Below are positions 1-64,000 of a stretch of DNA of 64,000 nt, in pieces. Source of the stretch: Hyphomicrobiales bacterium. Its GTDB lineage: Bacteria > Pseudomonadota > Alphaproteobacteria > Rhizobiales > Rhizobiaceae. The notes beneath the pieces are model-generated. The model was not told where the DNA came from, made no database searches, and worked only from the letters and a program-made list of their open reading frames with translations. A program made the translations under genes and the position numbers. The stretch spans positions 434,001 through 498,000 of the forward strand of contig UBXV01000007.1 of assembly GCA_900469625.1 (NCBI GenBank). Direction: 5' to 3'. Every line of letters starts with the position of its first letter. Within the stretch, counting starts at the first letter, position 1.

Positions 1-1914
1 GTCTAGGATGGCGGCGAGCGCCCGCTCCTCGTTGATCTCCAGCGGCTTTCCGGCCTGGGCAAAGCCGCAGACGCCGACGACGCCATGCGGGCTCGTCAGC
101 GGCCGGAAATGAAAGGGACTGTTCGGCAGCGTGCCGGTGCCGTTGCCGGCGGCCTCCTTCTTGTCCATCGACCAGCGGGCCGCCATGGTATCGGTGACGT
201 CGAGCTCGGTATCCGGCGGCCAGGCGGCCTTGAGCCGCAGGTCGCCCTCCTCCGGCAGCAGCACCGCAATATTGCGCTTCAACGTCGTCTGCATCTGCGT
301 GACCGCGGCCCAGAGCACGTCGTCGACATTGGCGGTGCCCGAAAGCTTGCGGGAGAAATCATAGAGCGCCTGCGTTGCCGCGGCGCGGCGACGCGCTGCC
401 TTCGCCTGCTCGCGCACCCGGGACGCAAGGCTGCCGGCAAGGGCGGCGGCCACCAGAAAGATGAAAAGCGCAAACACTTCGTGCGGCTCGGCCACCGTGA
501 AGGTGCCGACCGGATTGATGAAGAAGAAGTTGTAGGCCAGCACCGAGAGCAGGGCAGCCGCGATCGCCGAGACGTGCCCGGCATAGGTGGCCGACGCCAG
601 CACCGCCAACAGAAACAGCAGCGAGATATTCGGCAGGATGATGAAGCGCTCGATGAAGACGCCGAGCGCGGTCGCCGCAGCTACCGTGGCCGTGGCGATG
701 GCGAGTGCCCGGCCGAAGCCCTCGGGCATTTTCCGCTTGACGGCAATGCTCCGTTTCGGGCGCGGCTGTTCCTTGTCGGTCACCAGGTGAATGCCGACGC
801 CGGTGATGCGCTCGGCCAGCGCATCGGGCAGAGACTGCCGGAAGAGCCGCATCGGGAATGGCTGTCGTTTCGTGCCGATGACGATCTGGGTCGCGTGTTC
901 GCGGCGCGCGAGCTTCAGGATCTCCTCGACGAAATCATTGCCGACGATGCGGCGGGTCTCGGCGCCGAGCTGTTCGGCCAGGCGGAATGTCTCGTCGAGC
1001 CGTCTTGCCGCCTCGCCGTCGCCGCTTTCGCGATCGGCCCGCTCGATGAAGACGACGATCCAGGGCGCATTCAGCCCCGAGGCCAGGCGACTTGCGGTGC
1101 GCACCACCTTTTCCGACAGCGGATCGGGACCGATGCACACCAGCAGGCGCTCGCCGCTTGCCCATGGTCCTTCGATCGCGTTCTGCTTGAGATAGTCGAC
1201 CATCTGGTCGTCGACCCGGTCGGCCGTGCGCCGGAGCGCCAGCTCGCGCAGCGCGGTCAGGTTGCCGAGGCGGAAGAAGCGCTCGGTGGCGCGCTTGGCG
1301 CTATCGGGCAGGTAGACCTTGCCCTGGTTCAAGCGCTCGATCAGCTCCGCCGGTGGCAGGTCGACCAGAAGCACGTCGTCGGCGCGGCTGATGACAGTAT
1401 CTGGCACGCGCTCGCGCACCGGTACGCCGGTGATCTGGGCGACGACGTCGGACAGGCTTTCCAGATGCTGGATGTTGAGCGCCGTCCAGACGTCGATGCC
1501 GGCGGCGATCAGTTCCTCGACATCCTGATAACGCTTGGGATGACGGCTGCCTTCCGGATTGCTGTGCGCCAGTTCGTCGACGACGATGATCTTGGGTCGG
1601 CGTGCGAGCGCTGCGTCGAGATCGAATTCGGAAAGCAGACGGCCGCGATGGTTCACATCGCGGCGCGGCAGTATCTCCAGCCCTTCGACGAGCGCGGCGG
1701 TCTCGCCGCGCCCGTGGGTTTCCACCAGACCGATGACGATATCGACGCCGTCGGACTTCAGCCGCCGCGCACGCGTCAGCATCGTGTAGGTCTTGCCGAC
1801 GCCGGGGGCAGCGCCGAGGAAGACCGTCAGTTTTCCCCTTCGACCCTGCCCGGCCAGCACCAGCAGGGCGTCCGGGTCGGGGCGGCTTTTCGATTCGCGA
1901 TCGGTTTCAGGCAT
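1..1914 (-). CDS. kdpD: Sensor histidine kinase KdpD, N-terminal part (cut by window edge)
   Basis: Potassium/turgor sensor of the KdpD-KdpE two-component system that controls the Kdp pump. The first 638 codons are present; the HisKA/ATPase half lies outside. The N-terminal KdpD domain has a Walker-A-like GAAPGVGKT (residues 32-40) and VVDELAH, followed by a USP-like domain. Four closely packed hydrophobic helices follow (about residues 395-500), then a GAF-like segment up to the edge. This is the family's domain order. It lies 21 bases downstream of kdpC on the same strand, so it is the distal part of the kdp operon; kdpE probably follows outside. Family assignment is secure; kinase competence cannot be judged. 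Confidence 0.95.
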   Translation of the reverse strand, partial: MPETDRESKSRPDPDALLVLAGQGRRGKLTVFLGAAPGVGKTYTMLTRARRLKSDGVDIVIGLVETHGRGETAALVEGLEILPRRDVNHRGRLLSEFDLDAALARRPKIIVVDELAHSNPEGSRHPKRYQDVEELIAAGIDVWTALNIQHLESLSDVVAQITGVPVRERVPDTVISRADDVLLVDLPPAELIERLNQGKVYLPDSAKRATERFFRLGNLTALRELALRRTADRVDDQMVDYLKQNAIEGPWASGERLLVCIGPDPLSEKVVRTASRLASGLNAPWIVVFIERADRESGDGEAARRLDETFRLAEQLGAETRRIVGNDFVEEILKLARREHATQIVIGTKRQPFPMRLFRQSLPDALAERITGVGIHLVTDKEQPRPKRSIAVKRKMPEGFGRALAIATATVAAATALGVFIERFIILPNISLLFLLAVLASATYAGHVSAIAAALLSVLAYNFFFINPVGTFTVAEPHEVFALFIFLVAAALAGSLASRVREQAKAARRRAAATQALYDFSRKLSGTANVDDVLWAAVTQMQTTLKRNIAVLLPEEGDLRLKAAWPPDTELDVTDTMAARWSMDKKEAAGNGTGTLPNSPFHFRPLTSPHGVVGVCGFAQAGKPLEINEERALAAILD

Positions 1915-1935
1915 GCGGGGTCTCTGGCTTCAAAC

Positions 1936-2505
1936 TCAGCTTCTCCGGGCATCCAGAGCAAGGTTGAGTTCTAGCACATTGACGCGCGGCTCGCCTATGA
2001 TCCCGAAGAGCCGACCTTCGGTTGCCTGCTCGACCAGGCTCGCCACGTCAGCCTCCGGCAGACCACGCACCCTGGCGACACGGGAAACCTGCTCGCGCGC
2101 GAAGTCCGGCGAGATATGCGGATCGAGGCCGGAGCCCGACGCCGTGCCACCATCGGCGGCGATTTCGCCGGTGACGCCGCTGGCGCGCAGCTTCTCGACG
2201 TCGGCGGCAACCCGGTCCTTCAACTTGGCCGAGGTCGGGCCGAGGTTGGAGCCGGACGAGCCGCCGGCATTGTAGGCCTCGGGACCGGTCGCGGATGGGC
2301 GCGGCCAGAAATATTTGTCGGAGGCAAAATTCTGTCCGATCAGATCGGAGCCGACGACGGTGCCGTCGATCGTGATCAGGCTGCCGTTGGCCTGCGCGGG
2401 CATCAGCGCCTGCGCAGCACCTGTGATCGCGAAGGGATAGGCGAGGCCGGTGATCGCGGTCAGAAGCAGCGCCATGACGATTGCGGGGCGAAGTTGGTTC
2501 AACAT
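1936..2505 (-). CDS. kdpC: Potassium-transporting ATPase subunit KdpC
   Basis: Small accessory subunit of the high-affinity K+ P-type ATPase KdpFABC. The 189 residues fit the family (about 190). One N-terminal membrane helix (about residues 9-30, [20 protein letters not shown]) is followed by a periplasmic domain containing [17 protein letters not shown] and [10 protein letters not shown], all characteristic KdpC motifs. The ATG is two bases past the kdpB stop, so translation is probably coupled. KdpC is thought to stabilise the complex and assist ATP or K+ binding; that is family knowledge, not visible here. Confidence 0.97.
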
Positions 2506-2507
2506 GA

Positions 2508-4634
2508 TTACACCAGATTGAGAGCGGAGACGACGATGTCGACGAGCTTGATGCCGGCAAAGGGCAGGATCAGGCCACCGAGACCATAGACCAGCAGGTT
2601 GCGGCGCAGCAGCGCCGCGGCACCGACAGGGCGGTACTTGACGCCCTTCAGGGCCAGCGGAATGAGCGCCACGATGATCAGCGCGTTGAAGATCACCGCC
2701 GACAGGATTGCCGACTGCGGCGACGTCAGGCCCATGATGTTGAGGGCTGCGAGCGCCGGATAGGTGGTGATGAACAGCGCCGGGATGATGGCGAAGTATT
2801 TCGCCACGTCGTTGGCGATCGAGAAGGTCGTCAGCGAGCCGCGCGTCATCAGGAGCTGCTTGCCGATCTCGACGATCTCGATGAGCTTGGTCGGGCTGGA
2901 ATCGAGGTCGACCATGTTGGCGGCCTCGCGCGCCGCCTGGGTGCCGGTCTGCATCGCCACGCCGACATCGGCCTGGGCAAGCGCCGGCGCGTCATTGGTG
3001 CCGTCGCCGCACATGGCGATCAACCGGCCGCCCTCTTGTTCCTTGCGGATGTAGCCGAGCTTGTCTTCCGGCGTCGCCTCGGCGAGGAAGTCGTCGACCC
3101 CGGCCTCCGACGCGATCGCGGCCGCCGTCACCGGGTTGTCGCCGGTCACCATCACGGTGCGGATGCCCATGGCGCGCAGCGCTGCGAAGCGCTCCTTGAT
3201 GCCGGGCTTGACCACGTCCTTCAGATGGATGACGCCGAGCAGGCGGTTGCCGTCGGCGACGGCCAGCGGCGTACCACCGGTGCGCGCGACCTGGTCGACA
3301 GCGCGGCGGAACTCGGCCGGCACGTTCTCGTCGCGAACGCCCGCAAACTTCAGGATCGAATCCACCGCCCCCTTGCGCAGACGGCGGCCGGCGAAATCGA
3401 CGCCCGACAGGCGCGTTTCGGCAGCAAAGGGCACGACGGCGTCGATCGTGAGGGCGCCTGACTGAACTGCACCGCCGCCGACCGCCAGGGCAACGACCTC
3501 GCGGCCCGCCTGCTTGCCGGACGATGGCAGGGACACGGCCGGCGTCTGGCGACCGAACTCGCCGGTGGCAAGGGCCGCGATCGAGCGGCCTTCCGGCGTC
3601 TCGTCGGCAAGGCTTGCAAGCAGCGCCGCATCGGCAAGCTCGACATCGGTCACGCCGGGAACCGGCAGGAAGTTGGCGGCCATGCGGTTGCCGAAGGTGA
3701 TGGTGCCGGTCTTGTCGAGCAGCAGCGTATCGACGTCACCCGCGGCTTCGACAGCGCGGCCGGATGTGGCGATCACGTTGAAGCGCACCAGCCGGTCCAT
3801 GCCGGCGATACCGATGGCCGACAGGAGGCCGCCGATCGTGGTCGGGATCAGGGTGACGAGCAGGGCTGCCAGAACCGTGACCGACAGGACCGTGCCGGAA
3901 TAGCCGGCCAGACCCCAGAGGGTGACAACGGCAACCAGGAACACCAGTGTCAGGCCCGAAAGCAGGATCGACAGCGCGATCTCGTTCGGGGTCTTCTGGC
4001 GCTGCGCGCCTTCGATGAGCGCGATCATGCGATCGACGAAGGTATCGCCAGGGGCGGTGCCGATGCGCACCTTGATCCAGTCGGACAGCACCTGGGTGCC
4101 ACCGGTGACGGCAGAGCGGTCTCCGCCGGATTCACGGATGACGGGCGCGGATTCGCCGGTGATCGCGCTTTCGTTGACCGAGGCGACACCCTCGACGACG
4201 TCGCCGTCGCCGGGGATCAGTTCGCCGGCCTCGACCAGCACGAGGTCACCGACCTTCAGCGAGGTGGCGGCGATCGTCTGCGTCTCGCGACCTTCGAGCG
4301 AGACCAGCTTGCGGGCCATCAGTTCCGACTTGGTGCGACGCAGGCTGTCGGCCTGCGCCTTGCCGCGCCCTTCGGCGACGGCTTCGGCGAAGGTGGCAAA
4401 CAGCACCGTGAACCACAGCCAGGCGGCGATCTGGCCGGAAAATAGCGGGCTTGCGGTGCCGGTTGCCAGATCGCGGATGAAGAAGACCGTGACCATGGCT
4501 GCCACGACCTCGGTGACGAAGATCACCGGGTTGCGGATGAGCTGGCGCGGGTCGAGCTTGGTGAATGCGGCCTTGAAGGCCGGCAGGATGATCGCCGGAT
4601 CGAGAAGACCAGGGGCGACGGGTTTGGAAGACAT
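2508..4634 (-). CDS. kdpB: Potassium-transporting ATPase catalytic subunit KdpB
   Basis: P-type ATPase subunit that hydrolyses ATP to drive K+ uptake through KdpA. The phosphorylated aspartate is in LLLDKTGT at residue 307, the same number as in E. coli KdpB. TGES (actuator domain), [11 protein letters not shown] and [16 protein letters not shown] (P-domain hinge) are all present. Membrane segments lie at both ends and in the middle. At 708 residues it is slightly longer than the usual 680-690, from a short N-terminal extension and a longer loop around residues 350-410. The gene is 11 bases after kdpA. No key residue is missing. Confidence 0.98.
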
Positions 4635-4645
4635 GATCTGTTCCT

Positions 4646-6355
4646 TCAGAAGGTCTGGCCCGAGAGCATGGCGAACTGCTCAACGATGGGACCGAGCGCG
4701 AGGGCCGGGAAATATTGCAAGCCCCCGAGGATGAGGATGATGCCGATGAGCAGGCCGACGAAGAGCGGCGTGTGCGTCGGGAAAGTTCCCTTGGATGCCG
4801 GGTGGCGCGTCTTGGCGGCAAGCGAGCCCGCAATGGCAAGCACCGGCACCGCATAGGCGAAGCGGCCGAGCAGCATCGCAAAGCCGAGCGTGGTGTTGTA
4901 CCAGGGCGTGTTGGCAGAAAGGCCGCCGAATGCCGAGCCGTTGTTGCCGGTTGCCGAAGTATAGGCATAGAGGATTTCCGACAGGCCATGCGGGCCCGAC
5001 GTGCCGATGCTGGCAACGGCCGAGGGCATGACGGCCGATATCGCGGTGAAGCCGAGGATCGAGGCCGGCAGGATGAGGATTGCCAGCATGGCGTATTTCA
5101 TCTCGCGGCCCTCGATCTTCTTGCCGAGCAGTTCCGGCGTGCGTCCGACCATCAGGCCGGCGACGAAGACGGAGAGGATCGCAAAGACGACCATGCCGTA
5201 GAGGCCGGAGCCGACGCCGCCGGGCAAGACTTCGCCGAGCTGGATCAATAGCATCGGCACCAGTCCGCCGATCCCGGTGAAGGAACCATGCATGCCGTTG
5301 ACGGCACCGGTGGAGATACCGGTGGTGACGCCGGCATAGGCCGCCGACATCGCCTGGCCGAAGCGGACTTCCTTGCCTTCCATGTTGCCGAGCGAGGCTT
5401 CGAGGCCGAGGCCGTGCAGGATCGGATTGCCGTAGCTTTCCGCCCAGTAGATGACGCCGATGCCGGCAATCAACAAAGTCGCCATCGCGGCGATGAACGC
5501 CCAGCCCTGGCGGCGGTCACCGACCATCTGCCCGAAGGTATAGACCAGCGCCGAGGTGATCGAAAGCATCGCGAAGATCGACAGGTAGTTGCTGAGCGCG
5601 CTCGGGTTTTCGAACGGGTGCGCCGCATTGGCGTTGAAGAAGCCGCCGCCATTGGTGCCGAGCTGCTTGATCGCTTCCTGGCTTGCGACCGGACCGAGCG
5701 CGATCGTCTGCTGCACGCCTTCAAGCGTGGTGGCGCTGACCGAGGCATGGAAGGTCTGCGGCATGCCCATCGCCACGAAGGCGAGAGCGACGATGACGGC
5801 CAGCGGCAGCAGCACATAGAGGGTCGAGCGGGTCAGGTCGACCCAGAAGTTGCCGAGCGTCGACGCGCCGGAGCGAGCGAAGGCGCGGGTGACGGCAAGC
5901 GCAATCGCAATGCCGGTCGCCGCCGAAACGAAGTTCTGCACCGTGAGGCCAGCCATCTGGCTGAAATGGCTCATGGTGGTCTCGCCGCCATAGGACTGCC
6001 AGTTGGTGTTGGTCAGGAAGCTGACGGCCGTGTTGAAGGCAAGGTCCGCCGGCACGTCGGCAAAGCCTTGCGGGTTCAGCGGCAGCGAGCCCTGAAAGCG
6101 AAGGATGGCATAAAGGAGCACGAAGCCGGCGGCGCTGAAGGCCAGCATCGACAGCGTATAGGCAAGCCAGCCCTGCTCCTTCCTGTCATCGACGCCGGCA
6201 GCCAGATAGAGGCCACGCTCGACGGGCCGCAGAACCGGGGAGAGGAAATTGCGTTCGCCCGAAAAGACCCTGGCCATGTAGAGGCCCAGCGGCTTGATCG
6301 CGAGGAAGACGGCGAGAAAGAGGAGGCCGATCTGTAGCCACCCGACAATAGACAT
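4646..6355 (-). CDS. kdpA: Potassium-transporting ATPase K+-binding subunit KdpA
   Basis: Membrane subunit forming the K+ selectivity pathway of KdpFABC; a member of the superfamily of K+ transporters with four pore loops. About ten hydrophobic helices, with the filter-like segments [22 protein letters not shown] and [11 protein letters not shown] visible. I use the ATG at 6355 ([10 protein letters not shown], 569 residues) because GGAG lies eight bases upstream and KdpA proteins normally begin here; a longer in-frame reading to 6406 runs into an intergenic palindrome and is unlikely. Follows kdpF after a 71-base gap. Confidence 0.97.
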
Positions 6356-6388
6356 GAGGAATTCTCCGCAAAATACGGCTGAACGACG

Positions 6389-6428
6389 AGAGCGCTGTGC
6401 GTTCACGCGAACGCACAGAGGCTGCTCT
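6389..6428. repeat. Palindromic element between kdpF and kdpA
   Basis: Perfect 10-base arms CTGTGCGTTC (6395-6404) and GAACGCACAG (6409-6418) around ACGC, with outer arms AGAGC (6389-6393) and GCTCT (6424-6428). The right end overlaps the kdpF stop codon. In a kdp transcript this would fold as a strong stem-loop just upstream of kdpA. The AGAGC...GCTCT framing resembles palindromic repeats I remember from rhizobial intergenic regions. Confidence 0.7.
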
Positions 6429-6513
6429 AGAACCGTTCCGGTCGAACGAGGGTCACGATGAGGTAGGCCGCAAGCGCAAAGCCAACGGCAAGGCCGACGA
6501 AGGCTTCAAACAT
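6427..6513 (-). CDS. kdpF: Potassium-transporting ATPase small subunit KdpF
   Basis: 28-residue single-helix peptide, [20 protein letters not shown] then TLVRPERF, the typical KdpF form: one membrane helix ending in a short basic tail with RPERF. KdpF stabilises the KdpABC complex in the inner membrane. The ATG is preceded by TAGGAGGCAACG, a strong ribosome site that contains the stop codon of the upstream microgene. Position directly ahead of kdpA confirms the call. Confidence 0.93.
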
Positions 6514-6522
6514 CGTTGCCTC

Positions 6523-6606
6523 CTAGAGCCGGCTGAGCGCGCGCGCGTAGAGCGCAAACGCGACAAGGCCGCCGATGCCGGCGGCAAGAAAGAGTAGATC
6601 GGACAT
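6523..6606 (-). CDS. 27-residue membrane microprotein ahead of kdpF
   Basis: Codes for MSDLLFLAAGIGGLVAFALY followed by ARALSRL: a single hydrophobic helix with a short basic C-terminus, the same design as KdpF but a different sequence. GGAG stands seven bases before the ATG, and its TAG stop is embedded in the kdpF Shine-Dalgarno, so the two are probably translationally coupled. It is the first cistron of the operon. I do not recognise a named family; a paralogous or accessory Kdp subunit is the obvious guess. The signal is good for so short a gene, but function is inferred from position only. Confidence 0.7.
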   Translation of the reverse strand: MSDLLFLAAGIGGLVAFALYARALSRL

Positions 6607-6741
6607 GTGCATTCTCCGGGACTGGTTATGTCCGGATCATGCACCCATGACGGGTCAATTATCGATTGGGATGGTTTTACGAGCACATAAGGAAAAGATA
6701 AGGACGCGGCCGCGCGTGGGCGGCCGACGCCACAGCTCGCC
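6607..6741 (-). promoter_or_regulatory. kdp operon upstream region
   Basis: The 135 bases between the first kdp cistron and the preceding AI-2E-type gene are the only place for the kdp promoter, presumably controlled by KdpE. It includes an AT-richer stretch (6655-6700). Near its far end, CGGCCG (6707-6712) and CGGCCG (6721-6726) could form a weak hairpin ending the preceding transcript. I could not identify a KdpE site with confidence. Confidence 0.4.
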
Positions 6742-7908
6742 TCAGCCTTTGATGATCGGGCTCACCGTGGGTGCCGCTTCGCTGGTCACTTCACGCATCC
6801 ACTCGCGCCAGATGGCGACGAGCAGGGCCATCAACACCGGGCCGACGAACAGGCCGAGAAAGCCCATGGTCTTCACACCGCCAACCAGGCCGAAGAAGGT
6901 CGGCAGGAAAGGCAGCTTGATCGGCCCGCCGACGAGACGGGGACGCAAGGTCTTGTCGACGATGAAGAGCTCGGTCGTGCCCCAGGCAAACAGCGCGATG
7001 CCATGGACCGGCGAGCCGCTGGCCACGAGATAAACCGAAACCAGCGTGAAGCACAGCGGCGCGCCGCCGGGGATCAGCGCCATCAGGCCGGTGATGATGC
7101 CGAGCGTGACCGGCGAAGGAACGCCCGCCATCCAATAGGCAACGCCGAGCACGATGCCCTCGCCGATGGCGATGATGCCCATGCCGGTGACCGTCGAGCT
7201 GATCGTCAGCGGCACAACGCGCGACAGCCGCTCCCAGCGCATCGGGAAGATGCGCTCGCCCAGATGGTCGAGCTGCTTGGAGAACGAGTGCCCGTCGCGA
7301 TAGACGAAGAACAGCGTGATGAGCATGAAAAGCAGCGTCAGGAAGGCGTGAAACGCCGACGCGCCGATGACCAGAACGCCGCGATAGATGTTGCCGATGT
7401 TGGAACCGCTGACGAGCTGGACCAATTCTCCGAGCGCACCGGGATGGCCGACATACTTCACCCACTGCTCGCCAAGCCACACGCCGGCGACCGGGATCGT
7501 CGTCAGCCACACGGGTACCCCCGCACCGTTGGCATTGGTTTCGACGGCCCAGACCAGCCAGTCGCGGACTTCGTCGACGGCATAGACGGCCGCGACCGAG
7601 ATCGGCACGACGATGAAGGCGACGACGCTGATCAGGGCGATGGTCGCCGCGAGCGTGCGATTGCCGCCGACCGCCGTCAGCAGACGACGGTAGATCGGCC
7701 AGCTGGCAAAACCGATGACGACGGCGGCCAGAACCGGAACCACGAAACCGTTGAAGAAATAGACGCCGGCCAGGAGAACGAAGACAAGCATCCAGCGCGC
7801 CGCCGTGATCGGTCCGACAAGTGCAGAGCGCGACGTCGCCGCATACCCGAAGAGCCGCGGCTCTGCGGGAAGGTTTTCTCGTTCGCGATTGCCCAACTGC
7901 ACCAACAT
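6742..7908 (-). CDS. AI-2E family transporter
   Basis: Integral membrane protein of the AI-2 exporter-like (YdiK/TqsA/YhhT) superfamily. About seven to eight hydrophobic helices, the central long soluble insertion, and C-terminal motifs ITGLMALIPGGAPLCF, VDKTLRPRLVGGPIKLPFLPTFFGLVGG and GLFVGPVLMAL typical of the family. Members export autoinducer-2, Na+/H+ or unknown substrates, so the substrate is open. Start chosen at ATG 7908 (388 residues); no ideal ribosome site, and an in-frame TTG at 7983 would add 25 non-family residues. Confidence 0.85.
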   Translation of the reverse strand: MLVQLGNRERENLPAEPRLFGYAATSRSALVGPITAARWMLVFVLLAGVYFFNGFVVPVLAAVVIGFASWPIYRRLLTAVGGNRTLAATIALISVVAFIVVPISVAAVYAVDEVRDWLVWAVETNANGAGVPVWLTTIPVAGVWLGEQWVKYVGHPGALGELVQLVSGSNIGNIYRGVLVIGASAFHAFLTLLFMLITLFFVYRDGHSFSKQLDHLGERIFPMRWERLSRVVPLTISSTVTGMGIIAIGEGIVLGVAYWMAGVPSPVTLGIITGLMALIPGGAPLCFTLVSVYLVASGSPVHGIALFAWGTTELFIVDKTLRPRLVGGPIKLPFLPTFFGLVGGVKTMGFLGLFVGPVLMALLVAIWREWMREVTSEAAPTVSPIIKG

Positions 7909-8017
7909 TCCTCCGTCTTCCAACGACTTTACAACAAACCCGCGGCCTTGCCAGCCTGTACAGCGCTTGTGCGGCGCCTGCAAAGGCCACGCCCGGCGCG
8001 ATGCCGCGCGATCTGAT

Positions 8018-8064
8018 GCACAGTTTTGCTCTTAAATCGATCCGGTTTAAGAGCAAAACTGTGC
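8018..8064. repeat. Perfect 19-base inverted repeat
   Basis: Left arm GCACAGTTTTGCTCTTAAA (8018-8036) and its exact complement on the right (8046-8064), separated by nine bases TCGATCCGG. It lies in the 276-base gap between two left-reading transporter genes, 110 bases upstream of the AI-2E-type start. It could be a transcript-end hairpin or a copy of a rhizobial intergenic palindrome; a degenerate relative of its centre (TTAAATCGAT) occurs upstream of dapD near 62628. Confidence 0.85.
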
Positions 8065-8184
8065 GGCAGGGCCGCAATGCCCCCGGTTTACGGTAGTTTC
8101 AGGGCCGCGACGGACGCTAGCGGCGGGACATGACAGAAAAATTTAGCGGTGTGCAAGCACGAAGACATTCTTCGATGGCAAAGG

Positions 8185-9408
8185 TCATTCTGCCGCACGC
8201 ACTGCCGCGCGCCTTGAGGTCTCGGCGCGATCGACAAACACCGAAGCGAGGAAGATGCCGAACCCGGCCACGCCCATGACGGCGCCGACGAGGCCGGTCG
8301 ACGTCCAGCCATAACCTGCGGCAATCGACCAGCCGCCGAGCCAGGCACCGAGCGCATTGGCAAGGTTGAAGGCGGAATGGCTGAGGGCTGCAGCCAGCGT
8401 CTGGGCATCGCCGGACACATCCATCAGCCGGGTCTGCACGCCCGGCACGACGGCAAAGCCGCCGCCGATTAACAGCACGTTGACGATGGCAATCCACGGA
8501 TTGCCCATGGTGAAGTAGAACAGCACATAGGCAAAGATGTTGAAGGCGAGCGCGATGCCGATCGCCGGCAGCAGCGCCCAGTCGGCAAGCCTGGAGCCGA
8601 CGATATTGCCAAGGATCATGCCTGCGCCGAAAACCGACAGCATGATCGGCACATTGGCAACGGAAACGCCGGCGACCTCCGTCAACGCGGGGGCGATGTA
8701 GCTGAACACGGCGAACATGCCGCCGCAGCCGATGGCGCAGATGCCGAGCATCAGCCAGACCTGCAGCTTGCCGAGCGCACCGAGTTCGCGCAGCGGCGTT
8801 GCTTGCGGGTTGCCCTTGTCCCGCGGCACGTGCATCCACGTCATCGCGACCGTCAGAAGACTGATGGCGCCGACGATGGCGAAGGCAGAACGCCAGCCGA
8901 GCGCCTGGCCGAACCCGGCAACGAGCGGCGTTCCGAACAGAGTGGCGATTGTCAGGCCCATCATCACGCGTCCAACGGCGCGCGCCCGCTGGTTGGGGGC
9001 AGCGAGCCCCGCGGCCACCAGCGCTGCCACGCCGAAATAGGCGCCGTGCGGCAGGCCGGCAAAGAAACGCGCGGCAACGAGCGTGTAGAAGTCCGGCGCG
9101 ATGGCGCTCGCAAAGTTGCCGATGGCAAACAGGAACATCAGGACCAAAAGCACGCGGAAGCGGGAAAACCGCGCCGCGAGCACGGCGATCAATGGCGCGC
9201 CGACAACGACACCGAGCGCATAGGCGCTGATGACGGCGCCGGCCATCGGCACCGAGACGCCGACATCATCGGCCACCTGCGGCAACAGGCCCATGATGGC
9301 GAATTCGCCCGTGCCGATGCCGAAGCCACCGACGGCGAGCGCAATCTCGGCAACAGAGATCCGGCTCCGGCGCGGATCGGCAGCGGAAGAATAGGCTTCG
9401 TCACACAT
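8185..9408 (-). CDS. MFS transporter, drug:H+ antiporter-1 / AraJ-like
   Basis: Twelve-helix major facilitator protein. The N-terminal half has the typical FGIGTGEFAIMGLLPQVADDVGVSVPMAGAVISAYALGVVVGAP region of sugar-efflux/AraJ-NepI-like DHA1 members, followed by the loop ARFSRFR of motif A. The C-terminal half repeats the six-helix unit (GMILGNIVGSRLADW). It is an inner membrane exporter of unknown substrate. Start at ATG 9408 (407 residues) because the 14 additional upstream residues are not hydrophobic or family-like. It diverges from fadD across a 344-base regulatory gap. Confidence 0.88.
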   Translation of the reverse strand: MCDEAYSSAADPRRSRISVAEIALAVGGFGIGTGEFAIMGLLPQVADDVGVSVPMAGAVISAYALGVVVGAPLIAVLAARFSRFRVLLVLMFLFAIGNFASAIAPDFYTLVAARFFAGLPHGAYFGVAALVAAGLAAPNQRARAVGRVMMGLTIATLFGTPLVAGFGQALGWRSAFAIVGAISLLTVAMTWMHVPRDKGNPQATPLRELGALGKLQVWLMLGICAIGCGGMFAVFSYIAPALTEVAGVSVANVPIMLSVFGAGMILGNIVGSRLADWALLPAIGIALAFNIFAYVLFYFTMGNPWIAIVNVLLIGGGFAVVPGVQTRLMDVSGDAQTLAAALSHSAFNLANALGAWLGGWSIAAGYGWTSTGLVGAVMGVAGFGIFLASVFVDRAETSRRAAVRAAE

Positions 9409-9603
9409 GAACAATGACCTGTGTCGTCCGACCCTTTCGGAGCGGAACAAATCTGTGGGTGCTGGCGGCGTGGTATCGGACGGTATCCGAGGGGGATATG
9501 CTGCAATGCAATACAGGCTTTGGGCCCTGATGGCAAAGGGTTTGCGCCACTCATCATACTTTTTCGAGGACGCTTGAAACCCGCCGGTTAACCGTTAGCT
9601 GAG

Positions 9604-9630
9604 TTGACGTTTACGTCAAAGTTATATAAT
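9604..9630 (+). promoter_or_regulatory. Palindromic operator and promoter upstream of fadD
   Basis: TTGACGTTTACGTCAA (9604-9619) is a perfect dyad with 7-base arms. Its first six bases can serve as a -35 box, and TATAAT follows at 9625-9630 after a 15-base spacer, so an operator-in-promoter layout is likely. The ACGT-nn-ACGT core resembles, from memory, sites of MerR-type LiuR regulators of fatty acid and branched-chain amino acid breakdown. The remaining gap between the MFS gene and fadD shows no gene. Confidence 0.6.
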
Positions 9631-9752
9631 TCCGAATCTCGGCTTGAAGAGGTGTCGCAAAAGCATCATCTTCATCGGCAAGAGAAGACCGGGAGGGTTT
9701 CTTCTCTGGCCGCAAGCAAGGCCAGCCTGTGGCGACCAGAGGGAGAGAGAGC

Positions 9753-11453
9753 ATGGCGGAACTCAACACGCAACCAGCAGGCACCAGCCCGGAAAAAGTC
9801 TGGCTGAAGTCCTATCCGCCCGGCATCGCCGCCGAAATCGGCCCCCTGCCCTACAAATCGATCGGTGACTTCTTCGACCATGCCGTGGCGCGCTACTCGC
9901 GCCGCTTCGCTTTTACCTGCATGGGCAAGTCGCTGACCTTCTCCGAACTCAATGCCGAATCCGCCAAGATCGGCGCATGGCTGCAGGCCCGCGGCCTTTC
10001 GAAAGGCGACCGCGTCGCCGTGATGATGCCGAACATCCTGCAGAACCCCGTCATCGTCTACGGCATTCTGAGAGCTGGCTTCACGGTCGTTAACGTCAAC
10101 CCGCTCTATACGCCGCGCGAACTCGAGCACCAGCTCGTCGATTCCGGCGCCAAGGCGATCTTCGTTCTCGAAAACTTCGCGCATACGGTCCAGCAGGTCG
10201 CCGCCAAGACCAGCATCAAGCACGTGGTGGTCGCCACCATGGGTGACATGCTCGGCGTCAAGGGCGTGATCGTCAATCTGGTGGTGCGCCGCGTCAAGAA
10301 GCTCGTTCCGACCTGGTCGATCCCCGGCCATCATTCCTTCAATGCCGTTCTCGCCGAAGGCGGCCGCCACAAGCTGACCAAGCCCAATGTCGCGCCAGGC
10401 GACGTCGCCTTCCTGCAATATACCGGTGGCACCACCGGTGTCTCCAAGGGTGCGACGCTGACCCATTCCAACCTTTTGTCGAACATGGCGCAGATGGAGA
10501 TCTGGTTCGACACGGCGTTCCGCTCGCGTCCTCGCCCCGACAATCTCGTCTTCATGTGCGCGCTGCCGCTCTATCACATCTTCGCACTGACGGTGAATTC
10601 GCTGATGGGCCTTGCCACCGGCGGCACCAATATCCTGATCCCCAATCCGCGCGACATTCCCGGCTTCGTGAAAGAGCTCGGCAAGTACAAGACCAACATC
10701 TTCCCGGGCCTCAACACGCTGTTCAACGCGCTGATGAACAACGCCGAATTCCAGAAGCTCGACTTCTCGTCGCTGATGCTGACCTTCGGCGGCGGCATGG
10801 CGATCCAACGGCCTGTTGCCGAGCGTTGGCAGAAGATGACGGGATGCCCGATCGCGGAAGGCTACGGCCTGTCCGAGACCTCGCCGGTCGCCACCGCCAA
10901 TCTTCTCGACTCGACCGAGTTTACCGGAACGATCGGCTTCCCCATTCCCTCGACCGATATCGAGATCCGCGACGACCAGGGCAACACCTTGCCGACCGGA
11001 GAGGTTGGCGAGATCTGCATTCGCGGACCGCAGGTCATGGCCGGTTACTGGCAGCGGCCCGACGAGACCGCCAAGGCCATTTCGCCCGACGGCTTCTTCC
11101 GCTCCGGCGATATCGGCTTCATCAACGCCGCCGGCCTCGTCAAGATCGTCGACCGCAAGAAGGACATGATCCTGGTTTCGGGCTTCAACGTCTTCCCGAA
11201 CGAGGTCGAGGAAGTGGCGATGACCCATCCCGGCATCCTCGAATGCGCGGCGATCGGCATTCCCGACGAGCATTCGGGCGAAGCGGTCAAGCTGTTCGTC
11301 GTGCGGAAGGATCCGACGCTCACCGAAGAGGACGTCAAGAAGCACTGCGCGGCCAATCTCACCAACTACAAGCGGCCGCGCTTCGTCGAATTCCGCACCG
11401 AGCTTCCGAAAACCAATGTCGGCAAGATCCTGCGCAAGGACCTCCGTGGCTGA
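9753..11453 (+). CDS. fadD: Long-chain fatty acid-CoA ligase FadD
   Basis: Activates long-chain fatty acids to acyl-CoA with ATP, the entry step to beta-oxidation and lipid remodelling, at the cytoplasmic face of the inner membrane. The AMP-binding signature YTGGTTGVSKGA is near residue 222, followed by GYGLSETSPVA, SGDIGF and the C-terminal DRKKDMILVSGFNVFPNEVE and catalytic lysine in PKTNVGKILRKDLR. 566 residues, normal for FadD (about 560). ATG 9753 follows GAGGGAGAGAG. Monocistronic: a palindromic promoter lies upstream and a hairpin terminator downstream. Confidence 0.95.
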   Translation: MAELNTQPAGTSPEKVWLKSYPPGIAAEIGPLPYKSIGDFFDHAVARYSRRFAFTCMGKSLTFSELNAESAKIGAWLQARGLSKGDRVAVMMPNILQNPVIVYGILRAGFTVVNVNPLYTPRELEHQLVDSGAKAIFVLENFAHTVQQVAAKTSIKHVVVATMGDMLGVKGVIVNLVVRRVKKLVPTWSIPGHHSFNAVLAEGGRHKLTKPNVAPGDVAFLQYTGGTTGVSKGATLTHSNLLSNMAQMEIWFDTAFRSRPRPDNLVFMCALPLYHIFALTVNSLMGLATGGTNILIPNPRDIPGFVKELGKYKTNIFPGLNTLFNALMNNAEFQKLDFSSLMLTFGGGMAIQRPVAERWQKMTGCPIAEGYGLSETSPVATANLLDSTEFTGTIGFPIPSTDIEIRDDQGNTLPTGEVGEICIRGPQVMAGYWQRPDETAKAISPDGFFRSGDIGFINAAGLVKIVDRKKDMILVSGFNVFPNEVEEVAMTHPGILECAAIGIPDEHSGEAVKLFVVRKDPTLTEEDVKKHCAANLTNYKRPRFVEFRTELPKTNVGKILRKDLRG

Positions 11454-11488
11454 CGCAGCCTCGACTTAAACCGATTTAAAAAATCCTG

Positions 11489-11511
11489 AAAACCGCCACC
11501 CCGGCGGTTTT
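11489..11511 (+). terminator. fadD terminator
   Basis: AAAACCGCC (11489-11497) pairs with GGCGGTTTT (11503-11511) over a five-base loop, 35 bases after the fadD stop. The A-run/T-run flanks allow it to work in either direction. Confidence 0.8.
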
Positions 11512-11580
11512 GCGGGCTTGATTCGGACAATGCAAAGCGAATAGCTACGCAGGCGACTGTCCGACACAAGGAGCCCCGCG

Positions 11581-13206
11581 ATGAAAGCGCTTGTCGACCA
11601 ACTCAAAGCAACCGCCGCGCAAACCAATGCGACCGATATCCGTGCCGCCTTCGCGAGCGATGCCGAACGCTTCTCACGCTTCAGCACCTCACTCGACGAC
11701 CTGCTGCTCGACTACTCGAAATGCGCGGTGAACGAGCAGGTGCTCGACGGCCTCGAAGCGCTGGCGAAAGCCGCCAAGGTTGAAGAAAAGCGCGACGCGA
11801 TGTTCCGCGGCGACATCATCAACATCACCGAGGAACGCGCCGTGCTGCACACGGCACTGCGCAACCGCGGCAACCGTCCCGTCATCGTCGATGGCAAGGA
11901 CGTGATGCCCGACGTCAACGGCGTTCTCGAAGCCATGGGCATCTTTGCGGATGGCGTCCGCTCCGGCGCGCTCAAGGGCGCTACCGGCAAGAAGATCACC
12001 GATGTCGTCAACATCGGCATCGGCGGCTCGGATCTCGGCCCTGTCATGGCGACGCTGGCGCTCGCGCCTTTCCATGACGGCCCGCGCCTGCATTTCGTTT
12101 CCAACATCGACGGCGCCCATATCGCCGACACGCTGAAGCTCGTCGAACCGGAGACGACGCTCTTCATCATCGCCTCCAAGACGTTCACGACAATCGAGAC
12201 GATGACCAACGCGGCGACGGCCCGCGCCTTCATCGCCGAAAAGCTCGGTGAAGCCGCCGTCGGTCATCACTTCGCGGCCGTCTCGACGGCGCTCGACAAG
12301 GTCGCCGCCTTCGGCATCGACCAGGCGCGCGTCTTCGGTTTCTGGGATTGGGTCGGCGGACGCTACTCGATCTGGTCGGCGATCGGCCTGCCGCTGATGA
12401 TTGCCATCGGCAAGGCGAATTTCGGCCGCTTCCTCGATGGCGGCCACGCCATCGACGAGCATTTCCGCACCGCGCCGATCCGCAAGAACCTGCCGATGCT
12501 GCTGGGCCTCCTCGGCTTCTACAACCGCAACGTTCTCGGCTACCCTTCGCGCGCTATCCTGCCCTATGACCAGCGCCTGTCGCGCTTTCCGGCCTATCTG
12601 CAGCAGCTCGACATGGAATCGAACGGCAAGGCCGTCACACTCGACAGCAAGCCGGTCGAGTTTTCGACCGGGCCCGTTGTCTGGGGCGAGCCCGGCACCA
12701 ATGGCCAGCACGCATTCTACCAACTGATCCACCAGGGCACGGATGTCATCCCGGCCGAGTTCATGATCGCCGCCAACGGCCACGAGAAGACCCTGCGCCA
12801 CCAGCACGAGCTGCTGATCGCCAATTGCCTCGCCCAGTCCGAGGCCCTGATGAAGGGCCGCACGCTTGCCGAGGCGAAGGCCCAGCTGACCTCCAAGGGC
12901 ATGGCCGACGCCAAGGCTGACAAGATCGCGCCGCACCGCGTCTTTGCCGGCAACCGCCCGTCGCTGACGCTGGTCTACGACCAGCTCGATCCCTTCGCGC
13001 TCGGCCGGCTGATCGCCCTTTACGAGCACCGCGTCTTCGTCGAAGGCGCGCTTTTCAACATCAACTCCTTCGACCAGTGGGGCGTGGAGCTCGGCAAGGA
13101 GCTGGCAACCGGTCTCCTGCCGGTGGTCGAGGGCAAGGTCAGTGCCGAAGGGCACGATTCGTCGACCGCGGGTCTTGTCGCCGTGCTGCTGAAGGCGGCA
13201 CGCTGA
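11581..13206 (+). CDS. pgi: Glucose-6-phosphate isomerase
   Basis: Interconverts glucose-6-phosphate and fructose-6-phosphate, linking sugar uptake to the Entner-Doudoroff and pentose routes used by rhizobia. 541 residues, full length. Visible hallmarks are [28 protein letters not shown], the PGI signatures [13 protein letters not shown] and [13 protein letters not shown] near the C-terminus, and the catalytic glutamate/histidine context [15 protein letters not shown] is preceded by AAGGAG. Followed by a GC hairpin without a T-run, so it is probably monocistronic. Confidence 0.97.
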
Positions 13207-13222
13207 CAGGTTTTTGAATTGC

Positions 13223-13251
13223 GCATGGTCGCCGCCGGACGGCGGCCATGC
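13223..13251 (+). terminator. Stem-loop after pgi
   Basis: GCCGCC (13231-13236) pairs with GGCGGC (13241-13246) around GGAC, extended by GCATG/CATGC outside a small bulge, starting 17 bases after the pgi stop. There is no T-run, so termination would be weak or the stem may instead stabilise the 3' end. Confidence 0.4.
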
Positions 13252-13424
13252 GAACCCGCCTGCGACCGGTGGCGTCCTGCGACGGGAGCCGCCGGCGCCT
13301 TCGTCATGATTGACGCGTGACACCCGCGGAAGTGTCGGACGCAGGGCATCAGGGCCGCGACCGCACCGCCAGCCCGGCACAAGGGTTGCATTGCACATTT
13401 TGGACAACCATACGGAGGTCCATT

Positions 13425-14195
13425 ATGACAACCATCGGCTCAACCTTTTCCTACAGTCCGGCTGACCAGTACGCAGCAAGGCGAAACAGCGCAGTCGCCA
13501 GTGAGACGCCAGACGGCAGCGCGGCCACAGACAGGCAACCCGGAAAATCGCACGCATCGGCCGCCACGGCCTCCGGCGCCAATCTTTCCCCTGTCACCGT
13601 CAACTTCGGCGGAAAACTCACGACGATGCTTTTCCAGTTTCTCGACATGTCGAAGGTGACGACCGCGGCCGACATGCCCGAGGACGTGTACCGCAGGATC
13701 ATCGAGATGCGGGAGAACGACATCGAAATGTCCAAGCGGCGCCTGGAGAACCAGCACACGCATTATTCGAGGCCTTCACTTCACGCCGGTTACGATACGT
13801 ACGCAACGGTATCGGAGGGCGGCAAGGTCGTCGCCACCATCGACAACCAGGGCCACGTGACCACGTATGATGGCTTCGATCAAAAGCGTCTTGAAGCGCT
13901 GATAATGGGCTTGAACGTCAGAAGCGGGCCGGGCCTGGCGAAGTTGCTCGCGGAGCAGATCGCGGCGATGACGAGAGGCCGGGTATCCCAGGCGTCAACG
14001 GCCATCACACAACGCCAGTTTGACGCCTTAAGACCGATCGAGTCGACCGTGACGGTCGACCGCGACGCCATGAAGGCGGACCCGCTTTATCAGGAAATCC
14101 AGGACATGCAGGCCAAACTCGACGAGATGAAGCGCATCAGGCTGGAAACCCAGGCACAGCGGGACGCTGGCGCCGCATCACGTTTCGGTTCCTGA
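13425..14195 (+). CDS. Hypothetical protein with C-terminal coiled coil
   Basis: 256 residues that I do not recognise. The N-terminal ~60 residues are rich in Ser, Ala and Thr with little structure. The middle (65-100) begins with VNFGGKLTTMLFQFLDMSK, and the end (215-250) is a heptad-rich helix (YQEIQDMQAKLDEMKRIRLE). No signal peptide or membrane helix. GGAGG seven bases ahead of ATG 13425 fixes the start; an upstream in-frame GTG at 13317 lacks such a site. Neighbours (pgi, a lipoprotein) give no functional hint. Confidence 0.75.
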   Translation: MTTIGSTFSYSPADQYAARRNSAVASETPDGSAATDRQPGKSHASAATASGANLSPVTVNFGGKLTTMLFQFLDMSKVTTAADMPEDVYRRIIEMRENDIEMSKRRLENQHTHYSRPSLHAGYDTYATVSEGGKVVATIDNQGHVTTYDGFDQKRLEALIMGLNVRSGPGLAKLLAEQIAAMTRGRVSQASTAITQRQFDALRPIESTVTVDRDAMKADPLYQEIQDMQAKLDEMKRIRLETQAQRDAGAASRFGS

Positions 14196-14285
14196 CGGAC
14201 GATCGTCTTTGCCTGTATCAATGCGCGACGCGCAAGCAGCTCTGGCACGACGTCCTGCGGCGGCGGTTTCCTGCTTTGCTTTTCT

Positions 14286-14879
14286 TCAATCGACGCAAGC
14301 CGGCAACGTTGCCACGTTGGCCTGATTGAGCGTTTGCATCAGGTCGAGGTTCGAGACCACCGGGACATAACCCGCATCGGCTGAGCGCTGCATCCAGGCA
14401 TTGACCACGACCTTTCGCCCCGCCGGGAAGGCACCGCGCCAGCAACCACCGGAGAACTGGATGGACAGGCTGCCGCGCTCGCCGGGTTTGCCATCTTCTC
14501 CCGGCGCGATCTTCGCCTGCAATGCCCGTAGTTGCCGGGCATCACTCTTGGCGAGAGCCAGGATATAGAGCGTCTCGCCCGAAGAAACCTGACTGTGAAC
14601 GGCTGCATCCGACGCGCCGCCGGCATTGACCTCAAGCGGGTAGCTCCGGCTTTCCGCCGCAGCGTCACCATCGCGAAAGGAAAACCCGAGCGCTGCATCG
14701 CCACGGCGCAGCACCAGCTCTTTCGGAACGACGAGCGCCACGCGCAGGTCCGAAGGATCCGTCTGCGACGGGTCGAGCCCGGACACCGGCCCGGCCGAAC
14801 CGGCGCTCAGGGCCGCGCAGGCGGCAAGGGTATTCAACAGCAGAAAAAGGCATGGGTTCATCAGGAAACGGAAAGACAT
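14286..14879 (-). CDS. Predicted lipoprotein of unknown function
   Basis: 197 residues beginning with a short signal, MSFRFLMNPCLFLLLNTLAAC, ending in a lipobox-like LAAC; lipid attachment at the cysteine would be residue 21. The rest is periplasmic: DLRVALVVPKELVLRRGDAALGF, and later GSLSIQFSGGCWRGAFPAGRKVVVNAWMQ. No domain recognised. The start could also be ATG 14861, twelve bases before the hydrophobic core. Diverges from the DUF2975 gene across an AT-rich gap (14905-14960) that must hold both promoters. A second cysteine pair (GGCW, PAC) may form a disulfide. Confidence 0.7.
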   Translation of the reverse strand: MSFRFLMNPCLFLLLNTLAACAALSAGSAGPVSGLDPSQTDPSDLRVALVVPKELVLRRGDAALGFSFRDGDAAAESRSYPLEVNAGGASDAAVHSQVSSGETLYILALAKSDARQLRALQAKIAPGEDGKPGERGSLSIQFSGGCWRGAFPAGRKVVVNAWMQRSADAGYVPVVSNLDLMQTLNQANVATLPACVD

Positions 14880-14961
14880 AGAATGCACCAAAATCACAAT
14901 TGACGCGAATTAATTATCGTTTTACATTAAAAAAACAAGCGAGCCGATAAGGAATTTTTTG

Positions 14962-15516
14962 ATGACCGCATCCCCCGAGCGACTGCGCAAGCTCAGCCGC
15001 ATCATGAAGCTGATGGTCATATTGTGCGGCGCGCTGTTCTGCTCTGCGGTCGTCTATGCGCATTGGCAGATTTTTTTCGACCGATCCGGCTTCGAGCAGG
15101 GCATTCGCGACATCGTTTTCCCGAAGGTATCGGTCATCACGCTCTCCTATCGGGCGATCGCGACCGTCATCTTTCTCACCGCGGTGAACAATGCGCTTGT
15201 CATTACCGGCCTCGCCTTTGCCTGGCAGCTTTTCGACGGTTTCGAGCGCGGAGAGATCCTGTCCGGGCGCAATGGCATTCTGTTGAGGCGGATCGGCGTC
15301 ACCACGATCGTCGGCTCGCTGTGTGTCGTCGTCAGCAATGCCATCGGCGTGATGGCCGTCACCTACGACAATCCCGGCGCGACCGGCCATTCCGTCTTCA
15401 TCGATATCAATGGAGGAACGGTGATCATTCTGTTAATGGCCGGACTGCTTCTCGTGCTTGGCCACGTCATGGTCATTGCGTCGGGGATCGAAGCGGAGAA
15501 CAGGAGCTTCGTCTAG
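14962..15516 (+). CDS. DUF2975 membrane protein
   Basis: 184 residues with four hydrophobic helices (about 15-35, 60-85, 105-130, 150-170), as in DUF2975 (YoaS-like) proteins. Function is not established. It is followed after three bases by a small XRE/YozG-like DNA-binding protein; that pairing is a recurrent arrangement for this family and suggests a membrane protein controlling or controlled by its regulator. AAGGA sits upstream of ATG 14962; the TTG directly before it is in frame but less likely. Confidence 0.85.
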   Translation: MTASPERLRKLSRIMKLMVILCGALFCSAVVYAHWQIFFDRSGFEQGIRDIVFPKVSVITLSYRAIATVIFLTAVNNALVITGLAFAWQLFDGFERGEILSGRNGILLRRIGVTTIVGSLCVVVSNAIGVMAVTYDNPGATGHSVFIDINGGTVIILLMAGLLLVLGHVMVIASGIEAENRSFV

Positions 15517-15519
15517 GGA

Positions 15520-15735
15520 ATGCCGATCGTGGTCAATCTCGACGTCATGCTGGCCAAACGCAAGGTGCGCTCACGCGACCTTGCCGAACAGGTCGGCATT
15601 ACCGAGCAGAACATTTCGCTGTTGAAGTCGGGCAAGGTCAAAGGCGTGCGCTTCGACACGCTGGAGAAGATCTGCGCGGTTCTCGGCTGTCAGCCCGGCG
15701 ACATCCTGGAATATCGTGCGGAAGAACAGGACTGA
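15520..15735 (+). CDS. Small XRE/YozG-like helix-turn-helix regulator
   Basis: 71-residue DNA-binding protein. The helix-turn-helix is LAEQVGITEQNISLLKSGKVKGVRFDTLEKICAVLGCQPGDIL in outline: residues 21-26 form the first helix and QNISLLKSGK the recognition helix, ending in the usual CQPGDILEY of this family. It starts three bases after the DUF2975 stop and is probably co-translated. It likely acts as a dimer regulating its own operon; the operator is not identified. Confidence 0.88.
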   Translation: MPIVVNLDVMLAKRKVRSRDLAEQVGITEQNISLLKSGKVKGVRFDTLEKICAVLGCQPGDILEYRAEEQD

Positions 15736-15753
15736 CGTGCCTGAGGGTTGTTC

Positions 15754-16680
15754 TCAGAGCACGATCTCATGCTTCCAGGGCGGGTTTGCGCCGGCGCGCG
15801 AGACGGTGACGGCAGCGGCCTTGGCGCCCAGCGCCAGGGCATCGCGCACGGCACTTTCGGCAAGGCTCGAAACGGCGTCCTTGTTGAGGAGACCGGCGAG
15901 CTTGAGCGACGCCAGCACGCCGGCATCGAAGGTGTCGCCGGCACCAACGGTGTCGACGACCGTGACGCGCTCGCCGGCGACTTCGACCTTGTGTCGCGTC
16001 GTGTAACCGACGGCCCCGTCGGCGCCCTTGGTGATCAGCACCAACTTCGGCCCGCGCGTCAGCCATTCGGCGGCGAGATCATCGTGGCTGCCGGTCATGC
16101 CGAACCAATCGAGGTCTTCATCCGAGAACTTGATGATGTCGGACATCGCCGCCATGCGGTTCATACGGGCAAGATGCGCCTGCCTGTCCTTGATGAAGCC
16201 CGGCCGGATGTTCGGATCGAACGAGATCACCCGCTTCTCGTGTTCGCGGGTCATCAGCGCCTCATAGGTCGAGCCGCAGGGCTCGGGGATCAGGCTGATC
16301 GCACCGAAGTGCAGCGCCTCGCAGAAATCGCCAAGCGCCGGCAGATGATCCTTGGTAATCATGCGGCCCGCCGTATTCTCGTCGAAGAAGGCATAGGTGG
16401 CGTGGCCGTTGACGAGTTTGACGAAGGCAAGCGTCGTGTGCAGCGACAGGGTCGCGCAAGGGGCGAAGTCGACATTCGCCGCCTTTAGCGTCTCGCGCAG
16501 GATATCGCCGAACATATCGTCGGAAAGACCGGTGAAGAAGCCGGTGGGGATGCCGAGCCGACCGAGCGCGATCGCCGTGTTGAAGATCGCTCCGCCGGCA
16601 TAGGGTGCAAAGGCACTCTCGCCCGCGCTCGTGTCGCGCGGCAGCATGTCGATCAGCGCTTCTCCACAACATACGATCAT
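15754..16680 (-). CDS. PfkB-family carbohydrate kinase (fructokinase-like)
   Basis: 308-residue sugar kinase of the ribokinase/PfkB family. N-terminal signature YAGGAIFNTAIALGRLG (about residues 27-43) and C-terminal signature DTVGAGDTFDAGVLASL (about 245-261) with catalytic aspartate in GAGD. CGEALIDMLPRD at the start is typical of bacterial fructokinases. Since the frc fructose transporter genes lie 2-6 kb away, ATP-dependent phosphorylation of fructose is likely, but other ketoses or nucleosides cannot be excluded. It converges on the XRE gene with 18 bases between stops. Confidence 0.88.
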   Translation of the reverse strand: MIVCCGEALIDMLPRDTSAGESAFAPYAGGAIFNTAIALGRLGIPTGFFTGLSDDMFGDILRETLKAANVDFAPCATLSLHTTLAFVKLVNGHATYAFFDENTAGRMITKDHLPALGDFCEALHFGAISLIPEPCGSTYEALMTREHEKRVISFDPNIRPGFIKDRQAHLARMNRMAAMSDIIKFSDEDLDWFGMTGSHDDLAAEWLTRGPKLVLITKGADGAVGYTTRHKVEVAGERVTVVDTVGAGDTFDAGVLASLKLAGLLNKDAVSSLAESAVRDALALGAKAAAVTVSRAGANPPWKHEIVL

Positions 16681-16737
16681 CGGCTCTTCCTCCTCGGCAG
16701 AATTTCAGTCGATTTGACGAATGGATATCGAAAGATG

Positions 16738-16761
16738 CAAAGCCCCGGCACTACCGGGGCC
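16738..16761 (-). terminator. pyrE terminator
   Basis: GCCCCGG (16742-16748) and CCGGGGC (16754-16760) form a stem with a five-base loop; on the minus strand it is followed by TTTGC. It starts 11 bases after the pyrE stop. Confidence 0.7.
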
Positions 16762-16771
16762 TTGCCGGACC

Positions 16772-17464
16772 TCAGGCCAGGGCGCTGACGCCACCATTGC
16801 GGCCCGACCAGGCCAGCGGATCGTTGAGGAAGGCCTCGACTTCACCGAGCGTCTTGTCGTCGAACAGCGCCTGCGCGCGGGCAACGGCCAGAACGTTGCG
16901 CCAGGTGGCGATCCAGTGCAGGTCGACACCCTTGCCCTTCATCTCGCCGACGGCCTGCGGGAAGATGTCGTAGTAGAAGAGCGCGATGCCGTGGTCGACG
17001 ATACCGCCGGCGGCGCGAATGGCGTCGATGAAATTGAACATCGAGCCACCGGCTGTCGTCAGGTCCTCGATGACGAGTACGCGGGCGCCTTCCGGCATGT
17101 GACCTTCGATCTGGGCGTTGCGGCCGTGGCCCTTCGGCGCCTTGCGCACATAGATCATCGGCAGACCCAGGCGCTCGGCCAGCATGGCGGCGAAGGGAAT
17201 GCCCGCCGTCTCGCCGCCGGCCACGACGTCGAACTGCTCGAAGCCCGCCTCGCGCAGGATCGACGCTGCGGCGAAATCCATGACCGCCGAGCGGATGCGC
17301 GGGTAGGAGATCAGCTTGCGGCAATCGATATAGACGGGGCTCGCCATGCCCGACGACAGCTTGTAGGGCTTGTCGGCGCTGAAATGCACCGCCTTGATCT
17401 CCCAGAGCATCTTTGCGACCAGCTCGGCCATCACGGCCTTGTCGGTGAACGCGTTGGAAAACAT
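16772..17464 (-). CDS. pyrE: Orotate phosphoribosyltransferase
   Basis: Joins orotate and PRPP to make OMP, fifth step of pyrimidine synthesis. The PRPP-binding motif is [14 protein letters not shown], and [14 protein letters not shown] carries the flexible catalytic loop lysines. 230 residues, within the family range. Start at ATG 17464 ([15 protein letters not shown]) with AAGGAG six bases upstream; a longer reading overlaps pyrC's tail. It follows pyrC by 28 bases, so the two pyrimidine genes form an operon pyrC-pyrE. Confidence 0.97.
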
Positions 17465-17492
17465 AAAACTCTCCTTCAATTGCTTGGCGTGA

Positions 17493-18530
17493 TCAGACGA
17501 CGGCCCAGTGCAGCGGGAACATCGGATCAAAAACGGTGACGGGACCGTCGCCGGTCTCGATCCTGGCAGGATAGCTGACGGCGTCGGCCTGCTTGCGCAG
17601 CGTGATCGTCTCTTCGTTGACAGGCAGTCCGTACCAGGCCGGACCGTTCAGCGAGGCGAAGGCTTCGAGCCTGTCGAGGGCACCTTCCTGTTCGAACACA
17701 TGGGCAAGGCAGCTCATGGTGTTGATCGAGGTGTAGATGCCGGCGCAGCCGCAGGCGCATTCCTTCAGCGGATCGACATGGGGCGCGGAATCGGTGCCGA
17801 GGAAAAAGCGGGCATCGCCCGAGGTCGCCGCCGCGCGCAGGGCCAGGCGATGGTTCTCGCGCTTGGCGACCGGCAGGCAGTAATAATGCGGCTTGATACC
17901 GCCGACCAGAATGGCGTTGCGGTTGATGATCAGGTGGTGCGTGGTGATCGAGCCGGCGAGATTGGCCTTCGACGCCTTGATGTAGTCGACGCCGTCCTTG
18001 GTGGTGACGTGCTCCATCGTCACTTTCAGTTCCGGCAGGCGCTTGCGCAAGGGATCGAGCACCGTTTCGATGAACACCGCCTCGCGGTCGAAGATGTCGA
18101 CATCAGAAGTCGTCACTTCGCCGTGCACGCAGAGCTGCAGGCCGATCTTCGCCATGCGCTCCAGCACCGGCATCGCCTTGTCGATATCGCGAACGCCGCT
18201 GTGGGAGTTGGTCGTGGCGCCCGCCGGGTAGAGCTTGACCGCCTTGACGAGGCCACTGGCATGACCGGCCTCGACGTCGTCGGGGTCCGTGCCCTCGGTC
18301 AGATAGAGCGTCATCAGCGGCTCGAAGCGATCACCGGCCGGAATGGCGGAAACGATCCGTTCGCGATAGGCCCTGGCGTCCGCAGCGGTCACGACCGGCG
18401 GCACGAGGTTGGGCATGATGATCGCTCGGGCGAAATGGCGGCTGGTATCGGCGATGACGCCCTTCAGCATGTCGCCGTCGCGCAGGTGAAGGTGCCAATC
18501 ATCCGGCCGACGGATAACGAGGTCTTGCAT
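17493..18530 (-). CDS. pyrC: Dihydroorotase
   Basis: Zinc enzyme that cyclises carbamoyl aspartate to dihydroorotate. The metal-binding HLHLRDGDM is at residues 14-22, the carboxylated lysine is likely in VKLYPAG (near residue 103), and later metal ligands are in CVHGEV, ITTHHL and GTDSAPH. 345 residues with this short N-terminus place it in the class II (E. coli PyrC-type) group. AGGAG lies nine bases before the ATG. The upstream region carries a rhizobial-type palindrome. Confidence 0.97.
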
Positions 18531-18551
18531 GGTCAGCGTTCTCCTAGATCA

Positions 18552-18599
18552 GAGCGGGATGCGGACGGAAAACTGCACGCACTTTTCGTCATCCCGCTC
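18552..18599. repeat. RIME-like intergenic palindrome
   Basis: Perfect 10-base ends GAGCGGGATG (18552-18561) and CATCCCGCTC (18590-18599), with imperfectly complementary inner arms containing GGAAAACTGC and GCACTTTTCG. Ends and inner sequence match my memory of the Rhizobium-specific intergenic mosaic element class. It lies just upstream of pyrC and may fold in its leader. Confidence 0.75.
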
Positions 18600-18733
18600 C
18601 AGGCTCGCGCCCGTTCCGCGCGCGCGGCTTTGCGAGCCGGCAGGTGCGGATGGGGGGCGGTTACTCATGTGGTGAAACCGCGTCTCGATATCACCAATGC
18701 GCCTGACAACACAATCGGCAATCCGACCATCGC

Positions 18734-19354
18734 TCAGAAATCCGCAAGCACGAGGTCTGCGGGCCGCTGGTGCCCGACAACCCGATGCGCATTGGGGATG
18801 TCGTTGCCGAGCGCCTTTCGACGGGCCGCGTCCTCGTCATAGCCGTGATCGCGCCAGCGCTTCAGCAGGCGCCGCTCCAGCTCCTCGACGCCTGGGTTGA
18901 TGAAGATGGAAAAATCGAAGGCTTCGTCGAGTTTCGTCCACGGCGTCTCGTCGAGCAGCAGATAGTTGCCTTCGACGAGAATGATGCGGGTATCGGCCGC
19001 CACCACGCGCGCCGAGGCGATCGCCAGTTCGCGCGAGCGGTCGAAGACCGGGACCAGCACCTCGCCGTCATTGGCGCGGACGGCTGCAATGGTCGCGAGG
19101 AACGACCTGACGTCAAAGGTTTCGGGCGCGCCCTTGCGCGCGAGAAATCCTTTCTCTTCAAGCACCGCATTGTCCATGTGAAAGCCGTCCATCGGCAAGA
19201 CGGCGGCCTTTTCTCCCGCTGCTGCCAGCGCGTCGACAAGCGCGTCGGAGAGCGTCGATTTGCCGGCACCGGGCGGGCCGGCGATCGCGACGATGAAACG
19301 GGCAGCATCTGCCGCCCGTTCCAGGATTTCTGCAACCAACGGCGCAACGGTCAT
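18734..19354 (-). CDS. frcK: FrcK, kinase-like protein of the fructose transport operon
   Basis: 206-residue P-loop protein (AGPPGAGKSTLSDAL, about residues 25-39) of the uridine kinase/pantothenate kinase-like group, with MDGFHMDN and the LVEGNYLLLDE strand typical of these nucleoside/sugar kinase relatives. As last gene of frcBCAK it matches the FrcK of S. meliloti, assumed to be a kinase though its substrate has not been shown to my knowledge. Its ATG overlaps the frcA stop by four bases. Confidence 0.88.
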   Translation of the reverse strand: MTVAPLVAEILERAADAARFIVAIAGPPGAGKSTLSDALVDALAAAGEKAAVLPMDGFHMDNAVLEEKGFLARKGAPETFDVRSFLATIAAVRANDGEVLVPVFDRSRELAIASARVVAADTRIILVEGNYLLLDETPWTKLDEAFDFSIFINPGVEELERRLLKRWRDHGYDEDAARRKALGNDIPNAHRVVGHQRPADLVLADF

Positions 19355-20133
19355 GCGGCGAGCGCCTCGCGCGGCGGTTCCTTGGCGCCGGTCATGAAGG
19401 CGACGGCATCCGACATCGTGTGCTCCTTCGGGTTGATGACGCAGAGGCGCTTGCCAAGCCGGTGGATGTGGATGCGGTCGGCGACCTCGAACACATGCGG
19501 CATGTTGTGCGAGATGAGAACGATCGGCAAGCCGCGCGAGCGCACGTCGAGGATCAGTTCCAGCACCCGGCGGCTTTCCTTGACGCCGAGCGCTGCCGTC
19601 GGCTCGTCCATGATCACCACCTTGGAGCCGAAGGCCGCGGCGCGCGCCACGGCCACGCCCTGGCGCTGGCCGCCCGAAAGCGTTTCCACCGCCTGGTTGA
19701 TGTTCTGGATGGTCATCAATCCGAGCTCGGACAATTTTGCCCGCGCCCTTTTCTCCATCTCCGCACGGTCGAGCGTGCGAAAGAGCTTGCCCATGATCCC
19801 GGGCTTGCGGATCTCCCGGCCGAGAAACATGTTGTCGGCGATCGATAGCGCCGGCGAAAGCGCCAGGTTCTGGTAGACCGTCTCGATACCGGCGCTGCGG
19901 GCATCCATCGGCGAGCGGAAGTTGATCGGCTGTCCCTCTAGGCGGATCTCGCCTTCATCAGGCGTGATGGCGCCTGAGATCGCCTTGATCATCGAGGACT
20001 TGCCGGCGCCGTTGTCACCGATGACGGCGAGGATTTCACCCGGATAGAGGTCGAAATCGGCGTGATCGAGGGCGGTGACCCGGCCATAGCGCTTGACCAG
20101 GCCGCGTGCGGTGAGAATGGGTTCCTGAGCCAT
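19351..20133 (-). CDS. frcA: Fructose ABC transporter ATP-binding protein FrcA
   Basis: Single-domain ABC ATPase, 260 residues, unlike the double-length RbsA/XylG type used by many sugar importers. Walker A GDNGAGKSSMIKAI (near residue 40), signature LSGGQRQGVAVARA, Walker B VVIMDEPTAALG and switch histidine ISHNMPH are intact. It energises the FrcC permease on the cytoplasmic side. ATG at 20133 shares one base with the frcC stop, so translation is coupled; longer readings run into frcC. Confidence 0.95.
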   Translation of the reverse strand: MAQEPILTARGLVKRYGRVTALDHADFDLYPGEILAVIGDNGAGKSSMIKAISGAITPDEGEIRLEGQPINFRSPMDARSAGIETVYQNLALSPALSIADNMFLGREIRKPGIMGKLFRTLDRAEMEKRARAKLSELGLMTIQNINQAVETLSGGQRQGVAVARAAAFGSKVVIMDEPTAALGVKESRRVLELILDVRSRGLPIVLISHNMPHVFEVADRIHIHRLGKRLCVINPKEHTMSDAVAFMTGAKEPPREALAA

Positions 20134-21218
20134 CAGCCTGCTACCTTTCTGATCCACTGGTCGATTGCGACGGCGGTGATGATCAAGACGCCGGTGAGGA
20201 AAACCTTCCATTGCGGGTCGGCGCCCAGCATGTTGAGGCCCATGGAGACCACGCCGACGATCATCGCGCCGATCAGGGTTCCAAGGATCGATCCGCGTCC
20301 GCCAAAGAGCGAGATGCCGCCGATCACGGCTGCGGTGATGGCCTGCAGATTGTAGTCGGTAACCGCTGCCGAAGGCGAGATCGAGCCGTTGCGGCCGATC
20401 GAGACCCAGGCGGCAAGGGCCGCGATAAGGCCGGCGAGCGTATAGGCGCTGAGAAGCACGCGGCTGGTGCGGATACCGGACAGCTTAGCGGCTTCCGGAT
20501 CGTCGCCGACCGCATAGAGATGCCGCCCCCAGGCGGTATGGTTGAGGGCATACCAGAGGCCGAGAACCAGCACGACCATCATCACTACGCCGAGCGTGAA
20601 GACGGCCGACCCGATCTTGAAGCTGACGCCGAAGACATGAAGCATCTGGGTGACGGCGGTCACGTCGGCTTCGCGGATGGTCGCGTTGGCCGAGTAGATG
20701 AAGTTCGTCGACATGATGATGTACCAGGTGCCGAGCGTCACGATGAACGGCGGAAGCTTGACCCTTGATACGAGGAAGCCGTTGAGGAAGCCGCAGGCGC
20801 CGCCGACGAGGAAGCCGAGAAAGATGGCGACCGGCGCCGGAAGGCCGTAGGTCACGGCGCTATTGCCCATGATGACGGCCGAAAGCACCATGATCACGCC
20901 GATCGAAAGATCGATGCCGGCCGTCAGGATCACCAGGGTCTGTGCTGCGCCGAGAATACCGACGATGGCGATCTGCTGCAGGATCAGCGTCAACGTGTAG
21001 GACGAGAAGAACTTGCCACCGATCGTCAGGCCGAAGATCAGGATCGCCGCCACGAGCACGATGAACGGCACGGCCGCCGGCGTCGAGTGCAGGAAATGCT
21101 GGATCCTCTGGATCGGCGTCTTGTCATGCGTGTCGAACGACGCGACCTGCGTCGAACTGTTGGCCAGGACCTTTTCGAATTCCTGGGATGGCTGTGCGGC
21201 TGTGTTGGGCTCGCCCAT
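20133..21218 (-). CDS. frcC: Fructose ABC transporter permease FrcC
   Basis: Inner membrane permease of the CUT2 sugar importer class (BPD_transp_2), 361 residues with about nine to ten helices. The EAA-like loop region contains GDDPEAAKLSGIRTSRVLLSAY, and GIDLSIGVIMVLSAVIMGN is the typical CUT2 helix. A ~45-residue hydrophilic N-terminus precedes the first helix. Start ATG 21218 with AGGAAGG upstream. It follows frcB after a 199-base gap with a GC hairpin, the usual way to make more binding protein than permease. Confidence 0.95.
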   Translation of the reverse strand: MGEPNTAAQPSQEFEKVLANSSTQVASFDTHDKTPIQRIQHFLHSTPAAVPFIVLVAAILIFGLTIGGKFFSSYTLTLILQQIAIVGILGAAQTLVILTAGIDLSIGVIMVLSAVIMGNSAVTYGLPAPVAIFLGFLVGGACGFLNGFLVSRVKLPPFIVTLGTWYIIMSTNFIYSANATIREADVTAVTQMLHVFGVSFKIGSAVFTLGVVMMVVLVLGLWYALNHTAWGRHLYAVGDDPEAAKLSGIRTSRVLLSAYTLAGLIAALAAWVSIGRNGSISPSAAVTDYNLQAITAAVIGGISLFGGRGSILGTLIGAMIVGVVSMGLNMLGADPQWKVFLTGVLIITAVAIDQWIRKVAG

Positions 21219-21360
21219 GGACCTTCCTCCCGTGAACCCCACTCCCAAGGGGTTGCGATGCAATCTGGTGCACAGCCCGCCCACCAAGACGCGGGCAATA
21301 GCACTCTTTAAAAGCTGCGCGGTTTTCTTCGCCTTGTCAAAGACATCGGCGCTTACGCGA

Positions 21361-21380
21361 AGGGCGGCCGGGGCCGCCCT
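21361..21380 (-). terminator. Intercistronic stem-loop frcB-frcC
   Basis: AGGGCGGCC (21361-21369) is exactly complementary to GGCCGCCCT (21372-21380). On the minus strand it falls 37 bases after the frcB stop and has no long T-run, so partial termination or 3'-end protection of frcB mRNA is more likely than full termination. Confidence 0.65.
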
Positions 21381-21417
21381 TGCATTGTTCGTTCATGCTT
21401 GAGACGCGTGGGGGCGA

Positions 21418-22443
21418 TCAGCCCCAGCACTTGTCCGTGCCGACCTTGGTGTCGATCGATTCCACACCGGCTGCCGGCTTGTCGGTGACGAGCGAAACGC
21501 CGGTGTCGAAGAAGTCCTTGCCTTCGGTCGGCTTCGGCTTTTCGCCGGTGTCGGCGAACTTCTTGATCGCCTCGATGCCAAGTGCCGCCATCATCAGCGG
21601 ATACTGCTGCGAGGTCGCGCCGATGACGCCTTCGGCGACCGACTTGACGCCGGGGCAACCACCGTCGACGGAGACGATCAGCACGTCCTTCTCCTTGCCG
21701 ACAGCCTTCAGCGCCTGATAGGCGCCGACGGCAGCAGGCTCGTTGATGGTATGGATGACGTTGATATCGGGATCCTTCTGCAGAAGGTTTTCCATGGCCT
21801 TGCGGCCGCCTTCCTCGTTGCCGTTGGTCACGTCGTGACCGACGATGCGCGGATCATCCTCGTCGCCGATCTTTGCCGGATCCTTCGGGTCGATGCCGAA
21901 ACCGATCATGAAGCCCTGGTCGCGCAGGACGTCGACCGTCGGCTGCGACGGCGTCAGGTCGAGGAAGCCGACCTTGGCGGTCTTGGCGCCCTCGCCCATG
22001 GTGGCGGCAGCCCATTGGCCGATCAGCTTGCCGGCGAGCAGGTTGTCGGTGGCAAAGGTCGCGTCAGCCGCGGTTGCCGGATCGAGCGGCGTGTCGAGCG
22101 CAATCACCAGAAGACCGGCTTCCTGAGCCTTCTTCACCTGATCGACGATCGCCTTGGTGTCGGATGCGGCAATCAGGATACCCTTGGCGCCATCGGCGAT
22201 GCAGGATTCGATCGCAGCCACCTGGCTGTCGTGGTCGCCGTCGATCTTGCCGGCATAGGCCTTCAGCGTGACGCCGAGTTCCTGAGCCTTGGCGGCAGCG
22301 CCTTCCTTCATCTTGACGAAGAAGGGATTGGTGTCGGTCTTGGTGATCAGGCAGGCGCTGACATCGGCGGCCTGTGCCGGGGCGGCGAAAACGACGCCGA
22401 GCGACAGCACGCCGAACGCGGCGGAGAGAACAGTCTTCTTCAT
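21418..22443 (-). CDS. frcB: Fructose ABC transporter periplasmic binding protein FrcB
   Basis: Periplasmic sugar receptor of the peripla_BP_4 type. A signal peptide ([20 protein letters not shown], cleavage near APAQAA|D) is followed by a two-lobed binding protein fold with [23 protein letters not shown] and [19 protein letters not shown]. 341 residues, normal. GGGAGGA stands five bases before ATG 22443. As first gene of frcBCAK it captures fructose (and in S. meliloti, mannose and ribose) for FrcCA. Confidence 0.95.
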
Positions 22444-22570
22444 GTAATCCTCCCAAGGATGAAACACACGGCCGACAGTGCGGCCCAGGCCTCGCCCCTG
22501 CAGCATTCTCCTCCGCTGCAACAGGCGCTTCCGGATCAAAAACAAACATTAATTTTCGGGGGTGTCAATA

Positions 22571-22591
22571 AATAAATCAAATTGAATTATT
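22571..22591. promoter_or_regulatory. Candidate FrcR operator between frcB and frcR
   Basis: A 21-base near-perfect palindrome with half-sites AATAAaTCAA and TTGAaTTATT around a central A; only one symmetric position (sixth from each end) fails. It is the most AT-rich spot in the divergent 284-base frcB-frcR gap, where ROK repressors usually bind. Assignment to FrcR is inferred from location. Confidence 0.6.
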
Positions 22592-22727
22592 ATTTCGATG
22601 TGGCATTCTCTGGATAACCGCGCTCCTTCGCAATCCTGGCCACGAGCCAAATTGACAGGGTTGCCCGGAGCGGAAACAACAGACCCGCGCCAAGCGGGCA
22701 CTGATGCCAACGGGAGGAGACGGTGGC

Positions 22728-23960
22728 ATGTCACTGACAGACGGCCCCGACAGGGGAGCGATGCAACCTGAGGTGATCGACCCGAGCGGCGGGGCGAACC
22801 AGACGCGCGTGCGCGCCTATAACGAGCGGCTGGTGATGTCGCTGGTGCGCCGGCACGGCGGACTGTCGAAGGCCGACATCGCCAGGCGTTCCGGCCTTTC
22901 GGCGCAGACCGTTTCCGTGATCATGCGCGCGCTCGAAAGCGATGGCCTCTTGGTGCGCGGCGAGCCGGTGCGCGGTCGCGTCGGCCAGCCCTCGACGCCG
23001 ATGCGGCTCAACCCGGACGCGGTTTTCTCCTTCGGTGTGAAGATCGGGCGGCGCAGCGCCGACCTGGTGCTGATGGATTTCGTCGGCAACATCCGCCTGC
23101 ACCTGCACCAGATCCATGCCTATCCCCTGCCCGGCGAACTGGTCGACTTCATCATCGGCGGCATAGAAAAGCTCGAGCAGCAACTGAGCCCGGATGAGCG
23201 CAAGCGCATCGCCGGCATCGGCATCGCCACGCCTTTCGAACTGTGGAACTGGGCCGAGGAAGTCGGCGCACCGCGAGACGAGATGAACCGGTGGCGCGAC
23301 GTCGACCTTCAGGCGATCGTGTCTCAGCGAACCCGCCATCCGGTGTTCCTGCAGAACGACGGAACCAGCGCCTGCGGCGCCGAACTCGCCTTCGGTGTCG
23401 GCGCCAATTACCCGGACTTCGTCTATTTCTACATCGGCTCGTTCATCGGCGGCGGCGTCGTCATCAATTCCGCCCTGTTTTCCGGCCGCACGGGTGCTGC
23501 CGGCGCCGTCGGCCCGCTGCCGGTGTCCGGCAAGGATGGCAAGACCGTGCAGCTTTTGAAGATCGCCTCGGTCTTCGTGCTCGAAAACCTCTTGCGCGAG
23601 CGCGGCATCGATCCGAAGCCGCTCTGGTATTCCGCCGACGACTGGATCGATTTCGGCGAACCGCTGACAGTCTGGATCGACGACAGCGGGGCGGCCCTTG
23701 CCCAGGCCGTCGTCTCCGCCGTCTCGATCGTCGACTTCTCGGCCGTCGTTATCGACGGCGGCTTCCCGCCCTGGGTGCGCGCGCGGTTGCTGACGGCGAC
23801 GCGCAAGGCCCTGCACGAACTCGACCTCCAGGGCGTGACGATCCCGGAACTGGTGGAAGGCATGGTCGGCAGCCACGCCCGCGCCATCGGCGGCGCGAGC
23901 CTGCCCCTGTTCTCCCGCTACCTGCTCGACACCAACGTCCTCTTCAAGGAGCTCAGCTGA
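22728..23960 (+). CDS. frcR: FrcR, ROK-family transcriptional regulator
   Basis: 410-residue ROK (repressor, ORF, kinase) protein. An N-terminal winged helix-turn-helix (KADIARRSGLSAQTVSVIMRALESDGLL, about residues 45-75) precedes a kinase-like sugar-sensing domain with VFLQNDGTSACGAELAFG and GSFIGGGVVINSALF. Divergent from frcBCAK, it is the expected repressor of the fructose transport operon, as in S. meliloti. ATG 22728 has GGGAGGAG upstream. Its stop overlaps the next ATG (TGATG), making a two-gene operon with the mutarotase. Confidence 0.92.
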   Translation: MSLTDGPDRGAMQPEVIDPSGGANQTRVRAYNERLVMSLVRRHGGLSKADIARRSGLSAQTVSVIMRALESDGLLVRGEPVRGRVGQPSTPMRLNPDAVFSFGVKIGRRSADLVLMDFVGNIRLHLHQIHAYPLPGELVDFIIGGIEKLEQQLSPDERKRIAGIGIATPFELWNWAEEVGAPRDEMNRWRDVDLQAIVSQRTRHPVFLQNDGTSACGAELAFGVGANYPDFVYFYIGSFIGGGVVINSALFSGRTGAAGAVGPLPVSGKDGKTVQLLKIASVFVLENLLRERGIDPKPLWYSADDWIDFGEPLTVWIDDSGAALAQAVVSAVSIVDFSAVVIDGGFPPWVRARLLTATRKALHELDLQGVTIPELVEGMVGSHARAIGGASLPLFSRYLLDTNVLFKELS

Positions 23961-24388
23961 TGCTGAAAGGCATAGACCCGATCCTCAGCCCGGAATTGCT
24001 GGCGACGCTGCGTGCCATGGGTCATGGCGACGAGATCGCGCTGGTCGATGGCAACTATCCCGGCCAGGAGCATGCCCGCCGGCTGGTCCGGCTCGACGGC
24101 CATGGGCTGATCCCGGTGCTCGACGCCATATTGAGCGTCATGCCGATCGACGACTTCGTGCCGGCGGCGATCTTCCGCGCCACCGTCAAGCAGGACCGGG
24201 ACGCGCTCGATCCGGTGCACCAGGAGATCATCGATTGCTGCGCCAGGCGTGAACCTCAGCGCGCGGTCGTGCCGCTGCTCGGCCACGAATTCTATCCGCG
24301 CGTGCAGGCGGCGCACACGGTCGTGCAGACCAGCGAACCAAGGCTCTACGGCAACGTCATCCTGCGCAAGGGCGTGATCTATCCCTGA
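23960..24388 (+). CDS. RbsD/FucU-family sugar mutarotase
   Basis: 142-residue protein of the RbsD/FucU family, which interconverts pyranose anomers (alpha/beta fucose, or ribose ring forms). Family marks: MLKGIDPILSPELLATLRAMGHGDEIALVDGNYP with the conserved catalytic-region histidine and aspartate, and the C-terminal EPRLYGNVILRKGVI with the tyrosine typical of FucU. Its start overlaps the frcR stop. Co-transcription with a fructose-transport regulator suggests anomer conversion of an imported sugar (fructose also mutarotates), but the substrate is not shown. Confidence 0.9.
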   Translation: MLKGIDPILSPELLATLRAMGHGDEIALVDGNYPGQEHARRLVRLDGHGLIPVLDAILSVMPIDDFVPAAIFRATVKQDRDALDPVHQEIIDCCARREPQRAVVPLLGHEFYPRVQAAHTVVQTSEPRLYGNVILRKGVIYP

Positions 24389-24404
24389 AAAGCATGGCTG
24401 CAAC

Positions 24405-24437
24405 AAAAAACCCGCCGGCGGCACCGGCGGGTTTTTT
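24405..24437. terminator. Bidirectional terminator between the mutarotase and DoxX genes
   Basis: AAAAAACCCGCCGG (24405-24418) and CCGGCGGGTTTTTT (24424-24437) are exact complements around CGGCA. Stem plus A/T runs on both sides, between convergent genes. Confidence 0.95.
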
Positions 24438-24457
24438 CGTTTCAAGTCCTGAATGTC

Positions 24458-24880
24458 TTATGCGCGGCGGGCGTCGACCGACAATGCGCCCGGACCGAAG
24501 GCGGCAAGCACCAGGAAGCCGCCGGCAACCGAGATGTTCTTCATCATCATCAGGCTGTTGAAGACGCTGAGCAGGCCGTTTGCTTCCGGCGGGAAGGTCG
24601 GAATGTTGATGGCGCCGCTGTGGAATACGAAAGCCGTGACCAGGCAGAAGAGCGCCAGGAGATAGGCGGCAATCCTGGTCTGGAAGCCGACGAGGACGGC
24701 AAGGCCGGCCACCAGTTCGAAAATACCGGCGAGATAGGCAAGCGCCGTTGCTGCCGGCCAGCCGGCATTGGTGATCATTCCGGCGGTGCCGGCGGGATCT
24801 GTCAGTTTGCCGAAGCCGGCGGTGATGAACATGATCGAAAGGAGAATGCGCCCGATGAGGACGACAACATTCTGAGACAT
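24458..24880 (-). CDS. DoxX family membrane protein
   Basis: 140-residue protein with four membrane helices. The N-terminal VVVLIGRILLSIMFITAGFGKL and central YLAGIFELVAGLAVLVGFQTR are diagnostic of DoxX/YphA. Family members are linked with thiol stress or quinone-related redox functions, but no activity can be assigned here. Start ATG 24880 with AGGAG six bases upstream; the much longer in-frame reading extends through the clr promoter region. It diverges from clr. Confidence 0.92.
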   Translation of the reverse strand: MSQNVVVLIGRILLSIMFITAGFGKLTDPAGTAGMITNAGWPAATALAYLAGIFELVAGLAVLVGFQTRIAAYLLALFCLVTAFVFHSGAINIPTFPPEANGLLSVFNSLMMMKNISVAGGFLVLAAFGPGALSVDARRA

Positions 24881-25145
24881 GCGAGGCTCCTGTGGGAAAC
24901 GAGTGTTGGCAGCAGAAGTATCAGCATTTTCAAATTCATCTAGCCGCATGGCTGGCGACAGATCGTTCACAACGTAGAGACAACCGGGAAAGATCGTCAA
25001 CCGGGATTTGCTTCGTAACGCCGCCTGCGCAACGGTTTTCATGCTTTGGCAGGTCGGTTCGCGTTCCAGTGTTCTTTTCTGTTGCAAGGAAGGGGCTGCT
25101 GGGCGAAATTCAGGAGCGGCAGGGGACGCCGCGCGGGGGCATCTC

Positions 25146-25850
25146 ATGAACGAAATCAACAGGAGCCCAGCCTTCTGGCGCTCATTTTCGATCTTCGAAG
25201 GATTCGACAAAAAGACGATCGAGGACCTTGCCGAGATCGCGACCTATCGCAAGTGGCCGGCCGGCACGGTGATCTTCCAGCGTGGCGACGAAGGCAACTA
25301 TATGATCGTCGTCGTATCGGGCCGCATCAAGCTGTCATTGATCACGCCGCAGGGCCGCGAGTTGATGCTGCGCCAGCATGAGGCCGGCGCGATCTTCGGC
25401 GAGATGGCGGTGCTCGACGGCCAGGCGCGCTCGGCTGACGCCACGGCGCAGACCGCTGCCGAAGGCTACGTCATCGGCAAGAGGGCGTTTCTCGACATGG
25501 TGACCACAAGGCCGGCGGCGGCCGAATCCGTCGTGCGCTTTCTCTGCGCGCAGTTGCGCGACACGACCGAGCGGCTGGAAACCATCGCGCTCTACGATCT
25601 CAATGCCCGCGTCGCCCGCTTCTTCCTGGCCACGCTCCGGCAGATCCACGGCAACGAACTTCCCGAAAGCGCCAACCTCAGGCTGACGATGAGCCAGACG
25701 GATATCGCCGGCGTGCTCGGCGCCAGCCGCCCCAAGGTCAACCGGGCGATCCTGTGGCTCGAGGAAAGCGGCGCCATCAAGCGGATGGATGGCATCATCG
25801 CCTGCAAGGTCGGCAAGCTTCTAAGTATCGCCGACCCGGAAGAGGATTAG
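25146..25850 (+). CDS. clr: Clr-like cAMP receptor, Crp/Fnr family
   Basis: 234-residue cyclic-nucleotide-responsive activator. The phosphate-binding cassette FGEMAVLDGQARSA (residues 84-97) keeps the glutamate (86), arginine (95) and serine (96) that bind cAMP in E. coli CRP. A dimerisation helix (120-145) follows, then the winged helix-turn-helix MSQTDIAGVLGASRPKVNRAI (182-202). No Fnr-type cysteine cluster. Gene order with a CHASE2 cyclase, five bases downstream, and spdA matches the S. meliloti Clr locus. A matching Clr box occurs 2.8 kb downstream. Confidence 0.92.
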   Translation: MNEINRSPAFWRSFSIFEGFDKKTIEDLAEIATYRKWPAGTVIFQRGDEGNYMIVVVSGRIKLSLITPQGRELMLRQHEAGAIFGEMAVLDGQARSADATAQTAAEGYVIGKRAFLDMVTTRPAAAESVVRFLCAQLRDTTERLETIALYDLNARVARFFLATLRQIHGNELPESANLRLTMSQTDIAGVLGASRPKVNRAILWLEESGAIKRMDGIIACKVGKLLSIADPEED

Positions 25851-25855
25851 GTGGC

Positions 25856-27730
25856 ATGACCACGCCCCCCCGCCGGCACTTTCGTTTCACACCGCTCGCC
25901 GGCGGGATCCTGACGAGCCTGATCGTCGCACTCGCCCTTTATTTCTTCGCCGAGCCCGTGTTCGAAACGCAGCGCGAACTGTTCTTTGACAGCCTCACCC
26001 AATGGGTGCCCTCCCCCAAGTCGCCCGATATCGTCGTCGTCGATATCGACCGGGCGGCCTATCAAGGCAGGCCTGATGGAGACTGGGACAGGCAGGCAAC
26101 CGCCGAGCTTCTGTCAGCGCTGACCGCCTCCGGCGCCCGGGTCGTCGCCGTCGACTTCGTCTTCAGCTCCGACTGCACGGCGGAGCGTCCAGGCAATGAA
26201 GCGCTGTCGCAGGCGCTATCGAAAGTCCCGGTGGTCCTCGGCTTTCTCATCGCCGATACCCGGCAGGAACAGCCTCGCCCGGTCCCGCCACTGGCGCTCA
26301 GCCGACCCTTCGCGGCACCCGAGCTCTGGTTCCTCGACGGCGCGGAAACCTCCTGCCCCGCCTTCATGGACAACGCCAAGGCGGCAGCTGCGTCGTTCCT
26401 CGTCGGCGACGAGGATGCGCGCATCCGCCGCGTACAAGCCTACGCGGTTCTGGGCGAGGAAGCCTACCCGACGCTCGGCATCGAAGCGACGCGGCTGATG
26501 GCCGGCACCGGCACGCCGATCCTCGGGGGAGAGCCGGCGTGGCTGCGCCTCGACGGGCAGGTCATCACGCTCGACGACACCGGCAGCCTGCGCTTCGTCG
26601 CGAGCGATCCCGAGCGGATCGCGGCGCGGACGATCTCGGCCGCCGATGTGCTGACAGGCAAAGCCGGCAAGGACAGGCTTGCCGCCAAGCTCGTCTTCAT
26701 CGGCAGCAGCCTGCCCAATCTCGGCGGCTTGAGGCCGAGCGCCTCCATGCCGCTCGAGCCCTCGGTGCAGATCCACGCCGATATCGCCAATGCCATTGCC
26801 ACCGGCTTCATTCCGCGGCGCGATGGGCGGCTTTTCGTAATCGAGGCGCTGTTTTCGCTCGCGGCCGGCATTGCTGCCGCCTATGGCGCCGCAAGGCTCC
26901 GGCCGCTGATGTCGGCGGCCCTCGGCATCATCGCGATTGCCGCCGTCGTCGCGGCAACAGCCGCGATCTATCGCAGCAGCGGCTGGCTCACGGATGCGGT
27001 CAGCATTTCGGTCGCGATTGCCGCGGTGCTGGCGGTTACCAGCACGCTGCAATTCGCCCACATCAGGCGAGCGGAGGCGACGGCGCGGGAAAAATTCTCG
27101 CAATATCTGCCGCAATCCGTCGTCGCCCGCTACATCGACAATCCCGGCGCGGCCCGGGTCGCGGGCGAGGAGCGGGCCGTGACGGCGCTCTTCACCGATA
27201 TCGAGAGCTTCTCGACCCTGTCGCAAAAGCTCGGGCCCCGCGACTTGATCGCCCTGCTCGACATCTACTTCACCGAGGTCAATGCATTGGTGGCGCAGTA
27301 TGGCGGCATGGTCGACAAGGTGGTGGGCGATGCGGTGCACGCCTTCTTCAACGCGCCGGAAGACCTCGACGACCACGTGGACAAGGCGATCGAATGCGCA
27401 AGAGCGATCCACGCGCTGACGGAGGAAATGCGCCGGAGACCTCAGTTTGCGAGCCGGGATTTCGGGCGCACGCGCATCGGCATCGAAACCGGCCAGGCGG
27501 TGGTTGGCGAAGTCGGCGCCGGCGGCAAGCTCGACTACACCGCCCATGGCGACGCCATCAACCTGGCGGCGCGGCTGCAGGAGGCCAACAAGTTTCTGGG
27601 CACCGCCATCTGCGTCGGCCCGGCGGCGGCGGCGCAAAGCCGGCAGCGGCTGCGCTCACTCGGCAATCAGGAGATCCGCGGCTTTGCCACGATGGAGCTC
27701 TTTACCGTGGCCAATCCCGAGCAGGTCTAG
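25856..27730 (+). CDS. cyaD1: CHASE2-domain class III adenylate cyclase, CyaD1-like
   Basis: Receptor-type adenylate cyclase of 624 residues. One helix (about 13-33) leads into a periplasmic CHASE2 sensor domain (35-320), then three helices (325-400) and a cytoplasmic cyclase domain (435-620). Catalytic residues look complete: metal aspartates D448 (FTDIESFS) and D492 (VGDAVHAFF), adenine-specifying K488 and D560 (KLDYTAHGD), and N569/R573 in AINLAARL. The K/D pair argues for ATP rather than GTP. It begins five bases after clr, so sensor-synthase and receptor are co-expressed. In S. meliloti the counterpart responds to plant signals in nodules. Confidence 0.93.
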   Translation: MTTPPRRHFRFTPLAGGILTSLIVALALYFFAEPVFETQRELFFDSLTQWVPSPKSPDIVVVDIDRAAYQGRPDGDWDRQATAELLSALTASGARVVAVDFVFSSDCTAERPGNEALSQALSKVPVVLGFLIADTRQEQPRPVPPLALSRPFAAPELWFLDGAETSCPAFMDNAKAAAASFLVGDEDARIRRVQAYAVLGEEAYPTLGIEATRLMAGTGTPILGGEPAWLRLDGQVITLDDTGSLRFVASDPERIAARTISAADVLTGKAGKDRLAAKLVFIGSSLPNLGGLRPSASMPLEPSVQIHADIANAIATGFIPRRDGRLFVIEALFSLAAGIAAAYGAARLRPLMSAALGIIAIAAVVAATAAIYRSSGWLTDAVSISVAIAAVLAVTSTLQFAHIRRAEATAREKFSQYLPQSVVARYIDNPGAARVAGEERAVTALFTDIESFSTLSQKLGPRDLIALLDIYFTEVNALVAQYGGMVDKVVGDAVHAFFNAPEDLDDHVDKAIECARAIHALTEEMRRRPQFASRDFGRTRIGIETGQAVVGEVGAGGKLDYTAHGDAINLAARLQEANKFLGTAICVGPAAAAQSRQRLRSLGNQEIRGFATMELFTVANPEQV

Positions 27731-27839
27731 AGTGCCGGCGCGAGGGCAAGATGCCAGTGGCTTGAGACCGACATCTACGACAGATTGATCATTGAGCCGA
27801 ACCGCGTGCCTTGCCGTGTGCCCGACGTGGGACGTCAGG

Positions 27840-28475
27840 TCAGAGGCCGACGCTGGCATAGGCTTCGCGGATGCGCGCCTGCCCCCAGTTGACCGGCGTG
27901 CTCGGTGCGTCGCCGCGCTGCTTGAACTCGACGCCCTGCCCGGCCGCGACGATTTCGGTTACGCCGCCGGCTGCAACCGCGACGCTGCCATGCTCGACAA
28001 AAACCGCGAAGGCGGTCTTGCTCGGACCGCAGAAGAACTTGGTGCCGCGCACGCCGATCATGCCGAAGGCCGTGCGGACGGCAACATCGACCTTCGGCAG
28101 CCCTTCGGGACGATCGAACACCATCCGGCCGGTGCCAAGCTCCAGCGTGCCGCCCTGTTCGGCAATGAACCGGTCGACGAGCAGGTCGGTTTCGGCCCCG
28201 AGAAGCACGCGGGTGTCAGCGCCAAGCGCCAGCGTTGCGAAGCTTTCGGCCTCGGTGCGAACATGGTCTTTGTCGAAGATCTGCGCGTCGACGGCCAGAG
28301 CCTCTTCCTCTTCGGCCTGTCGGCGGCGCACGTCGCCGCGGATCTCGGTGGCCTTGCCGACCGCGGGGCTTGCCAGCGTTCGTGCCACGCCGCCGCCGAT
28401 CGTCGCGAGCAGCAAGCCGCCAACGACCACACGTCGCTTCACCAGCATCCGCCGCATCGGCTCCCGGTCCATCAT
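27840..28475 (-). CDS. FecR-domain protein, membrane anchored
   Basis: 211 residues: a basic N-terminus with one hydrophobic segment (VVVGGLLLATIGGGVARTLAS, about 15-35) and then a FecR domain (TEIRGDVRRR..., TRVLLGAETDLLVDRF, GTGRMVFDRP, VRTAFGMIGVRGTKFF). FecR proteins are periplasmic; some work as anti-sigma factors, many have other roles. No sigma gene adjoins. It diverges from the Sel1 gene, whose promoter bears a Clr box, so this gene might share cAMP control. Two ATGs abut; the first is used. Confidence 0.85.
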   Translation of the reverse strand: MMDREPMRRMLVKRRVVVGGLLLATIGGGVARTLASPAVGKATEIRGDVRRRQAEEEEALAVDAQIFDKDHVRTEAESFATLALGADTRVLLGAETDLLVDRFIAEQGGTLELGTGRMVFDRPEGLPKVDVAVRTAFGMIGVRGTKFFCGPSKTAFAVFVEHGSVAVAAGGVTEIVAAGQGVEFKQRGDAPSTPVNWGQARIREAYASVGL

Positions 28476-28624
28476 GGTCCTTCTCCCTGTTCGACGTTTT
28501 GCGTGCCCGGCCTTTATAGAGGATATCCCCGCTATCGACGGAAACAAGTCAGATGCAATTGGCCGGATGCGCATTGATGCCCTGCCGCACCCTTGCCAGT
28601 TCGCCAGAAGCCCCGCAATCGGGC

Positions 28625-28640
28625 TGTTCCCGCCGGAACA
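28625..28640. promoter_or_regulatory. Clr (cAMP receptor) box
   Basis: TGTTCCCGCCGGAACA fits the remembered Clr consensus HGTYHCNNNNGRWACA at every position, and the palindrome extends by one base each side (CTGTTCC/GGAACAG). It lies 51 bases before the Sel1-protein ATG, suiting activation, and 149 bases from the FecR gene start on the other side. Confidence 0.82.
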
Positions 28641-28691
28641 GGCAGCGCCGAGACCTCAGGCTAGGTTGGCTTCAGGAGACGGGAGACCATC

Positions 28692-29552
28692 ATGAAAACC
28701 CAGCGCAAAGCCAGAATTCGCATCTTCAACGCCATCAGCCTCGCCATCGTCAGCTTCCTGGCGCTGGCGGCAATCGCGCTTCCCCCGGCGCGTGCAGCCG
28801 ATCTTTCCGCGGCCGACATCTGCGACCGCGAGGCGGGCAGCATCTTCGACCTGCAGCGCAACCAGAGTTACCCGGCTGTTGCGACCGAAGACCTGAAAAT
28901 CGGCATTGCGCTTTCGGCCTGCCGCGAAGCCTACAACCAGCATGCCGGCCCGCGCGCCGAGTTCCAGCTGGCGCGAGTGCTCGACAAGGCCGGCCAGAAG
29001 ATCCAGTCGCTGCGCATCCTCGGCGAGGCCGCCGACCATGGCCACGCGCTGGCAATGACCAATTATGCCGTCCTTATCGGCGAACAGGGCGACGTTGCGA
29101 CCGAATTCACGCTCAATCAGAAGGCCGCAGCCGCCGGCAATATCCTTGCTGCCTACAATCTCGGCGTCGCCTATCGCGACGGCATGGGGACATCCGCAAA
29201 CGGTGCCCTCGCGATCGAATGGTTCGAGCGCGCCTCGCTTGCCGGCGACGATGTCGCCGCCTTCAACCTCGCGGTGATCCTGGATGAAGGCAAGCTGGTG
29301 CCGGAAGACAATGCCCGGGCCGCCCGCTTCTATCGCCTCGCTGTCGAGCGCGGCAATGTCGATGCCATGGTCAATCTCGGCCTGATGCTGGAAACCGGCG
29401 AAGGCGTGACCAAGGACCTGCCGGCCGCCCGTGCTGTCTTCCGCAAGGCCGCAGCCGAAGGCGACGACTATGCTGAGCGCAAGTTCGCCGAGCTGAGCGC
29501 CACCGACAATTTCGAGACGGCCATGCTCGACAAGACAAGCCGCATCAAGTGA
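28692..29552 (+). CDS. Secreted Sel1-repeat protein, probable Clr target
   Basis: 286-residue exported protein. A long signal peptide (residues 1-36, cleavage after PPARA|AD) is followed by a short cysteine-containing N-terminal domain and four to five Sel1/TPR-like helical repeats (about 80-270), each with the pattern A..LG.....G....D...A..W/F...A..G, for instance YNLGVAYRDGMG and VNLGLMLETGEG. These repeats bind partner proteins. By position it corresponds to the S. meliloti gene I remember as a cAMP-Clr target (SMc02178); function unknown. A good Clr box precedes it. Confidence 0.88.
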   Translation: MKTQRKARIRIFNAISLAIVSFLALAAIALPPARAADLSAADICDREAGSIFDLQRNQSYPAVATEDLKIGIALSACREAYNQHAGPRAEFQLARVLDKAGQKIQSLRILGEAADHGHALAMTNYAVLIGEQGDVATEFTLNQKAAAAGNILAAYNLGVAYRDGMGTSANGALAIEWFERASLAGDDVAAFNLAVILDEGKLVPEDNARAARFYRLAVERGNVDAMVNLGLMLETGEGVTKDLPAARAVFRKAAAEGDDYAERKFAELSATDNFETAMLDKTSRIK

Positions 29553-29711
29553 ACCATGCCGGCCCTCACCGGCCGATCTTGAGGGGCCGGCCGGTCTTGC
29601 GCCCGCAAATGTGCCGGCCACCATCGGCAAATCCCACCCAAAGATGCAGCTTGACGTGCAGCAGGTCGCACTACAGCTTGAGCGGGAACACAGCCCTTTC
29701 CCGGACATGCG

Positions 29712-30518
29712 ATGACCAAGCTGATTATCTTTACCGACCTGCACATGGTGCCCGAGGGCACGACCATCATCGGCCTCGACCCCTATCAGCGCCTGGCCAA
29801 CGGCATCGCCCATGTGAACCGCTACCATGCGGATGCCGACCGGGTGATCTTCACCGGCGATCTTGCGCACTACGCCGATCGCGCCTCCTATGAACGGCTG
29901 AAGGGCCTGATCGACCAGGTGGTCCCGCCCGTCGCGATCACCGTCGGCAACCACGACCGGCGCGAGGTCTTTCTCGATGTCTTTACCGACGCGGTGACCG
30001 ACGACGACGGCTTCGTGCAGCAGGTGATCGACTTTGGCGATTGCCGCGCAATCCTGCTCGACACGCTGTTTGCGCCGCCCTACGACTATCCCAACAGCCA
30101 TGCCGGCCTTCTCTGCCAGAAGCGCCTTGCCTGGCTCGACCGGCAACTGGCGGAAGCCGGCGACAGGCCGGTGCTGATCTTCATGCACCACCCGCCGCAC
30201 GCGACCGGTTTTTCCGGCATGGACATGATCCGCCTGGTCAACGAGGTGGAATTCTACGCGCTGGTGAAGAAGCACGGCAATGTGCGCCACATCTTTGCCG
30301 GCCACGTGCACCGCACGATCAGCGGCTCGAGCCGCGGCATCCCCTTCTCCATCTTCAAGAGCCCGGTGCACCAGCAACCGATGCCGTTCGATGCGCCCGA
30401 TGCCTCGCTCTCCGTCGACGAGCCGGCGGCCTACGGCATCGCGTTGGTGACGAAGGATGGCGTGCTCGTTCACACCGAGGATTATGAAATCGCCCGCCGG
30501 GACGCCGCCTTCGCCTGA
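29712..30518 (+). CDS. spdA: SpdA-like 3',5'-cAMP phosphodiesterase
   Basis: 268-residue metallophosphoesterase of the class III phosphodiesterase group. Metal ligands appear in order: D9 and H11 (FTDLH), D50 (FTGD), N80/H81 (VGNHDRR), the histidine in FMHHPPH, and GHVHR. No signal peptide or helix, so it acts in the cytoplasm. As in S. meliloti it lies downstream of clr-cyaD1, completing synthesis, sensing and hydrolysis of cAMP. 2',3'-cyclic substrates are also reported for SpdA, so its true substrate is not settled by sequence. Confidence 0.9.
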   Translation: MTKLIIFTDLHMVPEGTTIIGLDPYQRLANGIAHVNRYHADADRVIFTGDLAHYADRASYERLKGLIDQVVPPVAITVGNHDRREVFLDVFTDAVTDDDGFVQQVIDFGDCRAILLDTLFAPPYDYPNSHAGLLCQKRLAWLDRQLAEAGDRPVLIFMHHPPHATGFSGMDMIRLVNEVEFYALVKKHGNVRHIFAGHVHRTISGSSRGIPFSIFKSPVHQQPMPFDAPDASLSVDEPAAYGIALVTKDGVLVHTEDYEIARRDAAFA

Positions 30519-30558
30519 GGGGCATTCCGGCCGGCCGGCCTTCATGCTAGGTTGGCCC

Positions 30559-30873
30559 ATGACCCAAACGACCGCCACGGATGAAACCCTCGACTGCCAG
30601 AGCTGCGGCGCCTGCTGTGCCTACTCCTCCGACTGGCCGCGCTTCTCGATGGAAACGGACGAGGAACTCGACCTGATCCCGGAAGAATATGTCGCGGCCG
30701 ATCTCGGCGGCATGCGCTGCGAGGACGACCGTTGTACGGCGCTCGGCGGCAAGCTCGGCGTCCATGTCGCCTGCAAGGTCTACGCCGTCCGGCCGATCGT
30801 CTGTCGCACCTGCATGCCAGGCGACGACGAGTGCCTGATGGCGCGCGAACGGCACTTCGGGAAAGCCGCATAA
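30559..30873 (+). CDS. YkgJ-family cysteine cluster protein
   Basis: 104 residues with cysteines arranged as CQSCGACC (residues 13-20), C53 region RCEDDRC, ACKVY and PIVCRTCMPGDDEC, the YkgJ/UPF0153 zinc- or iron-binding pattern. Cytoplasmic; role unknown. ATG 30559 is used; a second in-frame ATG 15 bases upstream is possible. Forty bases after spdA, so it may be co-transcribed. Confidence 0.88.
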   Translation: MTQTTATDETLDCQSCGACCAYSSDWPRFSMETDEELDLIPEEYVAADLGGMRCEDDRCTALGGKLGVHVACKVYAVRPIVCRTCMPGDDECLMARERHFGKAA

Positions 30874-31062
30874 GACTTCGGATCATCCGGCACGCAAGCC
30901 GACCTTCCGCATCCCCATCGGTTTGACAGCGCTGCGGTAGTGAAACATTCCGAGAATGATCGAAAATGCCGGATGGATGTTCGGCGGAACGACGCGTATT
31001 TTCTGCCCACGATATCCAGGGCGTTTTGCGCCCTGTCACCGCCTTCCAAAGGACCGCGTTCG

Positions 31063-34000
31063 ATGAGCCAGAACCAGCTTCACAAATCCAGCCCGAAGGC
31101 CGAGCAGGCCCCGGCACCCTTTGCCGATTTCGCGCCGCCGATCCGCGCCCAAAGCGCGCTGCGCCAGGCGATCACCGCTGCCTACCGCCGGCCCGAGACC
31201 GAAGCCCTGCCATCGCTCGTCGAGGCGGCAACGCTGCCGGTCGAGACGCAGAAGGCAGCTGCGCGCACGGCCCGCAAGCTGATCGAAGCGCTGCGCGCCA
31301 AGCACAAGGGTTCCGGCGTCGAAGGACTGGTGCACGAATACTCGCTGTCGAGCCAGGAAGGCGTGGCGCTGATGTGCCTGGCCGAAGCGCTGCTGCGCAT
31401 TCCCGACACGGCCACGCGCGACGCGCTGATCCGCGACAAGATCGCCGACGGCGACTGGAAGTCACACCTGGGCGGCGGACGCTCGCTGTTCGTCAACGCC
31501 GCGACCTGGGGCCTGGTCGTCACCGGCAAGCTGACCTCGACCGTCAACGACCGCAGCCTTTCGGCAGCGCTCACGCGCCTGATCGCCCGTTGCGGCGAAC
31601 CGGTGATCCGCCGCGGCGTCGACATGGCGATGCGCATGATGGGCGAGCAGTTCGTCACCGGCGAAACCATCGACGAGGCGCTGCGCCGTTCGCGCGCGCT
31701 GGAGCAGAAGGGCTTCCGCTACTCCTACGACATGCTGGGTGAGGCCGCGACCACGGCTGCCGACGCGGAGCGCTACTACAAGGATTACGAAACCGCGATC
31801 CACGCCATCGGCAAGGCTTCGGCCGGACGCGGCATCTATGAAGGCCCCGGCATCTCGATCAAGCTTTCGGCGCTGCATCCGCGCTATGTGCGCGCGCAGT
31901 CTGCCCGCGTCATGGAAGAGCTGTTGCCTAAGGTGAAGGCGCTCGCCGTCATCGCCAAGAAATACGACATCGGCCTCAACATCGACGCCGAGGAAGCCGA
32001 CCGGCTGGAACTGTCGCTCGACCTGCTCGAAGAGCTTTGCCTCGACAAGGATCTTTCCGGCTGGGACGGCATGGGCTTTGTGGTCCAGGCCTATGGCAAG
32101 CGCTGCCCCTTCGTGCTCGACTTCATCATCGACCTTGCCCGTCGCGCCGGTCGCCGCGTCATGGTTCGCCTGGTCAAGGGCGCCTATTGGGACGCCGAGA
32201 TCAAGCGCGCCCAGCTCGACGGCCTGGAAGACTTTCCGGTCTACACCCGCAAGATCTACACCGACGTTTCCTACATCGCTTGCGCCCGCAAGCTGCTGGC
32301 GGCAACCGACGTGATCTTCCCGCAGTTCGCCACCCACAACGCCCAGTCGCTCGCCACCATCTACGAGCTGGCCGGCAAGGATTTCCAGGTCGGCAAATAC
32401 GAATTCCAGTGCCTGCACGGCATGGGCGAGCCGCTCTATGACGAAGTCGTCGGCAAGAACAATCTCGACCGGCCGTGCCGTATCTATGCGCCTGTTGGCA
32501 CGCACGAGACGCTGCTTGCCTACCTCGTTCGCCGCCTGCTCGAAAACGGCGCCAACTCCTCCTTCGTCAACCGCATCGCCGATCCCAAGGTCTCGATCGA
32601 CGAACTGGTCGCCGATCCCGTCGATATCGTGCGCGCCATGCCGGTCGTCGGCGCGACGCATGCGCAGATCGCCCTGCCCGTCGGCCTCTTCGGCGATGCC
32701 CGTCCCAATTCGGCCGGTCTTGACCTTTCCAACGAGACCTCGCTTGCCTCGCTGAGCGAAGCGCTGAAGGCAAGTGCTGCCGTCGACTGGCGCGCCGAAC
32801 CGCTGCTGGCAACGGGCCCCGGCAAGGGCGAGACCCGCCCAGTGCTCAACCCCGGCGACCACCGCGATACCGTCGGCACGGTCACCGAGACGTCCGAAGC
32901 CGACGCCCGCCAGGCGGCAAGCCTTGCCGCCAAGGCCGCTTCCACCTGGTCGGCGGTTGCGCCGACGGAGCGTGCAGCGATGCTGGTGCGCGCAGCCGAC
33001 ATTATGCAGGCCCGCATGCCGACGCTGCTTGGCCTGATCGTGCGCGAAGCCGGCAAGTCGCTGCCCAACGCCATTGCCGAAGTGCGCGAAGCGATCGACT
33101 TCCTGCGCTACTATGCCGAACAGACGCGCCGCACCCTCGGCCCTGCCCATAAGGCACTTGGTCCGATCGTCTGCATCAGCCCCTGGAACTTCCCGCTGGC
33201 GATCTTTGCCGGCCAGATTGCGGCAGCGCTGGTTGCCGGCAACCCGGTGCTGGCAAAGCCCGCGGAGGAAACGCCGCTGATCGCCGCCGAAGGCGTGCGC
33301 ATCCTGCACGAAGCCGGCATTCCCGCCGACGCGCTGCAGCTGCTGCCCGGTGACGGCCGCATCGGCGCGGCACTGGTTGCCGCCCCCGAGATTGCCGGCG
33401 TAATGTTCACCGGTTCGACCGAAGTCGCGCGCCTGATCCAGGCGCAGCTGGCCGACCGGCTGTCGCCGTCCGGCCGGCCGATCCCGCTGATCGCCGAAAC
33501 CGGTGGCCAGAACGCCATGATCGTCGACAGCTCGGCGCTTGCCGAACAGGTCGTCGGCGACGTGATCGCCTCGGCCTTCGACAGCGCCGGCCAGCGCTGC
33601 TCGGCCCTGCGCGTACTGTGCCTGCAGGAAGATGTCGCCGACCGCATTCTCGCGATGCTGAAGGGCGCGCTGCACGAACTGAAGATCGGCCGCACCGACA
33701 AGCTCTCCGTCGACGTCGGTCCCGTCATCACGGCGGAAGCACAAGGGATCATCGAAAAGCACATCGAGACGATGCGCGGCATGGGCCGCAAGGTCGAGCA
33801 GATCGGCCTTGCCTCCGAGACAGACCTTGGCACCTTCGTGCCGCCGACGATCGTCGAGCTCGAAAAGCTCGCCGACCTCAAGCGCGAAGTGTTCGGCCCG
33901 GTTCTCCACGTCATCCGCTACCGCCGCGACGATCTCGACCGGTTGATCGACGACATCAACGCGACGGGCTACGGCCTGACCTTCGGCTTGCATACCCGTC

Positions 34001-34770
34001 TCGACGAGACCATCGCCCATGTCACCTCGCGGGTGAAGGCCGGCAATCTCTACGTCAACCGCAACGTGATCGGCGCCGTCGTCGGCGTGCAGCCCTTCGG
34101 CGGCCGTGGCCTCTCCGGCACCGGACCGAAGGCTGGCGGCCCGCTCTATCTCGGGCGCCTCGTCGCGACCGCCCCGGTGCCGCCGCAGCATAGCTCCGTG
34201 CACACCGATCCGGCGCTGCTCGATTTCGCCAAGTGGCTCGACGGCAAGGGCGCCAAGGCCGAAGCGGAAGCTGCCCGCACCGCCGGCAGCAACTCCGCCC
34301 TCGGCCTCGTCTCGGAGCTTCCGGGTCCGGTCGGCGAGCGCAACCTCTATGCGCTGCATCCGCGCGGCCGCGTTCTGCTGGTACCGGCGACAGAAACCGG
34401 TCTCTATCACCAGCTCGGCGCCGCCCTTGCGACCGGCAACACGGTCGTCATCGACGCCGCATCGGGCCTGCAGTCGTCGCTGAAGACGCTGCCGGCCAGC
34501 GTTGCGGCGCGCCTCACCTGGTCGAAGGACTGGTCAGTCGACGGCCCGTTTGCCGGAGCCCTGGTCGAAGGCGACGGCGAGCGCGTTCGCGAAGTCAGCA
34601 AGGTGATCGCCGGCCTGCCGGGTCCGCTGGTCCTGGTCCAGGCGGCTTCGAGCGAAGAAATCGGCCGCAACCCCGACGCCTATTGCCTCAACTGGCTGCT
34701 CGAAGAGGTGTCCACCTCGATCAACACAGCGGCCGCCGGCGGCAATGCCAGCCTGATGGCGATCGGCTGA
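31063..34770 (+). CDS. putA: Bifunctional proline dehydrogenase / glutamate semialdehyde dehydrogenase PutA
   Basis: Oxidises proline to glutamate in two steps: an FAD-linked proline dehydrogenase barrel (about residues 190-480, with GEAATTAADAERYY, YGPGISIKLSAL-type strand and RLVKGAYWDAEIKRAQ) and an aldehyde dehydrogenase (about 570-1040). The catalytic cysteine is C846 in GQRCSALRV, with the glutamate in PLIAETGGQNAMIVDS. 1235 residues, like rhizobial PutA. An arm region precedes the barrel, but there is no ribbon-helix-helix DNA-binding domain at the N-terminus, so it is not a self-repressor. ATG 31063 fits the family; the GTG at 30940 does not. Confidence 0.97.
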   Translation: MSQNQLHKSSPKAEQAPAPFADFAPPIRAQSALRQAITAAYRRPETEALPSLVEAATLPVETQKAAARTARKLIEALRAKHKGSGVEGLVHEYSLSSQEGVALMCLAEALLRIPDTATRDALIRDKIADGDWKSHLGGGRSLFVNAATWGLVVTGKLTSTVNDRSLSAALTRLIARCGEPVIRRGVDMAMRMMGEQFVTGETIDEALRRSRALEQKGFRYSYDMLGEAATTAADAERYYKDYETAIHAIGKASAGRGIYEGPGISIKLSALHPRYVRAQSARVMEELLPKVKALAVIAKKYDIGLNIDAEEADRLELSLDLLEELCLDKDLSGWDGMGFVVQAYGKRCPFVLDFIIDLARRAGRRVMVRLVKGAYWDAEIKRAQLDGLEDFPVYTRKIYTDVSYIACARKLLAATDVIFPQFATHNAQSLATIYELAGKDFQVGKYEFQCLHGMGEPLYDEVVGKNNLDRPCRIYAPVGTHETLLAYLVRRLLENGANSSFVNRIADPKVSIDELVADPVDIVRAMPVVGATHAQIALPVGLFGDARPNSAGLDLSNETSLASLSEALKASAAVDWRAEPLLATGPGKGETRPVLNPGDHRDTVGTVTETSEADARQAASLAAKAASTWSAVAPTERAAMLVRAADIMQARMPTLLGLIVREAGKSLPNAIAEVREAIDFLRYYAEQTRRTLGPAHKALGPIVCISPWNFPLAIFAGQIAAALVAGNPVLAKPAEETPLIAAEGVRILHEAGIPADALQLLPGDGRIGAALVAAPEIAGVMFTGSTEVARLIQAQLADRLSPSGRPIPLIAETGGQNAMIVDSSALAEQVVGDVIASAFDSAGQRCSALRVLCLQEDVADRILAMLKGALHELKIGRTDKLSVDVGPVITAEAQGIIEKHIETMRGMGRKVEQIGLASETDLGTFVPPTIVELEKLADLKREVFGPVLHVIRYRRDDLDRLIDDINATGYGLTFGLHTRLDETIAHVTSRVKAGNLYVNRNVIGAVVGVQPFGGRGLSGTGPKAGGPLYLGRLVATAPVPPQHSSVHTDPALLDFAKWLDGKGAKAEAEAARTAGSNSALGLVSELPGPVGERNLYALHPRGRVLLVPATETGLYHQLGAALATGNTVVIDAASGLQSSLKTLPASVAARLTWSKDWSVDGPFAGALVEGDGERVREVSKVIAGLPGPLVLVQAASSEEIGRNPDAYCLNWLLEEVSTSINTAAAGGNASLMAIG

Positions 34771-34797
34771 TCGAAGCCCGATCGACGGGGCAAGAAT

Positions 34798-34821
34798 GCC
34801 TCTCCCGAATGCGGGAGAGGC
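34798..34821 (+). terminator. Stem-loop after putA
   Basis: GCCTCTCCCG (34798-34807) and CGGGAGAGGC (34812-34821) pair perfectly around AATG, 28 bases after the putA stop. No T-run follows. Confidence 0.6.
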
Positions 34822-34866
34822 GATGAAGGGTCTGGGCTCAACCCGGTGGTGCCCTCCCCTCCCTCT

Positions 34867-35009
34867 CCTCATCTCTGTGCTTGTCACAGAGATTCAGCGG
34901 CGCCGCGTCGGCGGCGCGAAAGAACCTTTCAAAACGACACCATGGACCGAGCCTTCTCGCGGCGCAGACGCGCCGTGGCTGGAGTTCTGTGACAGGCACA
35001 GAAATGAGG
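34867..35009. repeat. Inverted pair of ~56-base intergenic elements
   Basis: Arm A (34867-34922) begins CCTCATCTCTGTGCTTGTCA; arm B (34954-35009) is its inverted copy, ending TGACAGGCACAGAAATGAGG. The outer 24 bases match at 22 positions and the remainder at roughly 70-75%. Thirty-one unrelated bases separate them. The motif (CTCATYTCTGTGCYTGTCACAGA) is familiar from rhizobial intergenic DNA. No gene lies between putA and yigZ. Confidence 0.75.
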
Positions 35010-35116
35010 GCTGGGAAACCAACCGCGTGAGCCGCATCCGAGCCTGAACTGCGGCCGAACCACGGTGGCGCGTTTGCCCGCAATCCGTTATCAGCAATGG
35101 CAAAACGGAAGCGACC

Positions 35117-35701
35117 ATGTTCACCCTCAAGCGCATCGAAACGGCGACCCAGGACATCAAGAAGAGCCGGTTCCTGGCCATCTGCGCGCCCGTGCCCGAC
35201 GAGCAGGCGGCAAAGGCGTTCCTCGCTCAGCATTCCGACCCCACGGCCAATCACAATTGCTGGGCCTGGCGCATCGGCCAGGTCTATCGCTTCAACGACG
35301 ACGGCGAGCCAAGCGGCACGGCGGGCAAGCCGATCCTTGCGGCCATCGACGGCCAGGCGCTCGACCATGTCGCGGTCGTCGTCACCCGCTGGTTCGGCGG
35401 CATTCTGCTTGGTAGCGGCGGCCTGATCCGCGCCTATGGCGGCACCGCGGCACTCTGCCTGCGGGCGGCCGAGAAGATCGAGATGATCGAGACCGTGCGC
35501 GCGACCATCGCCTGCGACTTTGCCGATCTGGCGCTGATCAAGGCACGCCTTCTTGCCCGCGACGTGACGATCTCGGGTGAGAGCTTCACCGACAGGGGAC
35601 CGGTGATGGCGGTCGAAATGCGCAAGGACGAGGCAGACGGCATTTTAGCCATGGTCACCGATCTCAGTCGCGGCCGTGCGGTCATTGCGACCGACGACTG
35701 A
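35117..35701 (+). CDS. YigZ/IMPACT family protein
   Basis: 194 residues. An N-terminal IMPACT (UPF0029) domain has KKSRFLAICAPV, HNCWAWRIG, NDDGEPSGTAGKPIL and VVTRWFGGILLGSGGLIRAY, followed by a DUF1949 ferredoxin-like C-terminal domain (about 135-190). Members have been linked to translation stress; biochemical role unproven. Separate transcription unit after the inverted repeat pair. Confidence 0.93.
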   Translation: MFTLKRIETATQDIKKSRFLAICAPVPDEQAAKAFLAQHSDPTANHNCWAWRIGQVYRFNDDGEPSGTAGKPILAAIDGQALDHVAVVVTRWFGGILLGSGGLIRAYGGTAALCLRAAEKIEMIETVRATIACDFADLALIKARLLARDVTISGESFTDRGPVMAVEMRKDEADGILAMVTDLSRGRAVIATDD

Positions 35702-35794
35702 ACGACTTCCTTTGCCGGTCGAACCATCATAAAAACGACCGACAAAATCGATAATAATCAACCCTGCAACAGGTTTGCCAAGGAGACGGCCAGC

Positions 35795-36781
35795 ATGAAA
35801 ACGAGAGTTCTGGGCAAGACGGGCGCGACGATTTCGGAGATCGGTTTCGGCGCCTGGCAGATCGGCGGCTCCTGGGGAGACGTCAGCGAAGCGGACGGCA
35901 AGCGTGCGCTGAACGCGGCACTCGACAGCGGCGTCACCTTCATCGACACCGCCGACGTCTATGGCGACGGACGCTCCGAAAAGATCATCGCTGCCGTTCT
36001 CAAGGAACGCGGCGGCGAAAAGCCGTTCGTTGCCACCAAGGCAGGGCGCCGATTAAACCCGCACGTCACCGAAGGCTACACCGGCGCCAACATCGAAGCC
36101 TTCATCGACCGCAGCCTGACCAATCTCGGCGTCGAGACGCTGGATCTCGTGCAGCTTCACTGCCCGCCGACCGAGGTCTATTACCGTCCGGACCTTTTCG
36201 GCGCGCTCGACCAGCTGATCACCAAGGGCAAGATCCGGCACTACGGCGTCTCGGTGGAAAAGGTCGAGGAAGCGCTGAAGGCGATCGAATATCCGGGGGT
36301 CGCCACCGTCCAGATCATCTACAACATCTTCCGCCAGCGGCCGCAGGACCTGTTCTTCGCCGAAGCCAGGAAGAAGAACGTCGGCGTCATCGTGCGCGTG
36401 CCGCTCGCCTCCGGCCTGCTGTCGGGCAAGATCACCCGCGATACGGCCTTTGCCGCCGACGACCACCGGAACTTCAACCGCCATGGCGAAGCCTTCGATG
36501 TCGGCGAGACCTTTGCTGGCGTGCCCTTCGAGGCGGCGCTGGAGGCCGTCGAACAGCTTCGCCCGCTGGTGCCCGCAGGCGTTTCGATGGCGCAGTTTGC
36601 CCTGCGCTGGATCCTCACGCAGGATGCGGTCTCCGTCGTCATCCCTGGCGCCCGCAACGAGGCGCAGGCGCAATCGAACGCCGCTGCCAGCGCACTCGCG
36701 GCCATCGACGAACAGACCAGGGCCGCGATCGCCGCGCTTTACGAGCGACTGGTGAAGGTTCATGTTCATCACCGCTGGTAG
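35795..36781 (+). CDS. Aldo/keto reductase
   Basis: 328-residue NADPH-dependent oxidoreductase of the AKR fold. Catalytic tetrad residues are in DTADVYGDGRSEKII (Asp, Tyr), KAGRR (Lys) and LVQLHCPP (His). C-terminal coenzyme motif VVIPGARNEAQAQSNAAAS. The overall pattern resembles the YajO/L-glyceraldehyde reductase-like branch. GGAGACGG lies upstream of the ATG. Substrate unknown. Confidence 0.92.
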   Translation: MKTRVLGKTGATISEIGFGAWQIGGSWGDVSEADGKRALNAALDSGVTFIDTADVYGDGRSEKIIAAVLKERGGEKPFVATKAGRRLNPHVTEGYTGANIEAFIDRSLTNLGVETLDLVQLHCPPTEVYYRPDLFGALDQLITKGKIRHYGVSVEKVEEALKAIEYPGVATVQIIYNIFRQRPQDLFFAEARKKNVGVIVRVPLASGLLSGKITRDTAFAADDHRNFNRHGEAFDVGETFAGVPFEAALEAVEQLRPLVPAGVSMAQFALRWILTQDAVSVVIPGARNEAQAQSNAAASALAAIDEQTRAAIAALYERLVKVHVHHRW

Positions 36782-36827
36782 GATGCGCCACGGATGTCGG
36801 GCCCGTTGACCGGCAACAGACAGATCG

Positions 36828-36857
36828 GCCCTGGCGGGCACGCAGACGCGCCAGGGC
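36828..36857. other. Intergenic stem-loop
   Basis: GCCCTGGCG (36828-36836) pairs with CGCCAGGGC (36849-36857) over a 12-base loop between the aldo/keto reductase and DUF1810 genes. No T-run; it may protect the 3' end or attenuate. Confidence 0.4.
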
Positions 36858-36870
36858 GAACGAGGGGATC

Positions 36871-37305
36871 ATGGCCGACCCTTTCACGCTGCAGCGTTTC
36901 GTCGACGCCCAGGACCGCGTGTACGCGGCGGCGCTTGGCGAGCTGCGGCGCGGCCGCAAGGAGACGCACTGGATGTGGTTCGTCTTTCCCCAGCTTGCCG
37001 GCCTCGGCCATTCACCGATGGCGCAACGCTTCGCCATTTCGGGCCTTGCGGAGGCGCGGGCCTACCTCGGCCACCCGATGCTGGGGCCAAGGCTCACCGA
37101 GTGCACGGAAGCCGTCAACCGCGTTGCCGGGCGCACGGCACACGAGATCTTCTCAAGCCCTGATGACTTGAAATTCCGTTCGTCCATGACCCTGTTTTCG
37201 CAAGCCTCGGCGGCGGGCAGCGTCTTTGAACAGGCGCTCGGTCGTTATTTCGAAGGGGAGATGGATCGAAGGACGCTGGATCTTCTCTCCCGGCTTTCTC
37301 CATGA
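36871..37305 (+). CDS. DUF1810 family protein
   Basis: 144 residues matching the DUF1810 pattern: FVDAQDRVYAAALGELRRGRKETHWMWFVFPQLAGLG at the start, then ISGLAEARAYLGHPMLGPRL and FRSSMTLFSQA, with a C-terminal LGRYFEGEMDRRTLDLL. Cytoplasmic, function unknown. Located 89 bases after the aldo/keto reductase on the same strand. Confidence 0.92.
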   Translation: MADPFTLQRFVDAQDRVYAAALGELRRGRKETHWMWFVFPQLAGLGHSPMAQRFAISGLAEARAYLGHPMLGPRLTECTEAVNRVAGRTAHEIFSSPDDLKFRSSMTLFSQASAAGSVFEQALGRYFEGEMDRRTLDLLSRLSP

Positions 37306-37345
37306 CGGCCAGGACAGTCAAAGCGGGTCGCGCCTCTCGGCCCTG

Positions 37346-37453
37346 TCATACGCCGTGCGCGGCACTGGCGAGAAAAAACAGGACAACGAAAGCGCACACT
37401 GAAAGCCCGGCAACGATCACCAGCAGTTCCTTCATCATATAGCGATACATCAT
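37346..37453 (-). CDS. 35-residue single-helix membrane microprotein
   Basis: Codes for MMYRYMMKELLVIVAGLSVC followed by AFVVLFFLASAAHGV. A short charged N-terminus leads into a 23-residue hydrophobic helix, and the end resembles a signal-peptide cleavage site (ASAAHG). An unusually complete Shine-Dalgarno AAGGAGGT stands one or four bases before the twin ATGs. I know no family. The promoter would lie in the gene-free stretch to its right. Confidence 0.6.
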   Translation of the reverse strand: MMYRYMMKELLVIVAGLSVCAFVVLFFLASAAHGV

Positions 37454-37924
37454 TACCTCCTTTCCTTCAGCGAGCAGATGCCCCCTCAATATGGGGATTC
37501 GGCGGGCCGATTTTCATGGGCTGGCGTCAAAAAATCGTGATGACGCCTGGACTTCTGCCCATCGGGAACGCCGCCCTCACACGGTGCCCGCCACTTGGCC
37601 GTTGCCTCCGATCTGTTCTTTTATAATATCCTAATATATAGATTGTCGTCACGTCAGCTTTTAGGGGGAACGGCATACGCCCACGGGCGATCCCGGTCAG
37701 GCGGAGGCTCCGGTCAATCTGTCTACGGTGACATCAGGCGAACCGACATCTGGCCCAATGCGGGTCGGGCAAGGCGAGAATCGAGCGGCCCTCGCGCGGC
37801 CGCCCTGGCGATCCGGTCGGAGGGTGTGCTGACAGCGTTACCTGCCAGCGCCGCCCTAGGCGGGCGAGACGAGCGTCCTCCACCGAGCCTGCGACACCGC
37901 TTGACGAACAGGCGTCCAACACCT
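37454..37924. other. Gene-free stretch with an AT-rich block
   Basis: No convincing gene. A sharply AT-rich segment (37617-37645, containing TTATAATATCCTAATATATA) looks like promoter DNA, and downstream of it is GC-rich sequence with a possible hairpin (GCGGCC/GGCCGC near 37795-37803). It might produce a small RNA, or only carry the promoters of the microprotein and merR genes. Confidence 0.35.
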
Positions 37925-37950
37925 AAATCTACACTCAACGTCAGGTTTAG
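37925..37950 (+). promoter_or_regulatory. MerR operator 1 (upstream of the merR gene)
   Basis: A 26-base site, AAATCTACACT then CAACGTCAGGTTTAG, with imperfect dyad CCTAAATCT/AGGTTTAGG at its edges. It lies 23 bases before the regulator's ATG and differs from operator 2 at only two positions, so autoregulation is likely. Confidence 0.75.
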
Positions 37951-37973
37951 GTGAGTGTCGCTTCTTGTCCCTT

Positions 37974-38351
37974 ATGCAGATCGGTGAATTGTCGGACCGC
38001 GCCGGCGTCAGCCACCGCACGATCCACTATTACGAGCGTCTCGGGCTGGTGCAGCCAGCCGAGCGCGAGGGTGCCGGCTATCGCTATTATGACGAGACTG
38101 CGCTGCGGCGACTGGAGAAAATCGCGGCGCTGAAGCGGCTCGGACTTAGCCTCGACGAGATCGCCGCCGTCATCGACCTCTATTTCGAGGATGCGAGCGG
38201 CATCAGGGGCAAGGTAAAGGTTCTCGAAATCCTAGAGGCCCAGCTCACGAAGGCAAATGCCCAGCTTCACGAACTCGCGACGTTCAAGCATGACCTGGAA
38301 AACAACATTGCCCGCATGCGGACACTGATCACGGAAGCCAAACGCAAGTAG
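37974..38351 (+). CDS. MerR-family transcriptional regulator
   Basis: 125 residues: N-terminal winged helix (MQIGELSDRAGVSHRTIHYYERLGLVQPAEREGAGYRYYDE in outline), LGLSLDEIAAVIDLYFED, then a C-terminal antiparallel coiled-coil dimer helix (about 80-125). No metal-binding cysteines, so not a metal sensor of the MerR/CueR kind. Start ATG 37974; an in-frame TTG lies nine bases upstream and no ribosome site is clear, so a short or leaderless transcript is possible. Operators flank the gene. Confidence 0.9.
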   Translation: MQIGELSDRAGVSHRTIHYYERLGLVQPAEREGAGYRYYDETALRRLEKIAALKRLGLSLDEIAAVIDLYFEDASGIRGKVKVLEILEAQLTKANAQLHELATFKHDLENNIARMRTLITEAKRK

Positions 38352-38381
38352 GTTCATCATGGAGACGCACAGATGCCTCTC

Positions 38382-38407
38382 AAATCTACACTTGACGTCA
38401 GGTTTAG
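38382..38407 (+). promoter_or_regulatory. MerR operator 2 (downstream of the merR gene)
   Basis: AAATCTACACT then TGACGTCAGGTTTAG after one T: identical to operator 1 at 24 of 26 positions. TTGACG inside it can act as a -35 box, the usual MerR layout. It is 31 bases past the merR stop and 184 bases before the secreted protein gene. Confidence 0.75.
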
Positions 38408-38590
38408 AATTAAACGCGTCGCTTTGGCTATGGCCCGCTGCCGTCGCGCACGCGCGATAGCCCGGGCGCTGCGTGAACGCCCGGCCGATGCGGGCATTGC
38501 CCGCATCCGTCTGCCCCATCCCGAACGGCATCCGCCGTCCCTGCCCCGCCCCAAACCACAAAACCGGAAAGCCAGAGAAGGAGTCTAGAC

Positions 38591-39268
38591 ATGCCGCATC
38601 CCCTCATCGTGTTTGCAGCCATCGGCCTTGCTGCTGCAACGGCGGCCACAAGCAGCGCGCTCGCCAGGACGAAGGCCATGACAGAGACGACAGAAACCAG
38701 TCAATCCGCCGCGACCACCCTCCAGGCGGCCATGCCACACGGCTACCGCGAAGCCGGGCGCCGCGCCGTCGTCGTTGACGGCGAAGGGGCAGAACTTGTG
38801 CGCCACACGCGCATCGATGGCCGAAACGCAACGCTCGGCGGCGAACACTTCAGCACCGTCATCGCCGACGACGGCCGGCTCAAGGGCTTTGCCCGCATCG
38901 ATCTCGATCTGGTCGGAGGACCGTTGCCGACGCGGCCGGAAGCCCAGGCGATCGCCATGGACTTCCTGCGCGACGCGGCACCCGACCTCTTGCCGGGCCT
39001 GACAATCAGCTGGATCGAGCCGCATGACGAGCCGCTGCGGGTGACCCGAGCCGGGCGCACCGAGCACCTGACGCTGACGGGCATGAAGGTCAAGATGCGC
39101 AACAGCGCCGATGGCCTGTGGATGTGGGTGATCGTCGGCGCCGACCACAAGGTGATGGTGTTCGAGCGCGACATCCACTGGATCAGCTTCCCCGGACGCC
39201 GCGGAACAGAAAAGTGGCTGCACGATTCGTGGCTGGCCGAGAAGGGATACGGCATCGGCCAGTCCTGA
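38591..39268 (+). CDS. Secreted protein of unknown function, probable MerR target
   Basis: 225 residues. A signal peptide (about 1-26, MPHPLIVFAAIGLAAATAAT, ending near SALA) is followed by an extracytoplasmic domain. EAQAIAMDFLRDAAPDLLPGLTISWIEPHDEPL and the strand-rich MKVKMRNSADGLWMWVIVGADHKVMVFERDIHWISF are reminiscent of PepSY-like folds, but I cannot assign a family. AAGGAG stands eight bases before the ATG. The position downstream of a duplicated MerR operator suggests it is the regulator's target. Confidence 0.75.
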   Translation: MPHPLIVFAAIGLAAATAATSSALARTKAMTETTETSQSAATTLQAAMPHGYREAGRRAVVVDGEGAELVRHTRIDGRNATLGGEHFSTVIADDGRLKGFARIDLDLVGGPLPTRPEAQAIAMDFLRDAAPDLLPGLTISWIEPHDEPLRVTRAGRTEHLTLTGMKVKMRNSADGLWMWVIVGADHKVMVFERDIHWISFPGRRGTEKWLHDSWLAEKGYGIGQS

Positions 39269-39322
39269 GCATGAGCCGCGCCAAGCGCGCTGGCCAAGGC
39301 GTTTCGAGAGCGCAAAAACGGA

Positions 39323-39347
39323 AACGGCCGGTTAGAAACCGGCCGTT
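39323..39347 (-). terminator. tRNA-Arg terminator
   Basis: AACGGCCGGTT (39323-39333) and AACCGGCCGTT (39337-39347) form an 11-base stem with a three-base loop. On the minus strand it is followed by TCCGTTTTTG, placing a T-run after the tRNA gene. It could also end the secreted-protein transcript. Confidence 0.8.
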
Positions 39348-39375
39348 GTCACGATGACTAAGTCATTGAAAAGAA

Positions 39376-39452
39376 TGGCGCACCCGAAGAGATTCGAACT
39401 CCTGACCCCCAGATTCGTAGTCTGGTGCTCTATCCAGCTGAGCTACGGGTGC
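39376..39452 (-). tRNA. tRNA-Arg, anticodon ACG
   Basis: 77 bases including an encoded CCA. Acceptor arms GCACCCG and CGGGTGC, D-arm region AGCTCAGCTGGATAGAGC, anticodon loop CTACGAA on stem CAGA/TCTG, and T-arm AGTTCGAATCTCT. ACG (read as ICG after editing) decodes CGU/CGC/CGA. No integrated element abuts its 3' end. Confidence 0.96.
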
Positions 39453-39615
39453 TTGCCGCTGCAGCGGTCAAACCGCTTGCGTGAGCGGTTCTCTAAAGGG
39501 TCCTTCCGGGGATTGCAAGCGCCGTTCTGCAAAAAAATTCATTTTTACGACAACTGGGTCTGAAGCTGTGGATTCAAACGGGCTGGTCCGCAGACGATCT
39601 CAGCCGCGAACCCCT

Positions 39616-41097
39616 TCAATGGCGGGCTTTCGAGCGAAATGCATCGAGCGGCACGGGGCGATCCGGCAATTCGATCCGAAACAGCGTTCCCGGCGTCGGC
39701 TTTTCCACAAGCGCGATCGTGCCGCCATGGGCGAGCACCAGTTCGCGGGCAATCGCCAGCCCGAGGCCCGTGCCGCCGGAGCGCGCCGAGCCGCGAAACG
39801 CGGCAAAAAGGTTCTCCCGGGCCTTTGGCGGCATGCCCGGACCGGTATCGTCGACCGAAATGGTGACGACGCTGCCCATACGCATCGCCGAAACGCTGAC
39901 CATGCGCGGTCGGCCATCCTCCGCTTCGTGATTCGTCAGTGCCTGAACGGCATTGCGGCAGATATTGTGCACGACCCGGAACAATTGTTCGCTGTCGGCA
40001 TCGACCTCGAGATCGTCCTGCACCTGGATCTGGAATTCGATGCCGGATTGCGGATCGATCGAAAGCAGTTCGGCGACGTCGGAGACGAGCGGCTTCAGGG
40101 CGACGAAACGCCGGTGCGGCTCGGCTTCGGTCGTGCGCCCGTAGGAGAGGACCTCGCGGGTGTAGCCGACGGCCCGGTCGATCGCCCGCAGCAGCGTCGG
40201 AGCGAAACGCTTGACGACCGGATCGTCGACTGCGGCGAGACGGTCGGAGATCAGTTGCGCCGACGACAGGATGTTGCGCATGTCGTGATTGATCTTCGAC
40301 ACGGCGAGACCCAGTTCGGCAAGGCTCTTCTGCTGCTTCAGCGTCCGCTGCAGTTCGCGCTGCATGCTGGCGAGATGCTGGCCGGCAACCGCCAGTTCGT
40401 CGCGCCCTTCCGGCGGCACGAGCACGCGCGCCGGATTGGAGGGATCGTTGGAGAATTCCTGCATGCTCGTGGTCATCCGCCGGATCGGCACGATCAGCAT
40501 CCGGTTGATGGCGAGAAAGATCAGCGTGGCGGTGATCAGCGAGATGATGATCGACAGGAAGAAGACATTGCGGGAATAGACCAGCATCGCCTTGTGCAGG
40601 CTGGCATCGGCCATGACCAGCTCGATCACCGCATCGCTTTCGCCGAGCGGCCCATAGACGCGCACCACCCGGTTGCCACCGAACAGCAGCGTATCGAACG
40701 CATCACGGATCGCCGCAAAGGCGGTGAAATTGGCCGTGTCGTATTCGCCGTCGATCTCGGCGGGCATGTCGGCGGCGGCAATCATCCGCGAGGCGTCCTT
40801 GCGGCGAATGACGATGGCCTTGGTGCCCGTCGCCATCAAGGTATCGTCCTGGACGTTGCGGGGCAGCTCGACGTTCTGCAGGCCGTCGACGACGACGGCA
40901 GCGGCAGCCACCGTGTTCAGTCGGTCCTGCAGCCAGCGAATGCGCATGTTGGCAACCGATGGCACGAAGATCAACACCTCGGCCAGCATGACGAAAACGA
41001 TCGTCAGCAGGAGCAGCTTGCCCGAGAGCCCACGGAAGATGCCCGCGGAGGCTCGCGGCGCTTCACTCACCGTCGTTGGCTGCGCCTCTTCGCTCAT
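39616..41097 (-). CDS. Sensor histidine kinase, orphan
   Basis: 493-residue membrane kinase. Helix 1 at about 27-46, periplasmic sensor 47-177, helix 2 at 178-203, HAMP linker (204-255), then a HisKA-like region with H271 in SKINHDMRNILSSAQ. The ATPase domain has N-box HNICRNAVQAL, G1 DTGPGMPP and G2 GGTGLGLAIARELV. The HDMRN H-box is typical of a group of rhizobial kinases. ATG 41097 is chosen since residues upstream are not family-like. No response regulator is adjacent, so its partner is unknown. It lies 22 bases after the flavoprotein gene. Confidence 0.93.
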   Translation of the reverse strand: MSEEAQPTTVSEAPRASAGIFRGLSGKLLLLTIVFVMLAEVLIFVPSVANMRIRWLQDRLNTVAAAAVVVDGLQNVELPRNVQDDTLMATGTKAIVIRRKDASRMIAAADMPAEIDGEYDTANFTAFAAIRDAFDTLLFGGNRVVRVYGPLGESDAVIELVMADASLHKAMLVYSRNVFFLSIIISLITATLIFLAINRMLIVPIRRMTTSMQEFSNDPSNPARVLVPPEGRDELAVAGQHLASMQRELQRTLKQQKSLAELGLAVSKINHDMRNILSSAQLISDRLAAVDDPVVKRFAPTLLRAIDRAVGYTREVLSYGRTTEAEPHRRFVALKPLVSDVAELLSIDPQSGIEFQIQVQDDLEVDADSEQLFRVVHNICRNAVQALTNHEAEDGRPRMVSVSAMRMGSVVTISVDDTGPGMPPKARENLFAAFRGSARSGGTGLGLAIARELVLAHGGTIALVEKPTPGTLFRIELPDRPVPLDAFRSKARH

Positions 41098-41119
41098 CGT
41101 TCCCAAAAATCCCTGTCCG

Positions 41120-42544
41120 TCAGCCGAAAACCCGCAAGGCCCTGATGACGGACCGCACGACGGCATTCTTCGCCAAGGGCGCATAATAGGAGATGGCCGC
41201 CTGTTTTCCAATCTCGGAAAGGGTCGGATAGGGTGCGACATAGCCGCGGACCTGCTTGAGCGTCATGCGGTTGGCAACCGCAAGCGACCACATGCTGATC
41301 AGCTCGCCCGCACCGGGCGCGGCGATGCCAGCGCCGAGAATGCGGCCGCGACGGCCGACGACGAGCTTGATCAGGCCGGCCTCAACCCCGTCCGTGCGGG
41401 CCCGGTCGTTGAGAATAAGGTCGGTGCGGATGACGTCGACGGCGCCGAACTTGTCCCGGGCCCCGGCCTCACTCAAGCCGACCTCGGCGATCTCGGGATC
41501 CGTGTAGGTCACCCTCGGCACGATTGCCCGGTCTTCGCGCGCCGGCAACCGGAACAACACTTGCTGCAGCACCAGCCGGGCATGATAGCTCGCCACATGG
41601 GTAAATTGCAGTCCGCCTGCCGCATCGCCGATCGCATGGACACGGCGATTGCTGGTCTTCAGATCCGGCCCAACAACGATGCCATTGGCGTCGTGGTCGA
41701 TGCCGGCGGCAGCCAGGCCGAGCGAGGCATGGTTCGCCCGGCGACCGGCGGCGACCAGCAGATCGCTTCCTTCGACCGAAAATGCGCCGCTTGCGTTTTC
41801 GCAGCGAAGAACGATCCGCCCGCCGATCTGCTCGATCGCACCGATCGTCGTTGACTGGTGCAGCACGACGCCTTCGTCGCCAAGCGCCGCAAGCGCGAAA
41901 GCAGAAAGCTCCGGATCGGCATCGGCAAGCGCCCGGCGGCTCTCGATGACTGTGACATGGGCGCCGAGCCGGCGATAGGCCTGCGCCATCTCGATGCCGA
42001 TGGGGCCGGCGCCGATAATGACCAGATGTGCCGGAAGCCGGGTCAGATCGAACAGCGTCTCATTCGTCAGGAACGGAACCTTGTCGAGCCCCGGGATCGG
42101 GGGGATCGCGGGCGCCGAGCCGGTGGCGATGACGAAACGACGGGCCCGGATCAAATGGCCCCCGGCCGCAAGCGTGTTCTCATCGACAAACCGGCCGGAA
42201 GATTGCAACACGTCGACACCGAGCGCTGCAAAGCGCTCGACGCTGTCGTGCGGCGCGATGCCGGCGATGACATCATGAATACGGGCATGGAGGCGGGCGT
42301 AATCGACAACGGGCTCGCTCGCAGTCAGGCCGAACCGCCCCGCCACGCGGATCGCCTGCGCATGGCGCGCGGCAGCGATCAGCGTCTTCGACGGCACGCA
42401 TCCATGATTGAGGCAATCACCGCCCATCAGGCCCCGTTCGACGAGGACGACGGGAACGCCGAAAGCGGCGGCGCCCGCCGCGACGGAGAGCCCGGCGGCA
42501 CCGCCGCCGATCACACAGATATCCGGATTGAGGACCTTCGTCAC
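41120..42544 (-). CDS. Pyridine nucleotide-disulfide oxidoreductase, mercuric-reductase-like
   Basis: 474-residue flavoprotein. FAD motif CVIGGGAAGLS (10-20), redox-active cysteines C44 and C49 (GGDCLNHGCVPSKT), NAD(P) motif LVIIGAGPIGIEMA and FAD-site GDAAGGLQFTHVA. The dimerisation domain ends PYPTLSEIGKQAA; the catalytic His of dihydrolipoamide dehydrogenases (HPT) is replaced by Tyr, as in MerA-type enzymes, while the N-terminal HMA domain and C-terminal vicinal cysteines of MerA are absent. It starts at GTG 42544 behind GGAGC, 16 bases after the VTT membrane gene. Physiological substrate unknown. Confidence 0.9.
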   Translation of the reverse strand: MTKVLNPDICVIGGGAAGLSVAAGAAAFGVPVVLVERGLMGGDCLNHGCVPSKTLIAAARHAQAIRVAGRFGLTASEPVVDYARLHARIHDVIAGIAPHDSVERFAALGVDVLQSSGRFVDENTLAAGGHLIRARRFVIATGSAPAIPPIPGLDKVPFLTNETLFDLTRLPAHLVIIGAGPIGIEMAQAYRRLGAHVTVIESRRALADADPELSAFALAALGDEGVVLHQSTTIGAIEQIGGRIVLRCENASGAFSVEGSDLLVAAGRRANHASLGLAAAGIDHDANGIVVGPDLKTSNRRVHAIGDAAGGLQFTHVASYHARLVLQQVLFRLPAREDRAIVPRVTYTDPEIAEVGLSEAGARDKFGAVDVIRTDLILNDRARTDGVEAGLIKLVVGRRGRILGAGIAAPGAGELISMWSLAVANRMTLKQVRGYVAPYPTLSEIGKQAAISYYAPLAKNAVVRSVIRALRVFG

Positions 42545-42560
42545 ACCCGCTCCACGCCCA

Positions 42561-43361
42561 TCAGATCGCCTTGCGGCGCGACCATACCCACTTGAAGGCG
42601 AGTGGCAATGCCGCGATGAGCGCAAGAGCCACAAGCGCCACGCTCAGCTTCGGCGTGGCGAAATCCGACAGAGATAGCACGCGACCGGCGGCAGCTGCAC
42701 GGGCGATGACCTCGTCGAGCCCGCCGCCGAGCCAGGTATAGGCGAAGGTGGCGGGGATGATGCCGATCAGGGTCGCGATCGCAAAGGTTCGCAATTTCAC
42801 GGCAAGGAAGGCAGGCGCGATGTTGACGATGAAAAAGGGAAAGATCGGCGCCAGCCGCAGCACGAGAAGATAGACGAACGCATTGCGGCAGAACCCGTCG
42901 GCAAAGCGCGCGAGAAAAGGCCCGGCGCGCCGCCGCAGGAGATCGCCGAACATGCTGCGCGCCGCCAGGAACAACAGGCACGAACCGAGCGACGCAGCAG
43001 CGACGACGAGAAAGCCGCCGACGGTGCAGCCGAACAGGAAGCCGGCAAAGATCGTCAGCACCGAAGCGGCCGGGATCGAAAAGACGACGACCGTGACGTA
43101 GAGGAGAAAAAACACCGCTGCGGCCTGGAACGGATAGGCCTCGACATAAAGGCGCAGTGCCTCGCGATGATGGACGAGAGCGTTCAACGAGAGATAACGC
43201 TGCAGACCGAAGGCGTAGGCGGCGAACCCGCCGGCAACCAGCAGCGCCAGCAACAGAAGGCGTCCAGCGATCTTGCGGCGGTCTTCGCCCGAACCTTCGG
43301 CGAGCGCCTGCGATGGCGTTGGAGGGGTATCCCCTTCCGTGTTGATGGCGCGTTGCTGCAT
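42561..43361 (-). CDS. TVP38/TMEM64 (VTT domain) membrane protein
   Basis: 266 residues with about six membrane helices and the VTT/SNARE-associated domain: SVLTIFAGFLFGCTVGGFLVVAAASLGSCLLFLAARSMFGD, LRLAPIFPFFIVNIAPAFLAVKLRTFAIATLIGIIPATFAYTWLGGGLD (given as landmarks). Relatives include DedA-like scramblases or transporters. Start ATG 43361, since the longer reading has a non-conserved basic tail. Pairing with a MerA-like flavoprotein is common in bacteria and suggests shared function, perhaps membrane redox or detoxification. Confidence 0.9.
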   Translation of the reverse strand: MQQRAINTEGDTPPTPSQALAEGSGEDRRKIAGRLLLLALLVAGGFAAYAFGLQRYLSLNALVHHREALRLYVEAYPFQAAAVFFLLYVTVVVFSIPAASVLTIFAGFLFGCTVGGFLVVAAASLGSCLLFLAARSMFGDLLRRRAGPFLARFADGFCRNAFVYLLVLRLAPIFPFFIVNIAPAFLAVKLRTFAIATLIGIIPATFAYTWLGGGLDEVIARAAAAGRVLSLSDFATPKLSVALVALALIAALPLAFKWVWSRRKAI

Positions 43362-43473
43362 ATGCTGTCGTTTCTTGGAAAAGCCTGCCCTTGCACTATC
43401 GGGAATCCAGAGCGGCGACCAATAACGAATGGTCGCGTCGCAAAACGTCAGCGTGAATGAACCGCCAAGACAA

Positions 43474-43489
43474 CTCACGTTGACGTGAG
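43474..43489 (-). promoter_or_regulatory. Palindromic operator upstream of the VTT-flavoprotein operon
   Basis: CTCACGTTGACGTGAG, a perfect dyad with 7-base arms around TG, 113 bases upstream of the VTT start codon. The ACGT-nn-ACGT core has the same spacing as the fadD operator at 9604-9619 but different flanks. Confidence 0.55.
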
Positions 43490-43530
43490 AGGGTGGAAGC
43501 GGCTCCCAGCGGGCGTCTTATCCACGAAAA

Positions 43531-43563
43531 ACGCCCGCGGAGACGTCGATCGTCCGCGGGCGT
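43531..43563 (-). terminator. Chemoreceptor gene terminator
   Basis: ACGCCCGCGGA (43531-43541) and TCCGCGGGCGT (43553-43563) form an 11-base stem; on the minus strand TTTTTCGTGG follows. It lies 30 bases after the chemoreceptor stop. Confidence 0.9.
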
Positions 43564-43592
43564 CGATGGCTGTGATCCGTAAGTCCGCCGGA

Positions 43593-45596
43593 TCAGAATT
43601 CTTCCCAGTTGTCCCTGGCGACGGCAGCCGAGGAGCCGCCGCTGAAGGCGCGCGCGACGTTGCCCATCATCCGGCGTGCCGGCGATTCTACCGGGCGGGC
43701 GGTTTCGCGTGCCGGTGCGATCGTGCGGGCGGCCTGGGTTCCGTCGAGCTTGAAGTAGGCGATCAGGCTCGCAAGGTTGTTGGCCTCCGCCGACAGCTTG
43801 TGGGTTGCGGCATTGGCCTCTTCCACCATGGCTGCGTTCTGCTGTGTGACCTGATCCATCTGGTTGACGGCGGTGCTGACCTCGCCAAGGCCGGTCGACT
43901 GTTCGCGAGCGGCCGTGGCGATCGAGTGGATGTGGTCGTTGATCTTGAGCACGCGCTCCTCGATCTCGCCAAGCGCCGAGCCGGTTTCCTGCACGAGCCG
44001 GACGCCTGTCGCCACTTCCGAGCCGGACTTCGATATCAGCGACTTGATGTCCTTGGCCGCACTTGCCGCGCGCTGGGCAAGCTCGCGCACTTCCTGGGCA
44101 ACGACGGCAAAACCCTTGCCGGCATCACCGGCACGTGCCGCCTCGACGCCGGCATTCAGCGCCAAGAGGTTGGTCTGGAAGGCGATCTCGTCGATGACGT
44201 TGGTGATCTGGCCGATCTCGCTCGAGGCCTGCTCGATCCGGCCCATGGCGTCGACGGCATTGCGCACGACGGCGGCGGATTCGGCCGCACTTTCCTTGGC
44301 CTCGTTGACCATCACGGTCGCTTCCTGCGCCCGCTCGGTCGAGCTTCTCACCGCGACCGTGATCTGGTCGAGAGCCGCAGACGTCTCTTCGAGAGCTGCC
44401 GCCTGCTGCTCCGTGCGCTTCGACAGATCGTCAGCAGCGGAGCGAAGTTCGGACGAATTGCCGTTGATGGAGTCCGTGGTGACACGCACTTCGCGCAACG
44501 TCTTCTGCAGTGTCGACAGCGTCTCGTTGACGTTCTGCTGCAGCTCGGCGAATGCGCCCTGGAACTGGCCGTTCATGCTCTGGGTCAGGTCGCCGGCCGC
44601 AAGGCTGGCGATGACGCGGCGCGTCTCGGCGATCCCGGCATCGACGCTGCCGACGAGTTCGTTGACGCTCGAGGCGAAGCGATTGAGGTCTTCGTTCTCG
44701 TAATCCTTGCCGATGCGCTTGGTAAAGTCGCCGGCGGCCGCAGCCGATACGACGACGCCGATGCTGGTCTGCAGGTCGGCGCTTTTCTCGCGCAGCGCCG
44801 CTTCCTGGGCGTTGAGATCGCGAACGGCAAGGCCGTTCTGCTTGAAGATCTGAACGGCTGCCGCCATCTCGCCGATTTCGTCCTTGCGGTCGGCAAAGGG
44901 CACGTCGGCGGAAAGATCACCACCGGCGAGCTGCTTCATCTTGCCCGTCAGGTCGAGGATCGGCCGGCTCAGGTGATTGGTACCGATGTAGAAGGCCGTG
45001 CCGATACCGGCGGCGAGCCCGAGCCCGGCGATGGCGAGAATGATGACGACGACCGAGCGCTCGAACGAGGCGACATCGGCCTCGACGATCTCGAGCGTTG
45101 CAAGGTTCGCCTCGACGACGGCATCGATCTCGGCCTGGAAGGCCTTGCGGTTGGCGCGGTTGGCGTCGGTGTTGCCCTGTTCGTTGGCGGCCTGCGGCGA
45201 GACCTCCTGGCCGAGGCGCGCAGTCTCGACACGGAAAGCCTTGAATTCCGCCGCGCGCTTGGTCAGCGCATCGAACGAGCCGAGCTTGTCGGCCGGCACC
45301 AGTGGGCGCCATTCCGCAAACAGCGTGTCGATGCTGTCGAGGTTCTTCAGAATGCCTTCAGCGAAGGGCTTTGCCTTTTCGATGGTCGGCGCTGCGTAAA
45401 TCCCGCGCGCTTCCATGACGACACCGGTCACCAGTCGATTGAGATGCTCGCCGTTGAAGGCGCGCTGCGAAGCGTTCTGATACTGATGGAACCGGCTATT
45501 GTATTGAGAAACGACCAACAGCGACATGCCCGTCACCGCGATCGCCAGGAGGCTCATAACCCCGACGATCAGATTGATCTTACCACGTATTTTCAT
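43593..45596 (-). CDS. Methyl-accepting chemotaxis protein
   Basis: 667-residue transmembrane chemoreceptor. Helix 1 (8-30), periplasmic four-helix-type sensor (31-180), helix 2 (181-205), two consecutive HAMP segments, then the signalling domain with hairpin tip EIAFQTNLLALNAGVEAARAGDAGKGFAVVA (landmark) and methylation helices. It ends in NWEEF, close to the NWETF pentapeptide that tethers CheR/CheB. ATG 45596 follows GGAGGCAGGG. A strong hairpin terminator shows that it is monocistronic. The ligand cannot be predicted. Confidence 0.94.
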   Translation of the reverse strand: MKIRGKINLIVGVMSLLAIAVTGMSLLVVSQYNSRFHQYQNASQRAFNGEHLNRLVTGVVMEARGIYAAPTIEKAKPFAEGILKNLDSIDTLFAEWRPLVPADKLGSFDALTKRAAEFKAFRVETARLGQEVSPQAANEQGNTDANRANRKAFQAEIDAVVEANLATLEIVEADVASFERSVVVIILAIAGLGLAAGIGTAFYIGTNHLSRPILDLTGKMKQLAGGDLSADVPFADRKDEIGEMAAAVQIFKQNGLAVRDLNAQEAALREKSADLQTSIGVVVSAAAAGDFTKRIGKDYENEDLNRFASSVNELVGSVDAGIAETRRVIASLAAGDLTQSMNGQFQGAFAELQQNVNETLSTLQKTLREVRVTTDSINGNSSELRSAADDLSKRTEQQAAALEETSAALDQITVAVRSSTERAQEATVMVNEAKESAAESAAVVRNAVDAMGRIEQASSEIGQITNVIDEIAFQTNLLALNAGVEAARAGDAGKGFAVVAQEVRELAQRAASAAKDIKSLISKSGSEVATGVRLVQETGSALGEIEERVLKINDHIHSIATAAREQSTGLGEVSTAVNQMDQVTQQNAAMVEEANAATHKLSAEANNLASLIAYFKLDGTQAARTIAPARETARPVESPARRMMGNVARAFSGGSSAAVARDNWEEF

Positions 45597-45842
45597 CCCT
45601 GCCTCCACGACACCGCAAGACTTGCCCGGTTATCGGAAGGGTCGCGGCCTCATTGCACCGCGGCCACGCTAAAACATCCATGGTTAATAAAGATCACGGT
45701 GGACATCCGGCATTCTGGGGAGAGCCCGTTAGCGCTCTGTTTACCGAGATCGGATAGCGCGCCGCGGCGCCTGCGCAGGCGATCGATGGCACGTGCGACA
45801 TCAGCACCCGATCACTTTTGCCCCGCGAACAGGCCTGGCTGA

Positions 45843-45872
45843 TTGACTTTCCGTGAAATTTGCCTTTATAAG
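45843..45872 (+). promoter_or_regulatory. rpmH promoter
   Basis: TTGACT (45843-45848) and TTATAA (45866-45871), spacer 17, about 115 bases before the rpmH start. It matches the rhizobial housekeeping consensus and suits a strongly expressed ribosomal gene. Confidence 0.75.
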
Positions 45873-45986
45873 CCGCCCACGTCCGGCCAAGCCTGCCTGC
45901 CCGACAGGCGGAGCTATGTCTGGAACGTAAACGCTCCTTGCTACATGCAAACCCAAGAAGGGCCGCACACCGCGGTATTAAAATAA

Positions 45987-46121
45987 ATGAAGCGTACTTA
46001 CCAACCGTCCAAGCTTGTTCGCAAGCGTCGTCACGGCTTCCGTGCACGCATGTCCACCGCTGGTGGTCAGAAGGTCCTCGCAGCCCGCCGGGCGCGTGGC
46101 CGCAAGCGTCTGTCGGCTTAA
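45987..46121 (+). CDS. rpmH: Ribosomal protein bL34
   Basis: 44 residues, very basic: [20 protein letters not shown] then [24 protein letters not shown] in outline, unmistakably L34. First gene of rpmH-rnpA-yidC. No strong Shine-Dalgarno is visible; TAAAATAA precedes the ATG. Confidence 0.98.
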
Positions 46122-46153
46122 GCCGAAGTTGCCCGAAACCAGTGTCCGGGCAC

Positions 46154-46540
46154 ATGACGTCAGATAAAGACAAAAAGACTGTCGGGCGGCTGAAAAGCCG
46201 TCCGCAGTTTTTGGCCGTTCGGGCAGGAGAAAGCCGTAGAGGCCCCTTGTTTCTCCTCGAAGTGCTCGACCGCAACGATCCGGACGGCGAAGCCCGCGTC
46301 GGCTTCACCGTCACCAAGAAACACGGCAATGCCGTCGAGCGAAACCGGATGCGCCGACGCCTGAAAGAGGCGGTGCGGCTTTCCGCCGGGTTTGCAATGA
46401 AACCCGGACACGACTATGTGATTGTCGCCCGACGCGATCTGCTGAACGCCCCCTTCGACGCCTTGACCCGGGGGCTCGGCGAGCGCATCGAAAACAAGCC
46501 GAAACAGAAGCGGCCGCCGGCCGGTTCCAGGAAACAATGA
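46154..46540 (+). CDS. rnpA: Ribonuclease P protein component
   Basis: 128-residue basic protein that helps RNase P RNA process tRNA 5' ends. The core [29 protein letters not shown] holds the RNR-box typical of RnpA. Starts 32 bases after rpmH, its usual partner. ATG 46154 is the sensible start; its tail is lysine-rich (KPKQKRPP). The stop overlaps the twin ATGs of yidC. Confidence 0.96.
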
Positions 46541-48336
46541 TGGAAAAAAACCGCAACTATTTCGTGGCGATTGGCCTGTCCGTGCTGATCCTCGTCGCCT
46601 GGCAGTTCCTTTACGTCAATCCGAAGATTGAAAAGGAACGCATCGCTGCGGAAGCGCTGCAGGCCCAGCAGGCGCAGCAGGCCCAGTCACAGCCCGGCGC
46701 AACGGCGCAGCAGCCGGCAACGGGTCAGGCTCTGCCTGGCGGCACGGTTCCAGGCACGGGTGAAAACCGCGACCAGGCACTGGCCAAATCTGCCCGCGTC
46801 GTGATCGACACGCCTGCGGTTTCCGGCTCCATCAACCTGACCGGCGCGCGCTTCGACGATCTCAAGCTCAAGGCCTACCACGAGACCGTCAACAAGCAGA
46901 GCCCGATCATCACCCTGTTGAGCCCGGCCGAAACCACTGACGGTTACTTCACCGAAATTGGTTATGTCGGCGATGCGGCAAGCGGCAGCGTGCCCGGCCC
47001 GCAGACCGTCTGGACGCTTGCGGGCGGCGACAAGCTGACGCCTTCGACACCGGTGACGCTGAGCTTCACCAACGAGAAGGGCATCACCTTCAACCGCACG
47101 ATCACGATCGACGACCGCTACATGTTCGAGGTGGTCGACAGCATCAAGAACACGACCGCCGAGCCGGTCTCGCTGTCGTCCTATGGTCGTGTCACGCGCT
47201 TCAACAAGCCGACGACACCGAGCGTCTACGTTCTGCATGAAGGCTTCATCGGCGTCATCGGCGAGCATGGCCTGCAGGAAGTCGGCTACTCCAAGATCGA
47301 GGACGACAAGGCAATCCAGCCCGGCAAGGCGACCGGCGGCTGGCTCGGCATCACCGACAAGTACTGGGCTGCAGCGGTCGTACCGCCGCAGGCAACCCCT
47401 TACGAAACCCGTTTCTCGCACTTCACCGACGGCCGCGCCCGCTACCAGAGCGACTACAAGAGCGATGCCATCACGATTGCCGCAGGACAGTCCTCGGAAC
47501 TCAAGAACCTTGTATTCGCCGGCGCCAAGGAAGTTCCCGTCGTCGACAACTACGAGGCGGCTTACTCCATTCCCAACTTCGACAAGCTGATCGACTGGGG
47601 CTGGTTCTACTTCATCACCAAGCCGATGTTCAAAATGATGGATTTCTTCTTCCGTCTGTTCGGCAATTTCGGCATCGCGATCCTGACGACCACGATCGCC
47701 GTCAAGCTCCTGTTCTTCCCGCTCGCCAACAAGCAGTACGCTTCGATGGCGAACATGAAGAAGGTTCAGCCGAAGATGGAAGAACTGAAGAAGAAGTTCG
47801 GCGACGACCGCATGGCGCTGCAGCAGGCGATGATGCAGCTCTACAAGGACGAGAAGATCAATCCGCTCGCCGGCTGCTGGCCGATCCTGATCCAGATCCC
47901 GGTGTTCTTCGCGCTCTACAAGGTGATCTACATCACCATCGAAATGCGCCACGCACCGTTCTTCGGCTGGATCCACGACCTTTCTGCGCCGGATCCGACG
48001 ACGATCTTCAACCTCTTCGGCCTCCTGCCGTTCGATGCACCATCGTTCCTGCACCTCGGTGTCTGGCCGATCATCATGGGCATCACCATGTTCGTGCAGA
48101 TGCGCATGAACCCGACGCCGCCAGATCCGACCCAGGCGATGCTGTTCACCTGGATGCCCGTTGTCTTCACCTTCATGCTGGCTTCGTTCCCGGCCGGTCT
48201 GGTGATCTACTGGGCCTGGAACAACACGCTTTCGGTGCTGCAGCAGTCGATCATCATGAAGCGCCAGGGCGTGAAGATCGAACTGTTCGACAATCTGAAG
48301 AACCTGTTCTCGAAGAAACCCAAACCGGCGGAATAA
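46540..48336 (+). CDS. yidC: Membrane protein insertase YidC
   Basis: 598-residue insertase for inner membrane proteins. N-terminal helix (about 6-22), a large periplasmic domain (60-345) in which a Gln/Ala-rich stretch QAQQAQQAQSQPGATAQQ follows the helix, and a conserved C-terminal core of five helices (from 355) with LFFPLANKQYASMANMKKVQPKMEELKKKFGDDR (landmark) and the hydrophilic-groove arginine region. I chose ATG 46540, seven bases after AGGA; the ATG at 46537 adds only one residue. Overlaps the rnpA stop. Confidence 0.97.
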   Translation: MEKNRNYFVAIGLSVLILVAWQFLYVNPKIEKERIAAEALQAQQAQQAQSQPGATAQQPATGQALPGGTVPGTGENRDQALAKSARVVIDTPAVSGSINLTGARFDDLKLKAYHETVNKQSPIITLLSPAETTDGYFTEIGYVGDAASGSVPGPQTVWTLAGGDKLTPSTPVTLSFTNEKGITFNRTITIDDRYMFEVVDSIKNTTAEPVSLSSYGRVTRFNKPTTPSVYVLHEGFIGVIGEHGLQEVGYSKIEDDKAIQPGKATGGWLGITDKYWAAAVVPPQATPYETRFSHFTDGRARYQSDYKSDAITIAAGQSSELKNLVFAGAKEVPVVDNYEAAYSIPNFDKLIDWGWFYFITKPMFKMMDFFFRLFGNFGIAILTTTIAVKLLFFPLANKQYASMANMKKVQPKMEELKKKFGDDRMALQQAMMQLYKDEKINPLAGCWPILIQIPVFFALYKVIYITIEMRHAPFFGWIHDLSAPDPTTIFNLFGLLPFDAPSFLHLGVWPIIMGITMFVQMRMNPTPPDPTQAMLFTWMPVVFTFMLASFPAGLVIYWAWNNTLSVLQQSIIMKRQGVKIELFDNLKNLFSKKPKPAE

Positions 48337-48360
48337 CGCCGGCAGACGGAGCCTTTACCA

Positions 48361-48389
48361 AACCCCGGATCGCACGGTCCGGGGTTTTT
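48361..48389 (+). terminator. yidC terminator
   Basis: AACCCCGGA (48361-48369) pairs with TCCGGGGTT (48378-48386), followed by TTTTTC, 24 bases after the yidC stop. Confidence 0.92.
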
Positions 48390-48528
48390 CTTTGGCCTTG
48401 CGGCACGCGGCGTCGACATCCAGCGCCGGCAAATCCGGCCGGTCGCTCAACCGAGCCGCGCCGAAAGCTTGACATCGCCGGACAAAACCGCAAAGCCAAA
48501 GCCAACCTCGACGAAGGAATGAAGACCG

Positions 48529-49182
48529 ATGGCCGACCCCAAGACAAAAGACGACAAGCCGCTGTTCGGCCGGCCGTGGATTTTCATTCGCGGCGTGCCG
48601 GCGATGAAGTTCCTGCCGCCGGAAGGCCCGACGGAAATCGCGTTTGCCGGTCGCTCCAATGTCGGCAAGTCGTCGCTGATCAATGCGCTGGTGGGCCAGA
48701 AGGGTCTGGCACGCACGTCCAACACCCCCGGGCGCACCCAGGAACTCAACTACTTCGTACCGGACGGCTTTTCCGGCGAGGCAGGCGACCTGCCGCCGAT
48801 GGCGCTGGTCGACATGCCCGGCTACGGCTACGCCCAGGCGCCGAAGGAACAGGTGGATGCCTGGACCAAGCTGGTGTTCGACTATCTGCGCGGACGCGCG
48901 ACCCTGAAGCGCGTCTACGTGCTGATCGACTCCCGCCACGGCATCAAGAAGAACGACGAGGACGTGCTGTCGCTGCTCGACAAGGCCGCCGTCTCCTACC
49001 AGATCATCCTGACCAAGACGGACAAGATCAAGGCGCCGGCCGTACCGCGGCTGATTGCCGAGACGCTCGAGAAGATCAAGAAGCACCCGGCAGCCTTTCC
49101 GGAAGTCCTTTCCACGTCGTCGGAAAAGGGCGAAGGCATCGACGAGTTGCGCGCGACCATCGAGCTTGCGCTCACGCGCTGA
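48529..49182 (+). CDS. engB: Ribosome biogenesis GTPase EngB (YihA/YsxC)
   Basis: 217-residue GTPase required for large-subunit assembly. G1 GRSNVGKSS (41-49), the G2 threonine in [13 protein letters not shown]3 DMPGYGYA, G4 TKTD and G5-like [13 protein letters not shown] are present. 23-base gap after an A/C-rich leader. In many Rhizobiales engB is followed directly by argB; here six accessory genes intervene. Confidence 0.96.
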
Positions 49183-49400
49183 GCGCGCGCGCCCGTCGCA
49201 TCCCATTCCGTCGTTCCGCGCACCCATTTGAGGGATGATGCGGCCATGCGATGCGCCGCCACCGCGCCGGCGCCTCGTCGGCGGCGGGCCGCGGCCGAAA
49301 GTCTTTGATCTGCGTCACTACCCTGACATGCAAACCGCTCTATCTCTGGCGTGCGGTCGCGCGTTTCCTTGCGCGACGGCGTCAAGGATAGGAGAGACAC

Positions 49401-49940
49401 ATGTCCGATTTGATCGTTGTGGGATTCGATACACCCGAAGAGGCTGACAAGGTTCTGGTCAAGCTCGCCGGTCTCAAGAAGGAATATCTGATCGATCTCG
49501 AGGACGCCGTCGTCGTCGTGCGCGACGCGGAAGGCAAGGTCCATCTGAAGCAGAGCCTCAACCTGACCGCCATCGGCGCGACCTCCGGGCTGTTGTCCGG
49601 CTCGATCTGGGGCGGGCTTGTCGGGCTGCTGTTCCTCAATCCGCTTGCCGGCTTTGCCATCGGCGGGGCGCTTGGCGCCGGCGCGGGCGCGCTCTCCGGT
49701 TCGCTGACCGACTACGGCATCGACGACGACTTCATCAAATCGCTCGGCAACACCATTCCGAACAACTCTTCGGCGCTGTTCATCCTGGTGCGCAAGGTGC
49801 AGCCGGAAAAGGTTCTGGCCGAATTCTCCGGCCTGCGCGGTCGCGTCCTGAAGACGTCGCTTTCGCCGGAACAGGAACAGAAGCTGCAGGCGGCACTCTC
49901 CGACGCACAAGCGCCCTCACCGCAAGCCGGAACGTTCTGA
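49401..49940 (+). CDS. DUF1269 membrane-associated protein
   Basis: 179 residues of the DUF1269 family: N-terminal LIVVGFDTPEEADKVLVKLAGLKKEYLIDLEDAVVVVRD region, a glycine-rich hydrophobic middle (about 65-105, GGLVGLLFLNPLAGFAIGGALGAGAGALSG) that may insert as a helical hairpin, and a C-terminal SSALFILVRKVQPEKVLAEFSGL. Often annotated stress-related; function not established. GGATAGGAGAG precedes the ATG. Preceded by a 218-base gap without a gene. Confidence 0.9.
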   Translation: MSDLIVVGFDTPEEADKVLVKLAGLKKEYLIDLEDAVVVVRDAEGKVHLKQSLNLTAIGATSGLLSGSIWGGLVGLLFLNPLAGFAIGGALGAGAGALSGSLTDYGIDDDFIKSLGNTIPNNSSALFILVRKVQPEKVLAEFSGLRGRVLKTSLSPEQEQKLQAALSDAQAPSPQAGTF

Positions 49941-50326
49941 ACCGGATCTGCCTGCGGGCGCGGCATCGCAGCCCGCAGGACCGCCCGCCACCACGACCGA
50001 TCGTCAGGTGAACGCGGCAACATGGCCGCTGCGGTCAGCGGCCATTCCTCGACAGCCTCGCCACACTGACGGCTGGAACCCGAGGCGCATCCTCAAGCAG
50101 AGATGTGGCACCCATCCATTTTCTTTACGTTCCCGGGTCCCGGTGGTCATAGCTGCTGGCGCGACGGTAACCCGCGGGCTCGACAGCGGTCGGTCGGCAT
50201 TGACGCCGTCTGCCGGCTGGCGCCGATCTTTCACGCCCAGTGCTTGCGTTTCCGCAGGACTATCTCCCACCCCGAGCGAACTGAGCCTGGAGGAAAGTTA
50301 GCCTCGGCTTACCGCTTATCGATTTT
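49941..50326. other. Gene-free stretch before the flagellin gene
   Basis: No convincing gene. It contains CCTGCGGGC/GCCCGCAGG (49950-49978, possible DUF1269 terminator stem without T-run) and GCGGCC/GGCCGC pairs near 50012-50043. An 88-codon left-reading frame lacks a ribosome site and resembles no protein. A structured RNA remains possible. Confidence 0.35.
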
Positions 50327-50388
50327 CATTGAGGCATTGTTAACCACGTCATGATTTCAATGACACAACCTCAATGGCACATGACGTG
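50327..50388 (+). promoter_or_regulatory. Interlocked inverted repeats upstream of flagellin
   Basis: CATTGAGG (50327-50334) pairs with CCTCAATG (50369-50376), and CACGTCATG (50345-50353) pairs with CATGACGTG (50380-50388). The arms alternate, so the pairs cross. TCAATGRCACA is also repeated directly at 50357 and 50371. These end 28 bases before the ATG and are likely regulator sites or a pseudoknot-forming leader. Confidence 0.6.
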
Positions 50389-50415
50389 CAAAACTCAATT
50401 TTAAGATGGCCTAAT

Positions 50416-52080
50416 ATGTCCAGCATCCATACGAATGCGGGAGCAACAATTGCGCTCCAAACCCTAAGAAACATTGGTTCTTCACTCTCCGAAACGCAAC
50501 AGCAGATCGGCTCCGGCCTGCGCGTGCGGTCCGCCGCCGACAATGCGGCATACTGGTCGATTTCAACGACCATGAAGTCGGATGGCAAGGCCATCGCAAC
50601 GGTATCGGACACGCTCGGCCTCAGTGCCGCGAAGGTAGATGTGGCCTATACCGGGATGAAGGCCGCAGTCGACGTGCTCAGCGAGTTCAAGGCCAAGATC
50701 GTTGCCGCAACGGAGCCGGGCGTCGACAAGGCAAAAGTCCAGAAGGAACTCGATCAGTTGAAACTGCAGCTTTCGTCGATCGCGTCGTCGGCAAGCTTCA
50801 ATGGCCAGAACTGGCTGACAACTGAAATCTCCGACATCTACGATACGGCGTTGAGCAACGTTTCACTGGTGTCGTCGTTCGTGCGAAACGACGCCGGCGT
50901 TGCCATCAAGACCACGGACGTCGACCTGGCATTCGTGTCGCTGTTCAATGCTGCCGGTGGCGGCGCGCTGCAGGTGGACGAACGCGGCCTCGGCATGATC
51001 GGCGGCCTTCGCAACCAGGTGCGCGACGTCACCGCCAGCCTCGGCTGGCAACGCGTGGACTTCGTCGGCCCCGCTGAGTTCGCGGCAGCTGATCAGATAA
51101 GTTTCGATCTGACGCTCGACGCCAGCGTCAATTCGGGCGGCCAGACATTCCCGGTCACAATCGATCGCGCGCTGGTCGACACCGTTCTCGGCACCAGCGA
51201 TGGCAAGGTGACGCATGTCGGCCAGTGGCGCGCCATCGTCCAGGCAGCGCTCACCAACGCCAGCGTACCGGTCTCGCTAAACGTCGCCGGAGGCGACCTG
51301 CAATTCACCACCACGGAAAGTGTCGGCCATGTCGGGTCGAGCGTTGCGCTCTCGAATTGGACGGGCGGCGCATCGATCGGCGGAATGCTCGGCATCGATA
51401 ACGTTCTGATGACCAATGATGGTGGCTACGCCACCACATCGTTCAATTTTTCCGCTTTCCGCGTTCATCAGGAAGCGCTGTTCGAATTTTCCTACCAGGT
51501 GAATGGCGAGCCCCGCAGAACCGTCGGCATCGACCGCGCAATGGTGGACGCCACGCTTGGCACGACCGACGGCAAGGTGACGACGGCCGCTGACATGGTG
51601 ACGCTGCTGCAGGCGGCAACCGCCGGGACCGGCGTGGTCTGGTCCAGCGCCGGCAGCACATATTCGCTCTCGGTCGAGCCGCGCGCCGACCGGGAAATGG
51701 GAGTACGCTCCTTCGTCCGGTTTGACAGCGTCATCGACAATTTCGGATATCTGCCCGATTTCAACATTCTCGACGTCGATATCGCCGCACCCGGCGCCGA
51801 TTTGACAAACTATCTGAACGGCATCGAGGGCATGCTGAAGAAGGTGGTGAACGGCGCGGCCATTCTCGGCTCGGTCAAGGCCCGCGTCGACCTGCAGTCC
51901 GACTTTACCAAGACCCTGCTGCAGACGATCAGCAGCGGGGTCGGGCGGCTCGTCGATGCCGATATGAACGAGGCGTCGACGAGGCTGAAGGCCATCCAGA
52001 GCCAGGAGCAGATCGCGATCCAGAGCCTGTCGATCGCCAACACCAACGCCCAGAACATCCTCAGCCTGTTCCGGCAATGA
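50416..52080 (+). CDS. Flagellin with enlarged, duplicated central domain
   Basis: 554 residues; rhizobial flagellins are commonly about 320-430. The N-terminal D0/D1 (1-150) is classical: SSLSETQQQIGSGLRVRSAADNAAYWSISTTMKSD; the C-terminal D0/D1 (460-554) ends QSLSIANTNAQNILSLFRQ. The centre has two homologous modules 123 residues apart (IDRALVDTVLGTSDGKVT at 249, IDRAMVDATLGTTDGKVT at 372), of the flagellin hook IN kind. ATG 50416 has only a weak AAGATGG ahead. No other flagellar gene is in the window, so it is an orphan that would supplement filaments from the main cluster, or decorate them. Confidence 0.93.
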   Translation: MSSIHTNAGATIALQTLRNIGSSLSETQQQIGSGLRVRSAADNAAYWSISTTMKSDGKAIATVSDTLGLSAAKVDVAYTGMKAAVDVLSEFKAKIVAATEPGVDKAKVQKELDQLKLQLSSIASSASFNGQNWLTTEISDIYDTALSNVSLVSSFVRNDAGVAIKTTDVDLAFVSLFNAAGGGALQVDERGLGMIGGLRNQVRDVTASLGWQRVDFVGPAEFAAADQISFDLTLDASVNSGGQTFPVTIDRALVDTVLGTSDGKVTHVGQWRAIVQAALTNASVPVSLNVAGGDLQFTTTESVGHVGSSVALSNWTGGASIGGMLGIDNVLMTNDGGYATTSFNFSAFRVHQEALFEFSYQVNGEPRRTVGIDRAMVDATLGTTDGKVTTAADMVTLLQAATAGTGVVWSSAGSTYSLSVEPRADREMGVRSFVRFDSVIDNFGYLPDFNILDVDIAAPGADLTNYLNGIEGMLKKVVNGAAILGSVKARVDLQSDFTKTLLQTISSGVGRLVDADMNEASTRLKAIQSQEQIAIQSLSIANTNAQNILSLFRQ

Positions 52081-52168
52081 TTGAATTAAGGGCGCGCCGG
52101 GACGGCTCTCAGGCGCGTCTCCCGGCCATCCTTTCCTGCGGGCGCATCTCCGCCCGCAGCTACCGCCG

Positions 52169-52666
<498 letters not shown>

Positions 52667-52684
52667 GATCGAACCCTCCCGAGA

Positions 52685-52728
52685 GCATTTCCAGGAAAGG
52701 AAAAAGACGGCTTTCCTTCAGGAAATGC
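52685..52728. other. Nested stem-loop in the msrB leader
   Basis: Outer arms GCATTTCC (52685-52692) and GGAAATGC (52721-52728), inner arms GGAAAG (52694-52699) and CTTTCC (52711-52716). It falls just upstream of the msrB ribosome site, so it may act in the leader; it lacks a T-run in the msrB direction. The rest of the 312-base fasciclin-msrB gap shows no gene. Confidence 0.5.
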
Positions 52729-52978
52729 AGAAAAAACAAAGATATAGAGCGCTTCCGGTCGCGTTTGGCTCGCACACTTGCTGCAATGCCCTCGATGCTG
52801 CCAGGCCGCACGATAGACGCTGGGTATTGGAGCGGCAAAACAACACCGATCAAAGCGGCGTGAAGCCACCCGATCGAAAAGGCCACCGATCGCGAACGAC
52901 CGGTGGCAGATAACCGGAGCCATGAGAACTCCGGCGACGGATCGCCTGCTACCGCGACGATCCGGAGGAAGAAAAAGC

Positions 52979-53536
52979 TCAGCCCTTGGGCAGCAGCACC
53001 TTGTCGATCACGTGGATCACGCCGTTGGACTGCTTGACGTCGGCGATCGTGACGGTTGCCGTGCCGCCGGTCTCGTCGGTGAGCGTGATCTTGCCGCCGT
53101 CGTCCTTGGCTTTCAGAATGCAGCCGCCGACGGTCTTGACGTCATGCTCGCCGCCATCGTCCTTGACCATCTTGGCGATTGCCGAAGACATCGCATCGGC
53201 GGAGACGACATGGCAGGTCAGGACCTTGGTCAGCTTGTCCTTGTTTTCCGGCTTCAGCAGCGTGTCGACCGTGCCGGCAGGCAAGGCGTCGAAGGCCTCG
53301 TTCGTCGGGGCGAACACCGTGAACGGCCCCTTGCCCTCGAGCGTCTCGACCAGCCCGGCAGCCTTGACCGCTGCGACCAGCGTGGTGTGATCCTTCGAAT
53401 TGACGGCGTTTTCGACAATATTCTTGTCTGCAAACATCGCCGCACCACCGACCTTCGGATTTTCGGCGTGGGCGATGGCTGCAGATGCGGCCAGTATGGC
53501 GATGGCTGTGAACGAACGGAGCCCGGAGGTGAACAT
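52979..53536 (-). CDS. Secreted fasciclin-domain protein (Nex18-like)
   Basis: 185 residues: signal peptide (MFTSGLRSFTAIAILAASAA, cleavage after AHA near residue 24) and one fasciclin/FAS1 domain with TLVAAVKAAGLVETLEGKGPFTVFAPTNEAFDALP (H1 box), LTCHVVSADAM and NGVIHVIDKVLLP (H2 box). FAS1 domains mediate adhesion or partner binding outside the cell. S. meliloti has a similar nodule-associated protein, Nex18. Start ATG 53536 with AAGGAAG upstream. It lies downstream of an anti-sigma/sigma pair on the same strand, paralleling mycobacterial MPT70/83 with RskA/SigK. Confidence 0.92.
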   Translation of the reverse strand: MFTSGLRSFTAIAILAASAAIAHAENPKVGGAAMFADKNIVENAVNSKDHTTLVAAVKAAGLVETLEGKGPFTVFAPTNEAFDALPAGTVDTLLKPENKDKLTKVLTCHVVSADAMSSAIAKMVKDDGGEHDVKTVGGCILKAKDDGGKITLTDETGGTATVTIADVKQSNGVIHVIDKVLLPKG

Positions 53537-53698
53537 CGTGGTCTTCCTTCCTGTTGAACCTGTCAGGAGACGACACCCATGCCGCCTCGTTGAAACTGCC
53601 GTTCCCTTCTTCGGGAACATGACAAGCAACGGACGCTCGGGAAAAAGAGTTTCAGAAAATTTCAGATTGTCGGGGACAGGCCACGAGTGCCGCAGGAC

Positions 53699-54421
53699 CT
53701 AGAGGTCGCGCGCCTTGCCGAGCGCGATGATCGGGCCAGTTGCCGATCCGGTCGGCGAGCCGCCTGAAGGCTCGACGCTGACGGCGAGCACCGATCCCGG
53801 CGCAAATTTTCCGCGCATCGCCGGGGCGATGATAATTTCGCCCTCACCGCTCTGAGGCAGAACGCCAAGGGATATCGCCGGGTTGTCGCCGTTAATGAGC
53901 CAGAGTTCCAGCGACTTCTCCTCGGCCTGCCGCGCCGCAACGGGCGTGACGAGGAGATGGCCGGTCCCGCGATCGAAACGGGCGACGAGATCGACGGAGA
54001 TGCCCTTGCCGGCCATTTCGGCGACAAGCGGCCGGCCGCCCGACGGCGGCGCAAACAGCCCCGCCATCGACGCACCCATCATCGCGACGGCTGCGAGCGA
54101 GGCGAGCGCCAGGCCCCGCCAGAGGGCGAGAGATTGCCAGAGACCCGGCCGCGCCGGGGCGGCGGGGGACGGCGCCGTTTCGAACAGCCTGCGCTCGATC
54201 GCGGCAAAGATGCGGGCCGGTGGCGCAACGGGATCATAGGCTTCGTCGAAGGTGGAAAGGTTGTTCTGCCAGCGCGTGACCATGGCGGCGAAATTGCGAT
54301 CCGAAGCAAGGCGAGCCTCGACCTTGCGACGGTCGTCGGCAGACAGAACGCCCAGCACATATTCCCCGGCGATCACCTCGTCGCGGCGAAAATCTCCTTT
54401 GTCTGGGGTGGACGCTGTCAT
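53699..54421 (-). CDS. RskA-type membrane anti-sigma factor
   Basis: 240 residues. A cytoplasmic anti-sigma domain (about 1-85, VIAGEYVLGVLSADDRRKVEARLASDRNFAAMVTRWQNNLS as landmark) precedes one helix (about 105-130, LALASLAAVAMMGASMAGLFA) and a periplasmic RskA domain with SLELWLINGDNPAISLGVL. Expected to hold its sigma partner at the membrane until a periplasmic signal triggers release. ATG overlaps the sigma stop by four bases (ATGA), confirming co-translation. The first ~54 residues of a longer reading are shadow. Confidence 0.93.
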   Translation of the reverse strand: MTASTPDKGDFRRDEVIAGEYVLGVLSADDRRKVEARLASDRNFAAMVTRWQNNLSTFDEAYDPVAPPARIFAAIERRLFETAPSPAAPARPGLWQSLALWRGLALASLAAVAMMGASMAGLFAPPSGGRPLVAEMAGKGISVDLVARFDRGTGHLLVTPVAARQAEEKSLELWLINGDNPAISLGVLPQSGEGEIIIAPAMRGKFAPGSVLAVSVEPSGGSPTGSATGPIIALGKARDL

Positions 54422-54963
54422 CGCTCCATGCACTCTCTCAGCTTCAACAGGCTGCGCCTCAACCAGGTTCGCATCGTGTTCAGCGGCACGGCATATATCT
54501 CGGCCAGCTCCTGATAGCTCAGACCCTCGACATAGGCGCGCCGCACGGCGTTTGCCCGATCTTCTTCGAGCTCGCCCATGCACGTATCGATCCGTCTGCC
54601 CTCCGCTCTTACCACTGCCGATTTTTCCGGATCGGCAGCAGGATCAGCCAAATCATAGGCTTCGTCAATCGCGTTGGCGACGGGTTTGCGTGCCCGGATG
54701 AGATCGATGGCGCGGTTGCGCGCAATCGCGGCCAGCCAGGCCATCGGCGTCGATTGTCCCGCAGAAAAACGCTCGGCGTGCTGCCAGATTCTGACGTAGA
54801 TTTCCTGCAGCGCCTCTTCCGCTTCGCCCCGGTCCCTGAGAATACGCAGGCAAATGGCGAAAAGTTTCGGGCTGGTCTGTCGGTAGAGTTCGGCAAAGGC
54901 CGCTTGGTCCCTCAGCGAAACACGGCCGAGCAGTCCGGAAATTTCCTCGTCGATCATTGCCAT
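54418..54963 (-). CDS. ECF RNA polymerase sigma factor, SigK-like
   Basis: 181 residues with sigma2 (FAELYRQTSPKLFAICLRILRDRGEAEEALQEIYVRIWQHA as landmark, about 20-60) and sigma4 (YVEGLSYQELAEIYAVPLNTMRTWLRRSLLKLRECM, about 140-178). Neighbours make it SigK-like (group partnered with RskA). Start ATG 54963 or the second ATG six bases later. The pair diverges from argB. It probably drives its own operon and the fasciclin gene; a -35/-10 set could not be fixed by eye. Confidence 0.93.
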   Translation of the reverse strand: MAMIDEEISGLLGRVSLRDQAAFAELYRQTSPKLFAICLRILRDRGEAEEALQEIYVRIWQHAERFSAGQSTPMAWLAAIARNRAIDLIRARKPVANAIDEAYDLADPAADPEKSAVVRAEGRRIDTCMGELEEDRANAVRRAYVEGLSYQELAEIYAVPLNTMRTWLRRSLLKLRECMER

Positions 54964-55113
54964 CCCGACCCGATGCCTATCTGGCGAAGAACATAGCGCA
55001 CAAATCAACCTCGGCCAGCACACATCGTCATTGCTGTTTTATGTTGCGCGCCGATCATTCCATCGACGGGAAACATGCGTTACACAGCAGCCGGTATTTT
55101 TCGAGGGTCCGCC

Positions 55114-56001
55114 ATGTCCGCCAATGAAAGTGAAATCCAGGCACGCCTGCTCACCCAGGCCCTGCCCTACATGCAGCGCTACGAGAACAAGACGATCGTC
55201 GTGAAATATGGCGGCCACGCCATGGGCAATGCCGAACTCGGCCGCGCCTTTGCCAGCGACATCGCCCTGTTGAAGCAGTCGGGCGTCAACCCGATCGTCG
55301 TACACGGCGGCGGTCCGCAGATCGGCGCGATGCTGACGAAGATGGGTATCGAATCGAAGTTCGAAGGCGGCCTGCGCGTCACCGACGAAAAGACCGTCGA
55401 GATCGTTGAGATGGTGCTCGCCGGCTCGATCAACAAGGAGATCGTCGCCCTCATCAACCAGACCGGCGAATGGGCGATCGGCCTCTGCGGCAAGGACGGC
55501 AACATGGTCTTTGCCGAAAAGGCCCGCAAGACCATCAAGGATCCGGATAGCAACATCGAGCGCGTGCTCGATCTCGGCTTCGTTGGCGAAGTGGTTGAAG
55601 TCGACCGCACGCTGATCGACCTGCTGGCCCGCTCGGAGATGATCCCGGTTATCGCGCCGGTCGCACCCGGTCGCGACGGCCACACCTACAACATCAATGC
55701 CGACACCTTTGCCGGTGCCATCGCCGGTGCGCTCAACGCCACGCGCCTGTTGTTCCTGACCGACGTGCCCGGCGTGCTCGACAAGGACGGCAAGCTGATC
55801 AAGGAGCTGTCCGTCGCCCAGGCCCGTGCCCTGATCGCCGACGGCACGATCTCCGGCGGCATGATCCCCAAGGTCGAGACCTGCATCGACGCGATCAAGG
55901 CCGGGGTGCAGGGTGTCGTCATCCTCAACGGCAAGACCGCCCATTCGGTTCTGCTCGAAATCTTCACCGAGCGCGGCGCGGGCACGCTGATCGTTCCCTG
56001 A
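55114..56001 (+). CDS. argB: Acetylglutamate kinase
   Basis: Phosphorylates N-acetylglutamate, second step of arginine synthesis. 295 residues: [10 protein letters not shown] (catalytic lysine), [15 protein letters not shown], the amino acid kinase core, and [16 protein letters not shown]-type loop. The N-terminal extension [26 protein letters not shown] is the arginine-feedback-sensitive class helix. Start at ATG 55114 behind GAGGGT, although an upstream in-frame ATG at 55075 exists in the divergent promoter gap. Confidence 0.97.
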
Positions 56002-56025
56002 GCGACAGCAAGCCGGAAGACATAA

Positions 56026-56061
56026 AAAACGGGACACGGCCCTCGGCTCGTGTCCCGTTTT
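56026..56061. terminator. Bidirectional terminator after argB
   Basis: AAAACGGGACACG (56026-56038) is complementary to CGTGTCCCGTTTT (56049-56061). It lies between argB and a convergent gene. Confidence 0.93.
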
Positions 56062-56076
56062 CATTTTGGCCCATGC

Positions 56077-56844
56077 TCAGCCTTGATAGACGGCAACGGC
56101 GTCCTGCTTCAGCTTTTCCATCATCGTGCGATAGGGGAACGGCCCGTAGCTGATGCGCGCGACCCCGGCTGCTGCCAGCGCCGTCTTCTCCGGCGCGCCC
56201 GGCCGCATCATCACGTTGACCGGCAGGCTCGAGGCGGCGCAAACCTTGGCGATCAAATCCGCGTCGACCAGCCACGGCACGAAGAAGCCGCTGGCACCGG
56301 CTTCGGCAAAAGCCTCTCCGCGCGCGATCGCCTCGTCAACGAGGCCGGCGTGGTGGGCCACATCGCTTGCCTGCAGGAACAGGTCGGTGCGGGCGTTGAT
56401 GAAGAACGGCACGCCGCGGCGGTCCGCCATTTCACGGATCGCCCGAATGCGGGCAACCTGCGTTTCGAGCGCATGCACGCCCGATTTTCCAACGACCTGA
56501 TCCTCGAAATTGATGCCGATGGCGCCGGCGTCGATCAGCTGCGAGACATTGGCCGCCCCCGTTGCCGGATCGTCGGAATAGGCGCCCTCGAAATCGACCG
56601 TTACCGGCAATTCGCTCGAGACCACGATCAGCCGGGCAATATCGGTCAGTAGCGCCAGCGGCACCTTCTCGCCATCGCCGAAGCCATGGGCCGCGGCAAT
56701 CGACCAGCTGCCGGTGGCGAGCGCCCTGGCGCCAGCCTCGGCGACCGCCTTGGCGCTGCCGGCATCCCAGATGTTGTAGAGCACCACCGGATCGCCCTTT
56801 TTATGCAGGGCGGTAAAGGCGAGCGCCTTTTCCTTCTGGTTCAT
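56077..56844 (-). CDS. Isocitrate lyase / PEP mutase family protein
   Basis: 255-residue TIM-barrel of the isocitrate lyase/phosphoenolpyruvate phosphomutase superfamily (YciV-like short group). Landmarks: YNIWDAGSAKAVAEAG, VDFEGAYSDD, GINFEDQV (metal/acid positions), FFINARTDLFL. The lyase KKCGH loop is missing, so it is not an isocitrate lyase; related proteins cleave 2-methylisocitrate or oxaloacetate or phosphonopyruvate. Its ATG overlaps the ada stop by four bases. Confidence 0.88.
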   Translation of the reverse strand: MNQKEKALAFTALHKKGDPVVLYNIWDAGSAKAVAEAGARALATGSWSIAAAHGFGDGEKVPLALLTDIARLIVVSSELPVTVDFEGAYSDDPATGAANVSQLIDAGAIGINFEDQVVGKSGVHALETQVARIRAIREMADRRGVPFFINARTDLFLQASDVAHHAGLVDEAIARGEAFAEAGASGFFVPWLVDADLIAKVCAASSLPVNVMMRPGAPEKTALAAAGVARISYGPFPYRTMMEKLKQDAVAVYQG

Positions 56845-57920
56845 TGCGTTTCCTCCACGAACGGGCTTTCAGGTTTCGCTTTCGCCTCGTGCCGCAACAA
56901 CCACTGTTTCCGCCAGAGCCCGCCACCGTAACCCGTGAGCGAACCGTCAGCGCCAAGGCAGCGGTGGCAGGGTATGACGATGGCGATCCGGTTGGATCCG
57001 TTGGCATGGGCCACGGCACGCGCGGACTGGATCGTAGCGACCTCGCGGGCAATGTCACCATAGGAGCGCGTCCGACCGGCGGGAATTTTAACAAGCCTCT
57101 CCCAGACGTTGCGCTCGAAAGGCGTCCCGCCGGGCGCAAGCGGCGTTTGGAATGGGCCCATATCGCCAGCAAAATAGGCCTTCAACTCGCCTTCAATCCT
57201 GTCGATCGGCGCCGTCCTTCCGGGCACGATCGCCGAGCGTGTCGATCGCTTCAGCGCCGCGAGTTCGGTCGGCAATGCCTTGCGATCATGGAACTCGAGC
57301 AGATGCAGATGCGTGGCGTCGCCGATCGCGACCATGGGGCCGATCGGCGTCTCGAGCCAATCGAAGGAGAGCAGCTCCCGTCCCAGAGCGGCGGCCGGCG
57401 CGTCGCCGAGCAATCGCTGGAAGGCGGCGCGAAAGCCGCTCGGCGATTCGTAACCGGCTTCGAGCTGGGCGTCGATCACGCGTCCTCCGCCGGCGAGCTG
57501 GCGGGCAGCAAGCCCCAGGCGGCGATACCGCGCCAGATCGAGAAAGGTGATGCCGAGATTGCGTTTGAACGCCCGCCGGACAGTCGACGGATCGAGCCCG
57601 CGGCGCACGATATCATCCTCGCTCCAGCGCCGCTCAGGCGCTGCTTCCAGCGCCTGCAGCAGCTCTTGAACCAGCGGATCCTTGGCACCGAAGGTGGCGA
57701 GCGGCCGACAGCGCTGGCAGGGACGGAACCCCGTTTCCAGGCAGGTGCCGATCGAGCCGACGAAAATCGTGTTTTCCCGCTTCGGCTTGCGGGCTGGGCA
57801 AGACAGGCGGCAGAAGACGCCTGTCGTCTTGACGCAGACAAAGGCTGAACCTTCGTACTCGGTACTTCGCGCCATCAAGGCGTCGTAGAGCGTTTCATCG
57901 GAAGGAAGATCGAACAACAT
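56841..57920 (-). CDS. ada: Ada-type DNA alkylation-repair regulator and O6-methylguanine methyltransferase
   Basis: 359 residues. N-terminal Ada zinc domain with C37, C41, C68 and C71 (FCRLSCPARKPKRENT ... FRPCQRCRP), an AraC-like helix-turn-helix (about 95-165), and a methyltransferase domain (190-345) with acceptor cysteine C318 in IPCHR. C37/C318 accept methyl groups from phosphotriesters and O6-methylguanine; the methylated form activates transcription. The motif reads IPCHRC, where IPCHRV is usual. Start ATG 57920. Co-translated with the downstream lyase-family gene. Confidence 0.93.
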   Translation of the reverse strand: MLFDLPSDETLYDALMARSTEYEGSAFVCVKTTGVFCRLSCPARKPKRENTIFVGSIGTCLETGFRPCQRCRPLATFGAKDPLVQELLQALEAAPERRWSEDDIVRRGLDPSTVRRAFKRNLGITFLDLARYRRLGLAARQLAGGGRVIDAQLEAGYESPSGFRAAFQRLLGDAPAAALGRELLSFDWLETPIGPMVAIGDATHLHLLEFHDRKALPTELAALKRSTRSAIVPGRTAPIDRIEGELKAYFAGDMGPFQTPLAPGGTPFERNVWERLVKIPAGRTRSYGDIAREVATIQSARAVAHANGSNRIAIVIPCHRCLGADGSLTGYGGGLWRKQWLLRHEAKAKPESPFVEETQ

Positions 57921-57995
57921 GGCGTGGTTCTACCACGATCACGGGGCGAAGAGACGCCGGTTTTCGGGCGTCTATTTTTTCAGATCGGCCCGTTG

Positions 57996-58910
57996 TCAGA
58001 TCAGCACGAGCGTCACGACGCCGAGCACGATCAGCAGGCAGCCGATCAGTTCCAGGCGGTTGATCCACTCGCGGAAGATGAAGAAGGACGAGGCGAAGGT
58101 GAACAGCATTTCGACCTGCGCCACCACCTTGACGATCGCCGCCTGCTGTAAGGTCATCGCCATGAACCAGCCGAAGGAGGCGGAGGCGCCGACGAAGCCG
58201 ACGACGAAGGCCGGCTTCCAGGCAGCGGCAATCAGCTTCAGTTCGCCCGGCTCGCGCGCCACGATCCAGATCAGCATCACCACCGTCTGCAAGAGGATGA
58301 CGAAGCCGAGCGTGAAGCTTGCCTGCATCATGTAATCGGGTGCCGGCAGGCTGGGTGCCAGTGCCAGCGAGGCCGAGCGATAGGCGACGGCCGAGAGCCC
58401 GAAGAACGTTCCCGAGAGAAGGCCGATGCCGGCGGTGCGGCTGAAGACCGACGTGACCAGCGAGCGGGGGCTGAGCGTCGTGCGCGCCACCGAAATCAGC
58501 ATCACGCCGACGACGGAGATGGCGATCGCAACCAGGGTGCCCTCGCTTGCGCGCTCGCCCAAGAAGATAAGGCCGAACAGAGCGGCCTGCGCCGGCTCCG
58601 TGCGCGAATAGGCGGTTCCCACCGCGAAGTTGCGGAAGGAGAAGAGATGAACGAGCAGGAACGTCGCTGCGATCTGCGCGAGGCCACCGATGACGGCCCA
58701 GAGGAAAAAGGTGCCGTTCGGCACGGGCAGCGGACGCCCCACCACCTGCCAGAGCGCGAACAGGTAAAAAAGCGCAAATGGCAGGCCGAAACCGAAGCGC
58801 ACGAAGGTCGCGCCCGTCGTGCCCATGACGCCCTTCAGGTGTTTCTGCATGGCGGAACGGACGTTCTGAAGGAACGCCGCAGCGACGGTGATGAGGACCC
58901 AGGTTTCCAT
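57996..58910 (-). CDS. EamA-family (DMT superfamily) transporter
   Basis: 304 residues with about ten helices in two EamA repeats; the first starts METWVLITVAAAFLQNVRSAMQKH, and the second near residue 160 (GIGLLSGTFFGLSAVAYRSASL). Drug/metabolite transporter of the inner membrane; substrate unknown. The upstream and downstream gaps are short (75 and 62 bases), leaving room only for small promoters. ATG 58910 gives the usual ten-helix length. Confidence 0.9.
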   Translation of the reverse strand: METWVLITVAAAFLQNVRSAMQKHLKGVMGTTGATFVRFGFGLPFALFYLFALWQVVGRPLPVPNGTFFLWAVIGGLAQIAATFLLVHLFSFRNFAVGTAYSRTEPAQAALFGLIFLGERASEGTLVAIAISVVGVMLISVARTTLSPRSLVTSVFSRTAGIGLLSGTFFGLSAVAYRSASLALAPSLPAPDYMMQASFTLGFVILLQTVVMLIWIVAREPGELKLIAAAWKPAFVVGFVGASASFGWFMAMTLQQAAIVKVVAQVEMLFTFASSFFIFREWINRLELIGCLLIVLGVVTLVLI

Positions 58911-58972
58911 GGCTGCGAGCTAGCACGCGGGCCCGGACATTGCCAAGGGGCCGCCGCACAGGGCTGTGCGCC

Positions 58973-59770
58973 TCAGTCTGCCTTTTCCGGTGCGTCCATC
59001 AATGCGACCGACGGGCTGATCGCGATGCCCGGTGCCTCGTCCTCGAACGCCTTCACCCGCTGATCGTAATTCGGGGCCAGCGTGCCCAGCACACGATCCC
59101 AGAAGGAGAAGTAGTTGGCGTAGTTATACCTGAACCCGGAATGATGCTGATCATGGAACGTCGTGCACAACAGCGGCGACGGATAGCGCGCCTTCGACGT
59201 GGCGAAATATTCAAAGCCGCAATGGCCGATCATGCCGTTGAAATGTTCGAACAGCCGATGCGCGATGAGGATCGCCGCCGGGAACGGCACGACGAAAACG
59301 ACGACCGCCGAAAAGCTCTGCAGCAGGAAATTGTCGAAGACATCCTCCGAATAGGTGCTCCAGATCGTCGGCGCGACGCTCCTGTGATGAAGGGCGTGCA
59401 GCGGATAAAGCCACCTGGTGTGCAGCAGCCGATGCATGAAATAGAACCAGGCGTCATAGAGGATCATGCAGAGCACGAAGAGCGGCACCGCCCACCACCA
59501 GCTGAAACCCCAGGGCGTCGGCGTCCAGCCCTTCTGCTGCGCGTAGAGGCCGATCGTCAAAGGCAGGCAAGCGCTGAACATCGATGCCAAGCTCTGGCGG
59601 ATTTCCGCCTTGCGCCGCTTGTCGGAACCGCGCCCCTTCTGGATCTTTCGCTCGGGATTGCGGTCGTTGAGCCACGTGATCGCGTAGCCGAAGGCAAAAT
59701 AGGTCACGACGGTGAAGGTGTAGAATCCGAACAGAAACAGCAGATAGAACACTTCGTTCGACATTGGCAT
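58973..59770 (-). CDS. Sterol desaturase / fatty acid hydroxylase family protein
   Basis: 265-residue di-iron membrane enzyme. Histidine boxes HRLLH, HALHH and HDQHHSG match the eight-histidine fatty acid hydroxylase pattern; about four hydrophobic helices surround them. Such enzymes hydroxylate or desaturate lipid chains, in rhizobia possibly ornithine lipids, carotenoids or hopanoids; substrate is not predictable. ATG 59770 used (GGGGACGCGG upstream); the ATG two codons later is equally possible. Divergent from the nucleotidase gene. Confidence 0.92.
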   Translation of the reverse strand: MPMSNEVFYLLFLFGFYTFTVVTYFAFGYAITWLNDRNPERKIQKGRGSDKRRKAEIRQSLASMFSACLPLTIGLYAQQKGWTPTPWGFSWWWAVPLFVLCMILYDAWFYFMHRLLHTRWLYPLHALHHRSVAPTIWSTYSEDVFDNFLLQSFSAVVVFVVPFPAAILIAHRLFEHFNGMIGHCGFEYFATSKARYPSPLLCTTFHDQHHSGFRYNYANYFSFWDRVLGTLAPNYDQRVKAFEDEAPGIAISPSVALMDAPEKAD

Positions 59771-59922
59771 CCGCGTCCCCGCGCCAAGAACCGTGCGAGG
59801 CGGAATTTGCCACGCGCTGGCGGCAATTCAAAGCGCAAATCTATGCGCCAGCATTGCGTGCCGGCGCGCCGGCACATTATTTTCCCGTTTGCCGCCATCG
59901 ATCCGCGTGCCATAAGGCAGTC

Positions 59923-60636
59923 ATGAAAAAGCTTGATCGCCTGCCGACCCACGACGAATTCGCCCATGTCACCGACTGGGTGTTCGATCTCGACAACACG
60001 CTCTATCCGCACCACGTCAATCTGTTCTCGCAGATCGACCGCAACATGACGGCTTACGTTGCAGAGCTTTTGTCGCTGGACCCGGCGGATGCGAAGAAGC
60101 TGCAGAAGGATTATTACCGCGATCACGGCACGACGCTCAAAGGCCTGATGATCCACCACGGCATCGACCCGAACGTCTTTCTCGAGATGGCGCATGCGAT
60201 CGACTACAGCATCGTGCCGCCGGACCCGACGCTGGGCGAAGCGATCAAGGCGCTGCCGGGGCGCAAGTTCATCTTCACCAATGGCAGCGTCGCGCATGCG
60301 GAAATGACGGCGCGGCAACTGGGCATTCTCGATCACTTCAACGATATCTTCGATATCGTCGCTGCCGATTTCGTGCCGAAGCCCGCAGGTGAAACCTATG
60401 ACAAGTTCATGAGCCTGCACCGGGTCGATACCCGCAATGCCGTGATGTTCGAGGACCTGCCGCGCAACCTCCTGGTTCCGAAGACGCTCGGCATGAAGAC
60501 GGTGCTCCTGGTGCCGCGCAACTTCGAATATGAGTTCGCCGAATCCTGGGAGAGGTCCAACGACGAGGACGAGCAGATCGACTACGTCACCGAGGACCTG
60601 ACCGGCTTCCTCAGGCGCGTCGTCGCCGGCCTCTGA
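59923..60636 (+). CDS. Pyrimidine 5'-nucleotidase, HAD family
   Basis: 237-residue haloacid-dehalogenase phosphatase. Motif I DLDNTLYP (about 21-28) holds both catalytic aspartates; motif II IFTNG, motif III KPAGETY lysine and motif IV FEDLPRN follow. The sequence type is the SDT1/pyrimidine 5'-nucleotidase group, releasing nucleosides from UMP/CMP. AAGG precedes ATG 59923. Conserved in this neighbourhood (argB ... dapD) in rhizobia as I recall. Confidence 0.92.
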   Translation: MKKLDRLPTHDEFAHVTDWVFDLDNTLYPHHVNLFSQIDRNMTAYVAELLSLDPADAKKLQKDYYRDHGTTLKGLMIHHGIDPNVFLEMAHAIDYSIVPPDPTLGEAIKALPGRKFIFTNGSVAHAEMTARQLGILDHFNDIFDIVAADFVPKPAGETYDKFMSLHRVDTRNAVMFEDLPRNLLVPKTLGMKTVLLVPRNFEYEFAESWERSNDEDEQIDYVTEDLTGFLRRVVAGL

Positions 60637-60756
60637 CACAATTTGGCCAGGGAAAAACCCCTTTCCCGCCAAAGACTTAAATTACCAAAGTTTAACTGGT
60701 GCACGCCGCCCGTCTGCCTATCATTCGCTCAGGGATAACCCTGATCGAAAGGAAGC

Positions 60757-61296
60757 ATGATGCGGAACAGAACCCTGATCCTTGGCGTGACGGCACTCGC
60801 CGTCGCCGTTACGGGAATGGCTGCGCCATCGTTTGCCGCCAGAGACAAGCTCACGCCCGAGCAGCGGGCCGAACGCATGATCAAGCGACTGGATACCAAC
60901 AGCGACACCAAAGTTTCGCTCGACGAGTTCCAGGCGCGCATGACAACGAACTTCAAGACCTTCGACGCCAATGGCGACGGCCAGATCAGCGCCGATGAGA
61001 TGAAGGCCAAGCGCCAGGCATTCCGCGACGCCCGCAAGGCCTGGCAGGATGCCAAGGCCAAGGAGGGCAAGGAACGCGACACCGCGCTTGCCCAGCTGAA
61101 GGAAGCGCGACCGGCCATGCTGCCCGGCATGCGGCCGAAGGCCTTCAAGCGCGTGGACACCGACGGCAACGGATCCCTGAGCGCTGCCGAAGTCACAAGC
61201 GCGTCCGAGAAGATGTTCAAGCGCCGCGACCGGAACGGCGACGGCGTCATCGACGCCGCCGACTTCACCAAGAAGACCGAGACCAAGAAGATCTAA
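60757..61296 (+). CDS. Exported EF-hand calcium-binding protein
   Basis: 179 residues: signal peptide (residues 1-28, cleavage after SFA|AR) and four EF-hand loops: DTNSDTKVSLDE (46-57), DANGDGQISADE (70-81), DTDGNGSLSAAE (134-145) and DRNGDGVIDAAD (158-169). Loops 2 to 4 have full Ca2+ ligands; loop 1 has S49 and T51 in variable positions but could still bind. A basic helical spacer (82-130) separates the pairs. Periplasmic calcium sensor or buffer. AAGGAAGC before the twin ATGs. Confidence 0.92.
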   Translation: MMRNRTLILGVTALAVAVTGMAAPSFAARDKLTPEQRAERMIKRLDTNSDTKVSLDEFQARMTTNFKTFDANGDGQISADEMKAKRQAFRDARKAWQDAKAKEGKERDTALAQLKEARPAMLPGMRPKAFKRVDTDGNGSLSAAEVTSASEKMFKRRDRNGDGVIDAADFTKKTETKKI

Positions 61297-61346
61297 CCCG
61301 GATGGCGACACCCTCCTCCGCCCGGTGGCGCGTGTCGCCTGCGTGG

Positions 61347-61387
61347 CGCCTCCCCCTCGCATCGCGTTCGATCGCAAGGGGGAGGCG
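61347..61387. other. Stem-loop after the EF-hand gene
   Basis: CGCCTCCCCCT (61347-61357) and AGGGGGAGGCG (61377-61387) form an 11-base stem with a 19-base loop. No T-run. Probably processed or weakly terminating. Confidence 0.5.
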
Positions 61388-61410
61388 TGAAATTCGGATC
61401 CTCCCGCAAA

Positions 61411-61448
61411 GACAAGGCCGCGCGCCAGAAATGGCGCGCGGCCTTGTC
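61411..61448. terminator. GAAA-capped terminator between convergent genes
   Basis: GACAAGGCCGCGCGCCA (61411-61427) pairs perfectly with TGGCGCGCGGCCTTGTC (61432-61448) around GAAA. On the minus strand TTTGCGGG follows, 41 bases after the LOG gene stop. Confidence 0.8.
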
Positions 61449-61489
61449 GATTGGAAAGGCGAAGCTCAGATCCGCCGTGGCGGAGCGTT

Positions 61490-62389
61490 CTAGCGCCGGC
61501 CGTTTGCCATCGGCACCGACTTCGGATCGACGGTCTCGTAGAAGCGCGAAATGATGTCCCAGGCCTCGTCGGCGGTTTCGACGAATTGCACGAGATCGAC
61601 GTCGTTCGGCGCGATCGTGCCGAATTCGGCGAGAGCCTCGAAGTTGATGATCGAGCGCCAGAACTTTTCCCCGAAGAGAATGAGCGGAACCAGCGCCAGA
61701 CGGCCGGTCTGCATCAGCGTCATCGTTTCAAACAGTTCGTCCAGCGTGCCGAAACCGCCCGGAAACACCGTTACGGCCTTGGCACGAAGCAGGAAGTGCA
61801 TCTTGCGGATGGCGAAGTAGTGGAAGTTGAACGACAGTTCCGGCGTGACGAACCGGTTCGGCGCCTGTTCGTGCGGCAAAACGATGTTGAGGCCGATCGA
61901 CGGCGCGCCGATGTCGTCGGCACCGCGGTTGCCCGCCTCCATCACGCCCGGGCCGCCGCCTGTGACGACGACATATTCCTTGTGGTGCAGCTTGGCGGAA
62001 TGTTCCGAGACGATCCGCGCGAACTTGCGCGCCTCGTCGTAATAGACCGAGGCGGCTTCGAGGTTCTTGCGCTGGATATCGTTCTTGGCAGCCCAGGCGT
62101 CGCCGCCCGGCTCGGGAATGCGCGCGCCGCCGAACATCACCACCGTCGAGTTGATGCCGTGCTCTTCCAGCATCATTTCCGTCTTCAGGAGTTCGAGCTG
62201 CAGCCGCACCGGGCGCAGCTCCTCGCGGCAGAGGAAATCGTCGTCGATGTAAGCAAGGCGATAGGAAGGCGAAGCCGATTGCGGCGTCAGAGGTACCGTC
62301 TGAGCCCGTTGCCGGCTCTGCGAGCTATCCGCCAGCGGATCCCAAACCCCATCCTTGCGGCGCAGGTTGCGCTTCTTCATGCGTGCCAT
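61490..62389 (-). CDS. LOG-family (TIGR00730) Rossmann protein
   Basis: 299 residues. The core (about 80-290) has GGGPGVMEA (144-152) and PGGFGTLDE (210-218), the nucleotide-5'-monophosphate phosphoribohydrolase motifs of LOG enzymes, which release free cytokinin bases. The ~75-residue N-terminal extension (basic, then YRLAYIDDDFLCREELRPVRLQLE) is typical of the longer bacterial type, also linked with AMP or other nucleotide hydrolysis (PpnN-like). Cytoplasmic. Terminated by a long hairpin. Confidence 0.92.
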   Translation of the reverse strand: MARMKKRNLRRKDGVWDPLADSSQSRQRAQTVPLTPQSASPSYRLAYIDDDFLCREELRPVRLQLELLKTEMMLEEHGINSTVVMFGGARIPEPGGDAWAAKNDIQRKNLEAASVYYDEARKFARIVSEHSAKLHHKEYVVVTGGGPGVMEAGNRGADDIGAPSIGLNIVLPHEQAPNRFVTPELSFNFHYFAIRKMHFLLRAKAVTVFPGGFGTLDELFETMTLMQTGRLALVPLILFGEKFWRSIINFEALAEFGTIAPNDVDLVQFVETADEAWDIISRFYETVDPKSVPMANGRR

Positions 62390-62616
62390 GCTATCGTCTT
62401 TCCCGTCGCGTTCCGGACAATCGGCATCCCAGACGGACGCGTCCCATCCTGTTTCATCGGTCTTGAATGCTCCTGATGCCGGAGTCGTCCGGGCTTGCCA
62501 AGCCCTGCCGGGGCCGGCATGCCGAAAAGCGGTTCAACTTTTCAGGAACCCGCTCCAGGCGCACGCCTTTTCGCCGGCACGGAACGAGCCGCGGCCGCGC
62601 CGCGCGTTGCCGGCTA

Positions 62617-62658
62617 ATTTTGTCCTTAAATCGATTCCGATTTGCGGAATTATGCAGT
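62617..62658. repeat. Degenerate palindromic element upstream of dapD
   Basis: ATTTTGTCCTTAAATCG (62617-62633) faces CGATTTGCGGAATTATGC in an imperfect dyad centred on TTAAATCGATTCCGATTT. The centre resembles the perfect repeat at 8018-8064 (TTAAATCGATCCGGTTTAA). It ends about 40 bases before dapD in a 309-base gap that otherwise shows no gene. Confidence 0.55.
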
Positions 62659-62698
62659 AGAGCTTTGCCAGGATAACCGCCGAACGTAAGGAATTCCG

Positions 62699-63556
62699 AT
62701 GACGAACCACGACCTCTCTTCCCTGTCGCACACAATCGACACCGCTTTTGACGACCGCGATTCCGTCAACACCGGAACGCGCGGCGCGGTGCGCGACGCC
62801 GTGGAAACGGCGCTGAACCTGCTCGACAACGGCAAGGTGCGCGTGGCCGAGCGCGGCGCCGACGGCAACTGGACCGTCAATCAGTGGCTGAAGAAGGCCG
62901 TGCTTCTGTCCTTCCGCCTCAACCCGATGGAAATCATCCGCGGTGGACCGGGCGAATCCGTCTGGTGGGACAAGGTCGCCTCCAAGTTTGACGGCTGGAG
63001 CGTCAACGAGTTCGAGAAGGCCGGCTTCCGCGCCGTGCCGAACTGCGTCGTGCGCCGCTCGGCCTATATCGCGCCGAACGCCATCCTGATGCCGTCCTTC
63101 GTCAATCTTGGTGCCTATGTCGGCGAAGGCACGATGGTCGACACCTGGGCGACGGTCGGCTCCTGCGCCCAGATCGGCAAGAACGTGCACCTTTCGGGCG
63201 GCGTCGGCATCGGCGGCGTTCTGGAACCGATGCAGGCCGGCCCGACGATCATTGAGGACAATTGCTTCATCGGCGCCCGCTCCGAGGTCGTCGAGGGCTG
63301 CATCGTGCGCGAGGGCTCGGTCCTCGGCATGGGCGTCTTCATCGGCAAGTCGACGAAGATCGTCGACCGCGCCACCGGCGAAGTGACCTATGGCGAAGTG
63401 CCGCCCTACTCTGTCGTCGTTGCCGGCTCGATGCCGTCAGGCTCGACCATGGGCAACGGCCAGCCGGCGCCGAACCTCTACTGCGCCGTCATCGTCAAGC
63501 GCGTCGATGAAAAGACCCGCTCCAAGACCGGCATCAACGAACTGCTTCGAGATTGA
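62699..63556 (+). CDS. dapD: Tetrahydrodipicolinate N-succinyltransferase DapD
   Basis: Makes N-succinyl-2-amino-6-ketopimelate in lysine/meso-diaminopimelate synthesis. 285 residues: N-terminal helical domain, then a left-handed beta helix of hexapeptide repeats (about 100-240, with [37 protein letters not shown] and [11 protein letters not shown]). AAGGA stands seven bases before ATG 62699. dapE is expected beyond the window. Confidence 0.97.
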
Positions 63557-63587
63557 TGCGATGACACCGGAGGGGCGGCGGTCTGGC

Positions 63588-63944
63588 ATGACCTGGCTGT
63601 TCTTCAGCCCCTCCGGTCGCATCACCCGCCTGCCCTTCTTCCTCTCCTGGCTTTTCTGGCTGCTGATCGGCGCCTTCGTCGTCGCGCAGATGTTTGCGAG
63701 CGAAAACCACAAGACAGCGCTCGCGCTCTGGACTCTGGCGCTCATCGTCTCCGGCATCGTTTCGACGCTGTCGATCGCGATGCTCGCGATCAAGCGGCTG
63801 CACGATATCGGCTATCCCGGACCGCTCGCCCTTTGCCTGTTCATTCCCGTCCTCAGCCCCCTCGCCTTCATCGCTCTCTGCCTCTGGCCGGGCACCGACG
63901 GGCCGAACGAATTCGGCCAAAGCAGCGATGAACCCGCCCCTTGA
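63588..63944 (+). CDS. DUF805 membrane protein
   Basis: 118 residues with three to four helices. The N-terminus MTWLFFSPSGRITRLPFFL and the motif IAMLAIKRLHDIGYPGP match the DUF805 family (function unknown). ATG 63588 fits the family start, with GGAGGGG 12 bases upstream; an in-frame ATG at 63561 is an alternative. It follows dapD after 31 bases and is likely in the same transcript. A further ATG at 63990 may begin the next gene. Confidence 0.85.
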   Translation: MTWLFFSPSGRITRLPFFLSWLFWLLIGAFVVAQMFASENHKTALALWTLALIVSGIVSTLSIAMLAIKRLHDIGYPGPLALCLFIPVLSPLAFIALCLWPGTDGPNEFGQSSDEPAP

Positions 63945-64000
63945 GCGGCGCACTGTACATTTCGGGCCCGAACGGGTATGTAGCGCGCCATGAACAGGCC

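Follow-up and report, generated by a model that had tools for sequence, protein, structure and literature searches.

An Ensifer ortholog of the Clr cyclic AMP circuit with a conserved Clr box upstream of a secreted Sel1-repeat protein

The closest described system is the Clr circuit of S. meliloti, whose genes lie in the order clr - cyaD1 - smc02177 - smc02178 - smc02179 (spdA); we take smc02175 to be clr and smc02176 to be cyaD1. A single Clr box is located between the divergent FecR gene and the gene at the smc02178 position, and spdA adjoins. Both genes flanking the box, smc02177 and smc02178, are published Clr targets. In the accessible portions of the literature, EMSA and reporter data are given for the S. 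meliloti ortholog, the only one for which cAMP-dependent binding of Clr to the box is described, and Medicago phenotypes are reported for clr, smc02177, and smc02178 mutants. A second system is the NsrA-CyaK pair of an outer-membrane receptor and a CHASE2 cyclase, in which, according to the available part of its description, the barrel protein is needed together with CyaK. The CHASE2-cyclase clusters of Campylobacterota contain FecR inside an outer-membrane protein, unlike the locus analyzed here, and the section of their description available to us mentions neither Clr nor a Clr box (PMC9239204).

The window, a 64,000-nucleotide stretch of DNA, contains the Ensifer ortholog of S. meliloti clr-cyaD1-smc02177-smc02178-spdA (smc02175-02179), with the same gene content and order and a single box in the equivalent position. 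The five proteins match the Pfam families cNMP_binding and HTH_Crp_2, CHASE2 and Guanylate_cyc, FecR, Sel1, and Metallophos, respectively. The sequence-only reading of this DNA had recognized the five genes and their order (clr, CHASE2 cyclase, divergent FecR, secreted Sel1, and spdA), which is confirmed by sequence and Pfam; its remark that the system is little described was mistaken, since publications already cover the locus and its box, the divergent FecR gene, and the phenotypes of mutants. The gene order of the window is identical in two further loci (L145 and L146), the Clr proteins of which are 99.6% and 99.1% identical to the solved S. meliloti Clr (7PZA). Unlike S. meliloti, the window genome contains one CHASE2 protein, no match to an NsrA-type protein, and no nodC over the cut-off. 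Gene content, orthology, the conservation of the box and of a -10 element, and the distribution of the locus have been established in the analysis. They are probably best explained by an orthologous circuit in which Clr would act as a class II activator of the Sel1 gene, FecR would contact the CHASE2 domain as a partner in the reception of a cue, SpdA would act on 2',3'-cyclic nucleotides, and an ancestral role would have preceded symbiotic use. The features that appear to be new relative to the published circuit, judged from sequence, are the tracking of the box with clr, the class II spacing, the nodC-free distribution, the Sel1 kinship of smc02178, and the links between FecR and CyaD1. The comparison bears on the reception of envelope signals by CHASE2 proteins and on the roles of smc02177 and smc02178.

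The clr gene (25146..25850, + strand) encodes a Crp-family cyclic-nucleotide receptor that matches 7PZA over its full length (residues 1-234, E 4e-123). The nucleotide-pocket residues G85, E86, R95, and S96, as named in the accessible text of PMC10127613, are present, and the helix-turn-helix stretch ASRPKVNRAI is identical to that of 7PZA. The adjacent gene (25856..27730, + strand) encodes a cyaD1-type class III adenylate cyclase with both the CHASE2 and the catalytic domain according to Pfam; a genome search found it to be the sole CHASE2 protein of its genome. By analogy with its family, a periplasmic cue would act on the CHASE2 domain, and the cAMP produced would load Clr for binding to the box.

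The Clr box TGTTCCCGCCGGAACA (28625..28640) fits the consensus HGTYHCNNNNGRWACA perfectly, as originally claimed; it matches on both strands and is the sole exact match in the 64 kb. Sites with at most one mismatch number three in the window, compared with 6.9 expected from shuffled sequences; therefore, the pattern is not over-represented there. A scan of the whole genome for the consensus, which had been proposed as a check, produced no excess either, with 53 strand matches against 55 for the reversed control, and was rejected as proof of regulation. The short Clr consensus is non-discriminating by itself: since neither window nor genome has an excess, the pattern alone proves nothing, whereas its conservation does. 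The proposed comparison of the site in relatives was more informative. All 50 loci with clr in view have an exact consensus site upstream of the Sel1 ortholog, as does L051, the contig of which ends before clr; none of eight distinct loci without clr in view has one. One of these eight, L063, a contig of 3430 bases, has a one-mismatch site 75 nt before Sel1. L156, the same record as L059, was dropped from the counts, and five weak non-rhizobial loci (L067-L071) of 45 were left out. The consensus sites of the window genome comprise 44 distinct positions, placed relative to genes from a simple codon-usage caller; at five of them, including the window site, a TANNNT with class II spacing occurs on one side or the other. 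Box candidates elsewhere in the genome lie at genes for small secreted proteins (L005 and L211) and a class III cyclase (L014).

The spacing between the box and the predicted -10 element of the Sel1 gene, TAGGTT (28662..28667, + strand), is also conserved. Of 26 representatives, 24 have a TANNNT motif at a distance of 20-22 nt downstream of the box, a count that overstates the independent support because the representatives are related; shuffled sequences reach a mean of 0.5 and a maximum of five. The representatives derive from a set of 51 boxes (the window, 34 loci, and 16 loci), with the box of L159 outside it. The predicted transcription start near 28674 would place the center of the box at -41.5, so that Clr would activate Sel1 as a class II activator. 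By contrast, the RNA-seq start of S. meliloti smc02178, as quoted in the accessible part of PMC4222275, lies 61.5 bp from the box center, which corresponds to class I and contradicts class II. We consider a class I promoter unlikely. In L145 and L146, the box core lies upstream of a 157-residue open reading frame and begins 66 and 65 nt, respectively, from its ATG; therefore, a start at +61.5 would fall on or beside the start codon, past the purine-rich stretch. This objection weakens if the real start codon differs. TANNNT at the -41.5 spacing is conserved in L145 and L146 as well. The class II promoter that we infer would thus correct the published class, and the correction is testable.

The Sel1 gene (28692..29552, + strand) encodes a full-length ortholog at the smc02178 position, with three Pfam Sel1 stretches and a signal peptide read from the sequence. 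Its AlphaFold model (pLDDT 88) is a predicted helical solenoid matching solved Sel1 proteins; the Pfam repeats and the solenoid fold together place it among the Sel1 repeat proteins. The window protein has 286 residues, whereas its ortholog in L145 has 157 residues and no Pfam match, and the smc02178-type protein is likely, by its sequence, to be a shortened Sel1 protein. This gives smc02178 a likely family; its Sel1 nature was not found in the accessible portions of the literature on the S. meliloti locus. As an output of the circuit, the Sel1 protein would form a periplasmic solenoid scaffold. ExoR is a periplasmic Sel1 regulator, and a 268-residue open reading frame of the same genome (L084) is presumably ExoR; its kinship to the window Sel1 protein is unsupported, as the two align at E 0.016 only.

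The divergent gene (27840..28475, - strand), the ortholog of smc02177, encodes a 211-residue protein in which Pfam finds a FecR domain only. Its likely start is 28475, after GGGAGAAGGACC, a small correction to the earlier call. The N-terminus has an arginine pair and a hydrophobic segment that point to export, and 53 residues are invariant across 24 sequences. The predicted structure (pLDDT 78) resembles the cell-surface signaling domain of PupR (6ovk, E 1.6e-4), which together with Pfam identifies a FecR periplasmic domain. FecR anti-sigma systems have an N-terminal cytoplasmic anti-sigma domain; Pfam did not find one in the window protein, which is not filed as an anti-sigma factor.

The suggestion that the box also serves the FecR gene is probable: smc02177 is Clr-dependent ex planta, and among 20 FecR loci that have no Sel1 ortholog beside them, 10 carry an exact box that precedes the FecR match by 113-224 nt. 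The mode of control would differ from that of Sel1. Class II spacing toward FecR occurs in one of 26 representatives, and no -10 distance is fixed over 25 loci (best 3/25). A sigma70-like promoter, CTTGTT ... TATCCT (28520..28548, - strand), is predicted instead, with its start near 28513, 119.5 from the box center; CTTG...TATCC is present in 22 of 50 loci, from Ensifer/Sinorhizobium clades, at distances of 77.5 to 119.5. Clr would boost this independent promoter from a distance, and FecR would keep Clr-independent expression.

FecR is, from its gene neighborhoods, most likely the periplasmic partner of CHASE2 cyclases, and is here proposed as the partner of the window cyclase. CyaD1 and FecR are both present in 50 of 58 distinct Sel1 loci and both absent from the stretch in the other eight, with the short contig L063 set aside. 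The 20 FecR loci without an adjoining Sel1 ortholog come from 18 genomes absent from the Sel1 matches and from G315 and G335, which have weak Sel1 matches elsewhere in the genome; 13 have a CyaD1-like match, 10 the exact box upstream, and 19 either. The statement that FecR goes with the cyclase and the box with clr was dropped as worded, as those 10 loci have a Clr box. The co-occurrence of FecR and Sel1 is not strict, since 37 of 394 genomes of the family contain both, 18 FecR only, and 20 Sel1 only (including weak Sel1 matches). Beyond the family, 36 other families of the class supplied 40 CHASE2 loci, which were hand-picked by score, starting with the highest, and with a preference for longer contigs. 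By a domain-only FecR profile, 16 of them have a FecR open reading frame within about 5 kb, and the three submitted to Pfam were all FecR; the other 24 have none, and FecR is therefore not obligatory for CHASE2.

The alternative that FecR and Sel1 are pure Clr outputs, envelope or secreted proteins that alter the cell surface and play no part in sensing, is plausible, although we lean against it. In six of the 20 loci, FecR retains the Clr box and the stretch contains no CyaD1-like gene, which fits an output as well as a partner. In the available portions of the published work, signal peptides occur in 10 of 20 confirmed Clr targets, and smc02177 and smc02178 are not required for the perception of the plant signal by S. 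meliloti. However, as far as those sources extend, the perception test used shoot extract, and CyaK is assigned the shoot cue (signal 1) and CyaD1/D2 a different one. Moreover, eight of the 20 loci (L223, L224, L232, and L237-L241) have FecR beside a CyaD1-like gene with neither clr nor box in the stretch; the match in L232 covers only the catalytic domain, and the gap in L240 is about 1 kb.

The NsrA-type proteins also argue against pure outputs. The barrel protein encoded beside a CHASE2 cyclase is presumably NsrA with CyaK, going by the available published description and gene adjacency rather than comparison with S. meliloti sequences. Such proteins, upstream of CHASE2 cyclases, combine FecR and TPR domains in both cases put to Pfam. 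The window likewise has a FecR domain beside a CHASE2 cyclase; however, an NsrA-type protein is one chain of about 1210-1235 residues, whereas FecR and Sel1 are separate genes in the window, where no barrel was found. It is conceivable, and we offer this tentatively as a rather doubtful extension of the partner reading, that FecR and Sel1 form the split periplasmic half of a CHASE2-cyclase receptor, the fused form of which is the NsrA-type FecR-TPR-barrel protein. Since both genes are on the Clr box, the circuit would then raise its own sensor parts, feeding back positively in a free-living bacterium, and the pathway of infection control on Medicago would later have been recruited from it.

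The sequence-only reading had carried the control of infection over from S. meliloti, a role that the window genome does not bear out. The genome is 99.75% complete and has neither nodC nor nifH over the cut-off; its CHASE2 protein is the only one, and nothing in it matches an NsrA-type barrel. It thus lacks both the receptor and the nodC of the nodulation-linked NsrA/CyaK branch. A survey of 32 of 40 rhizobial loci and the window genome (L038, L039, L040, L042, L049, L052, L056, L063, and also L060 were left out) covered 28 genomes with the locus, of which nine have nodC over the cut-off and 19 do not, most of the latter being drafts of unestablished completeness. A device dedicated to legume infection, to which the Medicago phenotypes noted above would point, is very improbable given this distribution and the nearly complete window genome. 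The intact box in a bacterium in which no nodulation gene was found suggests that the job of the circuit is older than root symbiosis. The circuit occurs in Rhizobiaceae that nodulate and in others that apparently do not, so its use to control legume infection probably came later. A nodC-free Ensifer whose CHASE2 cyclase is the only one offers a host for studying the circuit free of the plant and of redundant cyclases.

The spdA gene (29712..30518, + strand) had been regarded as the phosphodiesterase of the circuit, which would close the loop by degrading 3',5'-cAMP. Its adjoining position and intact metallophosphoesterase motifs (DLH, GNHD, and GHVH) agree with such a function, which we nevertheless regard as exceedingly improbable. 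The window SpdA fails the model for 3',5'-cAMP phosphodiesterases (PRK11148; 79.1 bits, cut-off 225), and no 3',5'-cAMP activity could be detected for S. meliloti SpdA, which does not need clr, in the accessible part of the published work. SpdA would, judging by its family, clear 2',3'-cyclic nucleotides rather than end the 3',5'-cAMP signal; it passes the model for 2',3' SpdA proteins (NCBIfam NF050112) with 500.1 bits at a cut-off of 400.

The circuit genes of the window (genome G000, contig C50, 434001–498000) begin with clr, and the gene of the CHASE2 adenylate cyclase, CyaD1, starts 5 nt behind it. The FecR-domain gene is oriented back toward the cyclase gene, the Clr box TGTTCCCGCCGGAACA (28625–28640) lies among the circuit genes ahead of the secreted Sel1-repeat gene, and spdA ends the circuit. 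The sequence-only reading recognized these genes and the box correctly; the circuit itself is known, and the host is new. According to published work, S. meliloti Clr with 3',5'-cAMP binds the promoter of smc02178, the gene at the Sel1 position, and mutants in smc02178 and in the FecR ortholog smc02177 hyper-infect Medicago. PMC4222275 describes the neighbourhood as conserved across sequenced strains of S. meliloti, S. saheli, and S. fredii. The window genome groups with Ensifer: the Sel1 protein is present in all 16 searched genomes of the genus, the window genome included, and its closest named relatives (88–90%) come from Sinorhizobium sp. A49, Ensifer sp. LC163, E. adhaerens, and E. oleiphilus. 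Useful additions to the known circuit are that the class II spacing is conserved, that smc02178 has probably been shortened, that FecR, CHASE2, and Clr are linked, and that the whole locus occurs without nodulation genes. No paper was found that names smc02178 a Sel1 protein, assigns its promoter to class II, or treats the locus in a non-nodulating species, which is weak evidence, with most subscription papers outside the search.

SpdA had also been read as the phosphodiesterase of a compact cAMP circuit. In published work, S. meliloti SpdA has no detectable activity on 3',5'-cAMP and is expressed independently of clr. By its NCBIfam cut-off, the SpdA of the window qualifies as an equivalog of the S. 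meliloti enzyme, and therefore the phosphodiesterase arm is unsupported.

Judged by sequence alone, the Clr box is hardly more than chance. It is the only exact consensus match in the 64-kb window, where one-mismatch matches show no excess over shuffles, and a genome-wide scan gives 53 strand hits versus 55 for the reversed control. By contrast, conservation places the box clearly above chance. Sel1 homologs were surveyed at 59 distinct rhizobial loci (sets of 40 and 20 loci with one record in common). An exact consensus site precedes the Sel1 gene in 50 of 50 loci with clr in view, and in none of the eight without clr in view. The exact site is also present in L051, a locus cut off within the cyclase gene by its contig end, and L063, a short contig without clr in view, has a site with a single mismatch. 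The box core starts 65–68 nt before the Sel1 ATG in most loci, with exceptions from −49 to −141.

The authors who described SMc02178 saw no structural or functional clue in it and found it mostly periplasmic. The Clr proteins of loci L145 and L146 are 99.6% and 99.1% identical to the solved S. meliloti Clr (7PZA), from which we infer that these genomes belong to S. meliloti or to its closest relatives. Their ortholog of the protein is 157 residues long, and that of L145 has no hit in Pfam. It aligns to the N-terminal part of the 286-residue window protein, which has Sel1 repeats and whose model (pLDDT 88), a helical solenoid, matches solved Sel1 proteins. On this basis, smc02178 appears to be a Sel1 protein that has been shortened. 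L062 and L141–L144 have forms of 185–205 residues. Among nine nodC-bearing genomes, the one with L062 alone has a short form and the other eight have full-length proteins; the shortening does not track nodulation.

A TANNNT motif starts 20–22 nt after the box in 49 of 51 Sel1 promoters, and in 24 of the 26 left after dropping those at least 80% alike. It starts exactly 21 nt after the box in 77% of these representatives, which are still mutually related. In shuffled downstream sequences, the motif falls at that spacing in 0.5 cases on average and in 5 at most. The spacing would put the box at −41.5, where class II activators bind. The predicted −10 element of the window is TAGGTT (28662–28667), followed by GGGAGA and then the Sel1 ATG. 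PMC4222275 instead quotes an S. meliloti start at a distance of 61.5 bp from the centre of the box, termed class I. In L145 and L146, this distance lands on or beside the start codon, so class II seems likelier than class I for the Sel1 promoter.

On the FecR-facing strand, the class II −10 spacing occurs in one of the 26 representatives. A sigma70-like CTTG...TATCC promoter is present on this side in 22 of 50 loci, which constitute the Ensifer and Sinorhizobium clades, at distances to the box that vary from 77.5 to 119.5 (119.5 in the window); five further loci have TATCC and lack this promoter. This arrangement fits the published behaviour of smc02177: it is Clr-dependent ex planta and essentially Clr-independent in mature nodules (PMC5498481), and S. 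meliloti supports its activation while E. coli does not (PMC10127613).

FecR and CyaD1 are both present in 50 of 58 distinct Sel1 loci (L063 left out) and both absent from the stretch in the other eight. Twenty FecR loci were collected without Sel1 selection, from 18 genomes with FecR and no Sel1 hit and two with weak Sel1 hits elsewhere; one, L231, is cut by a contig end. A CyaD1-like match lies in the stretch in 13 of them (only the catalytic domain in L232), an exact Clr box lies 113–224 nt upstream of the FecR match in 10, and one or the other is present in 19. For comparison, the Clr consensus occurs three times in the 442 kb of CHASE2 loci from other families. In L222 and L230, the box is between FecR and a divergent spdA. 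Outside the family, a profile search finds a FecR reading frame near 16 of 40 CHASE2 genes, versus about 0.6 expected by chance in equal sequence, a rough figure borrowed from the density in another genome (9 FecR per 6.5 Mb of the window genome). Four of the 16 share the strand of the CHASE2 gene and lie directly upstream, at most 51 nt away, and all three put to Pfam are FecR.

In relatives, a second CHASE2 cyclase is preceded by a protein of about 1210–1235 residues. Pfam identifies FecR along with TPR repeats in both of the two submitted to it; one protein scores as a TonB-dependent barrel in its C-terminal part, and a second gave no family. We label the protein NsrA-type from the published description of NsrA, an outer-membrane barrel protein needed together with CyaK. 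We take nsrA to adjoin cyaK. The FecR and TPR domains joined in the NsrA-type protein are similar to the FecR and Sel1 genes that stand apart at the window locus. The fusion beside a CHASE2 cyclase, together with the FecR–CHASE2 linkage, suggests a joint role for FecR, and perhaps for Sel1 too, with the CHASE2 sensor. FecR and Sel1 occur together in 37 of 394 family genomes, 18 have FecR without Sel1, and 20 have Sel1 without FecR, counting weak Sel1 matches; the genomes with one of the two disfavour a tight FecR–Sel1 unit. In L155 (2333–5928), CyaD1, FecR, and Sel1 homologs stand together with no box or clr in the stretch, apparently outside Clr control. In L148 and L159, clr is directly followed by the box and Sel1, and cyaD1 and FecR are both absent from the stretch.

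nodC scores over the cut-off in nine of 32 genomes searched, all among the 28 with the locus. The other 19 of the 28 have no nodC over the cut-off, with a completeness figure for the window genome only (99.75%). The window genome has neither nodC nor nifH over the cut-off, and encodes one CHASE2 protein; three CHASE2 cyclases are reported for S. meliloti. The barrel part of the NsrA-type protein is matched in 25 of 32 genomes, and not in the window genome or in G001, G002, G004, and G007, four genomes with the locus. In the window genome, the locus is thus very unlikely to be a symbiosis device.

In some other genera, a further exact Clr box lies between the DoxX gene and clr, at L147 (10071), L152 (1195), L153 (1197), L228 (8537), and L234 (9122), and would suit clr autoregulation or control of DoxX. 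The same interval of the window has no such site, allowing up to one mismatch. Elsewhere in the window genome, consensus sites lie about 90 nt upstream of two similar small proteins (L005, 1501; L211, 2457) of 58 and 85 residues with signal-peptide-like starts, which resemble small secreted proteins reported as Clr targets in S. meliloti. Another (L014, 1501) lies about 135 nt upstream of a gene resembling class III cyclases; in S. meliloti, Clr is reported to target cyaF2.
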